In this document: positions 1 through 64,000 of the stretch, piece after piece
How the letters are laid out: every line of letters begins with the position of its first letter
Numbering within the stretch: position 1 is the first letter of the stretch
Assembly: GCA_000751595.1 (NCBI GenBank)
Contig: CCMH01000045.1
Coordinates: 1-64,000 of the forward strand
Length of the DNA: 64,000 nt
From: Weeksella massiliensis
GTDB taxonomy: Bacteria; Bacteroidota; Bacteroidia; Flavobacteriales; Weeksellaceae
Reading direction: 5' to 3'
The notes under the pieces: model-generated
Told to the model about the DNA's origin: nothing
What the model saw: the letters and a program-made list of their open reading frames with translations, nothing else
Databases searched by the model: none
Made by a program: the position numbers and the translations under genes

Positions 1-3
1 ACT

Positions 4-158
4 TTATAGGATAGTGTCGTTTTTTCGGTTATGATGATATTTCAAGGCTTCAGCATCTATTTTTTGGATTTCTTTACTTACTCTTTTCATCGCCCATTTT
101 TGTTGATTAAGGTATCATAAGTATCCATAAGAGCCACTTCATCGCCTTCTAAGTTCCG
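4..158 (-). pseudogene. Short coding remnant, split in two frames
   Basis: Read on the minus strand, a phrase beginning NLEGDEVALMDTYDTLINKN runs to a TGA that overlaps the ATG of a second phrase, MKRVSKEIQKIDAEALKYHH, which ends in TAA. The two look like neighbouring parts of one C-terminus separated by a frame change. I see no start codon or full domain. I do not recognise the family. It may instead be two tiny overlapping ORFs of no significance. It lies just beyond the dnaK terminator. Confidence 0.3.
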
Positions 159-227
159 GTACAAATATGGTACAAATATGAGGAGAAAATCGATTAAAAA
201 AGAGAAAAATTGAAAAGAGTTTATATG

Positions 228-263
228 AAAAAACCGCTGTAAACTCATAGTTTACAGCGGTTT
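228..263 (-). terminator. Rho-independent terminator of dnaK
   Basis: A perfect 15-bp stem (AAACCGCTGTAAACT and its complement) around a 3-nt loop is followed on the minus strand by six T residues. It sits about 30 bases after the dnaK stop codon. Confidence 0.9.
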
Positions 264-295
264 GTTGCTTATTGTTGTGTGATATTAATTGCTAA

Positions 296-2200
296 TTATT
301 TCACTTCTTCAAACTCTACGTCTTGTACATCGTCGCCAGAATCATTTCCTTGATCAGGATTTGGTGTGCCGGCTTGACCGTCTGCACCTTGACCTTCGTT
401 CATGGCAGCGTACATTTCTTGTGAAGCTTCGTTCCAAGCGCTATTCAATTTTTCCATAGATGCATCAATTGCTGGAATGTCTTGACTTGCGTGTGCTGCT
501 TTCACTTCGGTTAAAGCATCTTCGATAGGTTGTTTTTTGTCTGCAGGTAATTTATCACCGTATTCTTTCAACTGTTTTTCAGTTTGGAAAATAAGGGCAT
601 CAGCAGCATTTACTTTTTCAACTTTCTCTTTGGCTTCAGCATCTTTTGCAGCATTTTCTTGCGCTTCTTTTTTCATACGCTCGATGTCTGCATCGCTAAG
701 ACCAGATGATGCTTCGATTTTGATGGTTTGTTCTTTTCCTGTTCCTTTGTCTTTCGCAGAAACATTCAAGATACCATTGGCATCAATATCAAAAGTAACC
801 TCGATTTGTGGTACACCACGTGGTGCTGGTGGAATGTCAGTTAAATCAAAACGACCAATTTCTTTGTTATCGTTAAACATCGGACGCTCACCTTGTCCTA
901 CTCGTAAGGTTACGGCAGGTTGATTGTCTGCAGCTGTTGAAAACGTTTCTGATTTTTTGGTCGGAATTGTTGTATTGGCTTCGATAAGTTTTGTAAATAC
1001 TCCTCCTAAAGTTTCGATACCTAAAGAAAGTGGAGTAACGTCTAATAAAAGAACATCTTTTACATCACCGGTCAATACACCACCTTGGATCGCAGCACCA
1101 ATCGCTACTACTTCGTCTGGGTTAACTCCTTTTGAAGGTTTTTTACCGAAGAATTTTTCTACTTCTTCTTGGATTCTTGGGATACGAGTAGAACCTCCTA
1201 CCAAGATAACTTCGTCGATGTCTGAGGTTGATAAACCTGCGTCATCTAACGCTTTTTTACAAGGATCCATAGAACGACGAACTAAATCGTCTGTTAATTG
1301 TTCGAATTTTGCACGAGTTAATGTTTGTACCAAGTGTTTTGGTCCTGTTTCATTGGCTGTGATATATGGTAAGTTGATTTCGGTTTGAGATGAAGATGAC
1401 AACTCGATTTTGGCTTTCTCAGCTGCTTCACGTAAACGTTGCAAGGCCATTGCATCTTTTTTAAGATCTACGCCTTCAGCATTTTTGAATTCTGTTGCCA
1501 ACCAGTTGATAATTGCGTCATCAAAATCGTCCCCACCTAAGTGAGTATCTCCGTTGGTAGACAATACTTCGAAAACTCCATCTCCTAATTCTAAGATAGA
1601 GATATCAAAAGTACCACCACCTAAATCGTAAACAGCAATTTTTTTGTCGCTGTGTGCTTTATCCAAACCATAAGCCAAAGCAGCTGCGGTTGGTTCGTTG
1701 ATGATACGTTCTACTTTTAGACCTGCAATTTCACCTGCTTCTTTGGTTGCTTGACGTTGTGCATCGTTAAAGTATGCCGGTACAGTAATTACCGCACGGG
1801 TTACTTCTTGTCCAAGATAATCTTCTGCAGTTTTTTTCATTTTCTGAAGAATCATTGCCGAGATTTCTTGTGGAGTATAATTACGACCATCGATATCTAC
1901 CGCTGGCGTATCATTGTTTCCTTTCACAACTTTGTAAGGTACACGATCAATTTCAGATTGGTCGTTTACGAATTTTGTCCCCATAAAACGTTTGATCGAA
2001 TAAATGGTGTTGTGTGGGTTGGTTACTGCCTGACGTTTTGCTGCATCACCAACTTTTATTTCACCACCTTCTACAAAAGCTACAATAGATGGGGTAGTTC
2101 TTTTTCCTTCTGCATTTGGAATTACCGTAGGATCTGATCCTTCCATTACGGAAACACATGAATTGGTTGTACCTAAATCAATTCCTATAATCTTGCTCAT
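296..2200 (-). CDS. dnaK: Molecular chaperone DnaK (Hsp70)
   Basis: ATP-driven cytosolic Hsp70 chaperone that binds exposed hydrophobic segments of client proteins, normally with DnaJ and GrpE. The N-terminal ATPase domain opens with [12 protein letters not shown] (residues 5-16) and carries the phosphate motif [10 protein letters not shown]. The substrate-binding domain follows ([14 protein letters not shown]), then a helical lid and an acidic tail ending in DVEFEEVK, which resembles the usual DVEFEEV end. The length of 634 residues is normal. Neither dnaJ nor grpE is adjacent, so the gene appears to be transcribed alone. It has a strong terminator downstream. Upstream there is no clear TAnnTTTG box but there is a sigma-54-like element. 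Confidence 0.98.
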
Positions 2201-2270
2201 ATCGTTATATTTTTATGGTTAATACTAAATAATGTTATTAATGTGTTTTGTTTGTAACAACCTTATTTAG

Positions 2271-2286
2271 TCAATCTTTATGCCAA
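2271..2286 (-). promoter_or_regulatory. Sigma-54-like -24/-12 element before dnaK
   Basis: On the minus strand, TTGGCATAAAGATTGA lies about 70 bases before the dnaK start. It resembles the sigma-54 consensus TTGGCAC-N5-TTGC, with A in place of the final C. No TAnnTTTG housekeeping box is visible in the same leader. A very similar element precedes the outer-membrane gene near 10.3 kb. This is an inference from sequence resemblance only. Confidence 0.4.
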
Positions 2287-2358
2287 CGAGATATTTGCAA
2301 TATTTTCTTTAAATAAACTGCCAAAATGTCATTTACAGAGAAGAATATTTTCTAAGTA

Positions 2359-2490
2359 TTATTCGGAAGTAGTCTGATTATCAAGCTTAAACTTTTTACA
2401 TAATCGATATCGTTTGGTGTTGACACTGCTGACAGAAATTTTCAGTTCACTGGCAATTTTTAGAAATATGTCTGATGATAAAACTGGAAA
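2359..2490 (-). pseudogene. Remnant of a LuxR-type helix-turn-helix regulator
   Basis: An open frame on the minus strand with no start codon reads LSSDIFLKIASELKISVSSV followed by NTKRYRLCKKFKLDNQTTSE and TAA. The pattern IASELKISVSSVNTKRYRLRKKF is typical of the recognition helix and C-terminal end of the LuxR-like HTH regulators, often TPR-fused, found in Flavobacteriia. A TAA codon closes the frame directly upstream and nothing before it looks like the rest of such a protein, so only the last 40 or so codons survive. It fills most of the 300-base gap between dnaK and the next gene. The rest of that gap holds only the dnaK leader. Confidence 0.55.
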
Positions 2491-2501
2491 TTAATATAAA
2501 A

Positions 2502-3053
2502 TTATGCGTTGTTTTCTTTTTCGGAATTGATTTTTTCTTCGGATTCGAGTTGCTTCAGAACGATTTCTAAAACATTTTTCTGGGACAGATATTTTTGTTG
2601 CAAAGCACTTCCTTCACCCATTTGTCGATAATAATTCAACGCCTTTTTGGCAAACTGAATTTGTAGAGTAGTCGATAAAGTCGGAAGCTGTGGAAAACGT
2701 TGATGAAAAATCATTTCGGTATACGCTTGCCATTCACGCTCGCTTCGTTCTTCGATGCGCTGTTTTCCGCTTCTTTGGTACAAATGTAGAATTTCGTGCA
2801 TCAATAAATTTGCAATTAGACGAATGTCAAAATACAAGATGTTGCTCGGTACGCGAATCGTAAAACCTTTTTCTTCAGAACCTTCGGCAGTTAATAGAAT
2901 CGAATTGTTGCTTATTTCGTCCCGAAAAGTAATATCCTTCAATAACGGATGTTGCAAATCATAACATTCCATCAAGAAATAAACCCCTTCTTTGGTTTGT
3001 TTTTCTTTTCTGTATTTCGCTAAATGCTCGATTATTTCCGATTCGTTTCTCAT
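2502..3053 (-). CDS. Hypothetical protein with an HExxH motif
   Basis: A 183-residue protein that I cannot assign to a named family. It has no signal peptide. The motif MHEILHLYQ (about residues 85-93) is a zinc-metallopeptidase HExxH. A glutamate-rich stretch, RIEERSEREWQAY, follows about 10 residues later and could supply a third ligand. The C-terminus is charged. A longer reading would start at a TTG at 3080. I prefer the ATG at 3053 because it gives a hydrophilic start, MRNESEII. It is divergent from the M1 peptidase. Peptidase activity is an inference from the motif alone. Confidence 0.75.
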   Translation of the reverse strand: MRNESEIIEHLAKYRKEKQTKEGVYFLMECYDLQHPLLKDITFRDEISNNSILLTAEGSEEKGFTIRVPSNILYFDIRLIANLLMHEILHLYQRSGKQRIEERSEREWQAYTEMIFHQRFPQLPTLSTTLQIQFAKKALNYYRQMGEGSALQQKYLSQKNVLEIVLKQLESEEKINSEKENNA

Positions 3054-3090
3054 ATCCAATCCAAAAAAAATGCTTACCAATTCTTGACAA

Positions 3091-3098
3091 TAATTTTG
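3091..3098 (+). promoter_or_regulatory. Candidate promoter -7 box for the M1 peptidase
   Basis: TAATTTTG matches the Bacteroidota -7 consensus TAnnTTTG and lies about 48 bases upstream of the ATG of the M1 peptidase gene. Confidence 0.45.
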
Positions 3099-3145
3099 AA
3101 AAGCTTCGGTAGTTTGGTTATTTTTATCGTTCTAAATATACAAAT

Positions 3146-4783
3146 ATGCGTTTTGTTTTAATGTTTTTTATGAGCTTTCTGCTTTTTTCTACTTCGTTAA
3201 ATGCTCAGCTTTTTCAACCGACAAAAGAGTTCAATCGACAAGATACCTTGCGCGGGAGCAATACCGAGTATAGAAATTGGTGGGATGTGCAACATTATTC
3301 GATTTCGGTAGAAGCTGATTTTGATACGAAATTTATCCAAGGAGAAACGCTTATCGAGTTTTTGATAACCGAAAATAATGAAGGGAAATTGATGCAAATC
3401 GATTTGCAAACGCCGATGAAAATTACCAAAGCTTGGTTAGATAATCAAGAAATTTCAACTGCTCAACGAGATGGAAATGTGTATTTCTTTTCGGTAGGAA
3501 ATTTAACCAAAGGCAGCACGCACCGATTGAATTTGGCGTACGAAGGAAATCCGAAAGTTGCCGTAAAAGCACCTTGGGATGGCGGTTGGATTTTTACCAA
3601 AGATCAGAAAAATAGACCTTGGATGTCGGTCGCTGTGCAAGGTTTGGGCGCGAGTGCTTGGTTTCCGAACAAAGATTATCAGGGAGATGAACCCGATCGT
3701 GGCATGGAACTGAAAATTATTACTCCGAAAGAAATGTACGGAGTAGGGAATGGGCGATTAAAAAGTTCGACAAAAGAAAATGGTAAAAATGTTTTTGTGT
3801 GGGAAGTGAAAAATCCGATCAATAATTATAATATCATACCATCTATCGGGCATTATGTTCGTTTTCAAGATCATTATCAAGGCGAAAAAGGAAAACTCGA
3901 TTTAGATTATTATGTGTTGGATTATAACCTGAAAAAAGCCAAAAAACAATTCGAACAAAATAAAAGTATGTTGGCTTGTTTCGAGCATTGGTTTGGTCCG
4001 TATCCTTTCTACGAAGATTCGTATAAAATGATCGAAGCACCGCATTTGGGGATGGAACATCAGAGTGGAATCGCGTACGGAAATCGATTCGAAAATGGTT
4101 ATTTAGGAGGCGATGTGTCAGGAACTGGGCATGGACTTTTGTGGGATTTTATCATCATCCACGAGGCCGGACACGAATGGTTTGGAAACAATATTACGGC
4201 GAACGATGTAGCGGATATGTGGGTGCACGAAGCGTTTACGTCTTACGCAGAAACTTTATATACCGAATGCCAACAAGGGAAAAAAGCAGCTGATGAATAC
4301 AACATTGGGATAAGGCAAAATATTGTGAATAGTAAACCGATTGTTGGTGTGTATGGAGTGCAACAAGAAGGCAGTGCAGATATGTATTATAAAGGAGCAA
4401 ACATGATGCATACTTTGCGAACTTGGCTCGATAATGATTCGCTTTTTAGAGAAATTTTACGAGGTTTGAATCGAGATTTTTATCATCAAACCGTAGATGG
4501 AAAACAAGTAGAAGATTATATCGCGAAAAAATCTGGGTTGGATTTGCATGTGTTTTTTCATCAATATTTACGTTCTGTAAAAATTCCTACCTTAGAAATT
4601 AAGGTAAACAATCATCAAGTAGCGTATCGATATACTTCTGTTTTGCCAAATTTCAATATGCCGTTACGGTTAGAAAACGGTCAGGTTATTCATCCTACCG
4701 AAAACTATAAAATATTTGACGGGAAACCAGAAGATTTTAGAATTCTACCGACCTATTATATTTTCTATAAACAAGTGAAATAA
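3146..4783 (+). CDS. Secreted M1-family metallopeptidase
   Basis: A zinc aminopeptidase of the M1 (gluzincin) family that probably trims peptides outside the cytoplasm. Residues 1-21 form a signal peptide (hydrophobic core, then SLNAQ). The N-terminal beta domain is followed by the exopeptidase motif LGMEHQ (302-306), a variant of GAMEN. The zinc motif HEAGH (339-343) has its third ligand, E362, exactly 18 residues later. At 545 residues it is shorter than full ERAP- or PepN-type enzymes and resembles the leukotriene-A4-hydrolase-like secreted M1 proteins common in Bacteroidota. It converges with guaB across a shared terminator. Substrate specificity cannot be read from the sequence. Confidence 0.93.
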   Translation: MRFVLMFFMSFLLFSTSLNAQLFQPTKEFNRQDTLRGSNTEYRNWWDVQHYSISVEADFDTKFIQGETLIEFLITENNEGKLMQIDLQTPMKITKAWLDNQEISTAQRDGNVYFFSVGNLTKGSTHRLNLAYEGNPKVAVKAPWDGGWIFTKDQKNRPWMSVAVQGLGASAWFPNKDYQGDEPDRGMELKIITPKEMYGVGNGRLKSSTKENGKNVFVWEVKNPINNYNIIPSIGHYVRFQDHYQGEKGKLDLDYYVLDYNLKKAKKQFEQNKSMLACFEHWFGPYPFYEDSYKMIEAPHLGMEHQSGIAYGNRFENGYLGGDVSGTGHGLLWDFIIIHEAGHEWFGNNITANDVADMWVHEAFTSYAETLYTECQQGKKAADEYNIGIRQNIVNSKPIVGVYGVQQEGSADMYYKGANMMHTLRTWLDNDSLFREILRGLNRDFYHQTVDGKQVEDYIAKKSGLDLHVFFHQYLRSVKIPTLEIKVNNHQVAYRYTSVLPNFNMPLRLENGQVIHPTENYKIFDGKPEDFRILPTYYIFYKQVK

Positions 4784-4815
4784 GTTAGGTAGGAAAATAT
4801 TGATAGGATTTTGAG

Positions 4816-4857
4816 AAAAAAAACTCTCATCTTAATTTTGGTTAGGATGAGAGTTTT
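4816..4857. terminator. Bidirectional terminator between M1 peptidase and guaB
   Basis: AAAACTCTCATC pairs with GATGAGAGTTTT around a 14-nt loop. A-tracts on the left and T-rich DNA on the right allow use from both strands, which suits the convergent genes. Confidence 0.8.
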
Positions 4858-4876
4858 GGTATAAAGAAAGAAACGA

Positions 4877-6337
4877 TTAATTAGAATAATTTGGCGCTTC
4901 TTTGGTAATCACAACATCGTGAGGATGGCTTTCGTTGAGGCCTGCATTGGTAATACGAACCAATTTACCATCGTTGATTAAGTCATCAATAGTTGCAGTT
5001 CCGCAATAACCCATTCCGGCGCGTAAACCACCACAAAGTTGATAAATAACTTCTTGGATAGAACCTTTGAAAGGTACACGACCTTCGATCCCTTCAGGCA
5101 CTAATTTTTTTACATCCGATTGGAAATAACGATCTTTCGATCCTCTTCGCATTGCAGCTAAAGAACCCATACCTTGGTAGGTTTTGAATTTTCTACCTTG
5201 ATAAATAATCTCTTCACCAGGAGCTTCTTCGGTTCCGGCAAAAAGACTTCCTAACATCACTACATTTGCTCCCGAAGCGATGGCTTTTACAATGTCGCCA
5301 GAAAGTTTTATTCCGCCATCTCCGATGATCGAAACGTTTCTGGTTTTGGCATATTCATGCACATCATAGATGGCAGAAAGTTGAGGAACACCTACACCGG
5401 CAACAACACGAGTAGTACAGATAGAACCAGGACCAACCCCAACTTTTAGTGCGTTCGCTCCTGCATCGATAAGTGCTTTTGCTGCTGCGGCCGTAACAAT
5501 ATTACCACCAACAATATCCAATTCTGGAAAAGCATGACGTACTTCTCGTACTTTGTCTATTACACCTTTCGAGTGACCGTGTGCAGAATCCAACGCAATA
5601 ATATCGACACCTTTATCGACCAAGGCTTGTACGCGCTCCAAAGTTTCTTGTCCGACACCTACGCCAGCACCCACGCGCAAACGACCTTGTGCATCTTTAT
5701 TGGCATTTGGGTATTCGCTAAGATTGTCGATATCTTTGATGGTGATTAGGCCAATCAGTTTATTGTTTTCATCAACAATAGGTAATTTTTCTATTCTGTT
5801 GCGTAGTAAAATATCTTTGGCTTTGTCTAGATCGGTATCGATATCAGAAGTAATGATGTTTTCTTTGGTCATCACATCTTCTACCAATTGATCCATATTT
5901 TTCTGATAGCGGATATCTCGGTTGGTAATGATTCCTACCAAAGATCTATCTTCTTCGATAACCGGTAGTCCAGAAATGCTGTATTGCATCATCAGTTCTT
6001 CGGCATCGCTCAGTTTATGATGTCTGCTTAACGTAATCGGATTGGCAATCATTCCATTTTCCGAACGTTTTACTTTATCAATTTGTACAGCTTGTTCGGC
6101 AATCGTCATATTTTTATGAATGAAAGAAAGTCCTCCTTCGCGCGCTAGTGCAATGGCTAATTTCGATTCAGACACAGTGTCCATCGCAGCTGAAACAATA
6201 GGGATGTTGAGCTGAATTTTGTCGGTTAATCGGGTTTGTAAAGAAACTTGATTCGGTAGGATTTCGGAGTATGATGGAACTAAAAGTACATCATCAAAAG
6301 TGAATCCTGTTTGGATGATTTTATCAGATAAAGGCAT
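4877..6337 (-). CDS. guaB: IMP dehydrogenase
   Basis: Oxidises IMP to XMP with NAD+, the committed step of GMP synthesis in the cytosol. The TIM-barrel N-terminus ([15 protein letters not shown]) is followed by two CBS domains at about residues 96-205. The catalytic loop is [11 protein letters not shown] with nucleophile Cys307. The mobile flap region ([10 protein letters not shown], then [10 protein letters not shown]) is present. The length of 486 is normal. The gene stands alone with its own promoter. It is divergent from the large DUF2723 gene. Confidence 0.98.
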
Positions 6338-6351
6338 TGCTTTTTGCCAAG

Positions 6352-6359
6352 CAAATTTA
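6352..6359 (-). promoter_or_regulatory. Promoter -7 box of guaB
   Basis: TAAATTTG on the minus strand fits TAnnTTTG and ends about 15 bases before the guaB ATG. Confidence 0.6.
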
Positions 6360-6429
6360 AAATAAATCCATGAAATATCAAATTTTTAAATTAAAACTCT
6401 TATTAAACAAGTGATAAACAAAAAAATAG

Positions 6430-6437
6430 TATTTTCG
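6430..6437 (+). promoter_or_regulatory. Candidate -7 box of the DUF2723 gene
   Basis: TATTTTCG differs from TAnnTTTG at one base (C for T) and is followed by an A/G-rich leader with AAGAAG directly before the ATG at 6463. Confidence 0.4.
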
Positions 6438-6462
6438 CAAGGTCATATAAGTGATTAAGAAG

Positions 6463-9400
6463 ATGAAATTGAAATTCAAAGACTGGAATAATTATTTGGG
6501 CTGGGCAATGTTTTTGGTTGCCTCTATTGTTTATCTCTCGACGATAGAACGTTCGTTGAGTTTATGGGATTGTGGCGAATACATTGTCTCGTCTGCAAAA
6601 CTTGGCGTTACGCACGCGCCAGGAGCGGCTTTCTTTCAATTGTTGGGCGCTGTTTGGTCGTTGTTTGCGTTTGGTAACGGGGACGAATATGCTTTGATTA
6701 TCAATGCTTCTTCTGCCATTTATAGTGCGATAACTATTATGTTATTATTTTGGACCATCACTTTTTTTGTCAGAAAATTAATTCATGGTTCGATAGACAA
6801 TACCAAGTCAGTTAATGAAATTATCTTAACCAAACCTCAGCAAATCATTACATTAGGAGCAGGATTGGTTGGTGCTTCGGTTTTTATGTTTTCGGATACT
6901 TTTTGGTTTTCGGCGGTAGAAGGCGAAGTGTATGCGATGGCGTCTATGTTTACAGCGCTTATTATTTGGTTAGGAATTAAATGGGATGCAGATGCAGATT
7001 CGCCAAGAGGAGATAAGTGGTTAGTCCTTATTTCTTTGGTTGTTGGTTTGTCGATTGGTGTTCACTTAATGGCAATATTAGCCATTCCGGTTGTGTGTTA
7101 TTTGTACTATGCACGCAAGCATACCATGACCCTAAAAAACTTTATAATAGGCAATATTATCACACTTTTAGTGCTGATTTTTACCTTCAAAATTATCTTT
7201 CCTTTCACTATGAAACTCTATGGGAAAGTAGAAATTTTTACCGTAAATAGTTTAGGATTACCTTTCCATTCGGGGACATTTGTTACCACAGTTTTATTGG
7301 TAGGATTATTTGTTTTCGTCCTCAATACTTCTCGTAAATACAATTGGAAAACTGTCAACACAGCTTTGTGGTGTGTAATTTTTATGTTGGTAGGATTTAC
7401 GTCTTGGTTGGTAATACCGATTCGTGCCAATGCCAATCCACACATGAATCTGAATGATCCCGATACTGCATTAGGCATGCTAGATTATTTCAATCGTGTA
7501 CAATACGGAGATTGGCCAACCTCGTACGGACCCGTTTATACAGCGCATATTGCATATGATGGTGTCGAGCGCGATAGCAACGGCGATTACGCTTTCAAAA
7601 TTACAGGAGCAGAATACATCAAAGACAATCGAATTGGGAAATATGTAAAAGTGGCCGATCGTAGAGATTATATTTATAATGATAAATACGTAAAGGTTTT
7701 TCCGAAAATGTTCGATCCTAAAGCAGAAAGTATGGAGAATTATGCAGCAATGTATGGTTTCCCAGAATTCTCTTTGAACACGAATTTCTATACCAATTAC
7801 GAAGATGATGAGCAAACAAAAGCACAGAAAAGAGGTTATGCAGAAAAAGTGTATAATGATCTAATTACCAAAAAAGCAAACGGACAATTGAAAGTGGCCG
7901 ACCTCAAAAAATACAATGAATTACTCAATATAGAACCACCAACTTTTGGTCAACAATTGAATTATTTCATGGATTTCCAAATCAATTATATGTTTATTCG
8001 TTACTTGATGTGGAACTTCTCTGGGCGACAAAACGATTTAGAAGGTCATTTCGAGGCTGTTCGTGGAAATTGGATTTCCGGAATTCCTTTTATCGACTCT
8101 ATGCGAATCGGAGATCAATCTACCTTGCCAGCCGATTATAAAAACGACGGACATAATGTCTATTTCATGTTACCTCTTTTATTAGGGTTGATAGGATTTG
8201 TTTTTCAGCTCAATAGAAACTTTGTGCATTGGTGGTCAATTTTAGCATTATTTATCATTACCAGTGTCGGAATTATTTTTTATACCAGTGTAAAACCTTT
8301 CGAACCTCGTGAGCGAGATTATGCGTTGGTTTCGTCATTCTATGCGTTTGCAATTTGGGTCGGAATCGGAGTGTCAGCGATTTACTTGATGGTCGAAAAA
8401 CTAAAAAAACAAGCTCTTTCGTCTTCGGTTGCGATAGCCGTTTCGGCAATTTGTATGGGAGTTCCAGTTTTGATGGGCTTTCAGAATTGGGACGATCACG
8501 ATCGATCAGAACGTTCTGTTGCACACGATTTAGCCTACAATTATTTGGTCGGATTGGATAAAAACTCCATACTATTTGTTTTCGGTGATAATGATACCTA
8601 TCCGTTGTGGGGCTTGCAAGAAACCGAATTGTTCCGTGACGATGTGAAAATTGCTAACCTTACTTTGGCCAATTCTCCTTGGAATCTTGATCAACTTTTG
8701 CGTAGAACTTATAATGCAAAAGGTTTACCAACGAATCTTAAGTATACAGATTTCCAAAGTGGAACGAATGACAATATTTTTGTGGTTGATAGTTCGATAA
8801 AAAACTTCTTCGATGAGGTAAACTCTTACCTAAAAGAAGGTGTTACTTTACAAGCTCTAAGCCAGATGCCGATAGAAGAAGCACAGAAACAAATGGTTGA
8901 TGAACGTATTGATGCTTCGCAAATTTTAGCGGTGTACAATTCTCTGAAAGGAGTTGAGAAATATGTTACGCAAGATTCGATGACCGCAAAAGAAGCAATC
9001 GATTTTATCTTGGACAATAAGAATCCTACCAAGAAAGCTTTGGCCGATTATTTCGGCTATCCGGTAGGCGCTGTGAATTTCTTGCCTGTTAGTAAAATCG
9101 TTGTTCCGGTAAACAAAGAAAATGCTTTGAAGTATGGCATCGTAAGTCCAAAACAAAAAGATCAAATCGTCGATGAGGTTGTGATCAATCTAAACTCAAG
9201 AACACTTTACAAAGCCGATTTGATGATGTTGTCTTTATTGGCAAATTATAACTGGGATCGTGCAATGTATTTCAGTGGAGGTGGGGTATATGATCCGAGC
9301 AGTATTTTCTATATGCAAGATTATTTACAACATGCAGGATTGTCGTATAAATTTGTACCGATCTATAAAAAATTCGGTGAAGGCGGTGTGGTTGGCTCTT

Positions 9401-10086
9401 CGGATGCCGATGCTTTGTTGAAAACTTTTCAGCTTTACCGTTGGGGAGGTTTAAGCAATCCGGACGCTTCTTTCAGTCAGAACGAACGCAATTATACGTC
9501 ATCGTTTAGAAATGTAGCTATTCGTTTAGCAGAAGATCTGATGAAAGACGGTCGTTCTGCAGAAGCCAAAAAAGTATTGGATAAAGTGATGAAAGAAATC
9601 CCAGCTTGGCCACAATATAACGTTGGTTCAGGTGTTTCTAGAATTGCTTCGATTTACGCGCAGCTAGGTGAAACAGCCAAAGCTAATGAATTGTTTACCT
9701 TTGCGAAAAAGCATCTAGAAGCCAATAAAGCTTACTTAGAAAAACTTAAACAACAAGGAATAAGCGGAGTTCTTAGTGAGTTGGCAAGTGTGAACAACGA
9801 CCTGATGATGGTGAATTATAATGAAATCAATGGTTTGGCTGCTGCCGGAAAAAAAGAACAAGCGATGGTGAAATTCAAAGAATTGTATCTACCGAAAAAG
9901 TTAGCTTTTCTCAAGCAATTCAATTCCTTCATGAACGATCAGCAAATCGATGAAACCGAGCAAGGAATTATCGTAAAACAGTTCAATGAAATCAATGAAT
10001 TATTAGGATTGATTCATGATGTGGATACCGCTTATGCAGTGAAAGAACAAAACGAATTGTACAAAACTGTTGCTCCAGAAAATTAA
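6463..10086 (+). CDS. DUF2723 family GT-C type glycosyltransferase (TMEM260-like)
   Basis: A very large integral membrane protein of about 1,207 residues. The N-terminal half carries many membrane segments and the family opening, with ERSLSLWDCGEYIVSSAKLG near residue 40 giving the acidic pair expected in an extracytoplasmic loop of GT-C transferases. The family is related to eukaryotic TMEM260 protein O-mannosyltransferase, so a role in glycosylating exported proteins is plausible but not shown. A soluble region containing a GDNDTYPLW motif follows. The C-terminal 200 residues are helical and TPR-like (EDLMKDGRSAEAKKVLDKVM). I chose the ATG with AAGAAG in front of it. An in-frame GTG four codons upstream is possible. 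A terminator follows directly. Confidence 0.88.
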   Translation: MKLKFKDWNNYLGWAMFLVASIVYLSTIERSLSLWDCGEYIVSSAKLGVTHAPGAAFFQLLGAVWSLFAFGNGDEYALIINASSAIYSAITIMLLFWTITFFVRKLIHGSIDNTKSVNEIILTKPQQIITLGAGLVGASVFMFSDTFWFSAVEGEVYAMASMFTALIIWLGIKWDADADSPRGDKWLVLISLVVGLSIGVHLMAILAIPVVCYLYYARKHTMTLKNFIIGNIITLLVLIFTFKIIFPFTMKLYGKVEIFTVNSLGLPFHSGTFVTTVLLVGLFVFVLNTSRKYNWKTVNTALWCVIFMLVGFTSWLVIPIRANANPHMNLNDPDTALGMLDYFNRVQYGDWPTSYGPVYTAHIAYDGVERDSNGDYAFKITGAEYIKDNRIGKYVKVADRRDYIYNDKYVKVFPKMFDPKAESMENYAAMYGFPEFSLNTNFYTNYEDDEQTKAQKRGYAEKVYNDLITKKANGQLKVADLKKYNELLNIEPPTFGQQLNYFMDFQINYMFIRYLMWNFSGRQNDLEGHFEAVRGNWISGIPFIDSMRIGDQSTLPADYKNDGHNVYFMLPLLLGLIGFVFQLNRNFVHWWSILALFIITSVGIIFYTSVKPFEPRERDYALVSSFYAFAIWVGIGVSAIYLMVEKLKKQALSSSVAIAVSAICMGVPVLMGFQNWDDHDRSERSVAHDLAYNYLVGLDKNSILFVFGDNDTYPLWGLQETELFRDDVKIANLTLANSPWNLDQLLRRTYNAKGLPTNLKYTDFQSGTNDNIFVVDSSIKNFFDEVNSYLKEGVTLQALSQMPIEEAQKQMVDERIDASQILAVYNSLKGVEKYVTQDSMTAKEAIDFILDNKNPTKKALADYFGYPVGAVNFLPVSKIVVPVNKENALKYGIVSPKQKDQIVDEVVINLNSRTLYKADLMMLSLLANYNWDRAMYFSGGGVYDPSSIFYMQDYLQHAGLSYKFVPIYKKFGEGGVVGSSDADALLKTFQLYRWGGLSNPDASFSQNERNYTSSFRNVAIRLAEDLMKDGRSAEAKKVLDKVMKEIPAWPQYNVGSGVSRIASIYAQLGETAKANELFTFAKKHLEANKAYLEKLKQQGISGVLSELASVNNDLMMVNYNEINGLAAAGKKEQAMVKFKELYLPKKLAFLKQFNSFMNDQQIDETEQGIIVKQFNEINELLGLIHDVDTAYAVKEQNELYKTVAPEN

Positions 10087-10110
10087 GATTCAATCAAAAT
10101 TTTAACATTT

Positions 10111-10135
10111 AAGGACCTTTTTAGGTCCTTTTTTT
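10111..10135 (+). terminator. Terminator after the DUF2723 gene
   Basis: AAGGACC pairs with GGTCCTT around a 6-nt loop and runs into a T-tract, 25 bases after the stop codon. Confidence 0.85.
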
Positions 10136-10229
10136 ATTGCTGATATTTGACATAATTGTTAATGTTAAGGTATTGATATTCAAGGTTTTAAGTATTTTAA
10201 AATAAAAAATAATATATAAAAATATTTTT

Positions 10230-10245
10230 TTGGCACGCAGTTTGA
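10230..10245 (+). promoter_or_regulatory. Sigma-54-like -24/-12 element before the outer-membrane pair
   Basis: TTGGCACGCAGTTTGA has the full -24 block TTGGCACG and a -12 block TTGA in place of TTGC, correctly spaced, 46 bases before the ATG. No TAnnTTTG box is seen between the preceding terminator and the gene. It resembles the element in front of dnaK. This is inference from resemblance. Confidence 0.45.
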
Positions 10246-10291
10246 AAATATTATCAATAGAAATTTTAAGAAAAACATAAATTAAATAATT

Positions 10292-10801
10292 ATGAAAAAG
10301 TTAGTATTAGCTGCAGCGGTTGCAGTATTCGGAGTAGTAGGAGCACAAGCACAAACAACAGGTTTAGAAGCAGGCGTTCATGTTGGTATTCCTGTAGGTG
10401 ATGTTAGTGATGCTTCTAACTTCAACATTGGTTTAGACGTGGCTTACCTTTATCCAGTTGCTCAAAACTTCAAATTAGGTTTGGCTTCAGGATACGATCA
10501 CTTCATCGGAAAAGATAATGTAGACGATTTCGGATTTATTCCGTTGGCTGCATCAGCTAAATTTACTCCAGCTCAAAACTTCTTTGTAGGAGCAGATTTA
10601 GGATATGCATTCGCGACCAAAGATGGTATGGACGGAGGTTTTTACTACCAGCCAAAATTAGGATATAGCGGTGCTTTAGTAGACGTTTACGGATTCTACA
10701 AAGGTGTATCAGGAAAAAATAAATACGAATTATTCGGAAAAGAATTTAAAGAAGACTGGAACATCGGTTCAGTTGGTGTAGGAGTTGCTTACAAATTCTA
10801 A
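10292..10801 (+). CDS. Small outer-membrane beta-barrel protein (OmpW/opacity-like), copy 1
   Basis: A 169-residue exported protein with a clear signal peptide (MKKLVLAAAVAVFGVVGAQAQ) and alternating hydrophobic strands ending in VGVAYKF, with a terminal Phe typical of BAM-inserted barrels. Family features include LEAGVHVGIPVGDVSDASNF, YDHFIGKD and DLGYAFATKDG, fitting a small barrel of about eight strands. Ligand or transport function is unknown. A close relative lies 100 bases downstream, with a terminator between them, so the pair is a tandem duplication that is probably expressed separately. Confidence 0.85.
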   Translation: MKKLVLAAAVAVFGVVGAQAQTTGLEAGVHVGIPVGDVSDASNFNIGLDVAYLYPVAQNFKLGLASGYDHFIGKDNVDDFGFIPLAASAKFTPAQNFFVGADLGYAFATKDGMDGGFYYQPKLGYSGALVDVYGFYKGVSGKNKYELFGKEFKEDWNIGSVGVGVAYKF

Positions 10802-10824
10802 GAAAGTTTTCTAGTAATTATAAG

Positions 10825-10857
10825 AAAAAGAGTAGTTTTGTAACTGCTCTTTTTTTA
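10825..10857 (+). terminator. Terminator between the two outer-membrane genes
   Basis: AAAGAGTAGTT pairs with AACTGCTCTTT (one G-T wobble) around a 4-nt loop and continues into seven T residues. Confidence 0.8.
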
Positions 10858-10900
10858 TGGTATTTTTTTTGATACAATAAACAATTATATATAAAATTTT

Positions 10901-11440
10901 ATGAAAAAATTAGTTTTAGGTATAGCTCTTTCGTTCGGAGCTGCATTCAGCGTTCAAGCGCAAGAAGGCTTAGAAGTAGGAGTACATTTAGGTTTCCCGG
11001 TGGGTGATATCTCAAAAACTCATTCATTTGCAATCGGTGCAGATGCTGCATATCGTGTAGAAGTTGTTAATAACTTGAAAATTGGTGGTGCCATTGCATT
11101 CGATCATTTTATCGGAAAAGATATTGCAAAAGATATCAACGGAAACGGAAAAGATAAATATGCAAACGCAACGTATATGCCTTTGGCAGCTTCGGCAACG
11201 TACAGTTTTGCAGATGACTTTTTTGCAGGTTTAGATTTAGGATATGCGGTTTCTTTGAGTAGCGATTGGGATGGAGGATTCTATGCTCAACCACGTATCG
11301 GGTATAATTTCGATCGCTTTGCTTTTTCTGGTTTCTATAAATCTATTTCGAGCAAAGAAAAATATATGTATGATGGTAGAAATTTCGTTAACAAAACCAC
11401 TGCTGGTGTAATCGGAATTGGCGCTGCGTATAAATTCTAA
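10901..11440 (+). CDS. Small outer-membrane beta-barrel protein (OmpW/opacity-like), copy 2
   Basis: A 179-residue paralogue of the preceding barrel. It shares the signal-peptide start MKKLVLG, the strand LEVGVHLGFPVGDISK, the segment FDHFIGKD and the closing IGIGAAYKF. It carries an extra loop, KDINGNGKDKYANAT, that is missing from copy 1. Signal cleavage is expected after SVQAQ. The two genes are clearly related but well diverged, so the duplication is not recent. The gene converges with the ABC operon across a shared terminator. No clear promoter is visible in the short upstream gap. Confidence 0.85.
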   Translation: MKKLVLGIALSFGAAFSVQAQEGLEVGVHLGFPVGDISKTHSFAIGADAAYRVEVVNNLKIGGAIAFDHFIGKDIAKDINGNGKDKYANATYMPLAASATYSFADDFFAGLDLGYAVSLSSDWDGGFYAQPRIGYNFDRFAFSGFYKSISSKEKYMYDGRNFVNKTTAGVIGIGAAYKF

Positions 11441-11462
11441 TCAGAAATATCGTATAAAGACT

Positions 11463-11494
11463 AAAAAGGTTCGGACGTTGGTCAGAACCTTTTT
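11463..11494. terminator. Bidirectional terminator
   Basis: AAAAAGGTTC pairs with GAACCTTTTT around a 12-nt loop, between the convergent barrel gene and the permease gene. Confidence 0.8.
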
Positions 11495-11499
11495 TTATT

Positions 11500-12711
11500 T
11501 TAGGATACAATTGTTTTTCGGATAGAATAGCTCAAATAAAGACTATTGATAATCAGTAAGAGCAACGTCAAACCAAAACCAATCAATACAACTTCGATAA
11601 AGTTAGAACCACTATTGATGCTCAATTCATTGAGTTTCGCATGGATTTTTCCTACCGAAAACCAAACTGCTAACATCGCAATTGCAAAAGTCAACAACAG
11701 ACTAAAAATCGCATAGGAAAGATATGGACGAATCAATTGTTGTGGCGAATAACCGATGTAGTGTAAATCGCGCAGTTTTTCTTTGTTTTTTTCTACAATC
11801 AATTGAAAGTTGATGATCAATAACCAAATCGAAGCAACGACGATTAATAATCCAATCAAAAGAACCAGCGAGAATCCAATTTTTAGGTAGAACATGATTT
11901 CGTTATTTTTCAGTTCGTCCCGGTTAATATCATATTCTTTTTGTTCTAAAAAAGGCAAAGCTTCAGAACCGCTAAGCGCATCTGTTTCGATAATCAAACG
12001 AGAAGATGGTTTGTTTTTTTGGTCGGTTAGATAATGTGTATTTGCCCACTCTAAAAAATTATCCGGTACCAAAATCGTATTGATTTTGGTGGTGAAATCG
12101 ATAATCTTTGCCTGATAAAGTTGTTGATTTTCGCCTTTTCCTAAAAGAAGTTGAAACGGAATTTGTTTGAATAAACTTTCCGAAACTTGTGGCAATCCTT
12201 GACTGCTCGCAAAACCAAAATTGTATAAATTGAGATAATTTTTGGGTAAAATAATCGGAATATAAGCGTCGCCTTCTTTCCATTGCCAACGCTCGTTATC
12301 GACTTCTAGAAAAGAGTTCGGTATTGATTCTAAAAACAAATCAGTCGAAAAACCTCTGATGCCAGCCACGCCACTAATCTGCAATTTTACCGGAAATTGA
12401 CTGCTTCTGAAAACGCCTAACTGCTTCACGAAATCCTGAGATTTCAACTCGTTGATTTCTCGCTCATCAAAACCGTTTTGCTTTCCGGTTAATGTATTGA
12501 TTGCTGAAACTTTTTTATTGATAATCAAATAATTACCCTTCCATAAAGCAGAGTCATCTTTCAGTTTTGGAGCTAAATCTAGATAAAGATGACTGGCCAG
12601 CAAGATGATATAAAACCCAATAATCGAAAAAAGTAAAAAAGAAAATAATCGAAGAAAACTAACGTTTTTTCGGAACAGTTTGTCGAGTAAATTATTAGAG
12701 CGTAACCACAT
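11500..12711 (-). CDS. ABC transporter permease, FtsX/MacB-like
   Basis: A 403-residue membrane protein with one N-terminal membrane helix, a large extracytoplasmic domain of about 230 residues, and three C-terminal helices. This is the MacB/LolE/FtsX type-VII layout. The segment VEKNKEKLRDLHYIGYSPQQ before the third helix resembles the coupling region of FtsX-like permeases, which often contains RxxExxxLralG. It overlaps the ATPase gene by 17 bases, which implies coupled translation. Such systems move lipoproteins or transmit force across the envelope rather than importing nutrients. The substrate here is unknown, but the first gene of the operon encodes a lipoprotein. Confidence 0.8.
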   Translation of the reverse strand: MWLRSNNLLDKLFRKNVSFLRLFSFLLFSIIGFYIILLASHLYLDLAPKLKDDSALWKGNYLIINKKVSAINTLTGKQNGFDEREINELKSQDFVKQLGVFRSSQFPVKLQISGVAGIRGFSTDLFLESIPNSFLEVDNERWQWKEGDAYIPIILPKNYLNLYNFGFASSQGLPQVSESLFKQIPFQLLLGKGENQQLYQAKIIDFTTKINTILVPDNFLEWANTHYLTDQKNKPSSRLIIETDALSGSEALPFLEQKEYDINRDELKNNEIMFYLKIGFSLVLLIGLLIVVASIWLLIINFQLIVEKNKEKLRDLHYIGYSPQQLIRPYLSYAIFSLLLTFAIAMLAVWFSVGKIHAKLNELSINSGSNFIEVVLIGFGLTLLLLIINSLYLSYSIRKTIVS

Positions 12712-13336
12712 GTTGTATTCGTTTATCGTTGATAGGATGTAAAGCAGTCAGGATAATTCCTGCATTTTGTTGTTGACTTTCTTCGAAAATCATATCCAAT
12801 AAAACTTGTCTATTTTCGGTATCTAAATGGCTAAAAGGTTCGTCGAGCAATAGAAAATCAAAAGGTTGACAAAGCGCTCTCACTACAGCAATTCGTTGTC
12901 GCTGACCATAAGAAAGATGCGCTGCTTTTTGGTATAAATGTTTCGAAAGCCCGACACGATCGATCCAGTTTTCTATTTTTTCTTTTGTGCAAAAATGAGT
13001 CAAATTGTTTTTTAGTAGGATGTTTTCCATCAAAGTCAATTCTTCAAACAAATGCAATCCTTGGAAAACATACGCCAAGCGTGTGTTTCGTTCCTTTGTC
13101 CAACGCGAAACTGAGAAATTCCGAATGTCTTGTTCATCAAACCAAACCTTGCCAGAATAATCTTTCCGTATACCGTATAAAATATTTATCAAAGTAGATT
13201 TTCCGACGCCCGAAGGAGCTACAATTTGGTACGAATTTTCTTTTTCGAATGTATAAGTTTTATCCCAAATCATCGAATCATCAAACCCAAAAGTTTCTAA
13301 AGGTTTTGGAATTAATCGATCAATTTTTATTTTCAT
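12695..13336 (-). CDS. ABC transporter ATP-binding protein (MacB/LolD-like)
   Basis: A 213-residue ATPase subunit that powers the permease encoded next to it. Walker A is APSGVGKST (40-48, with Ala at the first position instead of Gly), the Q-loop lies in VFQG near residue 92, the signature is LSYGQRQR (141-148), Walker B is LLLDEP (162-167), and the switch His is in TALHP near residue 200. All catalytic parts are present. It starts four bases after the lipoprotein gene and overlaps the permease gene, so the three form one operon. Confidence 0.9.
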   Translation of the reverse strand: MKIKIDRLIPKPLETFGFDDSMIWDKTYTFEKENSYQIVAPSGVGKSTLINILYGIRKDYSGKVWFDEQDIRNFSVSRWTKERNTRLAYVFQGLHLFEELTLMENILLKNNLTHFCTKEKIENWIDRVGLSKHLYQKAAHLSYGQRQRIAVVRALCQPFDFLLLDEPFSHLDTENRQVLLDMIFEESQQQNAGIILTALHPINDKRIQHVVTL

Positions 13337-13340
13337 TTTT

Positions 13341-14939
13341 CTACAACATTAAATTGATATATAATTGGTCGAGCGCCAAAAGAATAGTTTCGAGGGCATT
13401 TTTATCAGAATTTTTCAAATGAATTTTTCCTGTTTTGGTGTACGAATCAGTGGCTTTGAGATCGGCAAAATCAAGCACATCAAATATAGGTTTCATGATT
13501 TTCATCGACGTGAAATTCGTTAAACCATAAAAATTCGTTTGTACATTTTCTGGATATTGTTGCAGATCGAGATTGAAGTAGGCATACAGCGGATATTTTG
13601 CATTTTTGGCAAATTCACTATCCTTAAAAGTTTCTGTATCTTTCACTTGCAAAGCAAACTTTTTTATCCGTTCGGTATTATTTGTCATGAGAAAATACGG
13701 ATCTTTTTGGGTGAAATAAATCGATGGTAAATCCTCTGAGCGCAATTCCCAAAAAGATTGATGAACTTGTATTCGGTCAGCATTTTGTTGGATAAAAGCT
13801 GTTAGAAAATCTTGATTTTTCATTTCGGTTAACCAAACAAATTGCGGAATATTATTTTTTTGGGTCGGAAGAGAGGGCGCGTTGAGAAAAGCATCGATTT
13901 CGATCGCTTTTAGCGACATCGCTTGGAAATCGAAAATGCTAAACAAACCTGTTCCTTGAAAACTATTCGGATATTTTTCGAGTTGTATATCGAATTCTTG
14001 TAAAGTTTTATGGATGAATTTTTGTTCTTTGAGCTCCGTGTAGATTTGTTCTCCTTGCACCGAAAAAAAGAAATTGGCATACGATTGTTTTGGTGCCCAA
14101 TCGAAAATGTCAGACGGAGTCGATTTTCTCCAAAATGGGAGAGAATCGAGTTGTTTTTTTAGAGCAGGGTCTGGGTGAAATTTATGAGTAATCGTCAGTC
14201 CATCATCTACAAAGTTGAGGTGTGTAACCCAGTTGTTTTTAGGGTATTTATCGATGCTGTCGGTAGAATCTGTAAATTGTCGAACGAAAGAATTATTCAT
14301 CCAAAAACTAATATCTTGCGCCTGAGCAACCACATCATGGAAACTTGGATCTTGGTACAGCGATTGTTCGTTTTGGGTAAGATCATGAAAGATTTTTTTT
14401 AGGTTTTCTGCATTATTTTGGTAGGAACTTGCCAAAAATAAAATTGAGTTTTTGTTCCATCCCACCAGAGGATATTGGTAATTTGAGCTAAAATGAAAAT
14501 CATTTTCTTGATAAAAAGATGTTTCCTTTTTCGTGGAAGCTTCGGAATAATTTGTCAAAAAATTTTCAAATTTCTTTTTGCTTCCCATTTTCATGCTAAT
14601 CCCAACATATTGCTGTTGATTTTTTTCTATCATGAAAATAAAAATCTGTCGATTCAGATCGATTCCTATTTCGGTAGGATCTTTTTTTATCGATTCCCAA
14701 AGTTTTGCATTTGAAGAGTTTTTGGTGGTAAGTGATTCTTCGAAAAGCTGAAAAACTTTGTATTGATCAATCTGCGCGAGGTTGGCTTTGGTGGCCAATT
14801 GTTTGGGGTTGATAATCGCTACAGCAACAGCATCGGGCGGAATCAGATTTTCGTATTCTACTCCTTTATTACAACCAAAAAAAAGCAGTACAACACTGAA
14901 AAAGAATAGAAGGATTGTTTTTCTCAAGACGTTTTTCAT
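13341..14939 (-). CDS. Lipoprotein of unknown function (DUF4836-like)
   Basis: A 532-residue protein with a lipoprotein signal peptide: basic start, hydrophobic core, and lipobox LLFFGC with the acylated Cys near residue 23. The mature start, LIPPDAVAVAIINPKQLATK, resembles the opening of DUF4836 lipoproteins of Bacteroidota (IPxDAxxVxxIxxKxL), an assignment I hold loosely. No catalytic motif is visible. It is first in an operon with an ABC ATPase and an FtsX-like permease and may be their partner or cargo. Confidence 0.75.
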   Translation of the reverse strand: MKNVLRKTILLFFFSVVLLFFGCNKGVEYENLIPPDAVAVAIINPKQLATKANLAQIDQYKVFQLFEESLTTKNSSNAKLWESIKKDPTEIGIDLNRQIFIFMIEKNQQQYVGISMKMGSKKKFENFLTNYSEASTKKETSFYQENDFHFSSNYQYPLVGWNKNSILFLASSYQNNAENLKKIFHDLTQNEQSLYQDPSFHDVVAQAQDISFWMNNSFVRQFTDSTDSIDKYPKNNWVTHLNFVDDGLTITHKFHPDPALKKQLDSLPFWRKSTPSDIFDWAPKQSYANFFFSVQGEQIYTELKEQKFIHKTLQEFDIQLEKYPNSFQGTGLFSIFDFQAMSLKAIEIDAFLNAPSLPTQKNNIPQFVWLTEMKNQDFLTAFIQQNADRIQVHQSFWELRSEDLPSIYFTQKDPYFLMTNNTERIKKFALQVKDTETFKDSEFAKNAKYPLYAYFNLDLQQYPENVQTNFYGLTNFTSMKIMKPIFDVLDFADLKATDSYTKTGKIHLKNSDKNALETILLALDQLYINLML

Positions 14940-15109
14940 GAAACTAAAATACGATTTTTATAAATCTATCAACGAATAATTTATTTTATTAATGATTTTA
15001 TTCGAATCAATTCATTATCAAAAAGTTTTTATTAGGATACAAAGATTATCAATTTGTAAATTAATGCTTCAGAGCCCAAAAAATGATAGGATAAAAATGA
15101 TTAAATCCG

Positions 15110-15117
15110 TATATTCG
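15110..15117 (+). promoter_or_regulatory. Candidate -7 box of ileS
   Basis: TATATTCG is one mismatch from TAnnTTTG, 37 bases before the ileS ATG. Confidence 0.45.
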
Positions 15118-15153
15118 CAAATCTTGATGAAAAAAGAAAATTATTTAAAATAA

Positions 15154-18100
15154 ATGGCAAAGAATTTTAAAGAATATAAGCACTTAAACTTAGTTCAGAT
15201 CGCAGATGAAACACTCAATGAGTGGAAAGAACAAAACGTTTTCGAGAAAAGTATTACTTCTCGAGAAGGAAACGATTCGTATGTTTTCTATGAAGGACCA
15301 CCTTCTGCAAATGGAAAACCAGGAATTCACCACGTTTTAGCTCGTTCGATTAAGGATATTTTTTGCCGCTACCAAACCCTGAAAGGAAAACAAGTTATCC
15401 GTAAAGCAGGTTGGGATACCCATGGTTTGCCGGTAGAATTAGGAACCGAAAAAGAATTAGGAATTACCAAAGAAGATATCGGAACCAAAATTACGGTAGA
15501 AGAATACAACGAAGCTTGTAAGCGCACCGTGATGCGATACACCGATTTGTGGAACGACCTGACCGAAAAAATGGGGTATTGGGTAGATATGGATGATCCG
15601 TATATTACCTATAAACCAAAATATATGGAAACGGTTTGGTGGTTGTTGAAACAAATTTACGATAAAGGATATTTGTATAAAGGATATACCATCCAGCCCT
15701 ATTCGCCAAAAGCAGGTACAGGTTTGTCTTCGCATGAGCTCAATCAGCCGGGGACTTATCAAGATGTCACGGATACTACGATTGTTGCACAGTTTAAGGT
15801 TGATAAAAGTTCAACCGATTTGTTCAAAGATCAGGTAGAAGATGTTTACATTTTAGCTTGGACGACAACCCCATGGACCTTGCCATCGAATACCGCGCTA
15901 ACTGTTGGTCCGAATATCGATTATGTGGTAGTTGAAACGTTTAACCAATATACCTTCGAACCAATCACCGTTGTTTTGGCAAAAGCTTTATTGTCTAAAC
16001 AATTTACCAAGCCTTATTTCTTGGCCGAAACCGAAGAAGAGTTTACGGTTTATGCAGCAGGCGATAAAACAATTCCGTATAGAGTTGTGCAAGAAGTAAA
16101 AGGGAAAGATTTGGTTGGTATCCGATACGAACAACTTTTACCTTGGGCGTTACCGTACGAAAATGCAGACAATGCTTTCCAGGTAATTCCAGGAGATTTC
16201 GTTACCACCGAGGATGGAACGGGAATCGTGCATACAGCGCCTACTTTTGGTGCAGATGATGCGCGCGTTGCAAAAGATGCAGGTGTTCCGCCAATGTTGG
16301 TGTTAGATGATCATGGAAATGCCGTTCCATTAGTCGATTTGCAAGGACGTTTTGTTGCAACCTTGCCAGAAGGTTATGGAGGGAAATATGTAAAGAATGA
16401 ATATTACGATGAAGGACAAGCACCTGAAAAATCAGTCGATGTAGAAATCGCTATTTTACTGAAAGAGCAAAACAGAGCTTTCAAAGTAGAAAAATATAAA
16501 CACAGTTATCCACATTGTTGGCGAACCGACAAACCAATTCTGTATTATCCGTTAGATTCTTGGTTTATTAAAGTGACCGATGTGAAAGATCGAATGGTCG
16601 AATTGAACAAAGAAATCAACTGGAAACCAAAAGCAACCGGAGAAGGTCGTTTCGGAAATTGGTTAGAAAATGCCAATGATTGGAATTTATCTCGCTCTCG
16701 TTATTGGGGAATTCCATTACCAATTTGGCGAACCGAAGAAGGTGATGAAGAAATCATTATTGGGTCGGTAGAAGAATTGGTACAAGAAATAGAAAAATCA
16801 ATCGCTGCTGGAATCCAACAAGAAAATCCATTCAAAGGTTTCGAGGTTGGTAACATGACCGAAGAAAATTATGAGTTGATTGATTTGCACAAAAATGTAG
16901 TCGATGAAATTGTTCTCGTTTCGGCAAGCGGTAAACCAATGAAACGCGAAGCAGATTTAATTGATGTTTGGTTCGATTCTGGTGCAATGCCTTATGCACA
17001 AGTGCATTATCCGTTCGAAAATAAAGAACTAATCGATAATCATACCATGTATCCTGCAGATTTTATTGCAGAAGGAGTCGATCAAACTCGCGGATGGTTC
17101 TATACTTTGCATGCCATTGCTACTTTGGTTTTTGATTCGAAAGCCTATAAAAATGTAATGTCGAATGGTTTGGTATTGGATAAAAACGGACAAAAAATGT
17201 CGAAACGTTTAGGGAATGCCGTTGATCCGTTCGATACCTTAGCAACCTATGGCCCAGACGCAACGCGCTGGTATATGATTGCAAACGCTCAGCCGTGGGA
17301 AAACCTAAAATTCGACTTGGCAGGAGTAGATGAAGTACGTCGTAAGTTCTTTGGAACCTTGTACAATACGTATTCATTCTTTGCGCTCTACGCCAATGTA
17401 GATGGATTTACTTTTGCCGAAAAAGAAATTCCGGTAGAAGAAAGAGATGAACTCGATCAGTGGATTCTATCCGAACTCAATACATTGATTCAGCAAGTAG
17501 ATGGATTCTTATCCGACTATGAACCGACCAAAGCAGCGCGCGCAATCCAAGAATTTGTGATTGATAATTTATCCAATTGGCACGTGCGTTTATCGAGAAG
17601 ACGTTTCTGGAAAGGAGATTATTCGCAAGATAAAATTGCCGCTTACCAAACGCTTTATACCGTATTAGAAACCGTAGCAATTTTGGGTTCTCCGATTGCA
17701 CCTTTCTTCATGGATCGTTTGTACAAAGATCTAAATGATGCAACTGGGAAAAATGAAGCAACCTCGGTGCATTTGGCAAACTTCCCGAAAGTGAACCAAG
17801 CCTTGATTAATGAAGAGTTGCAAGAGCAAACACGTTTGGCACAATTGGCTACAAGTATGATTTTGTCTTTACGTAAACTAAGCGATAATCGTGTTCGTCA
17901 ACCATTGCAAAAAGTTATGATTCCGGTACTGAACGACACCATGAAAAAACGTTTATTGGCCGTAAGCGATTTATTGAAACAGGAAGTCAACGTAAAAGAA
18001 ATACAATTATTGACCAATGAAGAAGCTTCTGATATTTTGGTCAAATCCATAAAACCAAACTTCAAGACCTTAGGGCCGAAATTTGGAAAAGACATGAAAG

Positions 18101-18561
18101 CCGTTGCCGCAGCAACCGCACAATTAACAAATGAACAAATCGTAGAATTAGAAAACACGGGGCATATTGAGTTAGAAGTCAATGGCGAAAAACATACCAT
18201 TGAGGTAGAGGATTTCGAGATTGCAACGAAAGATATTCCAGGTTGGACAGTTGCTTCCAATGCACAACTTACCGTGGCCTTAGATCTCACGTTAACGCAA
18301 GCGTTAATCGATGAAGGGATTTCTCGTGAAGTGGTGAATCGAATCCAAAACTTACGCAAAGAAAATGGGTTCGAAGTTACCGATAGAATCGATATCATTA
18401 TCGAGAAAAACCCCGCAATAGAACAAGCTATAACTGCAAATATGGAATATGTGCGCAATGAGACTTTGGCAGACAATTTGACCTTTGATACAACAATCGT
18501 TAATGGTTTCCCTGTGGAGATCAATGATGAGAAGTTGCAACTAACAATTCTAAAACACTAA
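15154..18561 (+). CDS. ileS: Isoleucyl-tRNA synthetase
   Basis: Charges tRNA-Ile with isoleucine in the cytosol. This is a class I enzyme of 1,135 residues with the HIGH-type motif in PPSANGKPGIHH (49-60), the KMSKR loop at 681-685, and a large editing (CP1) domain between them containing WTTTPWTLPSN. A long C-terminal anticodon-binding region includes DNRVRQPLQK. The length and the GIHH motif fit the long, eukaryote-like IleRS class common in Bacteroidota, a class often tolerant of mupirocin, although that cannot be judged here. It is first in an operon with a DksA-like gene and lspA. Confidence 0.97.
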   Translation: MAKNFKEYKHLNLVQIADETLNEWKEQNVFEKSITSREGNDSYVFYEGPPSANGKPGIHHVLARSIKDIFCRYQTLKGKQVIRKAGWDTHGLPVELGTEKELGITKEDIGTKITVEEYNEACKRTVMRYTDLWNDLTEKMGYWVDMDDPYITYKPKYMETVWWLLKQIYDKGYLYKGYTIQPYSPKAGTGLSSHELNQPGTYQDVTDTTIVAQFKVDKSSTDLFKDQVEDVYILAWTTTPWTLPSNTALTVGPNIDYVVVETFNQYTFEPITVVLAKALLSKQFTKPYFLAETEEEFTVYAAGDKTIPYRVVQEVKGKDLVGIRYEQLLPWALPYENADNAFQVIPGDFVTTEDGTGIVHTAPTFGADDARVAKDAGVPPMLVLDDHGNAVPLVDLQGRFVATLPEGYGGKYVKNEYYDEGQAPEKSVDVEIAILLKEQNRAFKVEKYKHSYPHCWRTDKPILYYPLDSWFIKVTDVKDRMVELNKEINWKPKATGEGRFGNWLENANDWNLSRSRYWGIPLPIWRTEEGDEEIIIGSVEELVQEIEKSIAAGIQQENPFKGFEVGNMTEENYELIDLHKNVVDEIVLVSASGKPMKREADLIDVWFDSGAMPYAQVHYPFENKELIDNHTMYPADFIAEGVDQTRGWFYTLHAIATLVFDSKAYKNVMSNGLVLDKNGQKMSKRLGNAVDPFDTLATYGPDATRWYMIANAQPWENLKFDLAGVDEVRRKFFGTLYNTYSFFALYANVDGFTFAEKEIPVEERDELDQWILSELNTLIQQVDGFLSDYEPTKAARAIQEFVIDNLSNWHVRLSRRRFWKGDYSQDKIAAYQTLYTVLETVAILGSPIAPFFMDRLYKDLNDATGKNEATSVHLANFPKVNQALINEELQEQTRLAQLATSMILSLRKLSDNRVRQPLQKVMIPVLNDTMKKRLLAVSDLLKQEVNVKEIQLLTNEEASDILVKSIKPNFKTLGPKFGKDMKAVAAATAQLTNEQIVELENTGHIELEVNGEKHTIEVEDFEIATKDIPGWTVASNAQLTVALDLTLTQALIDEGISREVVNRIQNLRKENGFEVTDRIDIIIEKNPAIEQAITANMEYVRNETLADNLTFDTTIVNGFPVEINDEKLQLTILKH

Positions 18562-18565
18562 TATT

Positions 18566-18955
18566 ATGAGTAAAACAACTGATGAAAAAATCCGTTATTC
18601 AGACAATGAGTTGGCTGAATTCAAAGCGATTATCGAAGAGAAGTTGGCTCAAGCACAAAAAGACCTAGAGTTAATCCAGGAATCTTTTATGAATGATAAA
18701 ACCAACGGTACCGATGATACATCGCCTACCTTCAAGGCTTTTGAAGAAGGTTCTGAAACCATGAGTAAAGAACAAAATGCACAATTAGCATCGCGTCAAG
18801 AAAAATTTATCCGCGACCTAAAAAATGCATTGATACGAATAGAAAACAAAACCTACGGGATTTGTCGTGTAACCGGTAAATTGATCAATCCAGATCGCTT
18901 ACGTTTGGTGCCCCACGCAACCCTAAGTATTGAAGCTAAAAATATGCAACGCTAA
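18566..18955 (+). CDS. TraR/DksA family protein lacking the zinc cysteines
   Basis: A 129-residue relative of DksA, the RNA-polymerase secondary-channel factor of the stringent response. An N-terminal coiled coil (about residues 10-45) precedes the C-terminal domain IRIENKTYGICRVTGKLINP and the segment RLRLVPHATLSIEAK. DksA has a four-cysteine zinc finger here. Only one cysteine (GICR) remains, so the domain probably folds without zinc. A tip motif DDTSP is present in the loop region (TNGTDDTSPTFK). It lies 4 bases after ileS and 6 before lspA. Binding to RNA polymerase is inferred. Confidence 0.88.
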   Translation: MSKTTDEKIRYSDNELAEFKAIIEEKLAQAQKDLELIQESFMNDKTNGTDDTSPTFKAFEEGSETMSKEQNAQLASRQEKFIRDLKNALIRIENKTYGICRVTGKLINPDRLRLVPHATLSIEAKNMQR

Positions 18956-18961
18956 TCGCTT

Positions 18962-19609
18962 ATGTTAAAGAAGGTTTGGCTCGTCGCTTTCATTGTATTG
19001 CTCATCGATCAATTATCGAAATTTTATATCAAAACAAATTTCGAGCTGCATGAAAGTGTCGAAGTTTTCAAAGGGTTTCAACTGGCATTTGTCGAAAATC
19101 CTGGAATGGCATACGGAGTAGAGTTTGGAGGCTTGTTTGGGAAACATCTCCTAACCATCCTTCGAATCGGACTGATTGGCTTTATCATCTGGTTCGTTAT
19201 CAAATGGGCAAGAAAAAAAGCAAGTAACTTTTTCCTCATTCCGGTCGCCCTCATTTTGGCAGGCGCCATCGGAAACGTTATCGATAGCCTTTTCTATGGC
19301 ATTATTTTCGACCGAGGAACCGTTTACAACGATCAACTCATGAGCTGGGTGGGGTACAATGGACTCGCAAAAGCAAACTTCAATGGCTATTCATCGTTTA
19401 TGCTCGGTTGCGTGGTCGATATGCTCTATTTCCCGCTATTCGAGTTCGATTGGCCTACTTGGGTACCAATAGTTGGCGGAACGCATTATAAGTTCTTCCA
19501 GCCCGTATTCAACATTGCCGACTCTGCCATCTTTATCGGAATCGCATCTCTGCTTCTTTTCCGTAAGAAAGCCTTTGTAACCAAAACAGGCGAGCATATT
19601 CACTTCTAA
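18962..19609 (+). CDS. lspA: Lipoprotein signal peptidase (signal peptidase II)
   Basis: An inner-membrane aspartyl protease that removes the signal peptide from diacylated prolipoproteins. The family motifs are LIDQLSKFYIK near the start, FVENPGMAYG, the first catalytic Asp in GCVVDMLYFPLFEF, and the second in FNIADSAIFIG. There are four membrane helices. At 215 residues it is longer than typical LspA (about 165) because of an extra loop, YNGLAKANFNGYSSFM, and nearby residues, as is common in Bacteroidota. It is last in the ileS operon and is followed by a good terminator. Confidence 0.95.
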   Translation: MLKKVWLVAFIVLLIDQLSKFYIKTNFELHESVEVFKGFQLAFVENPGMAYGVEFGGLFGKHLLTILRIGLIGFIIWFVIKWARKKASNFFLIPVALILAGAIGNVIDSLFYGIIFDRGTVYNDQLMSWVGYNGLAKANFNGYSSFMLGCVVDMLYFPLFEFDWPTWVPIVGGTHYKFFQPVFNIADSAIFIGIASLLLFRKKAFVTKTGEHIHF

Positions 19610-19632
19610 AAAAATATCGTAACAAATAACCC

Positions 19633-19664
19633 AACCGTTCTGCTTCTAGTAGAACGGTTTTTTT
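19633..19664 (+). terminator. Terminator of the ileS-lspA operon
   Basis: AACCGTTCT pairs with AGAACGGTT, the stem extends inward by three pairs including a wobble, and a T-tract follows. Confidence 0.85.
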
Positions 19665-19710
19665 ATTTCGGTAGGATGAAAAGCAGGACAATAATTTCGG
19701 TAGGATGAAA
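19665..19710 (+). repeat. Direct repeat of the GGTAGGAT motif
   Basis: The 17-mer ATTTCGGTAGGATGAAA occurs twice, at 19665-19681 and 19694-19710, separated by 12 bases, in the non-coding gap between lspA and the tRNA genes. It is the longest form of an 8-mer that is scattered over the whole window. Confidence 0.85.
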
Positions 19711-19726
19711 TACAGAACGCATAAAA

Positions 19727-19761
19727 ACAAAAAATCCTTACCAATGATTTGATAAGGATTT
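19727..19761 (-). terminator. Terminator of the tRNA-Val operon
   Basis: On the minus strand AAATCCTTATCA pairs with TGGTAAGGATTT. One U-G wobble is allowed in this orientation but would be a C-A mismatch on the other strand. A T-rich tail follows. It lies directly after the last tRNA gene. Confidence 0.8.
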
Positions 19762-19770
19762 GATAGGTTG

Positions 19771-19845
19771 TGGGCGAAGAGGGATTCGAACCCCCGACCC
19801 TCTGCTTGTAAGGCAGATGCTCTGAACCAACTGAGCTATTCGCCC
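19771..19845 (-). tRNA. tRNA-Val (anticodon TAC), gene 3 of 3
   Basis: The cloverleaf can be traced on the minus strand: acceptor GGGCGAA/TTCGCCC, D arm with AGCTCAGTTGGTTCAGAGC, anticodon loop CTTACAA giving TAC, and T loop TTCGAAT. The 3' CCA is not encoded. Its body differs clearly from the other two copies. Confidence 0.95.
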
Positions 19846-19888
19846 GAAATTATTTTTAGTATGAAGCAGTTTTCTCAAACTTGCTTTG

Positions 19889-19963
19889 TGGGCCCTACTG
19901 GATTCGAACCAGTGACCCCCTGCTTGTAAGGCAGGTGCTCTGAACCAGCTGAGCTAAGAGCCC
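19889..19963 (-). tRNA. tRNA-Val (anticodon TAC), gene 2 of 3
   Basis: Acceptor GGGCTCT/AGGGCCC with one G-T wobble, anticodon loop CTTACAA (TAC), T loop TTCGAAT. It is identical to gene 1 except for one compensated pair in the acceptor stem. CCA is not encoded. Confidence 0.95.
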
Positions 19964-20001
19964 GATAAAAATAATTTGTAAAAAAGAACGTTTCCTTTTT
20001 G

Positions 20002-20076
20002 TGGTCCCTACTGGATTCGAACCAGTGACCCCCTGCTTGTAAGGCAGGTGCTCTGAACCAGCTGAGCTAAGAGACC
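20002..20076 (-). tRNA. tRNA-Val (anticodon TAC), gene 1 of 3
   Basis: Promoter-proximal copy. Acceptor GGTCTCT/AGGGACC, anticodon loop CTTACAA (TAC), T loop TTCGAAT. The third acceptor pair is T-A, where gene 2 has G-C. CCA is not encoded. Confidence 0.95.
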
Positions 20077-20092
20077 TTTCGTATTCGGATTG

Positions 20093-20100
20093 CAAATATA
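20093..20100 (-). promoter_or_regulatory. Promoter -7 box of the tRNA-Val operon
   Basis: TATATTTG on the minus strand is an exact TAnnTTTG match 16 bases before the first tRNA, and no second promoter is visible between the tRNAs. Confidence 0.7.
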
Positions 20101-20222
20101 GCGCTGTTTTTGGATTATACAAATCAAAAAGAAACATTTTCTTTTAATTTTTTTTAAGATTTTGATTATCAAATAAATAAAATTCAAAAAATTTTATTTC
20201 ATAGAATTCGTTTTCTTCTTTT

Positions 20223-20230
20223 TATCTTTG
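20223..20230 (+). promoter_or_regulatory. Promoter -7 box of the SDR gene
   Basis: TATCTTTG is an exact TAnnTTTG match. It contains the TTG that a naive reading would use as the start codon of the next gene, so the real start must lie further downstream. Confidence 0.7.
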
Positions 20231-20257
20231 CTTCAACTAAATTTATTGAATCCCATC

Positions 20258-21055
20258 ATGCAACAAAAAGTTATTCTTATCACTGGTTCTTCGGCGGGTG
20301 TTGGGCATACCTTGGCCAATTATTTCCAATCAAAAGGGCATATTGTGTATGGTTTGTCGCGTACAGCACATGGCAAAGAAACCTTTCGTCACCTTCCTAC
20401 CGATGTAACGCACAAAGAAAATGTGTATAAATCCATCGAAACCATTTTGCATGAACAAAAAAGAATCGACGTCTTGATCAACAATGCCGGAATTGGAATG
20501 TTGGGTGCGGTAGAAGATGCGAGCAAGGAAGATGTGGATAAACTTTTTAATGTTAATATTTTCGGGACGCTTTATACAATTCAGGCAGTTTTGCCGCACA
20601 TGAGAGCGCAGAAAAGCGGTTGGATTTTCAATGTCTCTTCGATTGCCAGTAACCATGGATTGCCTTTCAGAGGTTATTATTCTGCCTCAAAATCGGTGAT
20701 AGATCGATTAACGGAAGCTTTGCGTTTAGAGAATCGTAAAACAGGTGTAGAAATTACAACGTTAAATTTTGGCGATATCCGTACGAAAATTGCAGAAAGT
20801 CGGGTAAAAAGTACCGTATCTGCTTTTCATAAAGATAAGTTTTTTGCATTGGTCAAAGAAATTGATCAGGAAGTGGAAAAAGGAACGTCACCCGAAAAAT
20901 TGATTCCAATTATTGAGAAATTGATGCAAAAGAAAAATTTAAAACCTCATTATTATATCGGTAAAAGGATGCAGAAATTCTCAGTAAAATTAAAAAATAT
21001 GTTAAGTCAAAAACGATTCGAAAATATTTTGGCTAAATATTCTAAAATGAATTGA
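20258..21055 (+). CDS. Short-chain dehydrogenase/reductase (SDR)
   Basis: An NAD(P)-dependent oxidoreductase of the classical SDR family with a Rossmann fold. The cofactor motif is TGSSAGVG (residues 9-16), followed by NNAG near 75-78, a catalytic Ser in NVSS (about 127) and YSASK (Tyr141, Lys145). The 265-residue length is normal. A C-terminal extension is basic and helical. I start it at the ATG because the upstream TTG lies inside the -7 promoter box. The substrate cannot be predicted. It probably shares a transcript with the ElaA gene one base downstream. Confidence 0.88.
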   Translation: MQQKVILITGSSAGVGHTLANYFQSKGHIVYGLSRTAHGKETFRHLPTDVTHKENVYKSIETILHEQKRIDVLINNAGIGMLGAVEDASKEDVDKLFNVNIFGTLYTIQAVLPHMRAQKSGWIFNVSSIASNHGLPFRGYYSASKSVIDRLTEALRLENRKTGVEITTLNFGDIRTKIAESRVKSTVSAFHKDKFFALVKEIDQEVEKGTSPEKLIPIIEKLMQKKNLKPHYYIGKRMQKFSVKLKNMLSQKRFENILAKYSKMN

Positions 21056-21056
21056 T

Positions 21057-21515
21057 ATGCAGTTGGTGTGGAAAATAAAACGCTTCGATGAGTTAACTGC
21101 TTTAGAAGTTTATCGGATTTTGCAGTTGCGCGAAATGGTTTTTATCATCGAGCAAGCTTGTATCTATCAGGACATTGATAACAAAGATTTGCAATGCTTT
21201 CATCTTTGGGCCGAGAAAGATGGTGAAATGGTGGCGTACACGCGATTAGTGCCGCCAGATTTATCCTATCCAAATGATTCGTCGATTGGGCGTGTTATAT
21301 CACATCCTACCTATAGAAAACATAAGATAGGAAGACAATTGGTGGCTTTTGCTGTGGAGGCAATTACCAATCTTTTTCCTGAAAATGAGGTTCGGATATC
21401 AGCCCAAGAATATTTAATTCCGTTTTATGAATCGTATGGTTTCGTGCAAGTATCGGAGGTCTATATCGAAGATCATTTGCTACATGCAGAAATGCTTCGA
21501 GCCAAAAATCTTTAA
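21057..21515 (+). CDS. GNAT family N-acetyltransferase, ElaA type
   Basis: A 152-residue GNAT acetyltransferase. The ElaA signature is clear: FDELTALEVYRILQLREMVF, then EQACIYQDIDNKDL, and the acetyl-CoA loop in RVISHPTYRKHKIGRQLVAFA. The biological substrate of ElaA proteins is not established. It starts one base after the SDR stop codon. Its last four bases overlap the end of the convergent DMT gene. Confidence 0.88.
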   Translation: MQLVWKIKRFDELTALEVYRILQLREMVFIIEQACIYQDIDNKDLQCFHLWAEKDGEMVAYTRLVPPDLSYPNDSSIGRVISHPTYRKHKIGRQLVAFAVEAITNLFPENEVRISAQEYLIPFYESYGFVQVSEVYIEDHLLHAEMLRAKNL

Positions 21516-22423
21516 ACTTCTTTTGGGCTATTCTCTGGTAGTTCGATTTCGTTTTTCGATTTCTTTTGGATGAGGTACACACCGTTGAGGATTAGTAAAA
21601 ATCCGACAAAATGCAACCATGTGATATTTTCCCCAACCATAACTCCCCAAGAAACTGAGATTAAGGGCATGATGTAGGTAACCATTGAAGCAAAAATTGC
21701 ACTTGTTTCTTGAATCATTTTGTAGAACAACATCATGGCGAGTGCCGTACCGAAAAATCCTAATAAAGTTACGTAACCCAAGCTGTGCCATTGTTCGGTA
21801 GTCCCAACGAAATCCCTGAAAAAGCCAGATAAGAATAGAACAATAACTGCCGGAATTAACCAAATCGAAAACAAAGCGGTTGATAATTGAAACGAAGGAA
21901 TATCTTTTAGTTTCGAGGTGATAATCAATCCATTGATTCCGTACATGGCGGTTGCTAAAACAATCAATAAGCTATGTAGGAAACTATTTTCGCCCGACAT
22001 TCCATCAAAACCAATTAAAAGAACTGCGCCAGAAAATCCGATCAGAGCACCCAAGATTTGATTCATCTTGGCCGGAATTGCGAAAAATAGCGCACCAAAA
22101 AGTAAAACAAAAATAGGAACGAGTGAATCGAGAATTCCTGCCATAGAACTACTGACATGTGTTTGCGCTATTGGGAAAAGAAACATGGGAATGAAGTTTC
22201 CGTTTGCACCGGCTAAAATGACCCAAAAGATTTTGTTTCGTGGAATTTTTCTTAAATTTCTGAATCCCCAAATCGATAAAAAACCAGCAGCAATGGTCAT
22301 TCTCAATGCACCAACTTGATAAGGGGTAAAGGCGTGCAAACCTTGTTTAATAAGAATAAACGAACTTCCCCAAGTGAGCGAAAGTACAAGGAGAATCAAC
22401 CAATTTTTTAGCGAAACTTTCAT
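21512..22423 (-). CDS. DMT superfamily transporter (EamA family)
   Basis: An inner-membrane protein of 303 residues with ten predicted helices in two EamA repeats. The first repeat begins LVLSLTWGSSFILIKQGLHA and the second is marked by ALAMMLFYKMIQETSAIFAS and SWGVMVGENITWLHFVGFLL. The family exports amino acids and other small metabolites by proton exchange. The substrate is unknown here. The tail is charged. It is transcribed alone and converges with the ElaA gene. Confidence 0.9.
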   Translation of the reverse strand: MKVSLKNWLILLVLSLTWGSSFILIKQGLHAFTPYQVGALRMTIAAGFLSIWGFRNLRKIPRNKIFWVILAGANGNFIPMFLFPIAQTHVSSSMAGILDSLVPIFVLLFGALFFAIPAKMNQILGALIGFSGAVLLIGFDGMSGENSFLHSLLIVLATAMYGINGLIITSKLKDIPSFQLSTALFSIWLIPAVIVLFLSGFFRDFVGTTEQWHSLGYVTLLGFFGTALAMMLFYKMIQETSAIFASMVTYIMPLISVSWGVMVGENITWLHFVGFLLILNGVYLIQKKSKNEIELPENSPKEV

Positions 22424-22534
22424 GAGTAAATTTAAAGCTGCAAAGGTCTGAAAAGTTTTCGTAATTACGCTTGCTTTTTTCCTACCAAAATCAAGAAAAT
22501 CCGAGAAAGTTCTGCGATTTCTTTATGAAAGTTT

Positions 22535-22542
22535 TATCTTCG
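22535..22542 (+). promoter_or_regulatory. Candidate -7 box of putP
   Basis: TATCTTCG is one mismatch from TAnnTTTG and lies 20 bases before the ATG. Confidence 0.4.
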
Positions 22543-22562
22543 AAAAAATAAAAATATAACCT

Positions 22563-24041
22563 ATGAATACTTTAGAATATGTTTCCATTGGGATTTATAT
22601 GGCTATGATGTTGATGATCGGCCTCTATGCTTACCGAAAAACCAATACTTCGTCGGATGACTTTCTGATCGGCGGAAGGAAAATGGGCGCATTGGTAACG
22701 GCACTTTCTGCTGGTGCTGCCGATATGAGTGGTTGGCTGTTGATGGGACTTCCGGGTGCGATGTATGCGGTAGGATTGTCGAGTAGTTGGTTGGCCATTG
22801 GTTTAACGATTGGTGCTTTTCTCAATTACGTTTTGGTGGCGCCAAGGTTACGTATTTATTCTGAAGTGGCCGGAAATGCTATTACTTTACCGGTCTATTT
22901 CGAGAACCGATTCAAAGATAAAACACATCTTCTGAAACTCATTTCATCGGTTATTATCTTGGTATTCTTTACTTTATATACCTCTTCGGGGATGGTTGCG
23001 GGCGGCAGATTGTTCGAGTCTGCTTTTGGGGTCGATTATCATTATGGCTTATTGATTACCAGTTTGGTCGTGATTGCCTATACTTTTTTAGGTGGTTTTT
23101 TAGCCGTGAGTTTAACCGATTTTGTGCAAGGAACAATTATGGTTATTACGCTTCTTGTCATTCCGATTATCATCGTGACCCAAATTGGCGGAATTGCCGA
23201 AACCAAACATTGGATCGATCTTGAGAGTCCAACCAATTTAAGTTGGTTCGAAGGAACCACAACCATCGGGATTTTGTCGCTTGCCGCTTGGGGATTAGGA
23301 TATTTTGGGCAACCTCATATCTTGGTGCGCTTCATGGCGATTGATAAAGTGAAAGATTTGAAAAAAGCCAGAACTGTCGGCATCACTTGGATGATTTTTT
23401 GTGTCGGAGGTGCCATGTTGATTGGTTTGGTCGGAATCGCTTATATGGCGAAATTCAATATTTCCATCGATGATCCAGAAACGATTTTCATTTATTTCTC
23501 TCGAGCCTTGTTTCATCCGCTCATTTCGGGCTTTTTACTCTGCGCGATTTTGGCGGCAGTCATGAGTACAATTTCATCGCAATTGTTGGTAACTTCGAGT
23601 TCGATGACCGAAGATTTCTACCGTTCTTTTCTCAATAAAAATGCTTCGCAAAAAACATTGCTTACCGTCAGTCGGCTTTCGGTTCTCATCGTGGCAGTTG
23701 TTGCGTTGTTGTTGTCGATTTCGCCAAACAATTCTATCCTCAATTTGGTTGGGTACGCTTGGGCAGGATTTGGTTCAGCCTTTGGCCCGTTAATGTTGTT
23801 GAGTTTATTATGGAAAAATACTTCGCGTATCGGGGCATTGGTAGGATTAATTTCTGGCGGATTAATCGTTTTGTTTTGGATGATTTTAGAACATCCGTAC
23901 AAAGAAGTTTATGCGATGATTCCAGCTTTTCCGATTTCTTTTGGTTTGATTATTCTTTTTTCTAAACTTTTTCCTGATCAGAATACCGAAATTGATCAAG
24001 AGTTTGATAAAGTCGAATCGATAATCGAAAAAGAGTATTAA
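22563..24041 (+). CDS. putP: Sodium/proline symporter
   Basis: A sodium:solute symporter (SSS family) of 492 residues with about 13 helices in the inner membrane, most like PutP, which imports proline with Na+. Features include the opening YRKTNTSSDDFLIGGRKMG, the helix-2 motif LSAGAADMSGWLLMGLPGA, and AAVMSTISSQLLVTSSSMTEDFYR in the sodium-site helix 8 region. The match to PutP rather than other SSS members rests on the DMSGWLLMGLPGA motif and on length. No putA gene is adjacent. Confidence 0.88.
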   Translation: MNTLEYVSIGIYMAMMLMIGLYAYRKTNTSSDDFLIGGRKMGALVTALSAGAADMSGWLLMGLPGAMYAVGLSSSWLAIGLTIGAFLNYVLVAPRLRIYSEVAGNAITLPVYFENRFKDKTHLLKLISSVIILVFFTLYTSSGMVAGGRLFESAFGVDYHYGLLITSLVVIAYTFLGGFLAVSLTDFVQGTIMVITLLVIPIIIVTQIGGIAETKHWIDLESPTNLSWFEGTTTIGILSLAAWGLGYFGQPHILVRFMAIDKVKDLKKARTVGITWMIFCVGGAMLIGLVGIAYMAKFNISIDDPETIFIYFSRALFHPLISGFLLCAILAAVMSTISSQLLVTSSSMTEDFYRSFLNKNASQKTLLTVSRLSVLIVAVVALLLSISPNNSILNLVGYAWAGFGSAFGPLMLLSLLWKNTSRIGALVGLISGGLIVLFWMILEHPYKEVYAMIPAFPISFGLIILFSKLFPDQNTEIDQEFDKVESIIEKEY

Positions 24042-24124
24042 TCTTTTTCTATCCAAACCAAATAATTTCCTAAACACTTAGGGAATCGTATGAGTAATCT
24101 CTTTTTATAGAGTCGATAAGTTTG

Positions 24125-24132
24125 TATATTTG
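24125..24132 (+). promoter_or_regulatory. Promoter -7 box of the mutL run
   Basis: TATATTTG is an exact match to TAnnTTTG, 35 bases before the mutL ATG. Confidence 0.65.
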
Positions 24133-24166
24133 TAGATTATCTAAGGACGAAAGCCAAAAAGAATAG

Positions 24167-25948
24167 ATGGGAGATATAATCCAATTATTGCCAGATCATG
24201 TAGCAAATCAGATAGCGGCGGGAGAGGTTGTGCAAAGACCTGCCTCGGTTATCAAAGAGTTGATGGAAAATGCAGTGGATGCTGGTGCTACCGAAATAAA
24301 GGTTTTGATAAAAGATGCCGGTCGTAGTTTGATACAAATCATAGACGACGGAAAGGGAATGAGTATGACCGATGTTCGGATGGCGTTTGAGCGTCATGCA
24401 ACCTCAAAAATTCGGACCACAGAAGATATATTTCATATCACAACCAAAGGATTTCGGGGCGAAGCTTTGGCTTCTATTGCTGCGGTGGCACAAGTAGAAG
24501 CAAAAACCAAACAAGCCGAAGAAACTTTGGGGAGTCTATTGGTGATCGAAGGAGGAGAAGTGCGCACACAAGAACCAACCGTTACCCCAACCGGAACGTC
24601 GATTTCGGTGAAAAATCTTTTTTATAATGTTCCGGCAAGACGTAATTTCCTCAAATCGAATCAGGTAGAATTTAGACATATTCAAGATGAATTTCAACGA
24701 ATTGCTTTGGCGCATGAAGGAATTTCTTTTCAGCTAATTCATAATAATTCGGATGTGTATTATCTGAAAGCTGGGAATCTGAAGCAACGTATTGTTCAGA
24801 TTTTTGGGAAAAAGATTGAAACACAATTGTTAGAAATTTCTGAAGAAACCGAAATCGTCAATATCAAAGGATATGTTGGGAAACCTGATTCTGCCAAAAA
24901 ATCACGAGGCGAACAATTCTTTTTTGTGAATAATCGTTTCATCAAAAATGCTTATTTGCACAAAGCAATTGCCGATGCTTTTGAGGGTTTATTACCCAAT
25001 GGCTATACGCCGAGTTATTTTTTATATTTAGAATTGGATCCTACCAAAATAGATATCAATATTCATCCTACCAAAACCGAAATAAAATTCGAGGAGGATA
25101 CTACGATTTTCCAGTTGTTGAGATCAGCAATCAAACATAGTTTGGGGCAATTTAATATTGTTCCTTCACTCGATTTTGATCAAGATCCGCGCTGGGCTTT
25201 TATCAATCATCCGAAAGATAAACCGATTGTAGAACCAAAAATTCAGGTTTCTCCGAATTATAATCCGTTCGATAATCCATTTTTACAACCCAAACCTGCT
25301 GCAACAACCATTCAGGCGAATCTCGATTATTACCGAGAAAGCGAAATGTTGACACAAGAAAATACGCCAACCGAAGCATTGTTCGAGTTGGAACCTGATT
25401 TGCCAACTCAAGTTCTGCAATGGAATTTGCGATATTTGGTGGTAGAACATTTGGGCGAATTGTTGATTATCGATCAGCATAGAGCGCATCAGAAAGTGTT
25501 GTATGAGCGTTTTCTGCGTACAAAAACTGATCATGCTTTGGCGCAACAATTGTTGTTTCCGATCGAGTTAGAAGCGTCGCCTGCGAATATAGAACGCATT
25601 AAAACCATTGAAAAAGAATTGATTCTTTATGGTTTTGATTTGAGTTTTCGAGAAGAAATGATTTTGGTTAATGCGATTCCGGTTGATGTGGATCAAAGTC
25701 ATGTGGCAGGGATTTTTGCAGATTTTATCGCTGAACTCGATTTTAATCAACGCGTGGATTTTGATTCATCTTTTGCGAAAATTTTTGCCAAAAATGCTGC
25801 AATCAAAAAAGGAGAAATCATGAAAAAAGAACAACTTATGGCTTTGGTGCAACAATTGATGTCTCTTGATTATCCGAATTTTACCCCTTACGGAAAACCG
25901 GTGTTTTTACAAATGAATATTCAAGAAATAGAAAAAAAATTAAATTAA
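24167..25948 (+). CDS. mutL: DNA mismatch repair protein MutL
   Basis: Couples MutS mismatch recognition to strand incision. The GHKL ATPase domain has ENAVDAGAT, IIDDGKGM and TTKGFRGEALASIAA, and the following domain carries DPTK and HPTK motifs. The C-terminal dimerisation and endonuclease domain carries IDQHRAHQKVLYE. The usual endonuclease motif DQHA-x2-E-x4-E is altered: Arg replaces Ala and Gln replaces the first Glu. The length of 593 is normal. It heads a tight co-directional run with rhomboid genes. Confidence 0.97.
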   Translation: MGDIIQLLPDHVANQIAAGEVVQRPASVIKELMENAVDAGATEIKVLIKDAGRSLIQIIDDGKGMSMTDVRMAFERHATSKIRTTEDIFHITTKGFRGEALASIAAVAQVEAKTKQAEETLGSLLVIEGGEVRTQEPTVTPTGTSISVKNLFYNVPARRNFLKSNQVEFRHIQDEFQRIALAHEGISFQLIHNNSDVYYLKAGNLKQRIVQIFGKKIETQLLEISEETEIVNIKGYVGKPDSAKKSRGEQFFFVNNRFIKNAYLHKAIADAFEGLLPNGYTPSYFLYLELDPTKIDINIHPTKTEIKFEEDTTIFQLLRSAIKHSLGQFNIVPSLDFDQDPRWAFINHPKDKPIVEPKIQVSPNYNPFDNPFLQPKPAATTIQANLDYYRESEMLTQENTPTEALFELEPDLPTQVLQWNLRYLVVEHLGELLIIDQHRAHQKVLYERFLRTKTDHALAQQLLFPIELEASPANIERIKTIEKELILYGFDLSFREEMILVNAIPVDVDQSHVAGIFADFIAELDFNQRVDFDSSFAKIFAKNAAIKKGEIMKKEQLMALVQQLMSLDYPNFTPYGKPVFLQMNIQEIEKKLN

Positions 25949-25952
25949 TCGA

Positions 25953-26774
25953 ATGCTCAATAGAATTCCTACAATAACCAAAAATATATTGATAATCAAT
26001 GTATTGTTTTTTTTAGCAAAATATATTTTTGCAAGCAAAGGATTGGATCTTGATATGGTTTTGGGTGCTTTTTATCCAGAGTCTCCCAACTTTAGATTTT
26101 GGCAAGTTTTGACGCATATGTTTATGCATGCCAATTTTTCTCATATCCTTTTCAATATGTTTGGTTTGTGGATGTTTGGCTCGGTGGTAGAACAAACAAT
26201 CGGTGCAAAAAAATATTTAACCATGTATTTATTGGCCGGTTTTTGTGGTTTTATTTTGTTTAATTTATCGACTTATTTCCAGATGATCGAAGTGAAAGAT
26301 TCGTTATCGTCCCTCGATTTGGATCTTGTCAAACGTTATGCTTACGAGGCTGGTCAAGGAATCTTGCATAGTGGCGGGACAAGCGAAGAAATTTTGCACA
26401 TCAAAAACCAAGAGCTACAAAATATAGAGACTAAAATAACCGCTTCTAATGTTCAACTTACGCAATCCATAGCTCAAAATATTGTGCATTTATTTAGCGT
26501 TTATACCACGGCAATGGTAGGAGCTTCGGGTGCAATTTATGGCTTGTTGGTTGCTTTTGCAGTCTTGTATCCAGAAGCTAAATTGATGATGATATTTTTA
26601 CCAATTCCGATCAAAGCAAAGTATTTTATTCCAATCCTTATCGCTTTAGAATTCTATATGGGAATTGCAAATTATAGTTGGAATCCTATCGCACATTTTG
26701 CTCATTTAGGGGGTGCGTTGGTAGGTTATTTGTACATTAGAAATTGGAAGAAAAATCAATTTAGAAAATGGTAA
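25953..26774 (+). CDS. Rhomboid family intramembrane serine protease, first copy
   Basis: A 273-residue inner-membrane protease that cuts helices within the bilayer. It has the rhomboid opening HMFMHANFSHILFNMFGLWM, the nucleophile motif GASGAIYG and the catalytic His in HFAHLGGALVGYLY. An unusually long soluble insert of about 65 residues, rich in Glu, Lys and Gln, separates the third helix from the serine helix. It begins 4 bases after mutL and overlaps the second rhomboid gene by 7 bases. Substrates are unknown. Confidence 0.92.
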   Translation: MLNRIPTITKNILIINVLFFLAKYIFASKGLDLDMVLGAFYPESPNFRFWQVLTHMFMHANFSHILFNMFGLWMFGSVVEQTIGAKKYLTMYLLAGFCGFILFNLSTYFQMIEVKDSLSSLDLDLVKRYAYEAGQGILHSGGTSEEILHIKNQELQNIETKITASNVQLTQSIAQNIVHLFSVYTTAMVGASGAIYGLLVAFAVLYPEAKLMMIFLPIPIKAKYFIPILIALEFYMGIANYSWNPIAHFAHLGGALVGYLYIRNWKKNQFRKW

Positions 26775-27661
26775 ACGGAATTTTAGATGAGCTGAAACTG
26801 AAATACAAATCTGGCAATATCGCAACGAAACTGATTTATATTAACATCATCTGTTTCTTTACGTTATTGATTGTTGGGTTTGTCCTCAAAAAAACTTTTC
26901 CATCTTTTCAGATCGATAGTGTTTTAGGACTTTCGTATCAACTCGATGTTTTATTAACGCATCCTTGGAGTGTTTTTACTTATGCATTTTTGCACGGCGA
27001 TTTGTGGCATTTGTTCCTCAATATGTTGCTGTTATATTATATCGGTAGTATGTTTTTGCGTTATTTTCGCGATCAAGATTTTCTTACTTTTTATGTATTA
27101 GGAATCTTAGGCGGCGCTTTGTTCTACTGTTTGTTTGCCGGTTCTTTTTCTTCCGGATCAAGTTATTTGGTAGGATCATCAGCAGCGATTTATGCTACCT
27201 TTTTCGGATTGGTTTCGTATAATCCAAAAATACCGGTTCGGTTATTGTTTTTCCCGAAAAGCTTCCCATTACTCTATATTGCTTTCTTTTTGTTAGGGTT
27301 GGATGTGTATCAAATTATAGCAGGAAACAATTCTGGCGGAAGTTTATCTCATTTCGGAGGAGCTGCTGTTGGGTATCTGTATATGAAACAATTCGAAAAA
27401 GGAAATGATTTTATCGGTCGGACAATTCGACAAGTACAAAATTTCTTCAATCGCAAGAAAAAGACTACCTTTAAAACCTATAGCAATCAAACCAAAAAGA
27501 ATCCATACGAGCAGAAAGTACCTCGAGATGACTATGAGTTTAATTCGCAAAAAGTTGCAAAACAACAAAAAATAGATGCTATTCTCGATAAAATTTCTCG
27601 TTCGGGTTATGAAAGTTTGACCAAAGAAGAGAAAGATTTTTTATTTAGAGAAGGACGATGA
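26768..27661 (+). CDS. Rhomboid family intramembrane protein, second copy
   Basis: A 297-residue rhomboid with opening motif YAFLHGDLWHLFLNMLLLYYIG, serine motif GSSAAIYA and catalytic His in SHFGGAAVGYLY. The usual GxSG is GSSA here, so the residue after the nucleophile is Ala. It may still be active, because Ala is tolerated in some relatives. The C-terminal 80 residues are soluble, basic and helical (QKIDAILDKISRSGYESLTK), a rhomboid-associated tail common in Bacteroidota. It overlaps its neighbours on both sides, so the group is translated as one unit. Confidence 0.9.
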   Translation: MVNGILDELKLKYKSGNIATKLIYINIICFFTLLIVGFVLKKTFPSFQIDSVLGLSYQLDVLLTHPWSVFTYAFLHGDLWHLFLNMLLLYYIGSMFLRYFRDQDFLTFYVLGILGGALFYCLFAGSFSSGSSYLVGSSAAIYATFFGLVSYNPKIPVRLLFFPKSFPLLYIAFFLLGLDVYQIIAGNNSGGSLSHFGGAAVGYLYMKQFEKGNDFIGRTIRQVQNFFNRKKKTTFKTYSNQTKKNPYEQKVPRDDYEFNSQKVAKQQKIDAILDKISRSGYESLTKEEKDFLFREGR

Positions 27662-28689
27662 AACAAGGAAAAGGCTTTCAGTTAAATTTTTTCAATAAAC
27701 TCCTATTGTTTTTCAATGGGATATTTTTGTTAATCGCTTATTCAGTTTATCTGAATCATTTTTTTGCTCCATCAGAAATCCCATACTTCAACTTCATTTC
27801 TATTGGTTATCCTTTTGTGTTTTTGGGCGCTTGTTTTTTTGTTGTGTATTGGCTTTTTGTAAGTTGGCGATATGCACTTATCGTGTTGGTGGCTTCGTTG
27901 GGTGTGCTCAATATTTTTACTTATTCGTATCCGACAGGTTTATTCCAAAAGAAATCTACCGAAGAACCGAATCTTAGCGTGATGTCTTTCAATGCACATT
28001 TCATTCGAGACGATGGAACCGATCAGTTTATTGCCGAAAATTTGGCTGATATAATGATGTTTCAAGAAGCGTACGAAAAGAATTTTAAAACGATCAATAA
28101 AGAATTGAAGCCTTATTACAGCGAACATTATGGGCTGATTGCATTTTTTAGTAAATATCCGATCATCGAAACAAAACAGATTAATTTTCCTACCGAAAAA
28201 AACAAAGGAACCGCTGCCTATGCGGATATCGACACCGGAAAGGATACTATTCGTTTGGTAAATATTTATATGGAATCGATGGGAATTGATAAAGATTTGG
28301 TGAAATCGACCATCGAAGCAGAAAACTCTGCACAAGTAGAAGAAAAAACAAAAAAAATAGAAAATAAGTTGATTGCCGGAATGCTGAAGCATGAAAAACA
28401 ACTCAAAGAAATCATGCCCTATATCACCAAAAGTCCGTATCCTGTTTTGGTCGGATGTGATCTAAACGCCACACCAGCATCTTACGAATATCAACAATTA
28501 AATGCCTATTTGTATGATTCTTTCTTGCAAGTAGGAAAAGGAAATGCCACGACTTTTCATGGTTTTCGCTTTCCGATTCGGATTGATTATTTGTTCAGTT
28601 CGAAAGAATTTACTCCAATTAAAGGAAAAATTATCCGAAAAAAGTTTTCTGATCATTATCCCGTTATCGTACAATATCAATTACCTTAA
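27658..28689 (+). CDS. Membrane-anchored endonuclease/exonuclease/phosphatase family protein
   Basis: A 343-residue protein with two or three N-terminal membrane helices (about residues 12-100) and a C-terminal EEP fold. EEP marks are VMSFNAHF at the start of the domain, MFQEAYEKN with the metal-binding Glu, VGCDLNATPAS with the catalytic Asp and Asn, and the final KFSDHYPVIV with the His of the metal site. Substrates in this superfamily include nucleic acids, phosphoinositides and sphingomyelin, and the choice here is unknown. The start overlaps the end of the second rhomboid by 4 bases. Confidence 0.88.
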   Translation: MKQGKGFQLNFFNKLLLFFNGIFLLIAYSVYLNHFFAPSEIPYFNFISIGYPFVFLGACFFVVYWLFVSWRYALIVLVASLGVLNIFTYSYPTGLFQKKSTEEPNLSVMSFNAHFIRDDGTDQFIAENLADIMMFQEAYEKNFKTINKELKPYYSEHYGLIAFFSKYPIIETKQINFPTEKNKGTAAYADIDTGKDTIRLVNIYMESMGIDKDLVKSTIEAENSAQVEEKTKKIENKLIAGMLKHEKQLKEIMPYITKSPYPVLVGCDLNATPASYEYQQLNAYLYDSFLQVGKGNATTFHGFRFPIRIDYLFSSKEFTPIKGKIIRKKFSDHYPVIVQYQLP

Positions 28690-28698
28690 ATCCTAAAC

Positions 28699-30234
28699 AT
28701 GACGAACAGAGAAGCATTTATACAAGAAATACAATCGCGTTATCAGTACAAAGGCGATAAAATAATATTAGGAAAAGCCAAGCTCGATGGAGAAGTAGTT
28801 CCGGAAGCTGAAATTTCTATCGCCCTAAAAACCATGAATCGTCACGGTTTGATAGGAGGTGCAACGGGAACCGGAAAAACAAAGTCTTTGCAAATTATTG
28901 CAGAGCAATTGTCAGAAAAAGGAGTGCCTACTTTGCTCATGGATATAAAAGGAGATTTGTCGGGGATTGCCGCGAAAGGAGATGATCATAACCAAGCAAT
29001 TCTACAGCGACACGAGGCATTGGGCTTGCCTTACGTAGCCAAAGCAGCCCCAAGTGAATTGCTTTCTATAAGTGATGAGCCAGGGGTGAAACTTCGTGCA
29101 ACGATCGAAGAATTTGGACCTGTTTTGTTTAGTAAAATTTTAGAATTGAATGAAACGCAATCGAGTATTATTTCGATTATTTTCAAATATTGTGAAGATA
29201 AAAATTTACCGTTAATCGATTTAGAAGATATGCGTCGCGTGTTGCAATACGTAACCGATACGCCCGAAGGAAAAACGGAACTCAATTCGAATTATGGGAC
29301 AATTGCGCCTGCTTCTTTAGGTGCAATTCTTAGAAAAATTGTTGGCTTAGAACAACAAGGAGCTTCGAAATTTTTTGGTGAGCCAAGTTTCGATGTGCAA
29401 GATTTATTGCGAGTAGAAAATGGACAAGGAATCGTGAATATTATTCGATTAACGGACATCCAAAATCAACCCAATTTATTTTCAACTTTCATGTTGAGTT
29501 TGTTGAATAAAATCTATTCTCAATTCCCTGAACAAGGTGATTCTGATAAACCCAAATTGGTGATTTTTATCGATGAAGCGCATCTTATTTTCAAGGAAGC
29601 TTCGAAAACATTGCTCAATCAAATTGAGACTATGGTAAAATTAATTCGTTCGAAAGGTGTGGGTTTATTTTTTGTAACGCAAGTTCCGGGCGATGTGCCA
29701 GATGGTGTACTCAGTCAGCTCGGGCTGAAGGTGCAACATGCTTTGCGTGGTTTTACAGCGAAAGATCGAAAAGAAATCCAAAAAGCCATCGAAAATTATC
29801 CTATTTCTACCTATTATAAAGCCGATGAGGTGATTACCCAATTAGGAATTGGAGAAGCGTTTGTAACGGCTTTGGACGAGAAAGGAATTCCGACTCCTTT
29901 GGCTTATACGTATATGCGTTCGCCAAATTCTCGGATGGATATTCTTACCGAAAACGAAATTAATCAATTGGTTAACAACTCGAAATTGGTGAGTAAATAT
30001 CAAAATCCTATCGATCGACATAGTGCAAATGAAATGTTGAGTGAACGTTTGGCGCAAGCTAATGCAGAAAAAAATGCTCCGAAATCGAGCCCTGCAACAA
30101 GAAGAACAACAGCCCCTAAACAAACCTCATGGACCGACAGTCGAATGGCACGTGATGTAAGTAGAACAGCCACGCGGAAATTAATCGATTGGGGAATGAA
30201 GTTATTGATGGGTGCAATGAAAGGAAAAAAATAA
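28699..30234 (+). CDS. HerA-like ATPase, DUF853 family
   Basis: A 511-residue P-loop ATPase of the HerA/FtsK superfamily. Walker A is GATGTGKT (54-61) followed by LLMDIKGDLSGIA. Walker B is KLVIFIDEAHLIF near residue 295, and a sensor-like FFVTQVPGDVPD follows. The C-terminus is basic and low in complexity. HerA proteins are hexameric DNA translocases that often work with a nuclease. Here an exonuclease-domain protein is encoded one base downstream, which makes a functional pair possible but unproven. Confidence 0.9.
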   Translation: MTNREAFIQEIQSRYQYKGDKIILGKAKLDGEVVPEAEISIALKTMNRHGLIGGATGTGKTKSLQIIAEQLSEKGVPTLLMDIKGDLSGIAAKGDDHNQAILQRHEALGLPYVAKAAPSELLSISDEPGVKLRATIEEFGPVLFSKILELNETQSSIISIIFKYCEDKNLPLIDLEDMRRVLQYVTDTPEGKTELNSNYGTIAPASLGAILRKIVGLEQQGASKFFGEPSFDVQDLLRVENGQGIVNIIRLTDIQNQPNLFSTFMLSLLNKIYSQFPEQGDSDKPKLVIFIDEAHLIFKEASKTLLNQIETMVKLIRSKGVGLFFVTQVPGDVPDGVLSQLGLKVQHALRGFTAKDRKEIQKAIENYPISTYYKADEVITQLGIGEAFVTALDEKGIPTPLAYTYMRSPNSRMDILTENEINQLVNNSKLVSKYQNPIDRHSANEMLSERLAQANAEKNAPKSSPATRRTTAPKQTSWTDSRMARDVSRTATRKLIDWGMKLLMGAMKGKK

Positions 30235-30235
30235 G

Positions 30236-31597
30236 GTGTTTGCAATTTTAGACATAGAAGCCACAGGAGGCAAGGTAGGAGAGGAGTCGATTATCGATAT
30301 TGCAATTTATCGGTACGATGGTCAGACGACGGTGGATCAGTTTATTTCATTGGTGAATCCTTTGAGAAAAATAGATCCTTTTGTACAGAAATTGACCAAT
30401 ATTACGGATAAAATGGTGCTAACGGCGCCGAAGTTTCACGAAATTGCCAAAAGGATTGTCGAAATTACAGACGGTTGTATTTTGGTCGGTCATAATGTGA
30501 AGTTTGATTATCGAATGCTTCGACAAGAGTTTAAAAAGTTAGGATACGATTACGAAAAAGACTGGATAGATACGTTTGAGTTTGCTCAGAAATTAATACC
30601 AAACATGGAGTCGTATTCTTTAGGAAAATTGACGACGGCTTTGGGCATTCCCATTACCGATCGGCATCGCGCTTCGGGAGATGCACGTGCAACGCTAAAA
30701 CTTTTTCAGTTGTTGAGAGATAAAGACAGTGAAAAAATTATCCAAAAAAAATCGGGTTTAGGAACCGAGAAAAAAGTAAAAGAAAAATACCAAAAACTCT
30801 TAGAAAACCTTCCTACCAAAACAGGCTTATTTTATTTCTACAATCGATTAGATGAAATTATTTTTATTGGTCGAAGTAGCAATATTGCTTATCGGGTGAA
30901 TCGCTATTTCTCGGCAAAGAATTTCGAGTCGAGTAAAATAAAGCGTTATACCAAATACATCACTTTCGAAGTGACTGGAAGCGAATTGTTAGCGGCAATA
31001 AAAGAAGTGCACGAAATCAATCTCAATCAGCCATTTCTCAATACCAAAATCATCAAACCCAAAACACCATACGGTTTGTATTTTATTCCTTCTAAGCGTT
31101 CTTATCATCGTTTAGAGATTGGGAAAGGCCGAAAAGCTGAACCTATTCTTACGTTTGCAAAAAAAGAAACTGCTTTAGAGTTTTTACAAAAAGTTACTTT
31201 AGAATATAATCTTTGTCCGAAAATAAATTTGCTTCAGCCTTCTTCAGCTGCTTGTTTTTCGTACGAAATGAATCAGTGCAAAGGAGCGTGTGTCAAAGAA
31301 GAAGATCCGAAAGCGTATAATGAACGGGTAGAAGCGTTGGTGAAGCGCGCAAATTATCCTACCGAAACATTTATTTTGGCAGATAAAGGTAGAAAAACAG
31401 GCGAACATGCTTTCTTTTTTATCGATCAAGGGAAGTTTGTCGGTTATGGATATTACGAGTTGCATCATCAAATCAAAAGTCGAGAAAGAATCATGAAGAT
31501 TATTACGCCTTTCGAAACGAATCCTACGATAGAATTGTTGATCAAGAAATTTATTTTCCTCAATAAACAAGAAGGAATTTATCCGATTGAAGCGTAA
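30236..31597 (+). CDS. DnaQ-like 3'-5' exonuclease fused to a UvrC-type GIY-YIG domain
   Basis: A 453-residue two-domain nuclease. The DEDDh exonuclease domain (about 1-165) has FAILDIEATGG (Asp6, Glu8), LVGHNVKFDYRML and DRHRASGDARATLKLF. A linker leads to a GIY-YIG domain opening LPTKTGLFYFYNRLDEIIFIG near residue 195, and then a cysteine-bearing UvrC-like part (CPKINLLQ, CFSYEMNQCKGAC). The architecture resembles the epsilon/Cho fusions of Bacteroidota and fits DNA repair. The start is GTG two bases after the HerA stop codon. Confidence 0.9.
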   Translation: MFAILDIEATGGKVGEESIIDIAIYRYDGQTTVDQFISLVNPLRKIDPFVQKLTNITDKMVLTAPKFHEIAKRIVEITDGCILVGHNVKFDYRMLRQEFKKLGYDYEKDWIDTFEFAQKLIPNMESYSLGKLTTALGIPITDRHRASGDARATLKLFQLLRDKDSEKIIQKKSGLGTEKKVKEKYQKLLENLPTKTGLFYFYNRLDEIIFIGRSSNIAYRVNRYFSAKNFESSKIKRYTKYITFEVTGSELLAAIKEVHEINLNQPFLNTKIIKPKTPYGLYFIPSKRSYHRLEIGKGRKAEPILTFAKKETALEFLQKVTLEYNLCPKINLLQPSSAACFSYEMNQCKGACVKEEDPKAYNERVEALVKRANYPTETFILADKGRKTGEHAFFFIDQGKFVGYGYYELHHQIKSRERIMKIITPFETNPTIELLIKKFIFLNKQEGIYPIEA

Positions 31598-31627
31598 AAA
31601 AATAGGTTAAACGATTTCCTGAAGTTG

Positions 31628-32998
31628 CTAAATATGCATCCCGATTTCGATTCCTTTTATTCTTCTATACAATTCGGTGGCGTAATTATCGGTCATTCCA
31701 GAAACATAATCCAAAATACCCAAAACCCGCTCATAGGGCACTTTGTCATCGTACATAAATTGTGCAGGAACCAATTTTAGGGCTTTCTTTTCGTATGATT
31801 TTCGTTCATCAACTTCTTTTAGAATTGGCGGAATAAATTGCGAAAGCAGTTCAGACATTACATTGTAACCTGCATTTTCTATTTCGACAACCGAACGATG
31901 ATTGTAAATATTGGCAATCGAGAAACGTTGAATTTCGCTCAAAACTTTTTTGGTCACTTTTTCTGTTTCATTTTTGATGATATCCAACAATGCATAATCG
32001 AAATTTCCTTGTAGGATAAGTTCGATGTTGTTTTGATAAACTTCTACACATTTTTGGGTAAGAGAATTGATCGATTTTGCTCTCAAATAAGCGATTCGAT
32101 CATTTTTATCACTAATATTTTTTAGGTTCGAATTTGTTTTTTCGATTTGTTCTGGATTGAGCGATGCAATCAAATTGAGGAATAAATTCTTGCATTTATC
32201 ATGATCGATAATCCCTAAACGATGCGAATCTTCGACATCGATAATATTGTAACAAATATCATCCGCAGCTTCTACCAAAAACACAAAAGGATGCCGTTTG
32301 AAAATCAAAGGCTGATTGCTTTCTTGCACCATATTTGTGGTTTCTGCAATGTGACGAAAGGTTTCTTTCTCGGACTGAAAAAATCCAAATTTCTTTCTGT
32401 GTAAGATAGATTTGTTGCGCGCGATGGACTCGCAAGGATATTTTGCAATCGAAGCAATCGTAGAATAGGTGAGGCGTAATCCACCTTCTGATTTTCCGTT
32501 TTGTTGTTGTGTTAAGATACGGATTGCATTCGCATTACCTTCGAAAAAGATAAGATCAGTCCATTGTTCTTCAGAAAAATACGATTGTAGGTCTGTTGCG
32601 TGGCGATCGAAATAAGAAGCTATTGCATCTTCGCCCGAATGACCGAAAGCTGGATTTCCGATGTCGTGGCACAAAGCAGCCGAAGAAAGAACATCGGCCA
32701 AACTGTGCGAATAGAAATCGTACGCGGTATCATCCAAATCATAATTTTTCACAATAAACTGTCCGACTAAATTCCCCATCGATCGGGCAACAGACGAAAC
32801 TTCTAACGAATGCGTGAGTCGATTGTGAACAAATACACTTCCGGGTAAGGGAAAAACTTGGGTTTTATTTTGTAATCGACGGAAAGCAGACGAAAAAATT
32901 ATTCGGTCATAATCTCGTTGATACGCCGAGCGTTGATCAGATGATTCGTTTGGACTTTTGGTTCGTTGATAAGAAAATAAATGATTGAATGCAGACAT
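31628..32998 (-). CDS. dgt: Deoxyguanosinetriphosphate triphosphohydrolase
   Basis: An HD-domain enzyme that hydrolyses dGTP to deoxyguanosine and triphosphate, affecting dNTP balance. Motifs are FRRLQNKTQVFPLPG, HNRLTHSLEVSSVARS with the first metal His, ALCHDIGNPAFGHSGED with the HD pair, and DDICYNIIDVEDSHRLG with a further Asp. The length of 456 residues suits the family. It has its own promoter. It converges with the exonuclease gene with only 30 bases between them and no visible terminator. Confidence 0.95.
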   Translation of the reverse strand: MSAFNHLFSYQRTKSPNESSDQRSAYQRDYDRIIFSSAFRRLQNKTQVFPLPGSVFVHNRLTHSLEVSSVARSMGNLVGQFIVKNYDLDDTAYDFYSHSLADVLSSAALCHDIGNPAFGHSGEDAIASYFDRHATDLQSYFSEEQWTDLIFFEGNANAIRILTQQQNGKSEGGLRLTYSTIASIAKYPCESIARNKSILHRKKFGFFQSEKETFRHIAETTNMVQESNQPLIFKRHPFVFLVEAADDICYNIIDVEDSHRLGIIDHDKCKNLFLNLIASLNPEQIEKTNSNLKNISDKNDRIAYLRAKSINSLTQKCVEVYQNNIELILQGNFDYALLDIIKNETEKVTKKVLSEIQRFSIANIYNHRSVVEIENAGYNVMSELLSQFIPPILKEVDERKSYEKKALKLVPAQFMYDDKVPYERVLGILDYVSGMTDNYATELYRRIKGIEIGMHI

Positions 32999-33014
32999 GC
33001 TTTGGATTATTGGT

Positions 33015-33022
33015 CAAAATTA
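33015..33022 (-). promoter_or_regulatory. Promoter -7 box of dgt
   Basis: TAATTTTG on the minus strand is an exact TAnnTTTG match 17 bases before the dgt ATG. Confidence 0.6.
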
Positions 33023-33050
33023 CAATAGTTGACTTGAATATAAAAATAGT

Positions 33051-33091
33051 AAAAAAATCAACCTTACTTTATGAGCTAAAATAAGGTTGAT
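33051..33091 (-). terminator. Terminator of the LemA-TPM operon
   Basis: ATCAACCTTA pairs with TAAGGTTGAT around a 15-nt loop. On the minus strand it runs into seven T residues, about 25 bases after the last TPM gene. Confidence 0.8.
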
Positions 33092-33114
33092 AAAATGTTA
33101 TGATATGATTGTTT

Positions 33115-33960
33115 TTACCAGCTTCCGCTTGCTCCGCCACCTCCGAAGCTTCCGCCTCCAAAGCCTCCGAAGCCTCCTCCGCCACCGCTACCAAAACCTC
33201 CTCCGCCACCACTACCAAAACCTCCTCCGCCACCACGAAATATGGTGCTTCCGGTATTCATTAGGATAACATCGTCGAGTAAACTTCTTCTTCTACGAGT
33301 ACCATTCCCACCTGAATTATTACCGCGTGAAAAAATGGACAATACAATGATAACAACAAGAAAAATGAAGAAAATTTCCCAGAATCCGAGTTGATCATTT
33401 TCGGGAGTTTTATCGTTTTTATATTTCCCTTTCAAGGCGCTTTCCATTGAATCTATCGCTTTATCAACACCTTGATAATAGTCGCCATTTCTGAAATAGG
33501 GCAACATATCTTTTTGGATAATGTTGTTTGCGATGGTCGGCGGGATATGAATTTGCGCTCCATAACCGGTCCGTATGGTAACCTTCCTATCGAGATCACT
33601 TATCAGCACTACAATTCCATTGTCTTTATCTTTTTGCCCGACTCCCCATTTATCGCCAATTTCACTTGCCAAAAGCTCTAGCGGATATCCTTTTAGTTCT
33701 CGAAAAGTAACAATGGTAATTTGGGTAGAAGTAGAATCGTCGAAATGAACCAATTTATTTTCTAAGGCTTGCAATTGGATCGGATCGAAAAGTCGTCCGT
33801 AATCATTAACGATTCGTGTTGGGATTTTTTTACTGCTGATAACTTCGTCGGGCGTAATGAAGTTGTTCTGTTGCGTTTGTTGTGCAAACGTATTTTGGGT
33901 AATGAACAAGCAAAGCGCTATCCACAGAAAATTTAAAAAGTTAGTTTTGAGAAATTTCAT
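33115..33960 (-). CDS. TPM-domain membrane protein (YgcG family)
   Basis: A 281-residue exported protein. A signal peptide (MKFLKTNFLNFLWIALCLF, cleavage near TFAQQ) precedes the TPM domain (about 40-180, with VNDYGRLFDPIQLQALENKL and KWGVGQKDKDNGIVVLISD). One membrane helix follows, and then a Gly-rich tail with GFGSGGGG repeats ending GGGASGSW, the usual YgcG ending. The tail is encoded by 24-bp DNA repeats. I start at the second Met because it opens the signal peptide. An ATG seven codons earlier is possible. Function is unclear. The family has been linked to membrane repair or photosystem II repair. Confidence 0.88.
   Translation of the reverse strand: MKFLKTNFLNFLWIALCLFITQNTFAQQTQQNNFITPDEVISSKKIPTRIVNDYGRLFDPIQLQALENKLVHFDDSTSTQITIVTFRELKGYPLELLASEIGDKWGVGQKDKDNGIVVLISDLDRKVTIRTGYGAQIHIPPTIANNIIQKDMLPYFRNGDYYQGVDKAIDSMESALKGKYKNDKTPENDQLGFWEIFFIFLVVIIVLSIFSRGNNSGGNGTRRRRSLLDDVILMNTGSTIFRGGGGGFGSGGGGGFGSGGGGGFGGFGGGSFGGGGASGSW
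33173..33236 (-). repeat. 24-bp tandem repeat coding the Gly-rich tail
   Basis: Two and two-thirds copies of a 24-bp unit (plus-strand start CCTCCTCCGCCACC, end CTACCAAAA) encode GFGSGGGG in the tail of the TPM protein. The first two copies differ by one base. Confidence 0.8.
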
Positions 33961-34381
33961 TCGGTAATTCGTTTTCGTCATTTTCTTGATGTGGAAAATA
34001 TTTTTTTAGTGCTTTTCCAGTCATCTTGATTCCTTTTATTATTCCTCGCGTAAATTTTTCTCGTCGGAAATAATGCAGAACAGTTTCATTAATTTCATCC
34101 CAAAAACCTTCGGGTGTTTTTTCATTAATTCCTTGATCACCAATAATTGTAAGGTTTTTGGCAGATGGAGAAAGATGAAATAAAACGCCGTTTCGGTCTT
34201 TGGTTTTCTCCATTTCTAATTTATTAAAAACCTCAACTGCCCGCGCAAAATGATCTTCCGATGGTTGAGATTCGATATGAACTCGAATCTCACCACTGGT
34301 TTTTTTCTCAGCTTTTACGATTGCTTTGATGATTTTTTTTTCTTCTTTTTTGCTGAAGAAACGTTTATCTTTTTTTGTCAT
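33941..34381 (-). CDS. Cytosolic TPM-domain protein
   Basis: A 146-residue protein with one TPM domain and no signal peptide. The opening MTKKDKRFFSKKEEKKIIKA and the segment EKKTSGEIRVHIESQ are followed by VLFHLSPSAKNLTIIGDQGI, typical of the stand-alone TPM partner of LemA in Bacteroidota. The tail is acidic. A longer reading starts inside the lemA gene. I chose the ATG that directly follows the lemA stop codon because it matches family members. The end overlaps the next TPM gene. Molecular function is unknown. Confidence 0.85.
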   Translation of the reverse strand: MTKKDKRFFSKKEEKKIIKAIVKAEKKTSGEIRVHIESQPSEDHFARAVEVFNKLEMEKTKDRNGVLFHLSPSAKNLTIIGDQGINEKTPEGFWDEINETVLHYFRREKFTRGIIKGIKMTGKALKKYFPHQENDENELPNEISQN

Positions 34382-34382
34382 T

Positions 34383-34994
34383 TTATTTTTCAGAGAAGTC
34401 AACTGTCGGTGCTTTTTCGGCTCCTGCATCTGCTTCGAAATAGCCTTTTTCTTTAAAGTTTCCGATGCCTGCTATAATGTTATTCGGTACTTTGTTGATA
34501 ACCGAATTGAAACTTTTGGCAGCTTCATTGTATTTTCTTCTTTCGTAATTAATTTCAGTTTCTATGCTCGATAATTCCGCTTGAAAACTTTGGAAATTTT
34601 CTGTTGCACGCAAGGTTGGATATTGTTCTACCGAAACCAATAATCTACTCAAAGCACCTGATAATTCGTTTTGTGCTGATTGAAACTTAGCAATGTTTTC
34701 CGGGGTTAAATCGTCCACATCATCAATATTAATTTGGTTCGACGTTGCTTTTGCTCGCGCATTGATTACATCGGTTAGTGTAGATTTCTCGAAATTGGCA
34801 GCCCCTTGAACTGTTCTCATCAAGTTCGGGATGAGATCTGCACGTTTTTGATAAGTGTTTTCTACATTCGACCATTGTGCTTTTACATTTTCTTGCATTG
34901 GCACAAAACTATTGTATTTACTTATCCCCCAAACTACAATTGCAGCGATAACTGCTAAAAATATTCCGCCTACTAGACAGCCTTTTCCTTTCAT
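34383..34994 (-). CDS. lemA: LemA family protein
   Basis: A 203-residue membrane-anchored helical protein. One N-terminal helix (GCLVGGIFLAVIAAIVVWGI) is followed by the LemA core YNSFVPMQENVKAQWSNVEN, DLIPNLMRTVQGAANFE, VSVEQYPTLRATENFQSFQ and ERRKYNEAAKSFN, close to family consensus. The biochemical role of LemA is not known. It is the first gene of a three-gene operon with two TPM proteins, an arrangement common in Bacteroidota, which suggests that they act together at the membrane. Confidence 0.93.
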   Translation of the reverse strand: MKGKGCLVGGIFLAVIAAIVVWGISKYNSFVPMQENVKAQWSNVENTYQKRADLIPNLMRTVQGAANFEKSTLTDVINARAKATSNQINIDDVDDLTPENIAKFQSAQNELSGALSRLLVSVEQYPTLRATENFQSFQAELSSIETEINYERRKYNEAAKSFNSVINKVPNNIIAGIGNFKEKGYFEADAGAEKAPTVDFSEK

Positions 34995-35014
34995 ATGATT
35001 TTATTTTGATTGAT

Positions 35015-35022
35015 TAAAGTTA
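35015..35022 (-). promoter_or_regulatory. Candidate -7 box of the lemA operon
   Basis: TAACTTTA on the minus strand is one base from TAnnTTTG and sits about 20 bases before the lemA ATG. Confidence 0.4.
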
Positions 35023-35052
35023 CTCTTTTTTCTAATACGTTATTTTATTTTT

Positions 35053-35523
35053 TTAGGGAAGCAAATTTTTTGCCCAACTTTCGGTTAAAGGTAATTTCCA
35101 TTGAGAACGAAAATCGGCCAAGTTCGTAACACCATTATTGTACACGATGGTGTCTTTGGGTAATTCACCGTTTTTTACTGCTTTTTTGAATTCGGGAAGT
35201 TTCGCAATTTCAATTTTTTGGTTTTGTTCGTACGCAACATTCATACGATCAAGAAAACCGAACTGATATTTATCTTCTAAACCTTTGATAATTTTAGTGA
35301 GTTTATCGATCGAGCAACCACTTGCCGCAGCTTGATTTTCGTCGACAGCGACAACGATAAATTGATTGTTGATGATTTCATACTCCGCCAAAAGAGCTGC
35401 ACCATGTGCATTCCAATCCAATAAAAAATGATCGAATTGAGTTTTAATATCTTGAGTTTCTTGTTCTGTAAAGGCACGCGAAGATTGGAAAATCCAAATT
35501 CGGGCATGGTCTGCTATTGTCAT
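35053..35523 (-). CDS. Conserved protein of unknown function (often mislabelled ABC ATPase)
   Basis: A 156-residue soluble protein without a signal peptide. The opening ADHARIWIFQSSRAFTEQE, the central WNAHGAALLAEYEIINNQF and VDENQAAASGCSIDKLTKII are strongly conserved in Flavobacteriia homologues as I recall them. These are sometimes named ABC transporter ATPase, but there is no P-loop, signature or Walker B here, so that name is unsupported. The ASGCSID motif with its cysteine may be functionally important. It has its own promoter and lies just after the Fe-S operon. Confidence 0.8.
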   Translation of the reverse strand: MTIADHARIWIFQSSRAFTEQETQDIKTQFDHFLLDWNAHGAALLAEYEIINNQFIVVAVDENQAAASGCSIDKLTKIIKGLEDKYQFGFLDRMNVAYEQNQKIEIAKLPEFKKAVKNGELPKDTIVYNNGVTNLADFRSQWKLPLTESWAKNLLP

Positions 35524-35549
35524 TTTATTTATTTTATTATGATGAGTAA

Positions 35550-35557
35550 CAAAGTTA
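35550..35557 (-). promoter_or_regulatory. Promoter -7 box of the conserved unknown gene
   Basis: TAACTTTG on the minus strand is an exact TAnnTTTG match about 27 bases before the ATG. Confidence 0.6.
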
Positions 35558-35580
35558 CTTAAAGTTTTGTTTAGTTAGGA

Positions 35581-35612
35581 TATAAAAAAAATCGGACCAA
35601 AGTCCGATTTTT
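35581..35612 (-). terminator. Terminator of the amidase/MlaD/Fe-S operon
   Basis: ATCGGAC pairs with GTCCGAT around CAAA, extended by A-T pairs, with a seven-base T-tract on the minus strand. Confidence 0.85.
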
Positions 35613-35641
35613 CAATTCTTATTTTTAGATGATTTTTTGAT

Positions 35642-36433
35642 TTATAAATCGTTGGCTTCCATCACCAATTCTGCTAAATCTTTCACCAAAACTGTTTTTT
35701 CTTTTTCGAAATATTTCACACCATCTGTCATCATGGTATTACAGAAAGGACATCCGGTAGCGATAACATCGGGTGATTCTTGCAAGGCTTCTTCTGTTCG
35801 CTCGATATTGATATCTACATTTCCTTTTTCGGGCTCTTTGAACATTTGTGCGCCACCAGCACCACAACATAATCCACGAGTTTTGCATCGTTTCATTTCG
35901 ACCAATTCGGCATCCAATTTTTCAATCAATGAGCGAGGAGCTTCATAGACATTGTTTCCTCGACCTAGATAACATGGATCGTGGAAAGTGATTCGACGAC
36001 CTTTGAATTTTTCTCCACCTTGGATTTTTAAGCGACCTTCATCAATTAATTGTTGTAGGAATTGTGAGTGGTGTAGCACCTCGTATTCTCCTCCCAAAGA
36101 AGGATATTCGTTTTTGAGGGTATTGAAACAATGTGGACAAGTAGTGACGATTTTTTTTACTTCGTAGGCATTGAGCACTTCGATGTTCATCATGGCTTGC
36201 ATCTGAAAAGCAAATTCGTTTCCGGCGCGTTTTGCAGGATCTCCGGTACAACTTTCTTCGGTTCCTAGAACGGCGAATTCAACGCCAATATGGTTGAGTA
36301 TTTTTACAAATGCACGAGTGATTTTTTTTGCTCTATCGTCAAAGCTTCCGGCACATCCTACCCAAAATAAAACTTCGGGCTGTTTGCCTTCGGCCATGTA
36401 TTGTGCCATTGTTTTTACGGTTATTGTTGACAT
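35642..36433 (-). CDS. CCG-domain Fe-S protein (HdrB/LutA-like)
   Basis: A 263-residue cytosolic protein with two cysteine-rich CCG domains of the heterodisulfide-reductase B type. Cysteine motifs include FWVGCAGSFD, EESCTGDPAKR, TTCPHCFNTL, DPCYLGRGN, RGLCCGAGGAQMF and GCPFCNTMM, enough for an unusual Fe-S cluster. It follows the membrane-bound Fe-S gene by 47 bases, and the two probably form one electron-transfer complex. In methanogens HdrB holds the active site, but the acceptor in Bacteroidota is unknown. Confidence 0.9.
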   Translation of the reverse strand: MSTITVKTMAQYMAEGKQPEVLFWVGCAGSFDDRAKKITRAFVKILNHIGVEFAVLGTEESCTGDPAKRAGNEFAFQMQAMMNIEVLNAYEVKKIVTTCPHCFNTLKNEYPSLGGEYEVLHHSQFLQQLIDEGRLKIQGGEKFKGRRITFHDPCYLGRGNNVYEAPRSLIEKLDAELVEMKRCKTRGLCCGAGGAQMFKEPEKGNVDINIERTEEALQESPDVIATGCPFCNTMMTDGVKYFEKEKTVLVKDLAELVMEANDL

Positions 36434-36480
36434 GTGATGTATCGTTTGTTAGTGTATTAAAATAATAATTTATATTGGAT

Positions 36481-37812
36481 TTAATCGTTGGTCCAATTTA
36501 ATCGATCGGCTGTGTTAAACTGCCATGGAGCGCCGTTGTTTTCAATGTTGGTCATCATCAAATTCAACTCTTGAGGAGCTGCAGATTCTTCCATCACCAA
36601 ATAGCGACGTAAATCGATAATAATCGATAATGGGTCGATGTTCACTGGACAGGCTTGCGTACAAGCGTTACAAGAAGTACAAGCCCATAGTTCTTCGGTG
36701 CTGATATAATCATTGAGAAGCGTTTTCCCATCATCTACCCATTGTCCGTTATTGTTGTCTAAAACTTTAGAAACATCTTCTAATCGGTCGCGGGTATCCA
36801 TCATGATCTTACGAGGAGATAATTTTTTCCCAGTAATATTAGCCGGACATTCTGAGGTACATCGACCACATTCTGTACACGTATAAGCATTGAGAAGTTG
36901 AACTTGATTGAGGTCGAAAATATCTTTGGCGCCGAAAGTGCTTGGTTCTTCAACTTCGCCTTCTGCTGGTGCAGCGAACGGATCGGCATTGGGATCCATC
37001 ATCATTTTTACTTCTTTGGTTACCGAGGCTAAATTATTGAATTCTCCTTTTGGTTCGAGTTTCGAAAACCATGTATTCGGGAATGCCAAGATAATATGCA
37101 AGTGTTTAGAATAGTAAAGATAATTAGCAAAGAAGAAAATTCCTAGAATATGGAACCACCACATAATGCGTTCTAAAATAATCAACGTATCGGTATTGAA
37201 ACCTGTTAAGAACGGTTGGATTAACCAACTAGAAATAGGGAAACCTCCTGCTTGTAAATAGTGCGGTACGTTACGCGCTTGTAGCGTTGCATCGGTTGCA
37301 TTCATGGTTAAAAGAGCAAGCATAAAAGCCATCTCTAAAATCAAAATTAGATTAGCATCTGTTTTTGGCCATCCGTTTAATTCTCCCATTACCAGTCGTT
37401 TTACATGAACGACATTTCTACGCAAGAAGAAAATGAAACAAGATGTTAATACCAAGAAAGCTAACACCTCGAAAAAGCCAATAAGAAAGGTATAGAATCC
37501 TCCCATGAAACTAAGAACACGATGCGTCCCGAAAAGACCATCGATTAGGATTTCTACAACTTCTATATTGATCAAAAGGAAACCAACATAGACCAAGATA
37601 TGTAGGAATCCAGCTACCGGACGAACGGTCATTTTTCCTTGTCCAAGCGCAACGCGTGTCATGATTGCCCATCTTTCTTTGGGTCTGTCCCAACGCGTAA
37701 TTGGTTGTCCTAAACGAATGTTGCGAATAAGTTTTTTGGCATTAATGGTAAAGATTGTGGCAGCGACAATCAAACAGATTGCAAAAATAATGTTTGGTAA
37801 ATACTGAGCCAT
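36481..37812 (-). CDS. Membrane-bound 2[4Fe-4S] protein (HdrC/NarI-like fusion)
   Basis: A 443-residue protein. The N-terminal 260 residues hold about six membrane helices that resemble the haem-b NarI-type part of DsrM or HdrE. The C-terminal part has two ferredoxin clusters, CTECGRCTSECP and CTSCNACTQACP, with linking helices as in HdrC or GlpC. It is likely to pass electrons between the quinone pool and the CCG-domain partner. It is third in an operon with amidase and MlaD, an unexpected mix of envelope and redox genes. Confidence 0.88.
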   Translation of the reverse strand: MAQYLPNIIFAICLIVAATIFTINAKKLIRNIRLGQPITRWDRPKERWAIMTRVALGQGKMTVRPVAGFLHILVYVGFLLINIEVVEILIDGLFGTHRVLSFMGGFYTFLIGFFEVLAFLVLTSCFIFFLRRNVVHVKRLVMGELNGWPKTDANLILILEMAFMLALLTMNATDATLQARNVPHYLQAGGFPISSWLIQPFLTGFNTDTLIILERIMWWFHILGIFFFANYLYYSKHLHIILAFPNTWFSKLEPKGEFNNLASVTKEVKMMMDPNADPFAAPAEGEVEEPSTFGAKDIFDLNQVQLLNAYTCTECGRCTSECPANITGKKLSPRKIMMDTRDRLEDVSKVLDNNNGQWVDDGKTLLNDYISTEELWACTSCNACTQACPVNIDPLSIIIDLRRYLVMEESAAPQELNLMMTNIENNGAPWQFNTADRLNWTND

Positions 37813-37841
37813 ATTGATTAGTTTACTTAGTGTCTATTTTT

Positions 37842-38804
37842 TTATTTATTTTTTTTGCCGAATACCGAAATGTTCACATATCGATTCGGGTTTTGTTTCA
37901 GGTCAATCATTAAATCGTTGAGGTTTTTGGTTGCCTCATTCAGATTATTATACATGGTTTTATCGTTAACTAAACTTCCTAAAGTTCCATCTCCGCGCTC
38001 GATGCGATTAAGCAATTCTTTTAGGTTTTCAGAAGCAGTCTCGAAATTGGTCAAAGTTTTTTCTAATTGCAGATTGTTTAATTTATCAGCAGTTTGTCCA
38101 AATTTTTCAGCAGATGTTTTTGCAGAAGCCAACATTGCGTTAGCATTGTTTAGGGTAGAATTAACCACTTTCTGATTGTCCTTGATCAATTCATTTGCGC
38201 TTGTCGAAGTGCTAGAAAATGAACGAGCCGTTTCGTTGAATGAGCCAACGGTACGGTTTAAGTTTTCTATCAAAACTTTTATATTGTTCTGATTGTCGTT
38301 ATCTAATAAACGTTCTACGGCCGACAGCGTTCTATTCATCGTTACCAAAACAGTATCTAGTTTCTGTTGTGTTGGTTCTATTTGTCCTCCAATATCACCC
38401 AATAAACCTCCGCTTATTCCACTTTTCAAGAAGTCGCCATCTTGAGCAATTTCTCCATCATAATCCAAAATCAATTGCATTTCCGAGCTTTGCATCAAGC
38501 CAGGAGAATAGATTTGAGCAATGGTATTTTTAGAGAATTTGATGTCTTTATTAATGGTAAACTCTACGATAAAAGTTAACGGTTTTCCATCAACAATTTC
38601 TATTTTATCAACTTTACCAACCGTTAAACCATTTATAGAAACGGGTTTTGTTACTTGTAATCCACTTACATTTTCATATTTAGCGTAGAAGGTCCTGCCG
38701 GTAGAAAAAACTTTTGTTCCTCTTAGAAAGTTATACAAAAAGAAAAATCCAATGACAGTGGCCAGTGAAACGATACCTATTTTTATCTCGTTAGAAATTT
38801 TCAC
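37842..38804 (-). CDS. MlaD/MCE family lipid-transport protein
   Basis: A 320-residue periplasmic protein anchored by one helix (residues 7-25, KIGIVSLATVIGFFFLYNF). The MCE domain spans about 35-115 (YENVSGLQVTKPVSINGLTV, IVEFTINKDIKFSKNTIAQI). A long helical C-terminus rich in Asn, Leu and Glu follows, as in MCE proteins that form bridges. MCE proteins shuttle phospholipids between the membranes. No mlaE or mlaF is adjacent. The start is GTG, because an in-frame TAA lies immediately before it. Confidence 0.9.
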   Translation of the reverse strand: MKISNEIKIGIVSLATVIGFFFLYNFLRGTKVFSTGRTFYAKYENVSGLQVTKPVSINGLTVGKVDKIEIVDGKPLTFIVEFTINKDIKFSKNTIAQIYSPGLMQSSEMQLILDYDGEIAQDGDFLKSGISGGLLGDIGGQIEPTQQKLDTVLVTMNRTLSAVERLLDNDNQNNIKVLIENLNRTVGSFNETARSFSSTSTSANELIKDNQKVVNSTLNNANAMLASAKTSAEKFGQTADKLNNLQLEKTLTNFETASENLKELLNRIERGDGTLGSLVNDKTMYNNLNEATKNLNDLMIDLKQNPNRYVNISVFGKKNK

Positions 38805-38855
38805 TTATTTTATTTTTTACAAAATTAAACGAATATTGTTTAGAAACAGTCAATA

Positions 38856-40166
38856 TTACATGGGTTTATCACCCTCGAATGTTACAATGAAAGCATTTCG
38901 GAAACCTTTTGCTTGTACGACAGCTAATATTTTCTGAGCGTCTTCCATGGTTTTTGCTTGTCCGAAATAGTATTTGAATAAAGATCTTTCTTTCACACGA
39001 TCTACATCTTGTAAACCGTTGAATTTTCCATCTTTGTCGCGGTATTTTTTGTTCGATGTCATGAACTGAACGCGGTAAGTTTTGTTACCATCTAATTTTT
39101 GATTATCCATAAATTCTACCCAAAAAGCATCAGGGAATCCTTTTCTTTTGACAAAAGTTAGAAGCTCATCTCGTTCAGAAATTAAATTGGTATTCCCGTA
39201 ATAGTATGCGAAATTATCGCCTTTTTGTACAATTTCAACATCGGTAAGTCCTTTTAGCATAGGAGAGGAAGGAGAGAATTTTGATTTGCTTACCAAGAAT
39301 TGGATTTTGAAGTTTTTGCCAGGAATTGGTTTTTCTACTTCTTTTGGTTTTTCGACAACCGGTTCTTTGCTCGCCACGCGGCCCATTTTACGATCGAATT
39401 CTTCTTTGAAGGTTTTGAAAGCTCTGTAAATTGCTTCGGTTTGTTCTTGTTTTCCTCGGTCAGATGCCAAGTAATATCCTTCATCATAATTAGAAATAAA
39501 TCCTAACTCAATCAAGACAGAAGGTGAAGCGTTCCCCCGCAATACGTGAAAGTTATTTTGTTTTACGCCTCGACTATGACGGTTGTTTTGCACAAAGTTT
39601 TTTTCTACCAAATCGGCAAAACGGATACTTTGATCTTTATAAGCCGCATTTTGGATTTCGAAAGCAATTACCGCTTCCGGATCAGTTGGGTCAAAACGTG
39701 TATATTTTTCTTGATTGTCTTCTAAGAAAATCACCGAGTTTTCTCGTTTAGAAACTTCATCGGTTTCGTTCATTCTCTTTAGTCCCATCACAAAGGTTTC
39801 GGTTCCGTATGCCGAAGTATTACTTGCCGAATTGCAGTGAATCGAAATGAAAAGATTTGCATGGTTTTTATTAGAAATGGCGGTTCTTTCGTATAATTCT
39901 AAAAAAACATCCGACGTGCGGGTGTAGATAACCGTTACATCTTTTAGTTCTTTCTCAATCATTTTACCCAATCGCATGGTAACATCTAAGGTAATGTTTT
40001 TTTCTAAATCGGCTACGCCTCGTGCACCTGCATCATGCCCGCCGTGGCCAGCATCAAGGACAACTACAAAATTATTTTTGGATTTTTTTTGACCAAAAAC
40101 AACCATTGCAAAGCCAAATAGTAGTAAAAATAAATACTTTTGTATGTTAATCATTCTATAACGCAT
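38856..40166 (-). CDS. N-acetylmuramoyl-L-alanine amidase (Amidase_3) with C-terminal repeats
   Basis: A periplasmic zinc amidase that cuts the bond between MurNAc and L-Ala in peptidoglycan, as in daughter-cell separation. A signal peptide (YLFLLLFGFAMVVFG) leads to the Amidase_3 domain, with zinc His in VLDAGHGGHDAGA, the second His in FISIHCNSA and the catalytic Glu in VLIELGFISN. The C-terminal 150 residues hold two SPOR-like repeats (FKIQFLVSKSKFSPSS and YRVQFMTSNKKYRDKD), which may bind denuded glycan. A start at the second Met, four codons later, is also possible. It heads the operon that continues with mlaD. Confidence 0.9.
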   Translation of the reverse strand: MRYRMINIQKYLFLLLFGFAMVVFGQKKSKNNFVVVLDAGHGGHDAGARGVADLEKNITLDVTMRLGKMIEKELKDVTVIYTRTSDVFLELYERTAISNKNHANLFISIHCNSASNTSAYGTETFVMGLKRMNETDEVSKRENSVIFLEDNQEKYTRFDPTDPEAVIAFEIQNAAYKDQSIRFADLVEKNFVQNNRHSRGVKQNNFHVLRGNASPSVLIELGFISNYDEGYYLASDRGKQEQTEAIYRAFKTFKEEFDRKMGRVASKEPVVEKPKEVEKPIPGKNFKIQFLVSKSKFSPSSPMLKGLTDVEIVQKGDNFAYYYGNTNLISERDELLTFVKRKGFPDAFWVEFMDNQKLDGNKTYRVQFMTSNKKYRDKDGKFNGLQDVDRVKERSLFKYYFGQAKTMEDAQKILAVVQAKGFRNAFIVTFEGDKPM

Positions 40167-40188
40167 ATTGTAAGATGGTTTTTTTAGT

Positions 40189-40196
40189 TAATTTTG
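40189..40196 (+). promoter_or_regulatory. Promoter -7 box of lptD
   Basis: TAATTTTG is an exact TAnnTTTG match 31 bases before the TTG start codon of lptD. Confidence 0.55.
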
Positions 40197-40227
40197 ACGC
40201 AATTTAAAACAAAAATTACTTTTTAAC

Positions 40228-42876
40228 TTGTTTAGCTACGCTTTTAAACATATTATATTTTGTTCGCCCTTCCTTGTTTGTGCTATTTCGTACGGACAAA
40301 TACAAGAAAAGGACACGCAAAAATCGACCCAAGATTCTATCAAACTGGATACCATAATACCGGTGAAGAAATCGAAATTAGAGCATACGGTAGCACGATC
40401 GTCTGATGATGAAGTGCATGATCGTAAGAAAAACATTACCTATTTGTTGCGCGAGGCAAAAGTAGATTATGAAGATATGAAGATCGAAGCCGATTATATC
40501 GAAATCGATTGGAATACTGGTGATGTGTACGCGGAAGGGAAAAGAGATTCGATCGGGAATGTGATCGAACGAACAAAATTTAAGCAAGGTGCTAACGAGT
40601 TCGAACAAGAAGCCTTCAAAGTCAATTTCAAAACTAAAATGGGAATTGCTTATAATATTCGGCTCAATGAAGATGAAGGGGTAATTGTGGCCGATCGTGT
40701 AAAAAGAATCAACGATTCGGTGATGTATCTTTCTCGAGCCGATTATACGACCGATACTTTTTTCAAAGACGGAAAAACCAATGAACCCGATTATGTTTTG
40801 CGAACGACAAGAGGAAAGCTGATCGATAAAAAAGAAGAAGGAGAAAAACTCTTAATTGCCGGACCAACAAATATGCGTATCTACGATATCCCGACACCTT
40901 TGGCGTTGCCTTTTGCCTATATCCCGATGGGAAGTAAAAGAGCCGCTGGGATTTTGTTGCCCTCTTTCGGGGAGCGTGCAGACGTTGGTTTTTATTTGGA
41001 TGGATTAGGCTATTATATGCCAATCGGCGAATATCTTGATCTCGAACTCCAAACGCGATTCTATACCAAAGGAAGTTGGGGAGTGAATTTGATGAGCCGA
41101 TACAAAGTTAATTATCGGTATAATGGTAGTTTCGCCGGAAGTTACGAAAATCGAATCACAGGAATCAAAGGTTTGAATGCCGATACTCCGGGCGGAATTA
41201 GAGATCCGAGAAATATTTTCACACAATCGAAATTGTACAATGTTCGTTGGCAACATTCGCAAGATCAGAAATCGAATCCATATTTCAATTTCAATGCAAG
41301 TGTTAACTTTTCGAGTAGTCAATATTATCAACAATCCATTCGAAACTCCAATTATCTGAGTGGAGATGTCTATAACAATACCGCAAACTCGAATATTAGT
41401 TTGCGTAAATCATTCGAAAATTTACCAATCACCATGACTTTGGATGCTTCGCATTCACAGAATTATCAAACTGGCCGAATCGATTTGACGCTTCCTCGTT
41501 TCACGATGAATATGAGTCGTCAGTTTCCTTTCGCACCAAAAACAGGCCCCAAAAAAGGCTTGCTACATAATCTTGCCGTTACTTATGGTCTAAGTGCTGC
41601 CAACCAAATTGGGACGACCGATGATACGTTTTTTACCGATGTGATGTGGAAAGAACAAATGAGAACAGGTATGCAACACAAGGTAGATTTATCGACCAAT
41701 GTTACGTTAGCTAATTATTTTCCGTTGACGCTTTCGGCGAATTATAACGAAGTTTGGGCGTTGAATAACACCAGAAAATATTGGGACGAAAATTCGGAAA
41801 CGGTGATTGCAGAACGATTGAATGGTTTTTATCGATATGGGAATATCAACACTTCGGCGAGCATCAGCACAAGTTTGTATGGGACGTGGTTAGCAAAAGA
41901 TAAACAAGCCAAAATACAAGGGATTCGCCATGTGCTTACACCTTCGATTGGTTACAGTTTCAGCCCTAATACAGGAGCGAAATATATAGGGGTTTATGGG
42001 CAACCGGATAGTAATTCTGCCAACTCAGCTCTGCAATATCATAACTATAATTTTTTCGAGAATACTTTATATGGACAACCAAATACGCAAGTGACAAATG
42101 CTTTGAATTTTTCGTTGTCGAATAATTTAGAACTGAAAGTTCGCGATGAAAAAGAAAAATCGGGTTACCGAAAAATCAAGATTTTCGATTATCTGAATTT
42201 GAGTACTTCGTATAATTTTGCGGCTGATGAATTCAAGTTGAGTCCGATCGCGATGTCAGGTTCGACGAGTCTTTTGGGTCGAAATATGAAATTGAATTTC
42301 AGTGCCACTTTTGATCCTTATAAAATTCAATTCGAAGAAGGAAGTCGCTACGGAACTCGAATCGATGAGTTGGGTGCTTTTAGAGTTTCGGCTTTCAATA
42401 TCAATACAGGTTATACATTTGATAATAATACGTTTGGTGGGAAGAAATTCGATGCGAAAAATTATAAAAAACAAGGAACCGTCTTAGATGAGGTTTTCTA
42501 TTTCGATGAAGAAGATTACGCGCAGTTTGCTATTCCATGGAGTTTTGGGGTAAATCTGGGCTATACGTACGCCAAAGGCTTATCGCGCGAAGCAAGTCAG
42601 AACGCATCGATGGCCATGACGGCTTCGGTTTCACCTTCACCCTATTGGCAGATTTCTGCGAACGGAACCTATGATTTGGTGAACAAAGAATTGGTAGGGA
42701 CAAGGATAAGTTTGGCGCGTGATTTACGTAGTTTTAATTTTACCTTTAGTTGGATTCCGGTCGGCGTGTACAAAACTTGGGATTTCTTTATTGGGATAAA
42801 AGCTTCTATCTTGAGCGATGCCGTGAAATACGAACAACAATCGTCTAATCAATTATTCAACACGGTAGGATTCTAA
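40228..42876 (+). CDS. lptD: LPS-assembly protein LptD (OstA-like)
   Basis: An outer-membrane translocon that inserts LPS into the outer leaflet, working with an LptE-like partner. It is 882 residues long, with a signal peptide (core FKHIIFCSPFLVCAISYG), an OstA jellyroll domain (DYEDMKIEADYIEIDWNTGD and VYAEGKRDSIGN) and a C-terminal barrel with a terminal Phe (NTVGF). This is the Bacteroidota form, in which the beta-jellyroll runs straight into the central LptD domain near YIPMGSKRAAGILLPSFGE. The start is TTG: an in-frame TGA lies upstream and no ATG is available before the signal peptide. Confidence 0.92.
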   Translation: MFSYAFKHIIFCSPFLVCAISYGQIQEKDTQKSTQDSIKLDTIIPVKKSKLEHTVARSSDDEVHDRKKNITYLLREAKVDYEDMKIEADYIEIDWNTGDVYAEGKRDSIGNVIERTKFKQGANEFEQEAFKVNFKTKMGIAYNIRLNEDEGVIVADRVKRINDSVMYLSRADYTTDTFFKDGKTNEPDYVLRTTRGKLIDKKEEGEKLLIAGPTNMRIYDIPTPLALPFAYIPMGSKRAAGILLPSFGERADVGFYLDGLGYYMPIGEYLDLELQTRFYTKGSWGVNLMSRYKVNYRYNGSFAGSYENRITGIKGLNADTPGGIRDPRNIFTQSKLYNVRWQHSQDQKSNPYFNFNASVNFSSSQYYQQSIRNSNYLSGDVYNNTANSNISLRKSFENLPITMTLDASHSQNYQTGRIDLTLPRFTMNMSRQFPFAPKTGPKKGLLHNLAVTYGLSAANQIGTTDDTFFTDVMWKEQMRTGMQHKVDLSTNVTLANYFPLTLSANYNEVWALNNTRKYWDENSETVIAERLNGFYRYGNINTSASISTSLYGTWLAKDKQAKIQGIRHVLTPSIGYSFSPNTGAKYIGVYGQPDSNSANSALQYHNYNFFENTLYGQPNTQVTNALNFSLSNNLELKVRDEKEKSGYRKIKIFDYLNLSTSYNFAADEFKLSPIAMSGSTSLLGRNMKLNFSATFDPYKIQFEEGSRYGTRIDELGAFRVSAFNINTGYTFDNNTFGGKKFDAKNYKKQGTVLDEVFYFDEEDYAQFAIPWSFGVNLGYTYAKGLSREASQNASMAMTASVSPSPYWQISANGTYDLVNKELVGTRISLARDLRSFNFTFSWIPVGVYKTWDFFIGIKASILSDAVKYEQQSSNQLFNTVGF

Positions 42877-42937
42877 TCAAGACGATAAATTAATTTAATA
42901 AATATACTAATCATAACATGGAGGATTTTATCCTACC
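42864..42937. repeat. Inverted pair of the GGTAGGAT motif around the lptD end
   Basis: GGTAGGAT at 42864-42871, within the last codons of lptD, and its reverse complement at 42930-42937 face each other across about 58 bases. They could form a long-range hairpin, but the spacing is too wide for a classical terminator. Confidence 0.7.
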
Positions 42938-42952
42938 AAAAAAAAAGATAAC

Positions 42953-43339
42953 ATGAGAAAAGTAATTCATACAGAAAATGCACCCAAAGCCATTGGGCCT
43001 TATTCGCAAGCGATAGCCTGCAACGGATTGGTTTTTGTGTCGGGACAAGTTCCGGTAAATCCAGAAACGGGCGAAGTAGTCACTTCTTCTTTTGCCGATG
43101 AGGTACATCAGGTGATGAAAAATGTGAATGCAATCTTGGCCGAGGCTGGGACTTCTATAAATAATGCAGTAAAAGTTACCATTTTCTTGAGCGATATGAA
43201 TAACTTTGCAGAGTTGAACGAATTGTACGCCGGTTATTTATCGAGCGATCAATATCCTGCGCGCGAATGTGTACAAGTAGCACGTTTGCCACGCGATGTT
43301 AACGTAGAAATATCGGTGATAGCACAATGTGTAAACTAA
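42953..43339 (+). CDS. ridA: RidA family reactive imine deaminase
   Basis: A 128-residue enzyme that hydrolyses reactive enamine and imine intermediates made by PLP enzymes, protecting them from damage. The family pattern is clear: NAPKAIGPYSQAIACNGLVF, VSGQVPVNPETGEV, and the catalytic Arg in the segment YPARECVQVARLPRDVNVEI. It acts as a cytosolic trimer. It starts a three-gene operon with a small membrane protein and pdxA, with gaps of only 2 to 3 bases, a fitting neighbour for vitamin B6 synthesis. Confidence 0.95.
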   Translation: MRKVIHTENAPKAIGPYSQAIACNGLVFVSGQVPVNPETGEVVTSSFADEVHQVMKNVNAILAEAGTSINNAVKVTIFLSDMNNFAELNELYAGYLSSDQYPARECVQVARLPRDVNVEISVIAQCVN

Positions 43340-43342
43340 ATC

Positions 43343-43813
43343 ATGATTAAAGATCGAACTGTCCTACGAAATACCATAGCCGTTCTTATTGGCTTGGTCG
43401 TTGCCCTAGTTTTTATGACCACCGCGATAACCTTTGTTGCTACCTTTTATGGGTGGGAAGTGGATGGTCTTATTTTTGATGAATGGCGACATGTAGTGAA
43501 AAATTTTGCACGACTATCAGAAGCTAATCAAGAAAGAGGTTTCTTTTGGTCTTTGTTAATCTCTGCCGGAATCGGCTCGATGATCGGAGGAACAATAACC
43601 GCTATTTTGGTAAAAAGAGCCAAGTTAGCTTACGCAATGCTGATTGGTTTCATTTTGTTACTGATTGGCTTGCTGGATATTATTTTTACTCCGTATCATC
43701 CGTTTTGGTACGAAATTACCCTTTTACCTGTTCTCTTTTTCTTCTCATGGTTAGGAGGAAAAGTAGTGGTGGTAATCTATAAAAAATTCTTTCGTCATCA
43801 GAAAGTACAATAA
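43343..43813 (+). CDS. Small four-helix membrane protein, unknown function
   Basis: A 156-residue inner-membrane protein with four predicted helices (about 10-32, 70-90, 98-118 and 126-146) and short basic ends. I do not recognise a family. GSMIGGTITAILVKRAK between helices two and three is the most motif-like part. Tight spacing in the ridA-pdxA operon suggests co-translation, but no role in B6 metabolism follows from that. Confidence 0.8.
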   Translation: MIKDRTVLRNTIAVLIGLVVALVFMTTAITFVATFYGWEVDGLIFDEWRHVVKNFARLSEANQERGFFWSLLISAGIGSMIGGTITAILVKRAKLAYAMLIGFILLLIGLLDIIFTPYHPFWYEITLLPVLFFFSWLGGKVVVVIYKKFFRHQKVQ

Positions 43814-43815
43814 TT

Positions 43816-44889
43816 ATGAGTGAACATCATACAAAAATAAAAATAGCCATCTCGATAGGAGATTATAATGGGATAGGACCCGAAGTAATTTTGAAGAGTT
43901 TGGCCGAAAAAGAAATGACCGATTTCTTTACACCTATCATCTTTGCATCGACCAAGTTGCTCAATTATCATAAAGATAAGTTGAAATTGGATCGAATTTA
44001 TTTGCAAGGAATTCCCCATGCAAGCAAAGCGGTAGAAGGAAAAATTAACGTTGTTAATCTTTGGAAAGATCCGATTGATACCCATTTCGGACAATCGACC
44101 AAAGAAACGGGTGAACACGCTTATCAGTCGTTGAAAGCTGCTGCAGAGGCAGTTTCAGAAGGTCATGCAGACGTGTTGGTAACAGCGCCCATCAACAAAG
44201 ATAATATTCAGTCAGAAGCATTTAAGTTTCCGGGACATACCGAATATTTAGGAGAAGTTTGGGGCGGAAATCCATTGATGTTTATGGTGTCTGATGAAAT
44301 TAAAGTGGGCTTGGTAACTCAACATATTCCTTTACAAGAAGTAGCGCAAAACATCACACCGAAAAATGTGGAAGTGAAAATTGGACAAATCGCTAAATCA
44401 TTGATTCGCGATTACGGAATAGAAAAACCAAAAATTGCAGTTTTAGGACTCAATCCGCACGCCGGAGATAACGGTTTGTTGGGCAAAGAAGAACAAGAAA
44501 TTTTGATGCCTGTTATTGATAAACAAAGAGAACGAGGACATATTGTTTTTGGACCCTATCCTGCAGATAGTTTTTTTACGCCTCACAATTTGCATGCATT
44601 TGACGCAGTTTTGGCAATGTACCATGACCAAGGATTGATTCCTTTCAAAACTATCGCTTTCGAAGAAGGTGTAAATTTCACGGCTGGATTGTCGCACGTT
44701 CGTACCTCGCCAGATCACGGAGTGGCGTATGATATCGCTGGCAAAGGAATCGCCGATCCTACTTCTTTTAGAGAAGCAATGTATACCGCGGTAGAGATTT
44801 ATCGTAATCGTAGCGAATACAAAGAGTTAACAAAAAACGTCCTCAGGCCGATGAAAATGATGGTGGAGAAGGGCGATCAGAATGAATAA
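43816..44889 (+). CDS. pdxA: 4-hydroxythreonine-4-phosphate dehydrogenase
   Basis: An NAD-dependent, metal-requiring cytosolic enzyme of pyridoxal-phosphate synthesis that oxidises 4-phosphohydroxy-L-threonine. Its 357 residues show the PdxA marks: SIGDYNGIGPEVILKSL at the start, VTAPINKDNIQSEAFKFPGH with substrate contacts, LNPHAGDNGLLGKEE, YHDQGLIPFKTI with a metal His, and RTSPDHGVAYDIAGKG. It is last in its operon. Its presence implies the DXP-dependent B6 route in this organism. Confidence 0.97.
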   Translation: MSEHHTKIKIAISIGDYNGIGPEVILKSLAEKEMTDFFTPIIFASTKLLNYHKDKLKLDRIYLQGIPHASKAVEGKINVVNLWKDPIDTHFGQSTKETGEHAYQSLKAAAEAVSEGHADVLVTAPINKDNIQSEAFKFPGHTEYLGEVWGGNPLMFMVSDEIKVGLVTQHIPLQEVAQNITPKNVEVKIGQIAKSLIRDYGIEKPKIAVLGLNPHAGDNGLLGKEEQEILMPVIDKQRERGHIVFGPYPADSFFTPHNLHAFDAVLAMYHDQGLIPFKTIAFEEGVNFTAGLSHVRTSPDHGVAYDIAGKGIADPTSFREAMYTAVEIYRNRSEYKELTKNVLRPMKMMVEKGDQNE

Positions 44890-44944
44890 GGAAAAAACTT
44901 CGAAAATTTTATCGAATTTTATCCCAATAGATTAAAATAAATAT

Positions 44945-44952
44945 TATCTTTG
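44945..44952 (+). promoter_or_regulatory. Promoter -7 box of yceD-rpmF
   Basis: TATCTTTG is an exact match to TAnnTTTG. It contains a TTG that could be mistaken for the start codon of yceD. Confidence 0.7.
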
Positions 44953-44967
44953 CAGACCTTTTGTGTG

Positions 44968-45546
<579 letters not shown>

Positions 45547-45601
45547 TAAAAGGGAAATAAAAATAATAAACAACGTATTAACGAAATTAAAGTAGATAGA
45601 T

Positions 45602-45799
45602 ATGGCACATCCTAAGAGACGTCAGTCAAGCACAAGAAGAGATAAAAGAAGAACACATTACAAAATCGAAGCGCCACAATTAGCAATCGATAAAACAACA
45701 GGTGAAGCTCACTTATATCACAGAGCTCACTGGTCTGATGGAAAATTATATTACAAAGGAAAAGTAGTATTAGAAAAAGAAACAGAAGTTTCTGAATAA
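45602..45799 (+). CDS. rpmF: 50S ribosomal protein L32
   Basis: A 65-residue ribosomal protein of the large subunit. [20 protein letters not shown] is the standard basic opening of L32, and [20 protein letters not shown] follows. The C-terminal zinc-binding cysteines found in some L32 proteins are absent, so this is a zinc-free form. It follows yceD as in most bacteria and ends at a strong terminator. Confidence 0.97.
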
Positions 45800-45815
45800 T
45801 CCTTTGATAAAGAAA

Positions 45816-45851
45816 AAAAAAGCTGTTTCTTGCAAAAAGAGGCAGCTTTTT
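45816..45851 (+). terminator. Terminator of yceD-rpmF
   Basis: AAAAAGCTGTTTCTT pairs with AAGAGGCAGCTTTTT (two G-U wobbles), followed by a T-rich stretch, within 20 bases of the rpmF stop. Confidence 0.8.
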
Positions 45852-45922
45852 ATTTTTATTATTAATAAATTTGAATCCTTTATTAAAAGGAAAAGTAACG
45901 TTAGGCTAAAAAAATCACAAGT

Positions 45923-46399
45923 ATGGATATTAAAGACATTCAAAATTTAATCAAATTTGTTTCTAAAGCAGAAGTTGCAGAAGTAAGCATTAAGCAAGAA
46001 GATATCGAAATCAAAATCAAAACCTTGCATAGTGTGCCTGCACAAACAGGTGTGCAACAAGTATATATGCCACAAATGCCAGCTGCACAAGCGCCAGCAA
46101 TTTCGGCTGCACCTGCAGAAGCAGCAGCAACTCCCGCTGCAGCAGACGAAGATGCAAATTTAGTGACTGTAAAATCTCCAATGATTGGTACTTTCTATCG
46201 CTCAGCAGGGCCAGGAAAAGAACCATTTGTACAAGTAGGAGATTCAATTGCACCAGGAAAAGTATTGTGTATCGTAGAAGCGATGAAACTTTTCAACGAA
46301 ATCGAATCAGAAGTTTCTGGTAAAATCGTGAAAATCTTAGTAGACGACGCTACACCAGTAGAATATGATCAACCATTGTTCTTGGTAGATCCATCATAA
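45923..46399 (+). CDS. accB: Biotin carboxyl carrier protein of acetyl-CoA carboxylase
   Basis: Carries the biotin that moves CO2 in the first step of fatty-acid synthesis. It is 158 residues long with an N-terminal IKDIQNLIKFVSKAEVAEV region, a flexible Ala/Pro linker (about 50-85), and the biotinyl domain VKSPMIGTFYRSAGP ending in the attachment site EAMKLFNEIE, where Lys is biotinylated. The usual second Met of EAMKM is Leu here. It is paired with accC 107 bases downstream. accA and accD are not nearby. Confidence 0.97.
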   Translation: MDIKDIQNLIKFVSKAEVAEVSIKQEDIEIKIKTLHSVPAQTGVQQVYMPQMPAAQAPAISAAPAEAAATPAAADEDANLVTVKSPMIGTFYRSAGPGKEPFVQVGDSIAPGKVLCIVEAMKLFNEIESEVSGKIVKILVDDATPVEYDQPLFLVDPS

Positions 46400-46506
46400 T
46401 TTAGTTAGCAAGCAATATTGTTTCGGTAGGATAGAATCTGTCCTAAAAAAATAATATTGAATCGAATTACTAATTTCATCAAACCATTAATTCACTAATT
46501 AAAATT

Positions 46507-47868
46507 ATGTTCAAAAAAATATTAATTGCCAACCGAGGAGAGATTGCTATGCGCGTTATTCGTACAGCAAAAGAAATGGGAATACAAACCGTAGCGGTGT
46601 ATTCTAAAGCAGATGAAACCTCTTTGCATGTTCGCTTTGCAGACGAAGCAGTATGTATCGGTCCTGCACCAAGTAAAGATTCTTACCTGAAAATGACCAA
46701 CATTATTGCAGCGGCAGAAATTACCGATGCAGATGCTATTCATCCTGGGTACGGATTTTTATCAGAAAATTCTACTTTCTCTAAAATTTGTGCTTCTAAT
46801 AATATAAAATTTATCGGAGCAACACCAGAACAAATCGATCGCATGGGTGATAAAGCCAATGCAAAAGCAACCATGAAAGAAGCAGGAGTTCCTGTGGTTC
46901 CAGGGTCGGACGGTTTGTTAGAAAGTTATGAGCAAGCGTTAGAAATTGCTCGTGAAATCAAATACCCTGTCATGCTAAAAGCAACTGCCGGTGGTGGTGG
47001 AAAAGGAATGCGTGCCATCTGGAAAGAAGAAGATTTACTCCATGCTTGGGAATCTGCTCGTACAGAAGCCGCAGCTGCTTTCGGGAACGATGGAATGTAC
47101 ATGGAAAAGTTAATCGAAGAGCCTCGTCATATCGAAATTCAGATAGCGGGAGATCAGTTCGGGAAAGCTTGTCATTTATCAGAACGAGATTGTTCTATCC
47201 AACGTCGTAACCAAAAATTAGTAGAAGAAACTCCATCACCAATCATGACCGATGAATTGCGCGAGCGCATGGGAGAAGCGGCAGTTAGAGCTGCTGAATA
47301 TATTGGTTATGAAGGAGTTGGTACGATAGAATTCTTAGTGGATAAACATGGAGATTTCTATTTTATGGAGATGAATACACGTATCCAAGTAGAACATCCG
47401 ATTACCGAACAAGTAACAGGTTTTGATTTGGTTCGTGAACAAATTTTGTTAGCAGCCGGACAACCGATTTCGGGTAAAAATTATTATCCTACCATGCATT
47501 CAATCGAATGTAGAATCAATGCAGAAGATCCGTATAACGATTTCCGTCCTTCCCCGGGGAAAATAACTTCAATCAATATTCCTGGAGGAAACGGAGTGCG
47601 TGTAGATACGCATGTGTACGCCGGTTATACCATTCCGCCAAACTACGACTCGATGATTGCGAAGTTGATCACAACGGCAATGACAAGAGAAGAAGCGATT
47701 CAGAAAATGAAACGTGCCTTAGAAGAATTTTACATCGAAGGAATCAAAACGACTGTTCCGTTTCACTTGCAATTGATGGACAATCCAGATTTTATTGCGG
47801 GGAATTATACTACAAAATTCATGGAAGATTTCGTTCTCGATCCGTCGTATGCTGATTACGAAGGTTAG
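46507..47868 (+). CDS. accC: Biotin carboxylase of acetyl-CoA carboxylase
   Basis: An ATP-grasp enzyme that carboxylates the biotin on AccB using bicarbonate. Its 453 residues include the N-terminal [20 protein letters not shown], the ATP-binding Gly loop [27 protein letters not shown], and [13 protein letters not shown] with the catalytic Arg and Glu. The gap to accB contains one copy of GGTAGGAT and no terminator, so the two are likely co-transcribed. A terminator follows. Confidence 0.97.
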
Positions 47869-47896
47869 AATAAAAGAATAATCTTATCGAAAATAG

Positions 47897-47928
47897 AAAA
47901 GCTCAGACAGAAAGTTTGAGCTTTTTTT
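47897..47928 (+). terminator. Terminator of accBC
   Basis: AAAAGCTCA pairs with TGAGCTTTT, with possible inner extension, followed by T residues. Confidence 0.8.
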
Positions 47929-47970
47929 GTTTTTAAGAAATTAGGATTTAATAATTTGTATAAAAAATTG

Positions 47971-47978
47971 TACATTTG
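47971..47978 (+). promoter_or_regulatory. Promoter -7 box of tig
   Basis: TACATTTG is an exact TAnnTTTG match 18 bases before the tig ATG. Confidence 0.65.
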
Positions 47979-47995
47979 CAACCCAAATTCAAACG

Positions 47996-49336
47996 ATGAA
48001 TATTACTAAAAATACAACAGGAAATTTATCAGCTGTGATTAGTGTAGCAATTGATAAAGCAGATTACCAAGAAAAAGTAGATGATGTACTAAAGCAGTAC
48101 AAAAAAACCGCTAACATCAAAGGGTTTAGAAAAGGACAAGTTCCAATGAGTTTTGTGAAAAAACAATACGAAAAACCAGTAATTTTTGATGTGGTAAACG
48201 AATTGTTACAAAAAGAATTGAACAATTATATCAACGAAGAAAAAATTTCTATCCTTGGAAATCCAATTCCTGTCGCACAAGAAAATATCGATTGGGATGC
48301 TGATCAATTAACTTTTGATTTTGAGATTGGTCTTGCTCCAGAAATCGAAGTCGATTTGAAATCTATCGAAGTTCCGGCTTATGAAATTTATGTAAGCGAC
48401 GAGGAAGTTGATAAATATGTGAAAAACTTTGCACAACGTTACGGTAAAATGGAAAACGTAGATACGGTAGAAGAAAATACGGTATTAAAAGTGGAAGTGA
48501 AAGAAAAAGAGAACGAAGACGCTGTGAAAAATGCTTATATCCGTTTGGATGAAGTAAAAGATCAGAAAGTTTTTGTCGGAAAAAAAGTAAACGATACGTT
48601 TGACATCAATACCAAAGATATTTTTGAAGAAGAAGAAAACGCAGAAAATGTTTTCAACTTACCAAAAGAAGCTTTTGTTGATGGAGGTGTAGAGTTGGTT
48701 TTGACAATCAAAGAAATCAATAAAATTACCGATGCAGCAATCGACCAAGAATTGTTCGATAAAGTGTACGGAGAAGGAAGCGTTGATTCTGAAGAAGCTT
48801 TCCGTGAGAAAATCAAATCAGAATCAGAAAAAATGTACGCCAAAGAAACCGATCGTCAATTGATGAACGAAGTGGTAGAGAAACTTATCAACGACACTAA
48901 GGTAGAATTACCAGAAGAGTTCTTGACAAAATGGTTACAATTCTCGAACGAGAACATCACCTCGGAAGAGCAAGCCAAAGAAGAGTTAGAAAAAATCTCT
49001 AAAAGCTTGAAATATCAATTGATCGAAAGCCGTTTGGCAGAAGCCAAAGGAATCGAAGTTACTGCCGAAGAAGTAAAAGCAGAAGCAGAAAAAGCGATTC
49101 GCGAGCAACTTGCAATGTACGGACAAAACGCTATCCCAGAAGAAACCTTACAGTCGATCATCGGAAGCGCGTTGACCAACCAAGAAGAGTACAACCGTTT
49201 ATCGTACCAAGTTTTTACTGACAAAATGTTAGCTGTTTACAAAGAAGGTGTAAAAATGTCGCCAAAGAAAGTAACCTTAGACGAATTTATTGCCATTGTA
49301 ACCGAAGAAAATAAAGATTCGGAAGTAAAAGCATAA
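47996..49336 (+). CDS. tig: Trigger factor
   Basis: A ribosome-bound chaperone with peptidyl-prolyl isomerase activity that meets nascent chains at the exit tunnel. Its 446 residues include the ribosome-binding signature, here IKGFRKGQVPMSFVKKQY (consensus GFRxGKxP), a middle PPIase-like domain that is weakly conserved, and a helical C-terminal arm. The weak PPIase part is usual in Bacteroidota. It lies just upstream of clpP and clpX, the standard order tig-clpP-clpX. Confidence 0.95.
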   Translation: MNITKNTTGNLSAVISVAIDKADYQEKVDDVLKQYKKTANIKGFRKGQVPMSFVKKQYEKPVIFDVVNELLQKELNNYINEEKISILGNPIPVAQENIDWDADQLTFDFEIGLAPEIEVDLKSIEVPAYEIYVSDEEVDKYVKNFAQRYGKMENVDTVEENTVLKVEVKEKENEDAVKNAYIRLDEVKDQKVFVGKKVNDTFDINTKDIFEEEENAENVFNLPKEAFVDGGVELVLTIKEINKITDAAIDQELFDKVYGEGSVDSEEAFREKIKSESEKMYAKETDRQLMNEVVEKLINDTKVELPEEFLTKWLQFSNENITSEEQAKEELEKISKSLKYQLIESRLAEAKGIEVTAEEVKAEAEKAIREQLAMYGQNAIPEETLQSIIGSALTNQEEYNRLSYQVFTDKMLAVYKEGVKMSPKKVTLDEFIAIVTEENKDSEVKA

Positions 49337-49387
49337 TTTGGATAAGTTTTTGCTATCTTACTACACAGTAAAATTTTATAGATAAAA

Positions 49388-50056
49388 ATGAAAAACGCTG
49401 GTAAAGAATTCAGAGATTATGCCATAAAGCACAGCGGGATTAGTAGCTTGACAATGGACAGCTATATCCAAGCCGTGACACCTTATATCATCGAAGAAAG
49501 AAAATTAAACGTTGCACAAATGGATGTTTTCTCTCGTTTGATGATGGATAGAATTATCTTTTTGGGAACTGCAATCGATGATCAGATTGCAAATATTATC
49601 CAAGCTCAGTTATTGTTCTTAGAAAGTACAGACGCAACCAAAGACATCCAAATCTATGTAAACTCACCAGGAGGTGGCGTATATGCAGGTTTAGGGATTT
49701 ACGATACGATGCAGTTAGTGAAACCCGATGTTGCCACAATTTGTACGGGAATGGCGGCTTCTATGGGAGCTGTTCTATTGACTGCCGGAGCAAAAGGTAA
49801 ACGTTCTGCACTGAAACACTCTCGAGTGATGATTCATCAACCTTTGGGTGGTGCACAAGGACAAGCAACCGACATGGAGATTACCTTGAAAGAAATCTTG
49901 AAACTGAAAAAAGAATTGTACGATATTATTTCTCATCATTCAGGTCAGACCTTCGAACAGATAGAAAAGGACGGAGAAAGAGACTATTGGATGACGTCGG
50001 AAGAAGCAAAAAACTACGGCATGATTGACGAAGTTTTGGCACCAAACCGAAAATAA
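49388..50056 (+). CDS. clpP: ATP-dependent Clp protease proteolytic subunit
   Basis: A barrel-forming serine peptidase that degrades proteins fed by ClpX. Its 222 residues contain the nucleophile Ser125 in [11 protein letters not shown], His150 in [10 protein letters not shown], and [12 protein letters not shown] near 90-101 forming the oxyanion region. The N-terminal 20 residues may be a short propeptide. tig lies 51 bases upstream and clpX is the next gene, but a terminator and a separate promoter lie before clpX. Confidence 0.97.
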
Positions 50057-50087
50057 TATCTCGCTTTTTAAAGCATCATAATTAATA

Positions 50088-50122
50088 AAAAATCCTTCCT
50101 ACTTGCAGAAGGATTTTTTTTT
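50088..50122 (+). terminator. Terminator after clpP
   Basis: AAAAATCCTTC pairs with GAAGGATTTTT around a 9-nt loop and runs into T residues, separating clpP from clpX. Confidence 0.85.
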
Positions 50123-50155
50123 AAGTCGATGTTAGTTAAATACATAAAAGATAAT

Positions 50156-50163
50156 TAACTTTG
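50156..50163 (+). promoter_or_regulatory. Promoter -7 box of clpX
   Basis: TAACTTTG exactly matches TAnnTTTG, 25 bases before the clpX start. clpX is therefore probably transcribed independently of clpP. Confidence 0.65.
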
Positions 50164-50187
50164 CAAGTTCAAAAAAAATAAAATCTT

Positions 50188-51351
50188 TTGGAAGAAAATA
50201 AATGTTCATTTTGTGGCAAAAGCAGAGAACAAGTTCAGCTTTTGGTTTCGGGAATTGATGGAAATATTTGCGAAAACTGTATCGAACAAGCCTACGGAAT
50301 TGTGAAAGAAGAAGCTTCTTTTCATAAAAAACAAGGTTTGGTACAACCGCTTCAGTTGAAATCACCACGCGAAATCAAAACATTTTTAGATGAGTATGTC
50401 ATCGGACAAGATCAAGCCAAAAAAATCTTGTCGGTTGCCGTTTACAATCATTACAAAAGAGTGCTCAACGAGTCGGCTGTTGGCGATGTAGAAATCGATA
50501 AGTCGAATGTGATTTTGGTAGGAGAAACCGGAAGTGGAAAAACCCTTTTGGCCAAAACCATTGCCAAATTACTCAACGTTCCTTTTGCTATTGTCGATGC
50601 TACGGTGCTTACCGAGGCAGGATATGTTGGGGAAGATGTAGAAAGTATTTTGTCTCGTCTTCTGCAAGCGGCAGATTACAATGTAGAGTTGGCCGAGAAA
50701 GGAATTGTGTTTATTGATGAGATTGATAAAATTGCACGTAAAAGTGATAATCCTTCTATCACCCGAGATGTGTCTGGGGAAGGAGTGCAACAAGCGATGC
50801 TGAAAATTTTAGAAGGGGCTGTGGTAAATGTTCCGCCAAAAGGAGGAAGAAAACATCCCGATCAGAAGTTTGTAGAAGTCAACACCAAAGATATTCTGTT
50901 TATTGCCGGAGGAGCTTTCTCGGGAATCGATCGACATATTGCCAATCGTCTGAATAAACACGTGATAGGTTTCAAGAAAGATGAAACGAAAAAAGAAACC
51001 GAACATCTTTTAGAAGAAGTCAATGCAACGGATCTGAAGAATTTTGGTATTATCCCAGAATTGATTGGTCGTTTACCGATCATTACGTTCCTCAAACCAT
51101 TAGACCAAGAAGCAATGAAACGTATTTTGACCGAGCCCAAAAATGCGTTGATCAAACAATACGAAAAACTTTTTGAGTTGGACGGAAAAGAATTGGTTGT
51201 AACCGAAAATACATTAAACTATATCGTGAATCGTGCAGATGAATTAGGTTTAGGTGCGCGAGGTTTACGTTCAGTGACCGAAGAAATTTTTACAGATATT
51301 ATGTATGATATCACCAATCAACCTGATAAAGTATTGATTGACATTAAATAA
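50188..51351 (+). CDS. clpX: ATP-dependent Clp protease ATP-binding subunit ClpX
   Basis: An AAA+ unfoldase that recognises tagged proteins and threads them into ClpP. Its 387 residues include an N-terminal zinc-binding domain (CSFCGK and CENCIEQ, four Cys), Walker [14 protein letters not shown], Walker [13 protein letters not shown], and sensor-2 region GLGARGLRS. The start must be TTG: an in-frame TAA lies two codons upstream and any later start would cut off the zinc domain. Confidence 0.97.
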
Positions 51352-51387
51352 ACAAATCAAAATTGGTAAATTAATATAAATATTATA

Positions 51388-51395
51388 TATCTTTG
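51388..51395 (+). promoter_or_regulatory. Promoter -7 box of the T9SS cargo gene
   Basis: TATCTTTG exactly matches TAnnTTTG, 50 bases before the ATG, leaving a leader of roughly 45 bases. Confidence 0.65.
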
Positions 51396-51445
51396 CAATC
51401 GAGACAGATTTAGATCTCGTTTCGCAACTAACTAATCTACGAAAT

Positions 51446-53665
51446 ATGAAAAAGAATTTACTTAGTATTTTTGCATTATCATTATGTTTTTATGTTAACG
51501 CACAAGTAGCAACAGCCAATAATACAATTATTGGAGATGTGGGTCAAGAAAAAGGTGTTAAAGTTTCTGTACAGAAGAATACTTTAATGTATTTTGGAGA
51601 TGGCCTAAAAGTTATTGGAGATGATAGTAAGGCTGTGGTCGACAATAAAGGTAATATCCACATCAATTTATCTAGTGTGAAACAAGGTGAAAATACTACT
51701 TCTTCACCGAAACAATATGCCTTCTATAACTATAATAAGAAAAATGTAGTAGACCAAAATGCTGGTCTTTCAGACTTTTCTACTGGAGCTAATTTTGTCA
51801 ATAGATATGAAAGTAAAGATAGTTATGGACAACTAATGTTTACACAGAATAATATTTCTACGTCTAATTCTGATAACCCTAACGTTAACAATAATTTGAT
51901 AAATGGACGTGTAACAATGGAACAACCTTTTGTTTCTCCATCAAATTTTGACTGGTTACCCATTTCTATTCCTTTTAATCAAGGATCGAAAATTAATAAC
52001 GAGACATATAAAAATATCATAGTTAATAGTTTCTCTAAATATGGATTTTCAGCTTCAGACTATCTAATGTATTCCGATGCTATGGGAAATAGTAGGTATT
52101 CTTCAACTGTAATGAGATGGAATCCTAAGAAGTATTATTATGAAACTTTAAAGACTAGTGGAGGGGTAGATAATGACAATGTCTTGTCACCAACAGAAAC
52201 AATTATATTAAGTTTAAGAAAAGGAAAATTAAATAATATTTTCTCTTCAAATACGAACACTAATAATAAAATTGGCTATAAAGGAAATCCTTTTTCAATG
52301 CAAGGACATTTTGTGATAGATGCTGTAGCAGAAAACTCTATTTATACAAATGTTGATACTTGGAATTCATGGTCAAAAAGAATTAATCCTGTAAACGAAA
52401 AGTATAATTCATATATTGGTGAAAGTATGACTCTTCTTGAAAATGGAGAAAGCAAAAATTATGGGAAAAATTTGATTAATTTTGGAAATCCATTTACTCA
52501 TAATCTTGATTTTGCAGCTTTATTTGTAGAAATTAGTACTAATGTATTTGGTGTAAGTCAAGATTTATTAAATAAGACTATTGCTGTTCAAAAAATGGGC
52601 GATCAAGTAAAATGGTCATTTGGAGAAGGTAACTTATCACCAAAAACAACAGTGTATGCAACACCTACTTCTATACAAAATAAACAATGGGCAGGGGACA
52701 AAGAAGCTTTACTTCTTAGACCTTTCGAGGTTTTAACAATAAAATTAAATTCTGCAATTCAACAACCTAATGAATTGAAAATGAATTTTCTAGATGGACA
52801 AGGAAATTGGCAGACAGGTTATAAAACATTTAAACATTCAACTTCTGCTAATGTAACTCAAAGTCGATTAGAATCAGAAAACCAAGAAAAGGCATCAATA
52901 GATGGAAGTGGTTTTTACCAATTAGGATTGCAACTAACAGCAGATGATAATTCAGTTCAGAATCATGCGTATCTTTTAGCTATTGATCAAGATGTTACTG
53001 GTAAAAATGCTTCTTTTGAATTAGATTATGCAAGTTTTGGAACTAATTCTGGCATATGGTTATTTCAAGAAACCGAAGATGGTGAGTACGAAAGTGGTTC
53101 ATATAAATTTATTAATGCATTCAATGTAAATGATTATGTAGGAAAACCATTACACGTTATGTTTTATAAAAGTCCAGAAAATCTGACTAATAATTTTACA
53201 TTCAGTGTCAATTTAGCAGAACAGACAACCTTTAACGATAATTTAGATGAGTTTTCTAACGGAAATAAATTTTTCTTTGTTGATAAAAAGGAAGAGAAAG
53301 CATATGAAATAAATGGAGGGTTTAAATATTCTTTTACTGCTGAAAATTCTGAAGAAGATCGTTTTGTAATTTATTGGAATGAATTACCTGATGGAGTTTT
53401 AGGAAATAATGATATTGAAGTAGATCGAAATAAAACGCACGTTTATTCTACATCTGCACGCGAGAATTATATACGTTTTGCAAAAAATAATTTAAAAGCT
53501 GATATTCAAATTTTTGATTTACATGGACGTTTAGTTTCTGAAAAACAAAATGTAAATACAGCTCAAGATTTTAGAATCTCTAATAATTTATTAAGTACAG
53601 TTTATTTTATTAAAATAAATTATAATGATGGTTCTAAGGAGTTATTAAAGTCACTTATAAAATAA
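51446..53665 (+). CDS. Large secreted protein with T9SS C-terminal sorting domain
   Basis: A 739-residue surface or secreted protein. A signal peptide (core LLSIFALSLCFYVNAQ) and a C-terminal domain of about 70 residues are visible. That domain, with ADIQIFDLHGRLVSEKQNVN and LLSTVYFIKINYNDGSKELLK, follows the type IX secretion sorting pattern (xIYDxxGRxV, then xYxVKI, then a basic end). Type A and type C signals are hard to separate here. The long middle is rich in Asn, Ser and Lys, and I recognise no enzyme domain. By eye the DNA is more AT-rich than its housekeeping neighbours, suggesting a fast-evolving or acquired gene. A PID-CTERM-like small gene follows after 22 bases. Confidence 0.85.
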   Translation: MKKNLLSIFALSLCFYVNAQVATANNTIIGDVGQEKGVKVSVQKNTLMYFGDGLKVIGDDSKAVVDNKGNIHINLSSVKQGENTTSSPKQYAFYNYNKKNVVDQNAGLSDFSTGANFVNRYESKDSYGQLMFTQNNISTSNSDNPNVNNNLINGRVTMEQPFVSPSNFDWLPISIPFNQGSKINNETYKNIIVNSFSKYGFSASDYLMYSDAMGNSRYSSTVMRWNPKKYYYETLKTSGGVDNDNVLSPTETIILSLRKGKLNNIFSSNTNTNNKIGYKGNPFSMQGHFVIDAVAENSIYTNVDTWNSWSKRINPVNEKYNSYIGESMTLLENGESKNYGKNLINFGNPFTHNLDFAALFVEISTNVFGVSQDLLNKTIAVQKMGDQVKWSFGEGNLSPKTTVYATPTSIQNKQWAGDKEALLLRPFEVLTIKLNSAIQQPNELKMNFLDGQGNWQTGYKTFKHSTSANVTQSRLESENQEKASIDGSGFYQLGLQLTADDNSVQNHAYLLAIDQDVTGKNASFELDYASFGTNSGIWLFQETEDGEYESGSYKFINAFNVNDYVGKPLHVMFYKSPENLTNNFTFSVNLAEQTTFNDNLDEFSNGNKFFFVDKKEEKAYEINGGFKYSFTAENSEEDRFVIYWNELPDGVLGNNDIEVDRNKTHVYSTSARENYIRFAKNNLKADIQIFDLHGRLVSEKQNVNTAQDFRISNNLLSTVYFIKINYNDGSKELLKSLIK

Positions 53666-53687
53666 ACCAACTAATAAACCTATAATA

Positions 53688-53978
53688 ATGAGTAAAATAT
53701 TCATAAAGTTCTTACTAGTACTAACATTTTTTATAAATGCAAATTTACTACTAGCCAACGAAGGTCGAGGACCATATCAATTACAAAGTTCGACACAAGA
53801 AGTTTATTCTGGAGATATTATACCACCAAGTACACCTCCACAAGGGTCAGGTAATATTGGAACTCCAGGTGCACAAGCAACACCGATTGATGATCATGTA
53901 GCAATCTTAGTTTTATCTGCATTAATGATAGGAACTGCGTTCTTTTTCTATAAAAAGCGAGAAAAACAAACGATATAA
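53688..53978 (+). CDS. Small PID-CTERM-like sorting-signal protein
   Basis: A 96-residue protein in three parts: a signal peptide (FLLVLTFFINANLLLANE), a short Pro/Gly/Ser-rich mature stretch (IPPSTPPQGSGNIGTPGAQ), and a C-terminal module of PID, one membrane helix (about residues 70-88) and a basic tail KKREKQ. This tripartite end matches the PID-CTERM type of putative protein-sorting signal known from Flavobacteriia. Very little protein remains after removal of both ends. It lies 22 bases after the T9SS cargo gene and shares its transcript up to a strong terminator. Confidence 0.8.
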   Translation: MSKIFIKFLLVLTFFINANLLLANEGRGPYQLQSSTQEVYSGDIIPPSTPPQGSGNIGTPGAQATPIDDHVAILVLSALMIGTAFFFYKKREKQTI

Positions 53979-54000
53979 TCTGATAAATTAGTTATATTTA

Positions 54001-54032
54001 AAACCTCAATTCTAGAATTGAGGTTTTTTTTT
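54001..54032 (+). terminator. Terminator of the T9SS/PID-CTERM pair
   Basis: A perfect palindrome, AAACCTCAATTC-TA-GAATTGAGGTTT, ends in a long T-tract, 22 bases after the small gene. Confidence 0.9.
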
Positions 54033-54048
54033 ATTAAATTAATTCACT

Positions 54049-55350
54049 ATGAAAAATTTATTTTATGGATTAAGCTTCTTACTCTCGAGCTGTGTTTTTG
54101 CACAATTCAAAGTAGAAGGTACGATTGCAGGATACGCTAATCAACCTGTAACTTTGAAAGTCTACGAAGGTTCGGCTGCAAAAGTTTTATCCAAAGTAAA
54201 AACAGATAATTCTGGAAAGTTTACCGCAAATGTTCCTCGAAAATACGACGGAATGCTTATGTTTAGTTTGGTCAATGGGCAAGATATTCAACTATTAACC
54301 AATAATCAGGCAATAGAATTTACGGCCGAAAATCAAAATCCGATTCAGTTTTCGGTAAAAGTACAGAAAGGAGAAATTGCTAAAAACTTTTTAAAACTAA
54401 ATTCATTAAACGGTTTGGTTGATCTTAAAGACAACGTTTTTAGTCATATCAGCAATTATTACCAACCAGCAGATGAATTTTATCAAGCGATCGAAAAAGA
54501 GAAAGCAAGAATAGAAGGTTTGCTCAAACAAAATAATGCAGCCGACCCAATGTTGTCGTATTATAAAGAAGTTGCTTCTTTGCTCGATAAAGTGAGTTCT
54601 AATGAAGGAGCGTCGCAAGAGAATGTCGATAAAATAGTTCAACATTTGGCAAATGATGATGATAAGTTAGAACAAATGGGCTTTTTGATGCCTTTGGTTT
54701 TTAATTATATCAAAACCGAATTTACTTTGCAACAAGCAACGAATCCTAATGCAGAAGAAATCGTCAAGAAAAGTATCGATAACTTGTTTGCAAAAACAAA
54801 TCTCAACTCTGTACGAGGACAAAATGTAATGGCTGCTTTGTTGAATTTCATTTCAGAACAACAATTCCCAACTGTATATCCTGAGTTGCTGACCAAAGCT
54901 AAAAGTATCCGTACGGTGGTTTCATCCGACCTAAAAAATAAATTAACCTCTATCGATGGGTTGACGATTGGTGCAGAAGTTCCGAATATCGTTTTTGATG
55001 AAGCGGTAAAAGGTAAAAAATCGTTGTACGATATCAAAGCTAAAAAGAAATTGATTGTTTTTTGGGCGTCTTGGTGTCCTGCTTGTCAGGCCGAAATGCC
55101 GCATATACAAGAGTATTATTCAGCGTTCAAGAAAGATGGCGGCGAGATAGTAGCTATTTCTTTGGATAGCGATCAAAAGGCGTATCAAGATGCGATCAAA
55201 GATTTTGGTTGGTATAATTACTCAGAACTCCTAAAATGGGATAGTGAGATTGCTAAACAATATGGAGTAAATGCGACACCGACTCTTTTCTTACTCGATA
55301 AAGATAACAAGTTAGTGAAAAAAGGACATAGTCTGCAAGAAATACAATAA
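54049..55350 (+). CDS. TlpA-like thioredoxin-fold protein with DUF4369-type N-terminus
   Basis: A 433-residue exported protein: signal peptide (LFYGLSFLLSSCVFAQ), a DUF4369-like beta domain (about 22-110, FKVEGTIAGYANQPVTLKVY), a helical middle, and a C-terminal thioredoxin domain with active site WCPAC near residue 341 inside VFWASWCPACQAEMP and the cis-Pro loop NATPTLFLLD. It is probably a periplasmic disulfide reductase. The protein ends soon after the fold (GHSLQEIQ), slightly shorter than many relatives. It has no obvious partner nearby. Confidence 0.9.
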   Translation: MKNLFYGLSFLLSSCVFAQFKVEGTIAGYANQPVTLKVYEGSAAKVLSKVKTDNSGKFTANVPRKYDGMLMFSLVNGQDIQLLTNNQAIEFTAENQNPIQFSVKVQKGEIAKNFLKLNSLNGLVDLKDNVFSHISNYYQPADEFYQAIEKEKARIEGLLKQNNAADPMLSYYKEVASLLDKVSSNEGASQENVDKIVQHLANDDDKLEQMGFLMPLVFNYIKTEFTLQQATNPNAEEIVKKSIDNLFAKTNLNSVRGQNVMAALLNFISEQQFPTVYPELLTKAKSIRTVVSSDLKNKLTSIDGLTIGAEVPNIVFDEAVKGKKSLYDIKAKKKLIVFWASWCPACQAEMPHIQEYYSAFKKDGGEIVAISLDSDQKAYQDAIKDFGWYNYSELLKWDSEIAKQYGVNATPTLFLLDKDNKLVKKGHSLQEIQ

Positions 55351-55371
55351 ACATCTCATTATAAGAGAACT

Positions 55372-55400
55372 AAAAAAGACTGCATTTGGCAGTCTTTTTT
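55372..55400. terminator. Bidirectional terminator between tlpA-like gene and rodA
   Basis: AAAAAAGACTGC pairs with GCAGTCTTTTTT around a 5-nt loop, with A- and T-tracts on both sides, between convergent genes. Confidence 0.9.
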
Positions 55401-55401
55401 A

Positions 55402-56946
55402 TTATAATAAACTTTGTTTGTGTTGGAAATGAATGATCAGAAAAATACTAATCAGAATAGAAAATCCCCAAAGCGAACTTCCTCCATAACTGAAAAATGG
55501 TAACGGAATCCCAACCGTCGGGAAAAGTCCCATCACCATCGCAATGTTGATAAAGAAATGGAATAAGAGAATAGAGGCCACGCTATAGCCATAAAAACGG
55601 ACAAAAACATTGTCGTGCATTTCGGCTAAATAATAAATCCTACCGACAAAAAGAGCGTACAATAAAACGACAACAACACTACCGATAAATCCCCATTCTT
55701 CGCCAACGGTCACAAAAATATAGTCGGTTTGTTGTTCGGGTACGAACTTTCCTTTTTTCACAGTTCCTTGCAAATAGCCTTTTCCGGCAAATTCGCCCGA
55801 CCCGATAGCGGTTTTGGCATAGAGTAAATTGTAGCCCGATGTGTCGCGGTATTTGGCTTCACCTTCGTACAAAACCATAACCCGTTCTTTTTGGTGTTTG
55901 GGTAATTTTTCGAAAATGATGGGTGAGATAAAACTAAGCGTTGTGACGAAAACTAATGCAATTGTAGTAACAATTGCAGAGGTTGTGAGGATGTCGGTTT
56001 TGAATCCTGAATTGATTTTGAATGGTGAATTGAGCGCTTCTTTTCTACGGTTTAATTTCATGACGATGATGGGTAGAATAGAAAAAATAAATCCTATCGT
56101 ACCAAAAACATTTACATTGAACCGTATAGGATCGGAGAAAAACAGGGAGCGTTCTGGGTATAAATGACCAAAAGATTCGCGCGTATGCAAGGATAAATTC
56201 GACACGATATAACTCAAACCAATAATCAAAACAAAGAAGATCGAAAGACCAATCAAAACCCCGTACATCGTGTCTTCTACGTCTTGGCTATAATTGAATG
56301 CGTGGATGAGTAAGGTTATGAATAATAACATAAAACCAAAAATCAGCAATACATAAAACGGAATCTGAATAATGGAAATCAGAAACAAAACCAAGCCGAT
56401 AATTGGGATAATAATAAACCCAGGATTCAGACCTTCTCGATAAAGCGGAATCGCCAAAGAACAGAAAATAATAACAGACCCTAAGTCGGGTTGTAGCATA
56501 ATCAGGGCAATGGGGAGAGCCAAAATAATGAGGATTCTGCTCAGCGTGGCAAAACTATTGAGGTTGGTATTGGCATGGTTGAGGTAATTAGCAATAAGCA
56601 GCGCAGTTCCTATTTTGGCAAATTCTGCGGGTTGCAAAGAAAAACTACCAAATCGGTACCAGGCTTTTGCACCGTTTACTTCTTTTCCGATGACCAAAAC
56701 GCCGGCAAGGAGAACGAGCGAAATTATGTAAATTACCAAACTATTGGCTTCGAAAAAATTTCGGTTATTATTGCTAATGACAATCAGACCCAAAATCATG
56801 ACCAAGGCCAAACCTGAGGTAATCATTTGTTTGATTCCCAAATCTGGATTCACACTATAAACATTCATGATCCCGAAAGTCAGCAAAATTAATCCCAACA
56901 AAATCGTTGGCCAATCAATTCCTTGCAATGCTCTGCTTTGTCCCAA
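55402..56946 (-). CDS. rodA: Rod shape-determining protein RodA (SEDS glycosyltransferase)
   Basis: An inner-membrane peptidoglycan polymerase of the SEDS family that works with PBP2 in side-wall elongation. Its 514 residues have about ten helices and SEDS motifs QPDLGSVIIF with the catalytic Asp in a loop, EEWGFIGS and PLPFFSYGGSSL. An insert between the middle helices makes it longer than E. coli RodA (370), as is usual in Bacteroidota. The start is TTG. A second in-frame TTG six codons later is also possible. The gene overlaps the end of mrdA by 32 bases and is last in the mre operon. Confidence 0.95.
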   Translation of the reverse strand: MGQSRALQGIDWPTILLGLILLTFGIMNVYSVNPDLGIKQMITSGLALVMILGLIVISNNNRNFFEANSLVIYIISLVLLAGVLVIGKEVNGAKAWYRFGSFSLQPAEFAKIGTALLIANYLNHANTNLNSFATLSRILIILALPIALIMLQPDLGSVIIFCSLAIPLYREGLNPGFIIIPIIGLVLFLISIIQIPFYVLLIFGFMLLFITLLIHAFNYSQDVEDTMYGVLIGLSIFFVLIIGLSYIVSNLSLHTRESFGHLYPERSLFFSDPIRFNVNVFGTIGFIFSILPIIVMKLNRRKEALNSPFKINSGFKTDILTTSAIVTTIALVFVTTLSFISPIIFEKLPKHQKERVMVLYEGEAKYRDTSGYNLLYAKTAIGSGEFAGKGYLQGTVKKGKFVPEQQTDYIFVTVGEEWGFIGSVVVVLLYALFVGRIYYLAEMHDNVFVRFYGYSVASILLFHFFINIAMVMGLFPTVGIPLPFFSYGGSSLWGFSILISIFLIIHFQHKQSLL

Positions 56947-58825
56947 GGCTATCTTTTTTTATGGGTTCTACATATAAACCTTTTCTTTTTAGGTAATCTA
57001 TCCATTGTTTTCGGTATTCACCTTGTAGGTTTCCATTTTTCATTTGGTTGAATAAACCAGTTCTTTTTATGGTATCGGTTAGATATCTTTCGGCGACCAA
57101 ACTCGTCATCGGACCTGCCCAACGAGCACCCCAATAACCATTCTCTACGATGGCTGCCACCACAATTTTCGGATTCTCTTTTGGCGCAATCAAGACAAAA
57201 AGAGAGTGGTCTTGCCCTTGCGAGTTCTGTGAAGTTCCTGTTTTTCCTAATTGAACAAAATCATTTACGCGAAAACTTCTTGCGGTTCCCATCGTAAAAA
57301 CATTTTCCATTCCGTTGAGGATGGTTTGGAAATATTTAGGATCGACCAAGGTCTTTTTAGGAACAACAAAATTGGAATCTTTGATGGGTTCTCCTTCAAT
57401 TTTTTTAACGATGTGCGGCGTGTAGAAATGTCCTTTGTTGGCAATAACAGCAGTAAAGTTGGCCATCTGTAATGGAGTAGTGGTAATTTCACCTTGTCCC
57501 ATTCCGTTGAAAATAATTCGGTAAGGATTCCAAACGCCTTCGCCCATCATTTTATCGTAAAAAGCAGCTGTCGGGATAGTTCCTTTACTCCCAACAGGTA
57601 AATCGGTTCCCATAAATTTTCCTAATCCAAAACTATTCATAATCGAAGCCCATTGATTCAATCCGACAGAATAATCAGCAGAATCTTTTCGGACAATATC
57701 GCGATAAGCTTCAGAAAAATAGTTGTTGCACGATTTACCAATCGCACGCTCCAAGCCTTGTGGTGCATAATACATTCCACAGTGACAAGCAATTCTCATC
57801 CGACCATACCGGAAACCATGTTTACAAACATACTTGGTATCGGGGGTCATCGTACCCATTTGCATCCCAGCCAAGGCAGTAACCATTTTGAAGGTTGATC
57901 CCGGCGGATAAGTTGCTTGCAAAGCACGATCGAAAGTAGGTTTTGAGATAGAATCTCGAATGAGTGCATTTCGGGTAACCGAATTTAGAAAATCTCCCGG
58001 ATCGATAGTGGGCGCAGAAGCTAAAGCCAAAATTTCGCCAGTATTAGGATCCAAGGCAACGATGGCGCCACGTTTGTTTTGCAACATGTCTTCGGCCAAT
58101 TTCTGCAGATCATAATCGATGGTCAGCATCAAGGTTTTTCCACTTTTCACCGGGCGGTCGTATTCTCCGTTTTTATACGGTCCCACAACATTCATATGAA
58201 TATCGACAATATGATTTTTCACACCTTTGGTTCCGCGAAGATCTTTTTCGTATGATTTTTCTACTCCACTAATTCCGACCAAATCCCCAGGCTGATAATA
58301 ATTAGAATCAGTTTTGATATAGGCAGTATTTGCTTCGTTGATATACCCCAAAATGTTTCCTGCACTATTGACCATGTATTTTCGTTCGGGTCTTTTCACA
58401 ATACTAAAAGCAGGATAGAGGTATAAGCGTTCTTGCATCCGAGCAAAATTTTCTCGCGAGATACTTTTGAGAAAAGGATAAGGCGTCATTTTCTTATAGT
58501 CGGGTGCAGAAGTAATGGTAGAAAGAATCGAATCAAATTGGTTTTTTGTAATGCCTAACAATGCTGTAAAACCAATGGTATCGAATGAATCGGTGATATG
58601 TTTAGGAATCACATTCAATTCGTACGAATAGGTATTGGACACTAATAATTTTCCTTTTCGATCGAGAATATCGCCCCGATTAGGGTATATAATTTCTTGT
58701 TTGATTGATGTATTGAACGCATTGAGCTGATAGCGATCGGTCCCCAATTGCAGATAAGCCAAACGTGCGATAAACAAACAAACTATGAAAAAGATAATGC
58801 CATAAATGATGACTAATTTTTTCAT
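56915..58825 (-). CDS. mrdA: Penicillin-binding protein 2 (transpeptidase)
   Basis: The class B transpeptidase of the elongation complex, crosslinking new side-wall peptidoglycan, anchored by one N-terminal helix with its catalytic domain in the periplasm. Motifs are STFK (Ser310-Lys313), SCN (365-367) and KTGTSQ. Extra cysteines at 334, 347 and 349, together with Cys366 in SCN, sit near the active site (KYVCKHGF, ACHCGMYY), a pattern I recall in Bacteroidota PBP2. The length of 636 is normal. It sits between mreD and rodA in the standard order. Confidence 0.96.
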   Translation of the reverse strand: MKKLVIIYGIIFFIVCLFIARLAYLQLGTDRYQLNAFNTSIKQEIIYPNRGDILDRKGKLLVSNTYSYELNVIPKHITDSFDTIGFTALLGITKNQFDSILSTITSAPDYKKMTPYPFLKSISRENFARMQERLYLYPAFSIVKRPERKYMVNSAGNILGYINEANTAYIKTDSNYYQPGDLVGISGVEKSYEKDLRGTKGVKNHIVDIHMNVVGPYKNGEYDRPVKSGKTLMLTIDYDLQKLAEDMLQNKRGAIVALDPNTGEILALASAPTIDPGDFLNSVTRNALIRDSISKPTFDRALQATYPPGSTFKMVTALAGMQMGTMTPDTKYVCKHGFRYGRMRIACHCGMYYAPQGLERAIGKSCNNYFSEAYRDIVRKDSADYSVGLNQWASIMNSFGLGKFMGTDLPVGSKGTIPTAAFYDKMMGEGVWNPYRIIFNGMGQGEITTTPLQMANFTAVIANKGHFYTPHIVKKIEGEPIKDSNFVVPKKTLVDPKYFQTILNGMENVFTMGTARSFRVNDFVQLGKTGTSQNSQGQDHSLFVLIAPKENPKIVVAAIVENGYWGARWAGPMTSLVAERYLTDTIKRTGLFNQMKNGNLQGEYRKQWIDYLKRKGLYVEPIKKDSLGTKQSIARN

Positions 58826-59337
58826 AAGGTAACTTTTCGTCTAAAGAGTATTTTATAAATGAATACAAAGATAAAGGTAAGAATTGAACTTAAAACAGCA
58901 CTTATCAAAACTTCGTTCAGATGAGCTAATTTAAAGTTTTCTAAGACAAAAAGAAGAATATGATGAATAAATATTAATAAAATTGTAAGGGTAAACCATT
59001 GTAAGCCCGAAAGTTCATAAGTATTGTAACGATCATTTTCATCGGCATCTTGTCCTGTAATAAGTCGTAAAATCTTGTTGCGTAGAAAAGCAATACTCAC
59101 CAAAGAAAAAGTATGTATTCCACCCGTTTGTTGCACAAAGTCGATTCCTAATCCTAAAATAAAACTCAACAAAAGCAAGGCATATTTATTACCCAATTGA
59201 GGATAAAAAATCACAAAAACGACGTAAAAAAAAGGTTGTGCTTTACCCAATACTTCTATCTGATCAAAAATCATGACCTGAAGAAGAATGAGAAGAATTA
59301 CCTTAAACAGGTTGAAGATAAAATCTCTATTGAACAT
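58822..59337 (-). CDS. mreD: Rod shape-determining protein MreD
   Basis: An integral membrane protein of 171 residues with five to six helices and no catalytic motif, part of the elongasome with MreB and MreC. It is recognised by its place between mreC and mrdA and by its helix pattern, with LGLGIDFVQQTGGIHTFSLV and the LILLQVMIFDQIEVLG opening. It overlaps both neighbours (4 bases with mrdA and 11 with mreC), so the operon is translated in a coupled way. Confidence 0.92.
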   Translation of the reverse strand: MFNRDFIFNLFKVILLILLQVMIFDQIEVLGKAQPFFYVVFVIFYPQLGNKYALLLLSFILGLGIDFVQQTGGIHTFSLVSIAFLRNKILRLITGQDADENDRYNTYELSGLQWFTLTILLIFIHHILLFVLENFKLAHLNEVLISAVLSSILTFIFVFIYKILFRRKVTL

Positions 59338-60184
59338 TGCGCGGATCTTTTTTTATGGTGTCGGTAGATTCTACTTGTTTTATTTCTATTTTTTTCAGGT
59401 TCGTAACCACATAAGCATACTTCAGGTTTGCAAAGTTTTCTCGTAGTTTCACTTTGATTTTCAGTTCGCCCGAAACATTGTCTATTTCTTTGTTGCTCAC
59501 CGTACCAATCATGATTCCTTCTGGGAAAACAGGCGATTTACCATCCGTTTCTATCGTATCTCCTTTGTTTACCGTGATATATTTTGGGATTTCGGTAAGA
59601 TAGGTGTAGCGCGGATCTTCTCCGTCCCAAATCATCGTACCGAAATATTCATTTCCTTTGATTCGTGCATTGATCTGACTATCGGTATTGAGGATAGAAA
59701 TTGCACGGGCATAATTATCGGTTGTTTTGGTCACAATCCCTACAATTCCATGTTGCGTCATGATGCCATCACCGATTTGTACACCGTCTTTTTTACCTTT
59801 ATTAATGGTTAAGAAATTATGCGAACGCACAATTGTATTGTTGATAATATCGGTCGGAATGAAAGAATATATTTGATGATATTTTGCACTATCAACCAAT
59901 TGTTTTTCACTCGTAGCCGGTTTGTTGATGCCTAGAGCGACTAATTGTTTTCTCAGGATTGCGTTTTCTTCTTGCAACTCGCGATTGTACGTTGGTAGGT
60001 TGAAGAAACGAGTAACTTTTGAAGTCTGTTTATTGATTGCACCGGTAATTTTTACACTTGCCTGACCCAAAATTACTTCATGATACACATTGTATCGAAA
60101 GATAAGTATCGAGGCAATCATTTGTAAGCATAGAAAAAATAATAGAAATCCGTTTTTTCTAATTATATTAAAAATAAAATGCAT
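59327..60184 (-). CDS. mreC: Rod shape-determining protein MreC
   Basis: A 285-residue periplasmic scaffold with one N-terminal helix (about 8-28), a coiled coil near residues 70-90 (RELQEENAILRKQLVAL), and a beta-rich domain with KGKKDGVQIGDGIMTQHGIV. It links MreB to PBP2 and RodA. It lies 35 bases after mreB and overlaps mreD. Confidence 0.95.
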   Translation of the reverse strand: MHFIFNIIRKNGFLLFFLCLQMIASILIFRYNVYHEVILGQASVKITGAINKQTSKVTRFFNLPTYNRELQEENAILRKQLVALGINKPATSEKQLVDSAKYHQIYSFIPTDIINNTIVRSHNFLTINKGKKDGVQIGDGIMTQHGIVGIVTKTTDNYARAISILNTDSQINARIKGNEYFGTMIWDGEDPRYTYLTEIPKYITVNKGDTIETDGKSPVFPEGIMIGTVSNKEIDNVSGELKIKVKLRENFANLKYAYVVTNLKKIEIKQVESTDTIKKDPRNVQ

Positions 60185-60219
60185 CGATACTTAAAAAATA
60201 AAAAATTTGGTTATACAAA

Positions 60220-61245
60220 TTACCTCATCAAGAAGGTATATTTATCAATATTTTTTAGGGCAATTCCTGTTCCACGTACTACGGCACGCAAAGGGTCATC
60301 TGCCAAGAAGACAGGTAAGCCTGTTTTCTTAGACACGCGCTGATCGAGTCCTCTCAACATCGATCCACCTCCGGCCATATAAATTCCGGTGTTGTAGATA
60401 TCCGCTGCCAATTCTGGTGGCGTTTGAGAAAGCGTTTCCATTACGGCATCTTCTATTCTAAGAATAGATTTGTCGAGTGCACGTGCAATTTCTTTATAGT
60501 TAACGGTAATTTCTTTTGGTTTCCCAGTAATTAGATCACGTCCTTGTACAGGTAGATCTTCTGGTTCGTGTTCCAATTCTTCTACCGCCGCGCCCACTTC
60601 AATTTTTATGCGTTCAGCTGTGCGTTCACCAATATAAAGATTATGATGGGTTCTTAGATAATAAGCAATATCGTTGGTGAATACATCACCAGCAATTTTT
60701 ACCGATTTGTCGCAAACAATCCCACCAAGGGCAATAACAGCAATTTCTGTTGTTCCGCCTCCTATATCGATAATCATGTTTCCTTTTGGCTGAGTAACAT
60801 CGATTCCTACACCGATTGCTGCGGCCATAGGTTCGTAAATAAGTCGAACATCTTTGGCATTAACTCTTTGACAAGAATCTTTAACAGCTCTTTTTTCTAC
60901 TTCTGTAATGCCCGAAGGAATACAAATCACCATGCGTAATGAAGGTGAAAATAATTTTCCTTGAATTCCTGGAATTTTTTTTATGAATTCCGTTAGCATA
61001 AATTCTGAAGCTTCGAAATCTGCTATAACTCCATCCTTCAATGGGCGTATAGTTTTGATGTCGTCATGGGTTTTCCCTTGCATGTGTTTGGCTTGTTCGC
61101 CAACCGCAATTACCTTATTTGTTCTGCGATGTATGGCTACAATCGAAGGACTATCGACCACAACTTTGTTATTGTGTATGATAAGTGTATTTGCTGTTCC
61201 TAAATCTATCGCAATTTCTTGCGTAAAAAAATTAAACAATCCCAT
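60220..61245 (-). CDS. mreB: Rod shape-determining protein MreB (actin homologue)
   Basis: Forms membrane-bound filaments that guide side-wall synthesis. Its 341 residues show the actin-fold nucleotide motifs: IDLGTANTLI at the start, MIDIGGGTTEIAVIALGG, and GIYMAGGGSMLRGLD. The gene starts the operon mreB-mreC-mreD-mrdA-rodA, which supports a rod-shaped cell. A clear promoter lies in the gap upstream. Confidence 0.98.
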   Translation of the reverse strand: MGLFNFFTQEIAIDLGTANTLIIHNNKVVVDSPSIVAIHRRTNKVIAVGEQAKHMQGKTHDDIKTIRPLKDGVIADFEASEFMLTEFIKKIPGIQGKLFSPSLRMVICIPSGITEVEKRAVKDSCQRVNAKDVRLIYEPMAAAIGVGIDVTQPKGNMIIDIGGGTTEIAVIALGGIVCDKSVKIAGDVFTNDIAYYLRTHHNLYIGERTAERIKIEVGAAVEELEHEPEDLPVQGRDLITGKPKEITVNYKEIARALDKSILRIEDAVMETLSQTPPELAADIYNTGIYMAGGGSMLRGLDQRVSKKTGLPVFLADDPLRAVVRGTGIALKNIDKYTFLMR

Positions 61246-61293
61246 TTATGTTTCTATGTCTCAGATTTTTGATTGTGAAAAATATAATAGCTA

Positions 61294-61301
61294 CAAAAGT
61301 A
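61294..61301 (-). promoter_or_regulatory. Promoter -7 box of the mre operon
   Basis: TACTTTTG on the minus strand matches TAnnTTTG exactly and lies 48 bases before the mreB ATG. The remaining gap to sppA shows no gene. Confidence 0.65.
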
Positions 61302-61416
61302 TGATATTTTTACCGCAAAACACAAGCATATTTTGGATAAAAAAATCATACTTCAAATTAACGCAGAACTTTTTAGGATAGTATACGATTACCTCTTAAA
61401 ATTATGATAATCTTTT

Positions 61417-63192
61417 TTATTTAATAGTTACATTAAAAGGCATTCTAACTTGGATTCCTTTTTGTTCGTTGATTAATTTTATTTGTTTATAAAGTGCTTG
61501 TCCTTCTGTTCCTAATTCTTGAGCAAGTTTCGCATCGATATTATTTCCTGTAATTGATGCCATGAATTCTTCAAACGCATCTTTTCTTTTCGGAAAAGCT
61601 TCTGTGCTATAAGCATCTAATTTTACCAATTTTGCAGCATAGTTTATCGCATCTTGCAATCCTCCAAATTCATCCACCAAACCAAGTTCTTTGGCTTTTG
61701 TACCGGACCAAACATGGCCTCCTCCAATTTTATCAACTGCTTCAAAAGTCATTTTTCTGTTTTTAGAAATATGAGAAACAAATTGATGATAAATCGACTC
61801 GATACTTTTTCGCATTGTGCGTTCAGCATCTGCACTCAAAGGATTGGTGAGTGATTTTAGTTGATCTGCATTGGCATTGGTTTTGGCAATATCTGTTGTG
61901 ATACCAACCGAATTGGCTAATTTTTTCACGTTCGGAATCATACCGAGAACACCAATTGATCCAGTAATTGTGGTAGGATTCGCAAAAATACGTTCAGAAG
62001 ATTGAGCGATATAATAACCACCCGAAGCTGCTACATCTCCAAAAGAAACAACAACTGGTTTTTTCTTGCGCAATAGATCGAGTTCGTACAAGATTTGTTC
62101 TGACGCATTTGCGCTTCCACCAGGAGAATTGATGCGTAATACAACGGCTTTTATTTTATCATCTTCGGCCATTTTCTGGATCGCTTCGATGTAAGTTTTC
62201 GATTGTATTCCATCAAAACCATCGCCTTCTGTAATTGCTCCCGAAGCATAAAGAATTCCGATTTTGTTTTTATTCGAATTCGAATCCAATTGTAGGATAT
62301 AATTATCCAACGAAACAAAATGTTTGGTTTTTGCTTTTTGTGAGAGTTCGGTCGCAGAATCATCTAATTTTTTTAGGATCATCATATCGTATTGCGATTC
62401 TTGCATCAAGTCGTCGATCAGTTTATTTTCTTTGGCTTTTTCTGGAATGAAAGCATAAAGACTATCCACTTTAATATTGAAATCCGTCAACGATAATTGT
62501 CTGTCTTTCGCCATTTTGGTAGAAATATTCGTCCAAATATCGTTCATGTATTCGGTAATTTGTTCCCGGTTTTCCGGAGACAAATCGCTACGCAAATATG
62601 GTTCAACGGCACTTTTGTAGGCACCATGACGAATCACTTGAAAATCGACCCCATATTTATCTCCAAAATTTTTATAAAACATAACTTCTGCTCCTAAACC
62701 TTGCAACATCGTCATTCCTAGCGGATTCTGATAAACTTTGTCGGCTACGGTTTGGATATAATACGAAGTTTGCGATGTGTTATTAGTGAAAGCATATACG
62801 AATTTACCCGACTTTTTGAAGTTCTGTAAGGCTGTTCGGATGTCGTCTGCTTGTGTAAATCCACCCTGAAATTGTTCTATTTTCAGAGAGATACCTTTGA
62901 TACGTTTATCGGTTTCCGCATTTTTTATGGCTCGAAGAATATCATCTAGGTAGAAAGAACTATTCGATTGGTTCGATAGATTGAAAAGATTCATCGGGAC
63001 GCGATCCATTTCGCTTTCCATAATCGGTGAATCGAGGGTGATTTCTAGTACAGATCCGTCTTTGATAGGTTTGGTAGGACTGCTTGTGAGGGCAGAAAAG
63101 AATATAAATCCTATCAAAACCAAAAGAATAAGACTAAAAGTGAGCAGGTTTCCGACTATTGTAGAAAAAACCCGCGAAAAAAAGTTTTTCAT
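61417..63192 (-). CDS. sppA: Signal peptide peptidase SppA (67-kDa type)
   Basis: An inner-membrane serine protease that degrades cleaved signal peptides. Its 591 residues include one N-terminal helix (about 14-33) and two tandem SppA domains. The catalytic Lys is expected in the N-terminal domain at IRHGAYKSAVEPYL and the Ser in the C-terminal domain at GDVAASGGYYIAQ. Both are present. The double-domain length matches the E. coli type rather than the short SppA. It is divergent from folK with only 28 bases between them, so the two promoters probably overlap the opposite gene. Confidence 0.95.
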   Translation of the reverse strand: MKNFFSRVFSTIVGNLLTFSLILLVLIGFIFFSALTSSPTKPIKDGSVLEITLDSPIMESEMDRVPMNLFNLSNQSNSSFYLDDILRAIKNAETDKRIKGISLKIEQFQGGFTQADDIRTALQNFKKSGKFVYAFTNNTSQTSYYIQTVADKVYQNPLGMTMLQGLGAEVMFYKNFGDKYGVDFQVIRHGAYKSAVEPYLRSDLSPENREQITEYMNDIWTNISTKMAKDRQLSLTDFNIKVDSLYAFIPEKAKENKLIDDLMQESQYDMMILKKLDDSATELSQKAKTKHFVSLDNYILQLDSNSNKNKIGILYASGAITEGDGFDGIQSKTYIEAIQKMAEDDKIKAVVLRINSPGGSANASEQILYELDLLRKKKPVVVSFGDVAASGGYYIAQSSERIFANPTTITGSIGVLGMIPNVKKLANSVGITTDIAKTNANADQLKSLTNPLSADAERTMRKSIESIYHQFVSHISKNRKMTFEAVDKIGGGHVWSGTKAKELGLVDEFGGLQDAINYAAKLVKLDAYSTEAFPKRKDAFEEFMASITGNNIDAKLAQELGTEGQALYKQIKLINEQKGIQVRMPFNVTIK

Positions 63193-63208
63193 GATTTAAA
63201 GAGATTCT

Positions 63209-63216
63209 TATTTTTG
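63209..63216 (+). promoter_or_regulatory. Promoter -7 box of folK
   Basis: TATTTTTG exactly matches TAnnTTTG and ends only 4 bases before the folK ATG, so transcription would begin at or very near the start codon. Confidence 0.55.
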
Positions 63217-63220
63217 CTAT

Positions 63221-63634
63221 ATGTCGCACAATCATGTTGTTTTGTTACTCGGTACCAATATTGGGGACAAAAAATTGAATATAGAAAATGCTCATAATGC
63301 TTTGCAGGATATTGGTTTGGAGATTGAAAATCAAACAATTATACTCGAAAATGAAGCGGTTGAGTTTACGTCAGAAAATATTTTTTTTAATCAGATAATC
63401 GAAGCGAAAACCTCTTTTTCTCCGATTGAATTGTTGAGAAACATCAAAAAAATAGAACAAGAAATGGGGCGGATGTATGCCAAGCCTTTGGATGGTGAAA
63501 TATATACTGATCGATTGATAGATATCGATATATTGTATTATAATCGAATCAATTATGTTACAAAAGAGTTAGAAATCCCTCATCCCAGGGCATTTACTAG
63601 AAAATTTGTAAAAGATTTATTATCCATGTTATAA
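63221..63634 (+). CDS. folK: Hydroxymethyl-dihydropterin pyrophosphokinase (HPPK)
   Basis: Transfers pyrophosphate from ATP to 6-hydroxymethyl-7,8-dihydropterin in folate synthesis. Its 137 residues show the HPPK marks: VLLLGTNIGDKKLNIENAHN, FFNQIIEAKTSFSPIELL, and the metal and substrate motif DRLIDIDILYY followed by IPHPRAFTRKFV. The length is slightly short for the family but all catalytic parts are present. It is a single-gene unit, divergent from sppA. Confidence 0.95.
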   Translation: MSHNHVVLLLGTNIGDKKLNIENAHNALQDIGLEIENQTIILENEAVEFTSENIFFNQIIEAKTSFSPIELLRNIKKIEQEMGRMYAKPLDGEIYTDRLIDIDILYYNRINYVTKELEIPHPRAFTRKFVKDLLSML

Positions 63635-63641
63635 TAAATAT

Positions 63642-63649
63642 TATATTTG
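63642..63649 (+). promoter_or_regulatory. Promoter -7 box of the OmpA-family gene
   Basis: TATATTTG exactly matches TAnnTTTG. The leader to the ATG is about 80 bases, longer than for most genes here. Confidence 0.65.
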
Positions 63650-63728
63650 CAAATGATATTTTTCTGTAAAATACGAAACATAAAAACTGTTAAATTTAAC
63701 CTAATTATATAATTCAATTTATTTACCT

Positions 63729-64000
63729 ATGAAGAAATTTGTACTCGCTGCTTCTGTAGTGCTTTATGGATTGTCTACTACTTTTCTTTCTGCACAGCAA
63801 CCTGCATATAAGAATTTTACTAAAAAGGACAAGATATTCAATGATTGGTCGGTCTCTCTATTTGCAGGTCTGAATGCCTTACAAAATACAGACTTAACCT
63901 CTTGGGGACGAGACGAAGGAAAATCTTGGTTTACACCAGGATATGATTTTGCTTTTTCTGTCAATCGTCAACTTACGCATGCTTTCGGTGTTTCTTTACA
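63729..64000 (+). CDS. OmpA-family outer-membrane protein, partial (5' end only)
   Basis: The first 90 codons of a gene cut by the window edge. A signal peptide (KKFVLAASVVLYGLSTTFLSAQ) is followed by DKIFNDWSVSLFAGLNALQN, then a pattern of alternating residues with VNRQLTHAFGVSL. This start resembles the barrel part of the abundant P60/OmpA-type proteins of Weeksellaceae. The peptidoglycan-binding OmpA domain expected at the C-terminus lies outside the window, so the family name is inferred. Confidence 0.7.
   Translation, partial: MKKFVLAASVVLYGLSTTFLSAQQPAYKNFTKKDKIFNDWSVSLFAGLNALQNTDLTSWGRDEGKSWFTPGYDFAFSVNRQLTHAFGVSL

Follow-up and report, generated by a model that had tools for sequence, protein, structure and literature searches.

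A PID miniprotein gene, paired with a type IX secretion cargo gene, encodes a candidate target of exosortase XrtF

Introduction

In Flavobacterium johnsoniae, the exosortase XrtF (TIGR04128; Fjoh_1448) is needed for biofilm formation and surface colonisation. Deletion of xrtF or of the gene for the exosortase F-associated protein (TIGR04127; Fjoh_1449) abolishes zorbs and strongly reduces biofilm, as in mutants of the type IX secretion system (T9SS), and the substrates of XrtF were stated as still to be found and predicted to be dissimilar from PEP-CTERM (PMC10936215). No XrtF substrate had been named in the literature found. A C-terminal sorting signal of the PID type has been recognised at NCBI (PID_CTERM, NF046080), although we found no paper using this name and none on exosortase X (NF046081), a sister family of XrtF. 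The accession of exosortase X follows that of PID_CTERM, which may reflect a pairing made by the curators.

Here, we analysed a stretch of 64,000 nucleotides of Weeksella massiliensis (contig CCMH01000045.1, positions 1 to 64,000), referred to as the window, in which a gene encoding a large T9SS cargo is followed by a gene encoding a miniprotein of 96 residues. The initial annotation had described the two genes as a secretion cassette with a shared promoter and a common terminator, and had tentatively linked the two sorting routes. This link is largely supported by the comparisons presented below.

Results

Organisation of the two-gene cassette

The large gene (51446-53665, plus strand) encodes a protein of 739 amino acids with a signal peptide and a C-terminal T9SS domain (residues 662-739, 53429-53662), which matched the type A sorting model TIGR04183 with 30.6 bits (cut-off 23). 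The result for the Pfam family Por_Secre_tail (PF18962) was borderline, with 30.5 bits for the genomic match, but 25.4 bits against a cut-off of 27 in the scan of the whole protein. The AlphaFold2 model (mean pLDDT 78.7) places the domain on the C-terminal domain folds of NucA (8glk, Z 9.5), RemA (8gl6, Z 9.1), and RemZ (8gl8, Z 9.1), with an rmsd of 2.1-2.4 over 73-75 residues. The genome encodes SprA and contains 34 Por_Secre_tail matches. The family of the large protein is conserved across Weeksellaceae, but its body matched no Pfam family, a PDB sequence profile search returned only C-terminal domains, and structure searches with the whole model and with residues 36-468 alone (51551-52849, predicted with a pTM of 0.83) gave no solved structure for the body. 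A new beta-rich fold is possible, although the lack of a match does not show that the fold is new. Within the body, the motif GNPFTHNLDF (residues 347-356, 52484-52513) was identified, of which N348, P349, and N353 are invariant in 47 homologues.

The second gene (53688-53978, plus strand) starts 22 bp downstream of the large gene. Its product consists of a signal peptide (residues 1-23, 53688-53756, placed by eye with a cut after LLLA), a Pro/Gly-containing linker of 42 residues (24-65, 53757-53882), the PID motif (66-68, 53883-53891), a hydrophobic helix (about residues 70-88, 53895-53951), and the basic tail KKREK (89-93, 53952-53966). In the 80 of 81 homologues that could be anchored on the motif, the first position is P in 100%, the second I, V, or L in 100%, and the third D in 99%, and a Tyr is found two residues after the D in 97%. 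The helix is 92% hydrophobic and the last nine residues contain on average 3.8 K+R, whereas the linker varies (18-30 amino acids in relatives in which the mature N-terminal Q could be placed). A degenerate motif (VSANMY) occurs in one lineage. The conservation of the PID motif rather than of the linker suggests an enzyme recognition site.

A Bacteroidetes-type promoter (TTG-N22-TATCTTTG, 51363-51395) is located upstream of the large gene on the plus strand. This is only suggestive, because the consensus (spacing 17-23) occurs 20 times on both strands of the window. An intrinsic terminator with a 12-bp stem, a 4-nt loop, and a T-run (54000-54032, plus strand, −12.3 kcal/mol) follows the miniprotein gene. 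The third-position GC content of the two genes (0.162 and 0.167) is the lowest of the window's ORFs listed (0.334 +/- 0.056), in accordance with the AT-rich base use noted in the initial annotation. However, in relatives the large gene is also below clpX in 75 of 77 loci and the miniprotein gene in 71 of 77, and the locus order is conserved through Weeksellaceae. The low GC content is therefore a trait of the pair and not a sign of recent transfer, and a foreign island was rejected.

Conservation of the pair in Weeksellaceae

Searches of 59 related genomes revealed both genes side by side in most members of the family. A scan of named genomes returned 80 loci from Chryseobacterium, Empedobacter, Moheibacter, Kaistella, Cloacibacterium, Epilithonimonas, and others. 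In all 80 loci, the miniprotein gene follows the large gene at a distance of −1 to 53 bp. The upstream neighbour is clpX in 77 loci (50188-51351 in the window, plus strand, where it appears to start with TTG), and the downstream neighbour is a gene encoding a DUF4369/TlpA-like thioredoxin in 78 loci (54049-55350 in the window, plus strand). In nine relatives, clpX is joined directly to the thioredoxin-like gene and both cassette genes are absent, indicating that the pair is gained and lost as a unit. A chance pairing of a T9SS gene with an unrelated small ORF is refuted by this synteny. The strict pairing would also be explained by an unprocessed miniprotein that stays whole in the inner membrane as an anchor, chaperone, or escort helping its cargo to reach the translocon without involvement of XrtF. 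The miniprotein has everything needed for a single-pass membrane protein, and a cargo-specific escort would account for the co-loss, but neither the conservation of the PID motif nor the co-occurrence with XrtF described below is explained, and we consider this alternative unlikely.

PID miniproteins at other loci

A profile built from the miniproteins matched many Flavobacteriales genomes, and 40 further loci away from the clpX site were inspected. The gene directly upstream encodes a T9SS domain in 26 of these loci (two of them with weak domain scores), whereas about 1.5% would be expected. These comprise 20 of 20 loci of second-class Weeksellaceae miniproteins, 3 of 4 loci of one genome (G054), and 3 of 16 loci of a family designated f3 here. 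Thus, most miniproteins of family f3 have no T9SS gene directly upstream on the same strand, and the cargo is not always next door. A GNPY counterpart of the motif in the large protein occurs in 21 of 22 other PID-linked T9SS cargoes of Weeksellaceae and family f3. One genome (G302) harbours a related cassette duplicated in tandem as a unit (cargo, miniprotein, cargo, miniprotein; locus L191, 1280-6734), in which the cargoes are 56% and the miniproteins 70% identical.

Several of the Weeksellaceae loci continue into exopolysaccharide genes encoding a sugar transferase, a PglD-type acetyltransferase, a DegT aminotransferase, and Polysacc_synt_2 and Poly_export proteins. PID miniproteins lie between a T9SS cargo and exopolysaccharide biosynthesis/export genes at the loci L182, L185, L187, L190, L193, and L200. 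A T9SS cargo in one such cluster (L182, 3970-7299) showed a partial match (172 of 260 bits) to NF052644, the model of a T9SS-dependent surface endonuclease. The cassette in the window is not inside an exopolysaccharide cluster.

Solo miniproteins exist in family f3, for example near mce, ribE, and pdxA, or next to prfC, where a T9SS gene lies beside the miniprotein gene in some genomes and not in others. Together with the short and variable linker, the solo genes would be in line with a free peptide released by XrtF as a surface peptide or signal, in which case the T9SS neighbour would be only co-regulated. The all-or-none inheritance with one cargo family at the clpX site, the association with related GNPY cargoes elsewhere, and the tandem duplication of a pair make this reading improbable.

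The solo miniprotein near ribE/pdxA was also compared with Fjoh_0651, a very small gene of unknown function in F. johnsoniae, whose deletion phenocopies xrtF and which was complemented by a 434-bp fragment with its promoter (PMC10936215). Two related genomes, G201 (C1, 728045-728326) and G216 (C1, 2674883-2675101), carry the miniprotein 28 and 64 ORFs from PorZ, which was confirmed by profile in G216 only. Since PorZ is Fjoh_0707 in F. johnsoniae, 55 genes would be expected. The rough position and the size are consistent, but five small secreted paralogues of about 97 amino acids are located in a row nearby in G201 (C1, 720380-721990). The correspondence is therefore a tentative lead and not evidence.

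Co-occurrence with exosortase XrtF

The window's genome encodes XrtF elsewhere (contig C6, 21233-21745), far from the cassette, with 170 bits against a cut-off of 90. It is followed by the exosortase F-associated protein (126 bits, cut-off 35; the two genes are at 7168-7785 and 7772-8218 of locus L310). Cys110, Arg151, and His170 are invariant in 30 of 30 XrtF proteins.

Of 393 genomes of the order, 205 have a strong miniprotein and XrtF, none has a strong miniprotein only, 44 have XrtF only, and 144 have neither (E≤1e-5 outside the family; inside it, every XrtF-linked hit is far stronger than 1e-3). When the analysis was restricted to the 335 genomes with the T9SS protein SprA, the numbers were 205, 0, 44, and 86, respectively. 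At the looser cut-off of E≤1e-3, seven genomes outside the family have a weak miniprotein hit without XrtF. The 44 genomes with XrtF only, including one inside the family (G341), may harbour undetected or other substrates.

Because relatedness inflates such tests, the distribution was also analysed within genera. In the genus designated g35, 49 genomes have both, none the miniprotein only, 5 XrtF only, and 5 neither (p=5e-5). In g55, the corresponding numbers are 3, 0, 0, and 8 (p=0.006). In g5 and g21, the genomes G006, G295, and G274 lack XrtF and the miniprotein, while sister species keep both, but they retain 43, 48, and 72 T9SS domains, respectively. In its distribution, the miniprotein therefore depends on XrtF and not on T9SS as such. 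Since both XrtF and the miniprotein are common in Flavobacteriales and the Fisher tests ignore phylogeny, the link might still be a lineage effect, with the PID signal read by another protease, for example a rhomboid. The within-genus contrasts reduce this concern but do not remove it. Taken together with the absence of strong miniproteins without XrtF in 393 genomes and the anatomy of the protein, which is that of exosortase substrates, such a lineage effect appears very unlikely.

Discussion

The expectations of the initial annotation were borne out, as small PID-helix-basic ORFs are strongly non-random next to T9SS genes, a sorting protease co-occurs, and the C-terminal domain of the large protein passes the type A model and has the predicted fold of T9SS sorting domains. 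Three points need to be amended. The low GC content does not mark foreign DNA, the miniprotein falls outside the existing PID_CTERM model, and the three proposed roles of the miniprotein (anchor, processed peptide, or partner) cannot yet be told apart, although the linkage to XrtF favours a processed peptide.

We consider it probable, though far from certain, that the miniprotein is a substrate of XrtF and that the pair is a surface cassette joining two sorting routes. In this model, both proteins would cross the inner membrane by Sec. The large protein would go on through the T9SS translocon, where its C-terminal domain is removed. The miniprotein would stay in the inner membrane by its C-terminal helix until XrtF cuts at or next to PID and releases or transfers the Pro/Gly-containing peptide (about 20-45 residues) to an unknown acceptor. 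This processing is inferred, since no experiment shows cleavage. The peptide might then act with its cargo on the surface, most plausibly as a small tether or adaptor between the T9SS protein and surface polysaccharide, because many other miniproteins sit behind T9SS cargo in exopolysaccharide clusters. A further-reaching and more speculative possibility is sorting in trans, in which the separately encoded peptide becomes the surface tether or subunit of a T9SS cargo. The T9SS C-terminal domain with its outer-membrane sortase and the exosortase in the inner membrane would then assemble one surface complex, possibly linked to exopolysaccharide.

The PID miniproteins are specific candidates for the unidentified targets of XrtF, as they are short, often encoded at a fixed locus, and paired with an identifiable T9SS cargo. 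The pairing also suggests a functional bridge between two sorting systems that have been treated as separate. Furthermore, many small hypothetical genes in Chryseobacterium, Empedobacter, Flavobacterium-like genomes, and relatives that are missed by the existing PID_CTERM model could be named.

In comparison with the described systems, the large protein resembles the T9SS type A cargoes RemA, NucA, and RemZ in the sequence and predicted fold of its C-terminal domain, but it is encoded with an exosortase-type miniprotein. The miniprotein shares the tripartite tail (PID, helix, basic end) with PID-CTERM, and PID-CTERM-type miniproteins of the genomes G054 and G052 align with it. However, the NF046080 model (25 positions, cut-off 26 bits) does not match the window protein, and only 3 of 32 aligned members hit it at E≤0.1, while relatives in the families designated f2, f5, and f7 do pass. 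XrtF proteins score 80-128 bits against exosortase X, but the exosortase of the window's genome is below the cut-off of that family (94.8 of 170 bits) and above the XrtF cut-off. With the PEP-CTERM/EpsH exosortase system, the miniproteins have in common the motif-helix-basic tail, the signal peptide, and, for part of the family, exopolysaccharide gene neighbourhoods. In contrast to that system, the motif is P-[IVL]-D and not PEP, the substrate has almost no body, and it is tied to a T9SS cargo.
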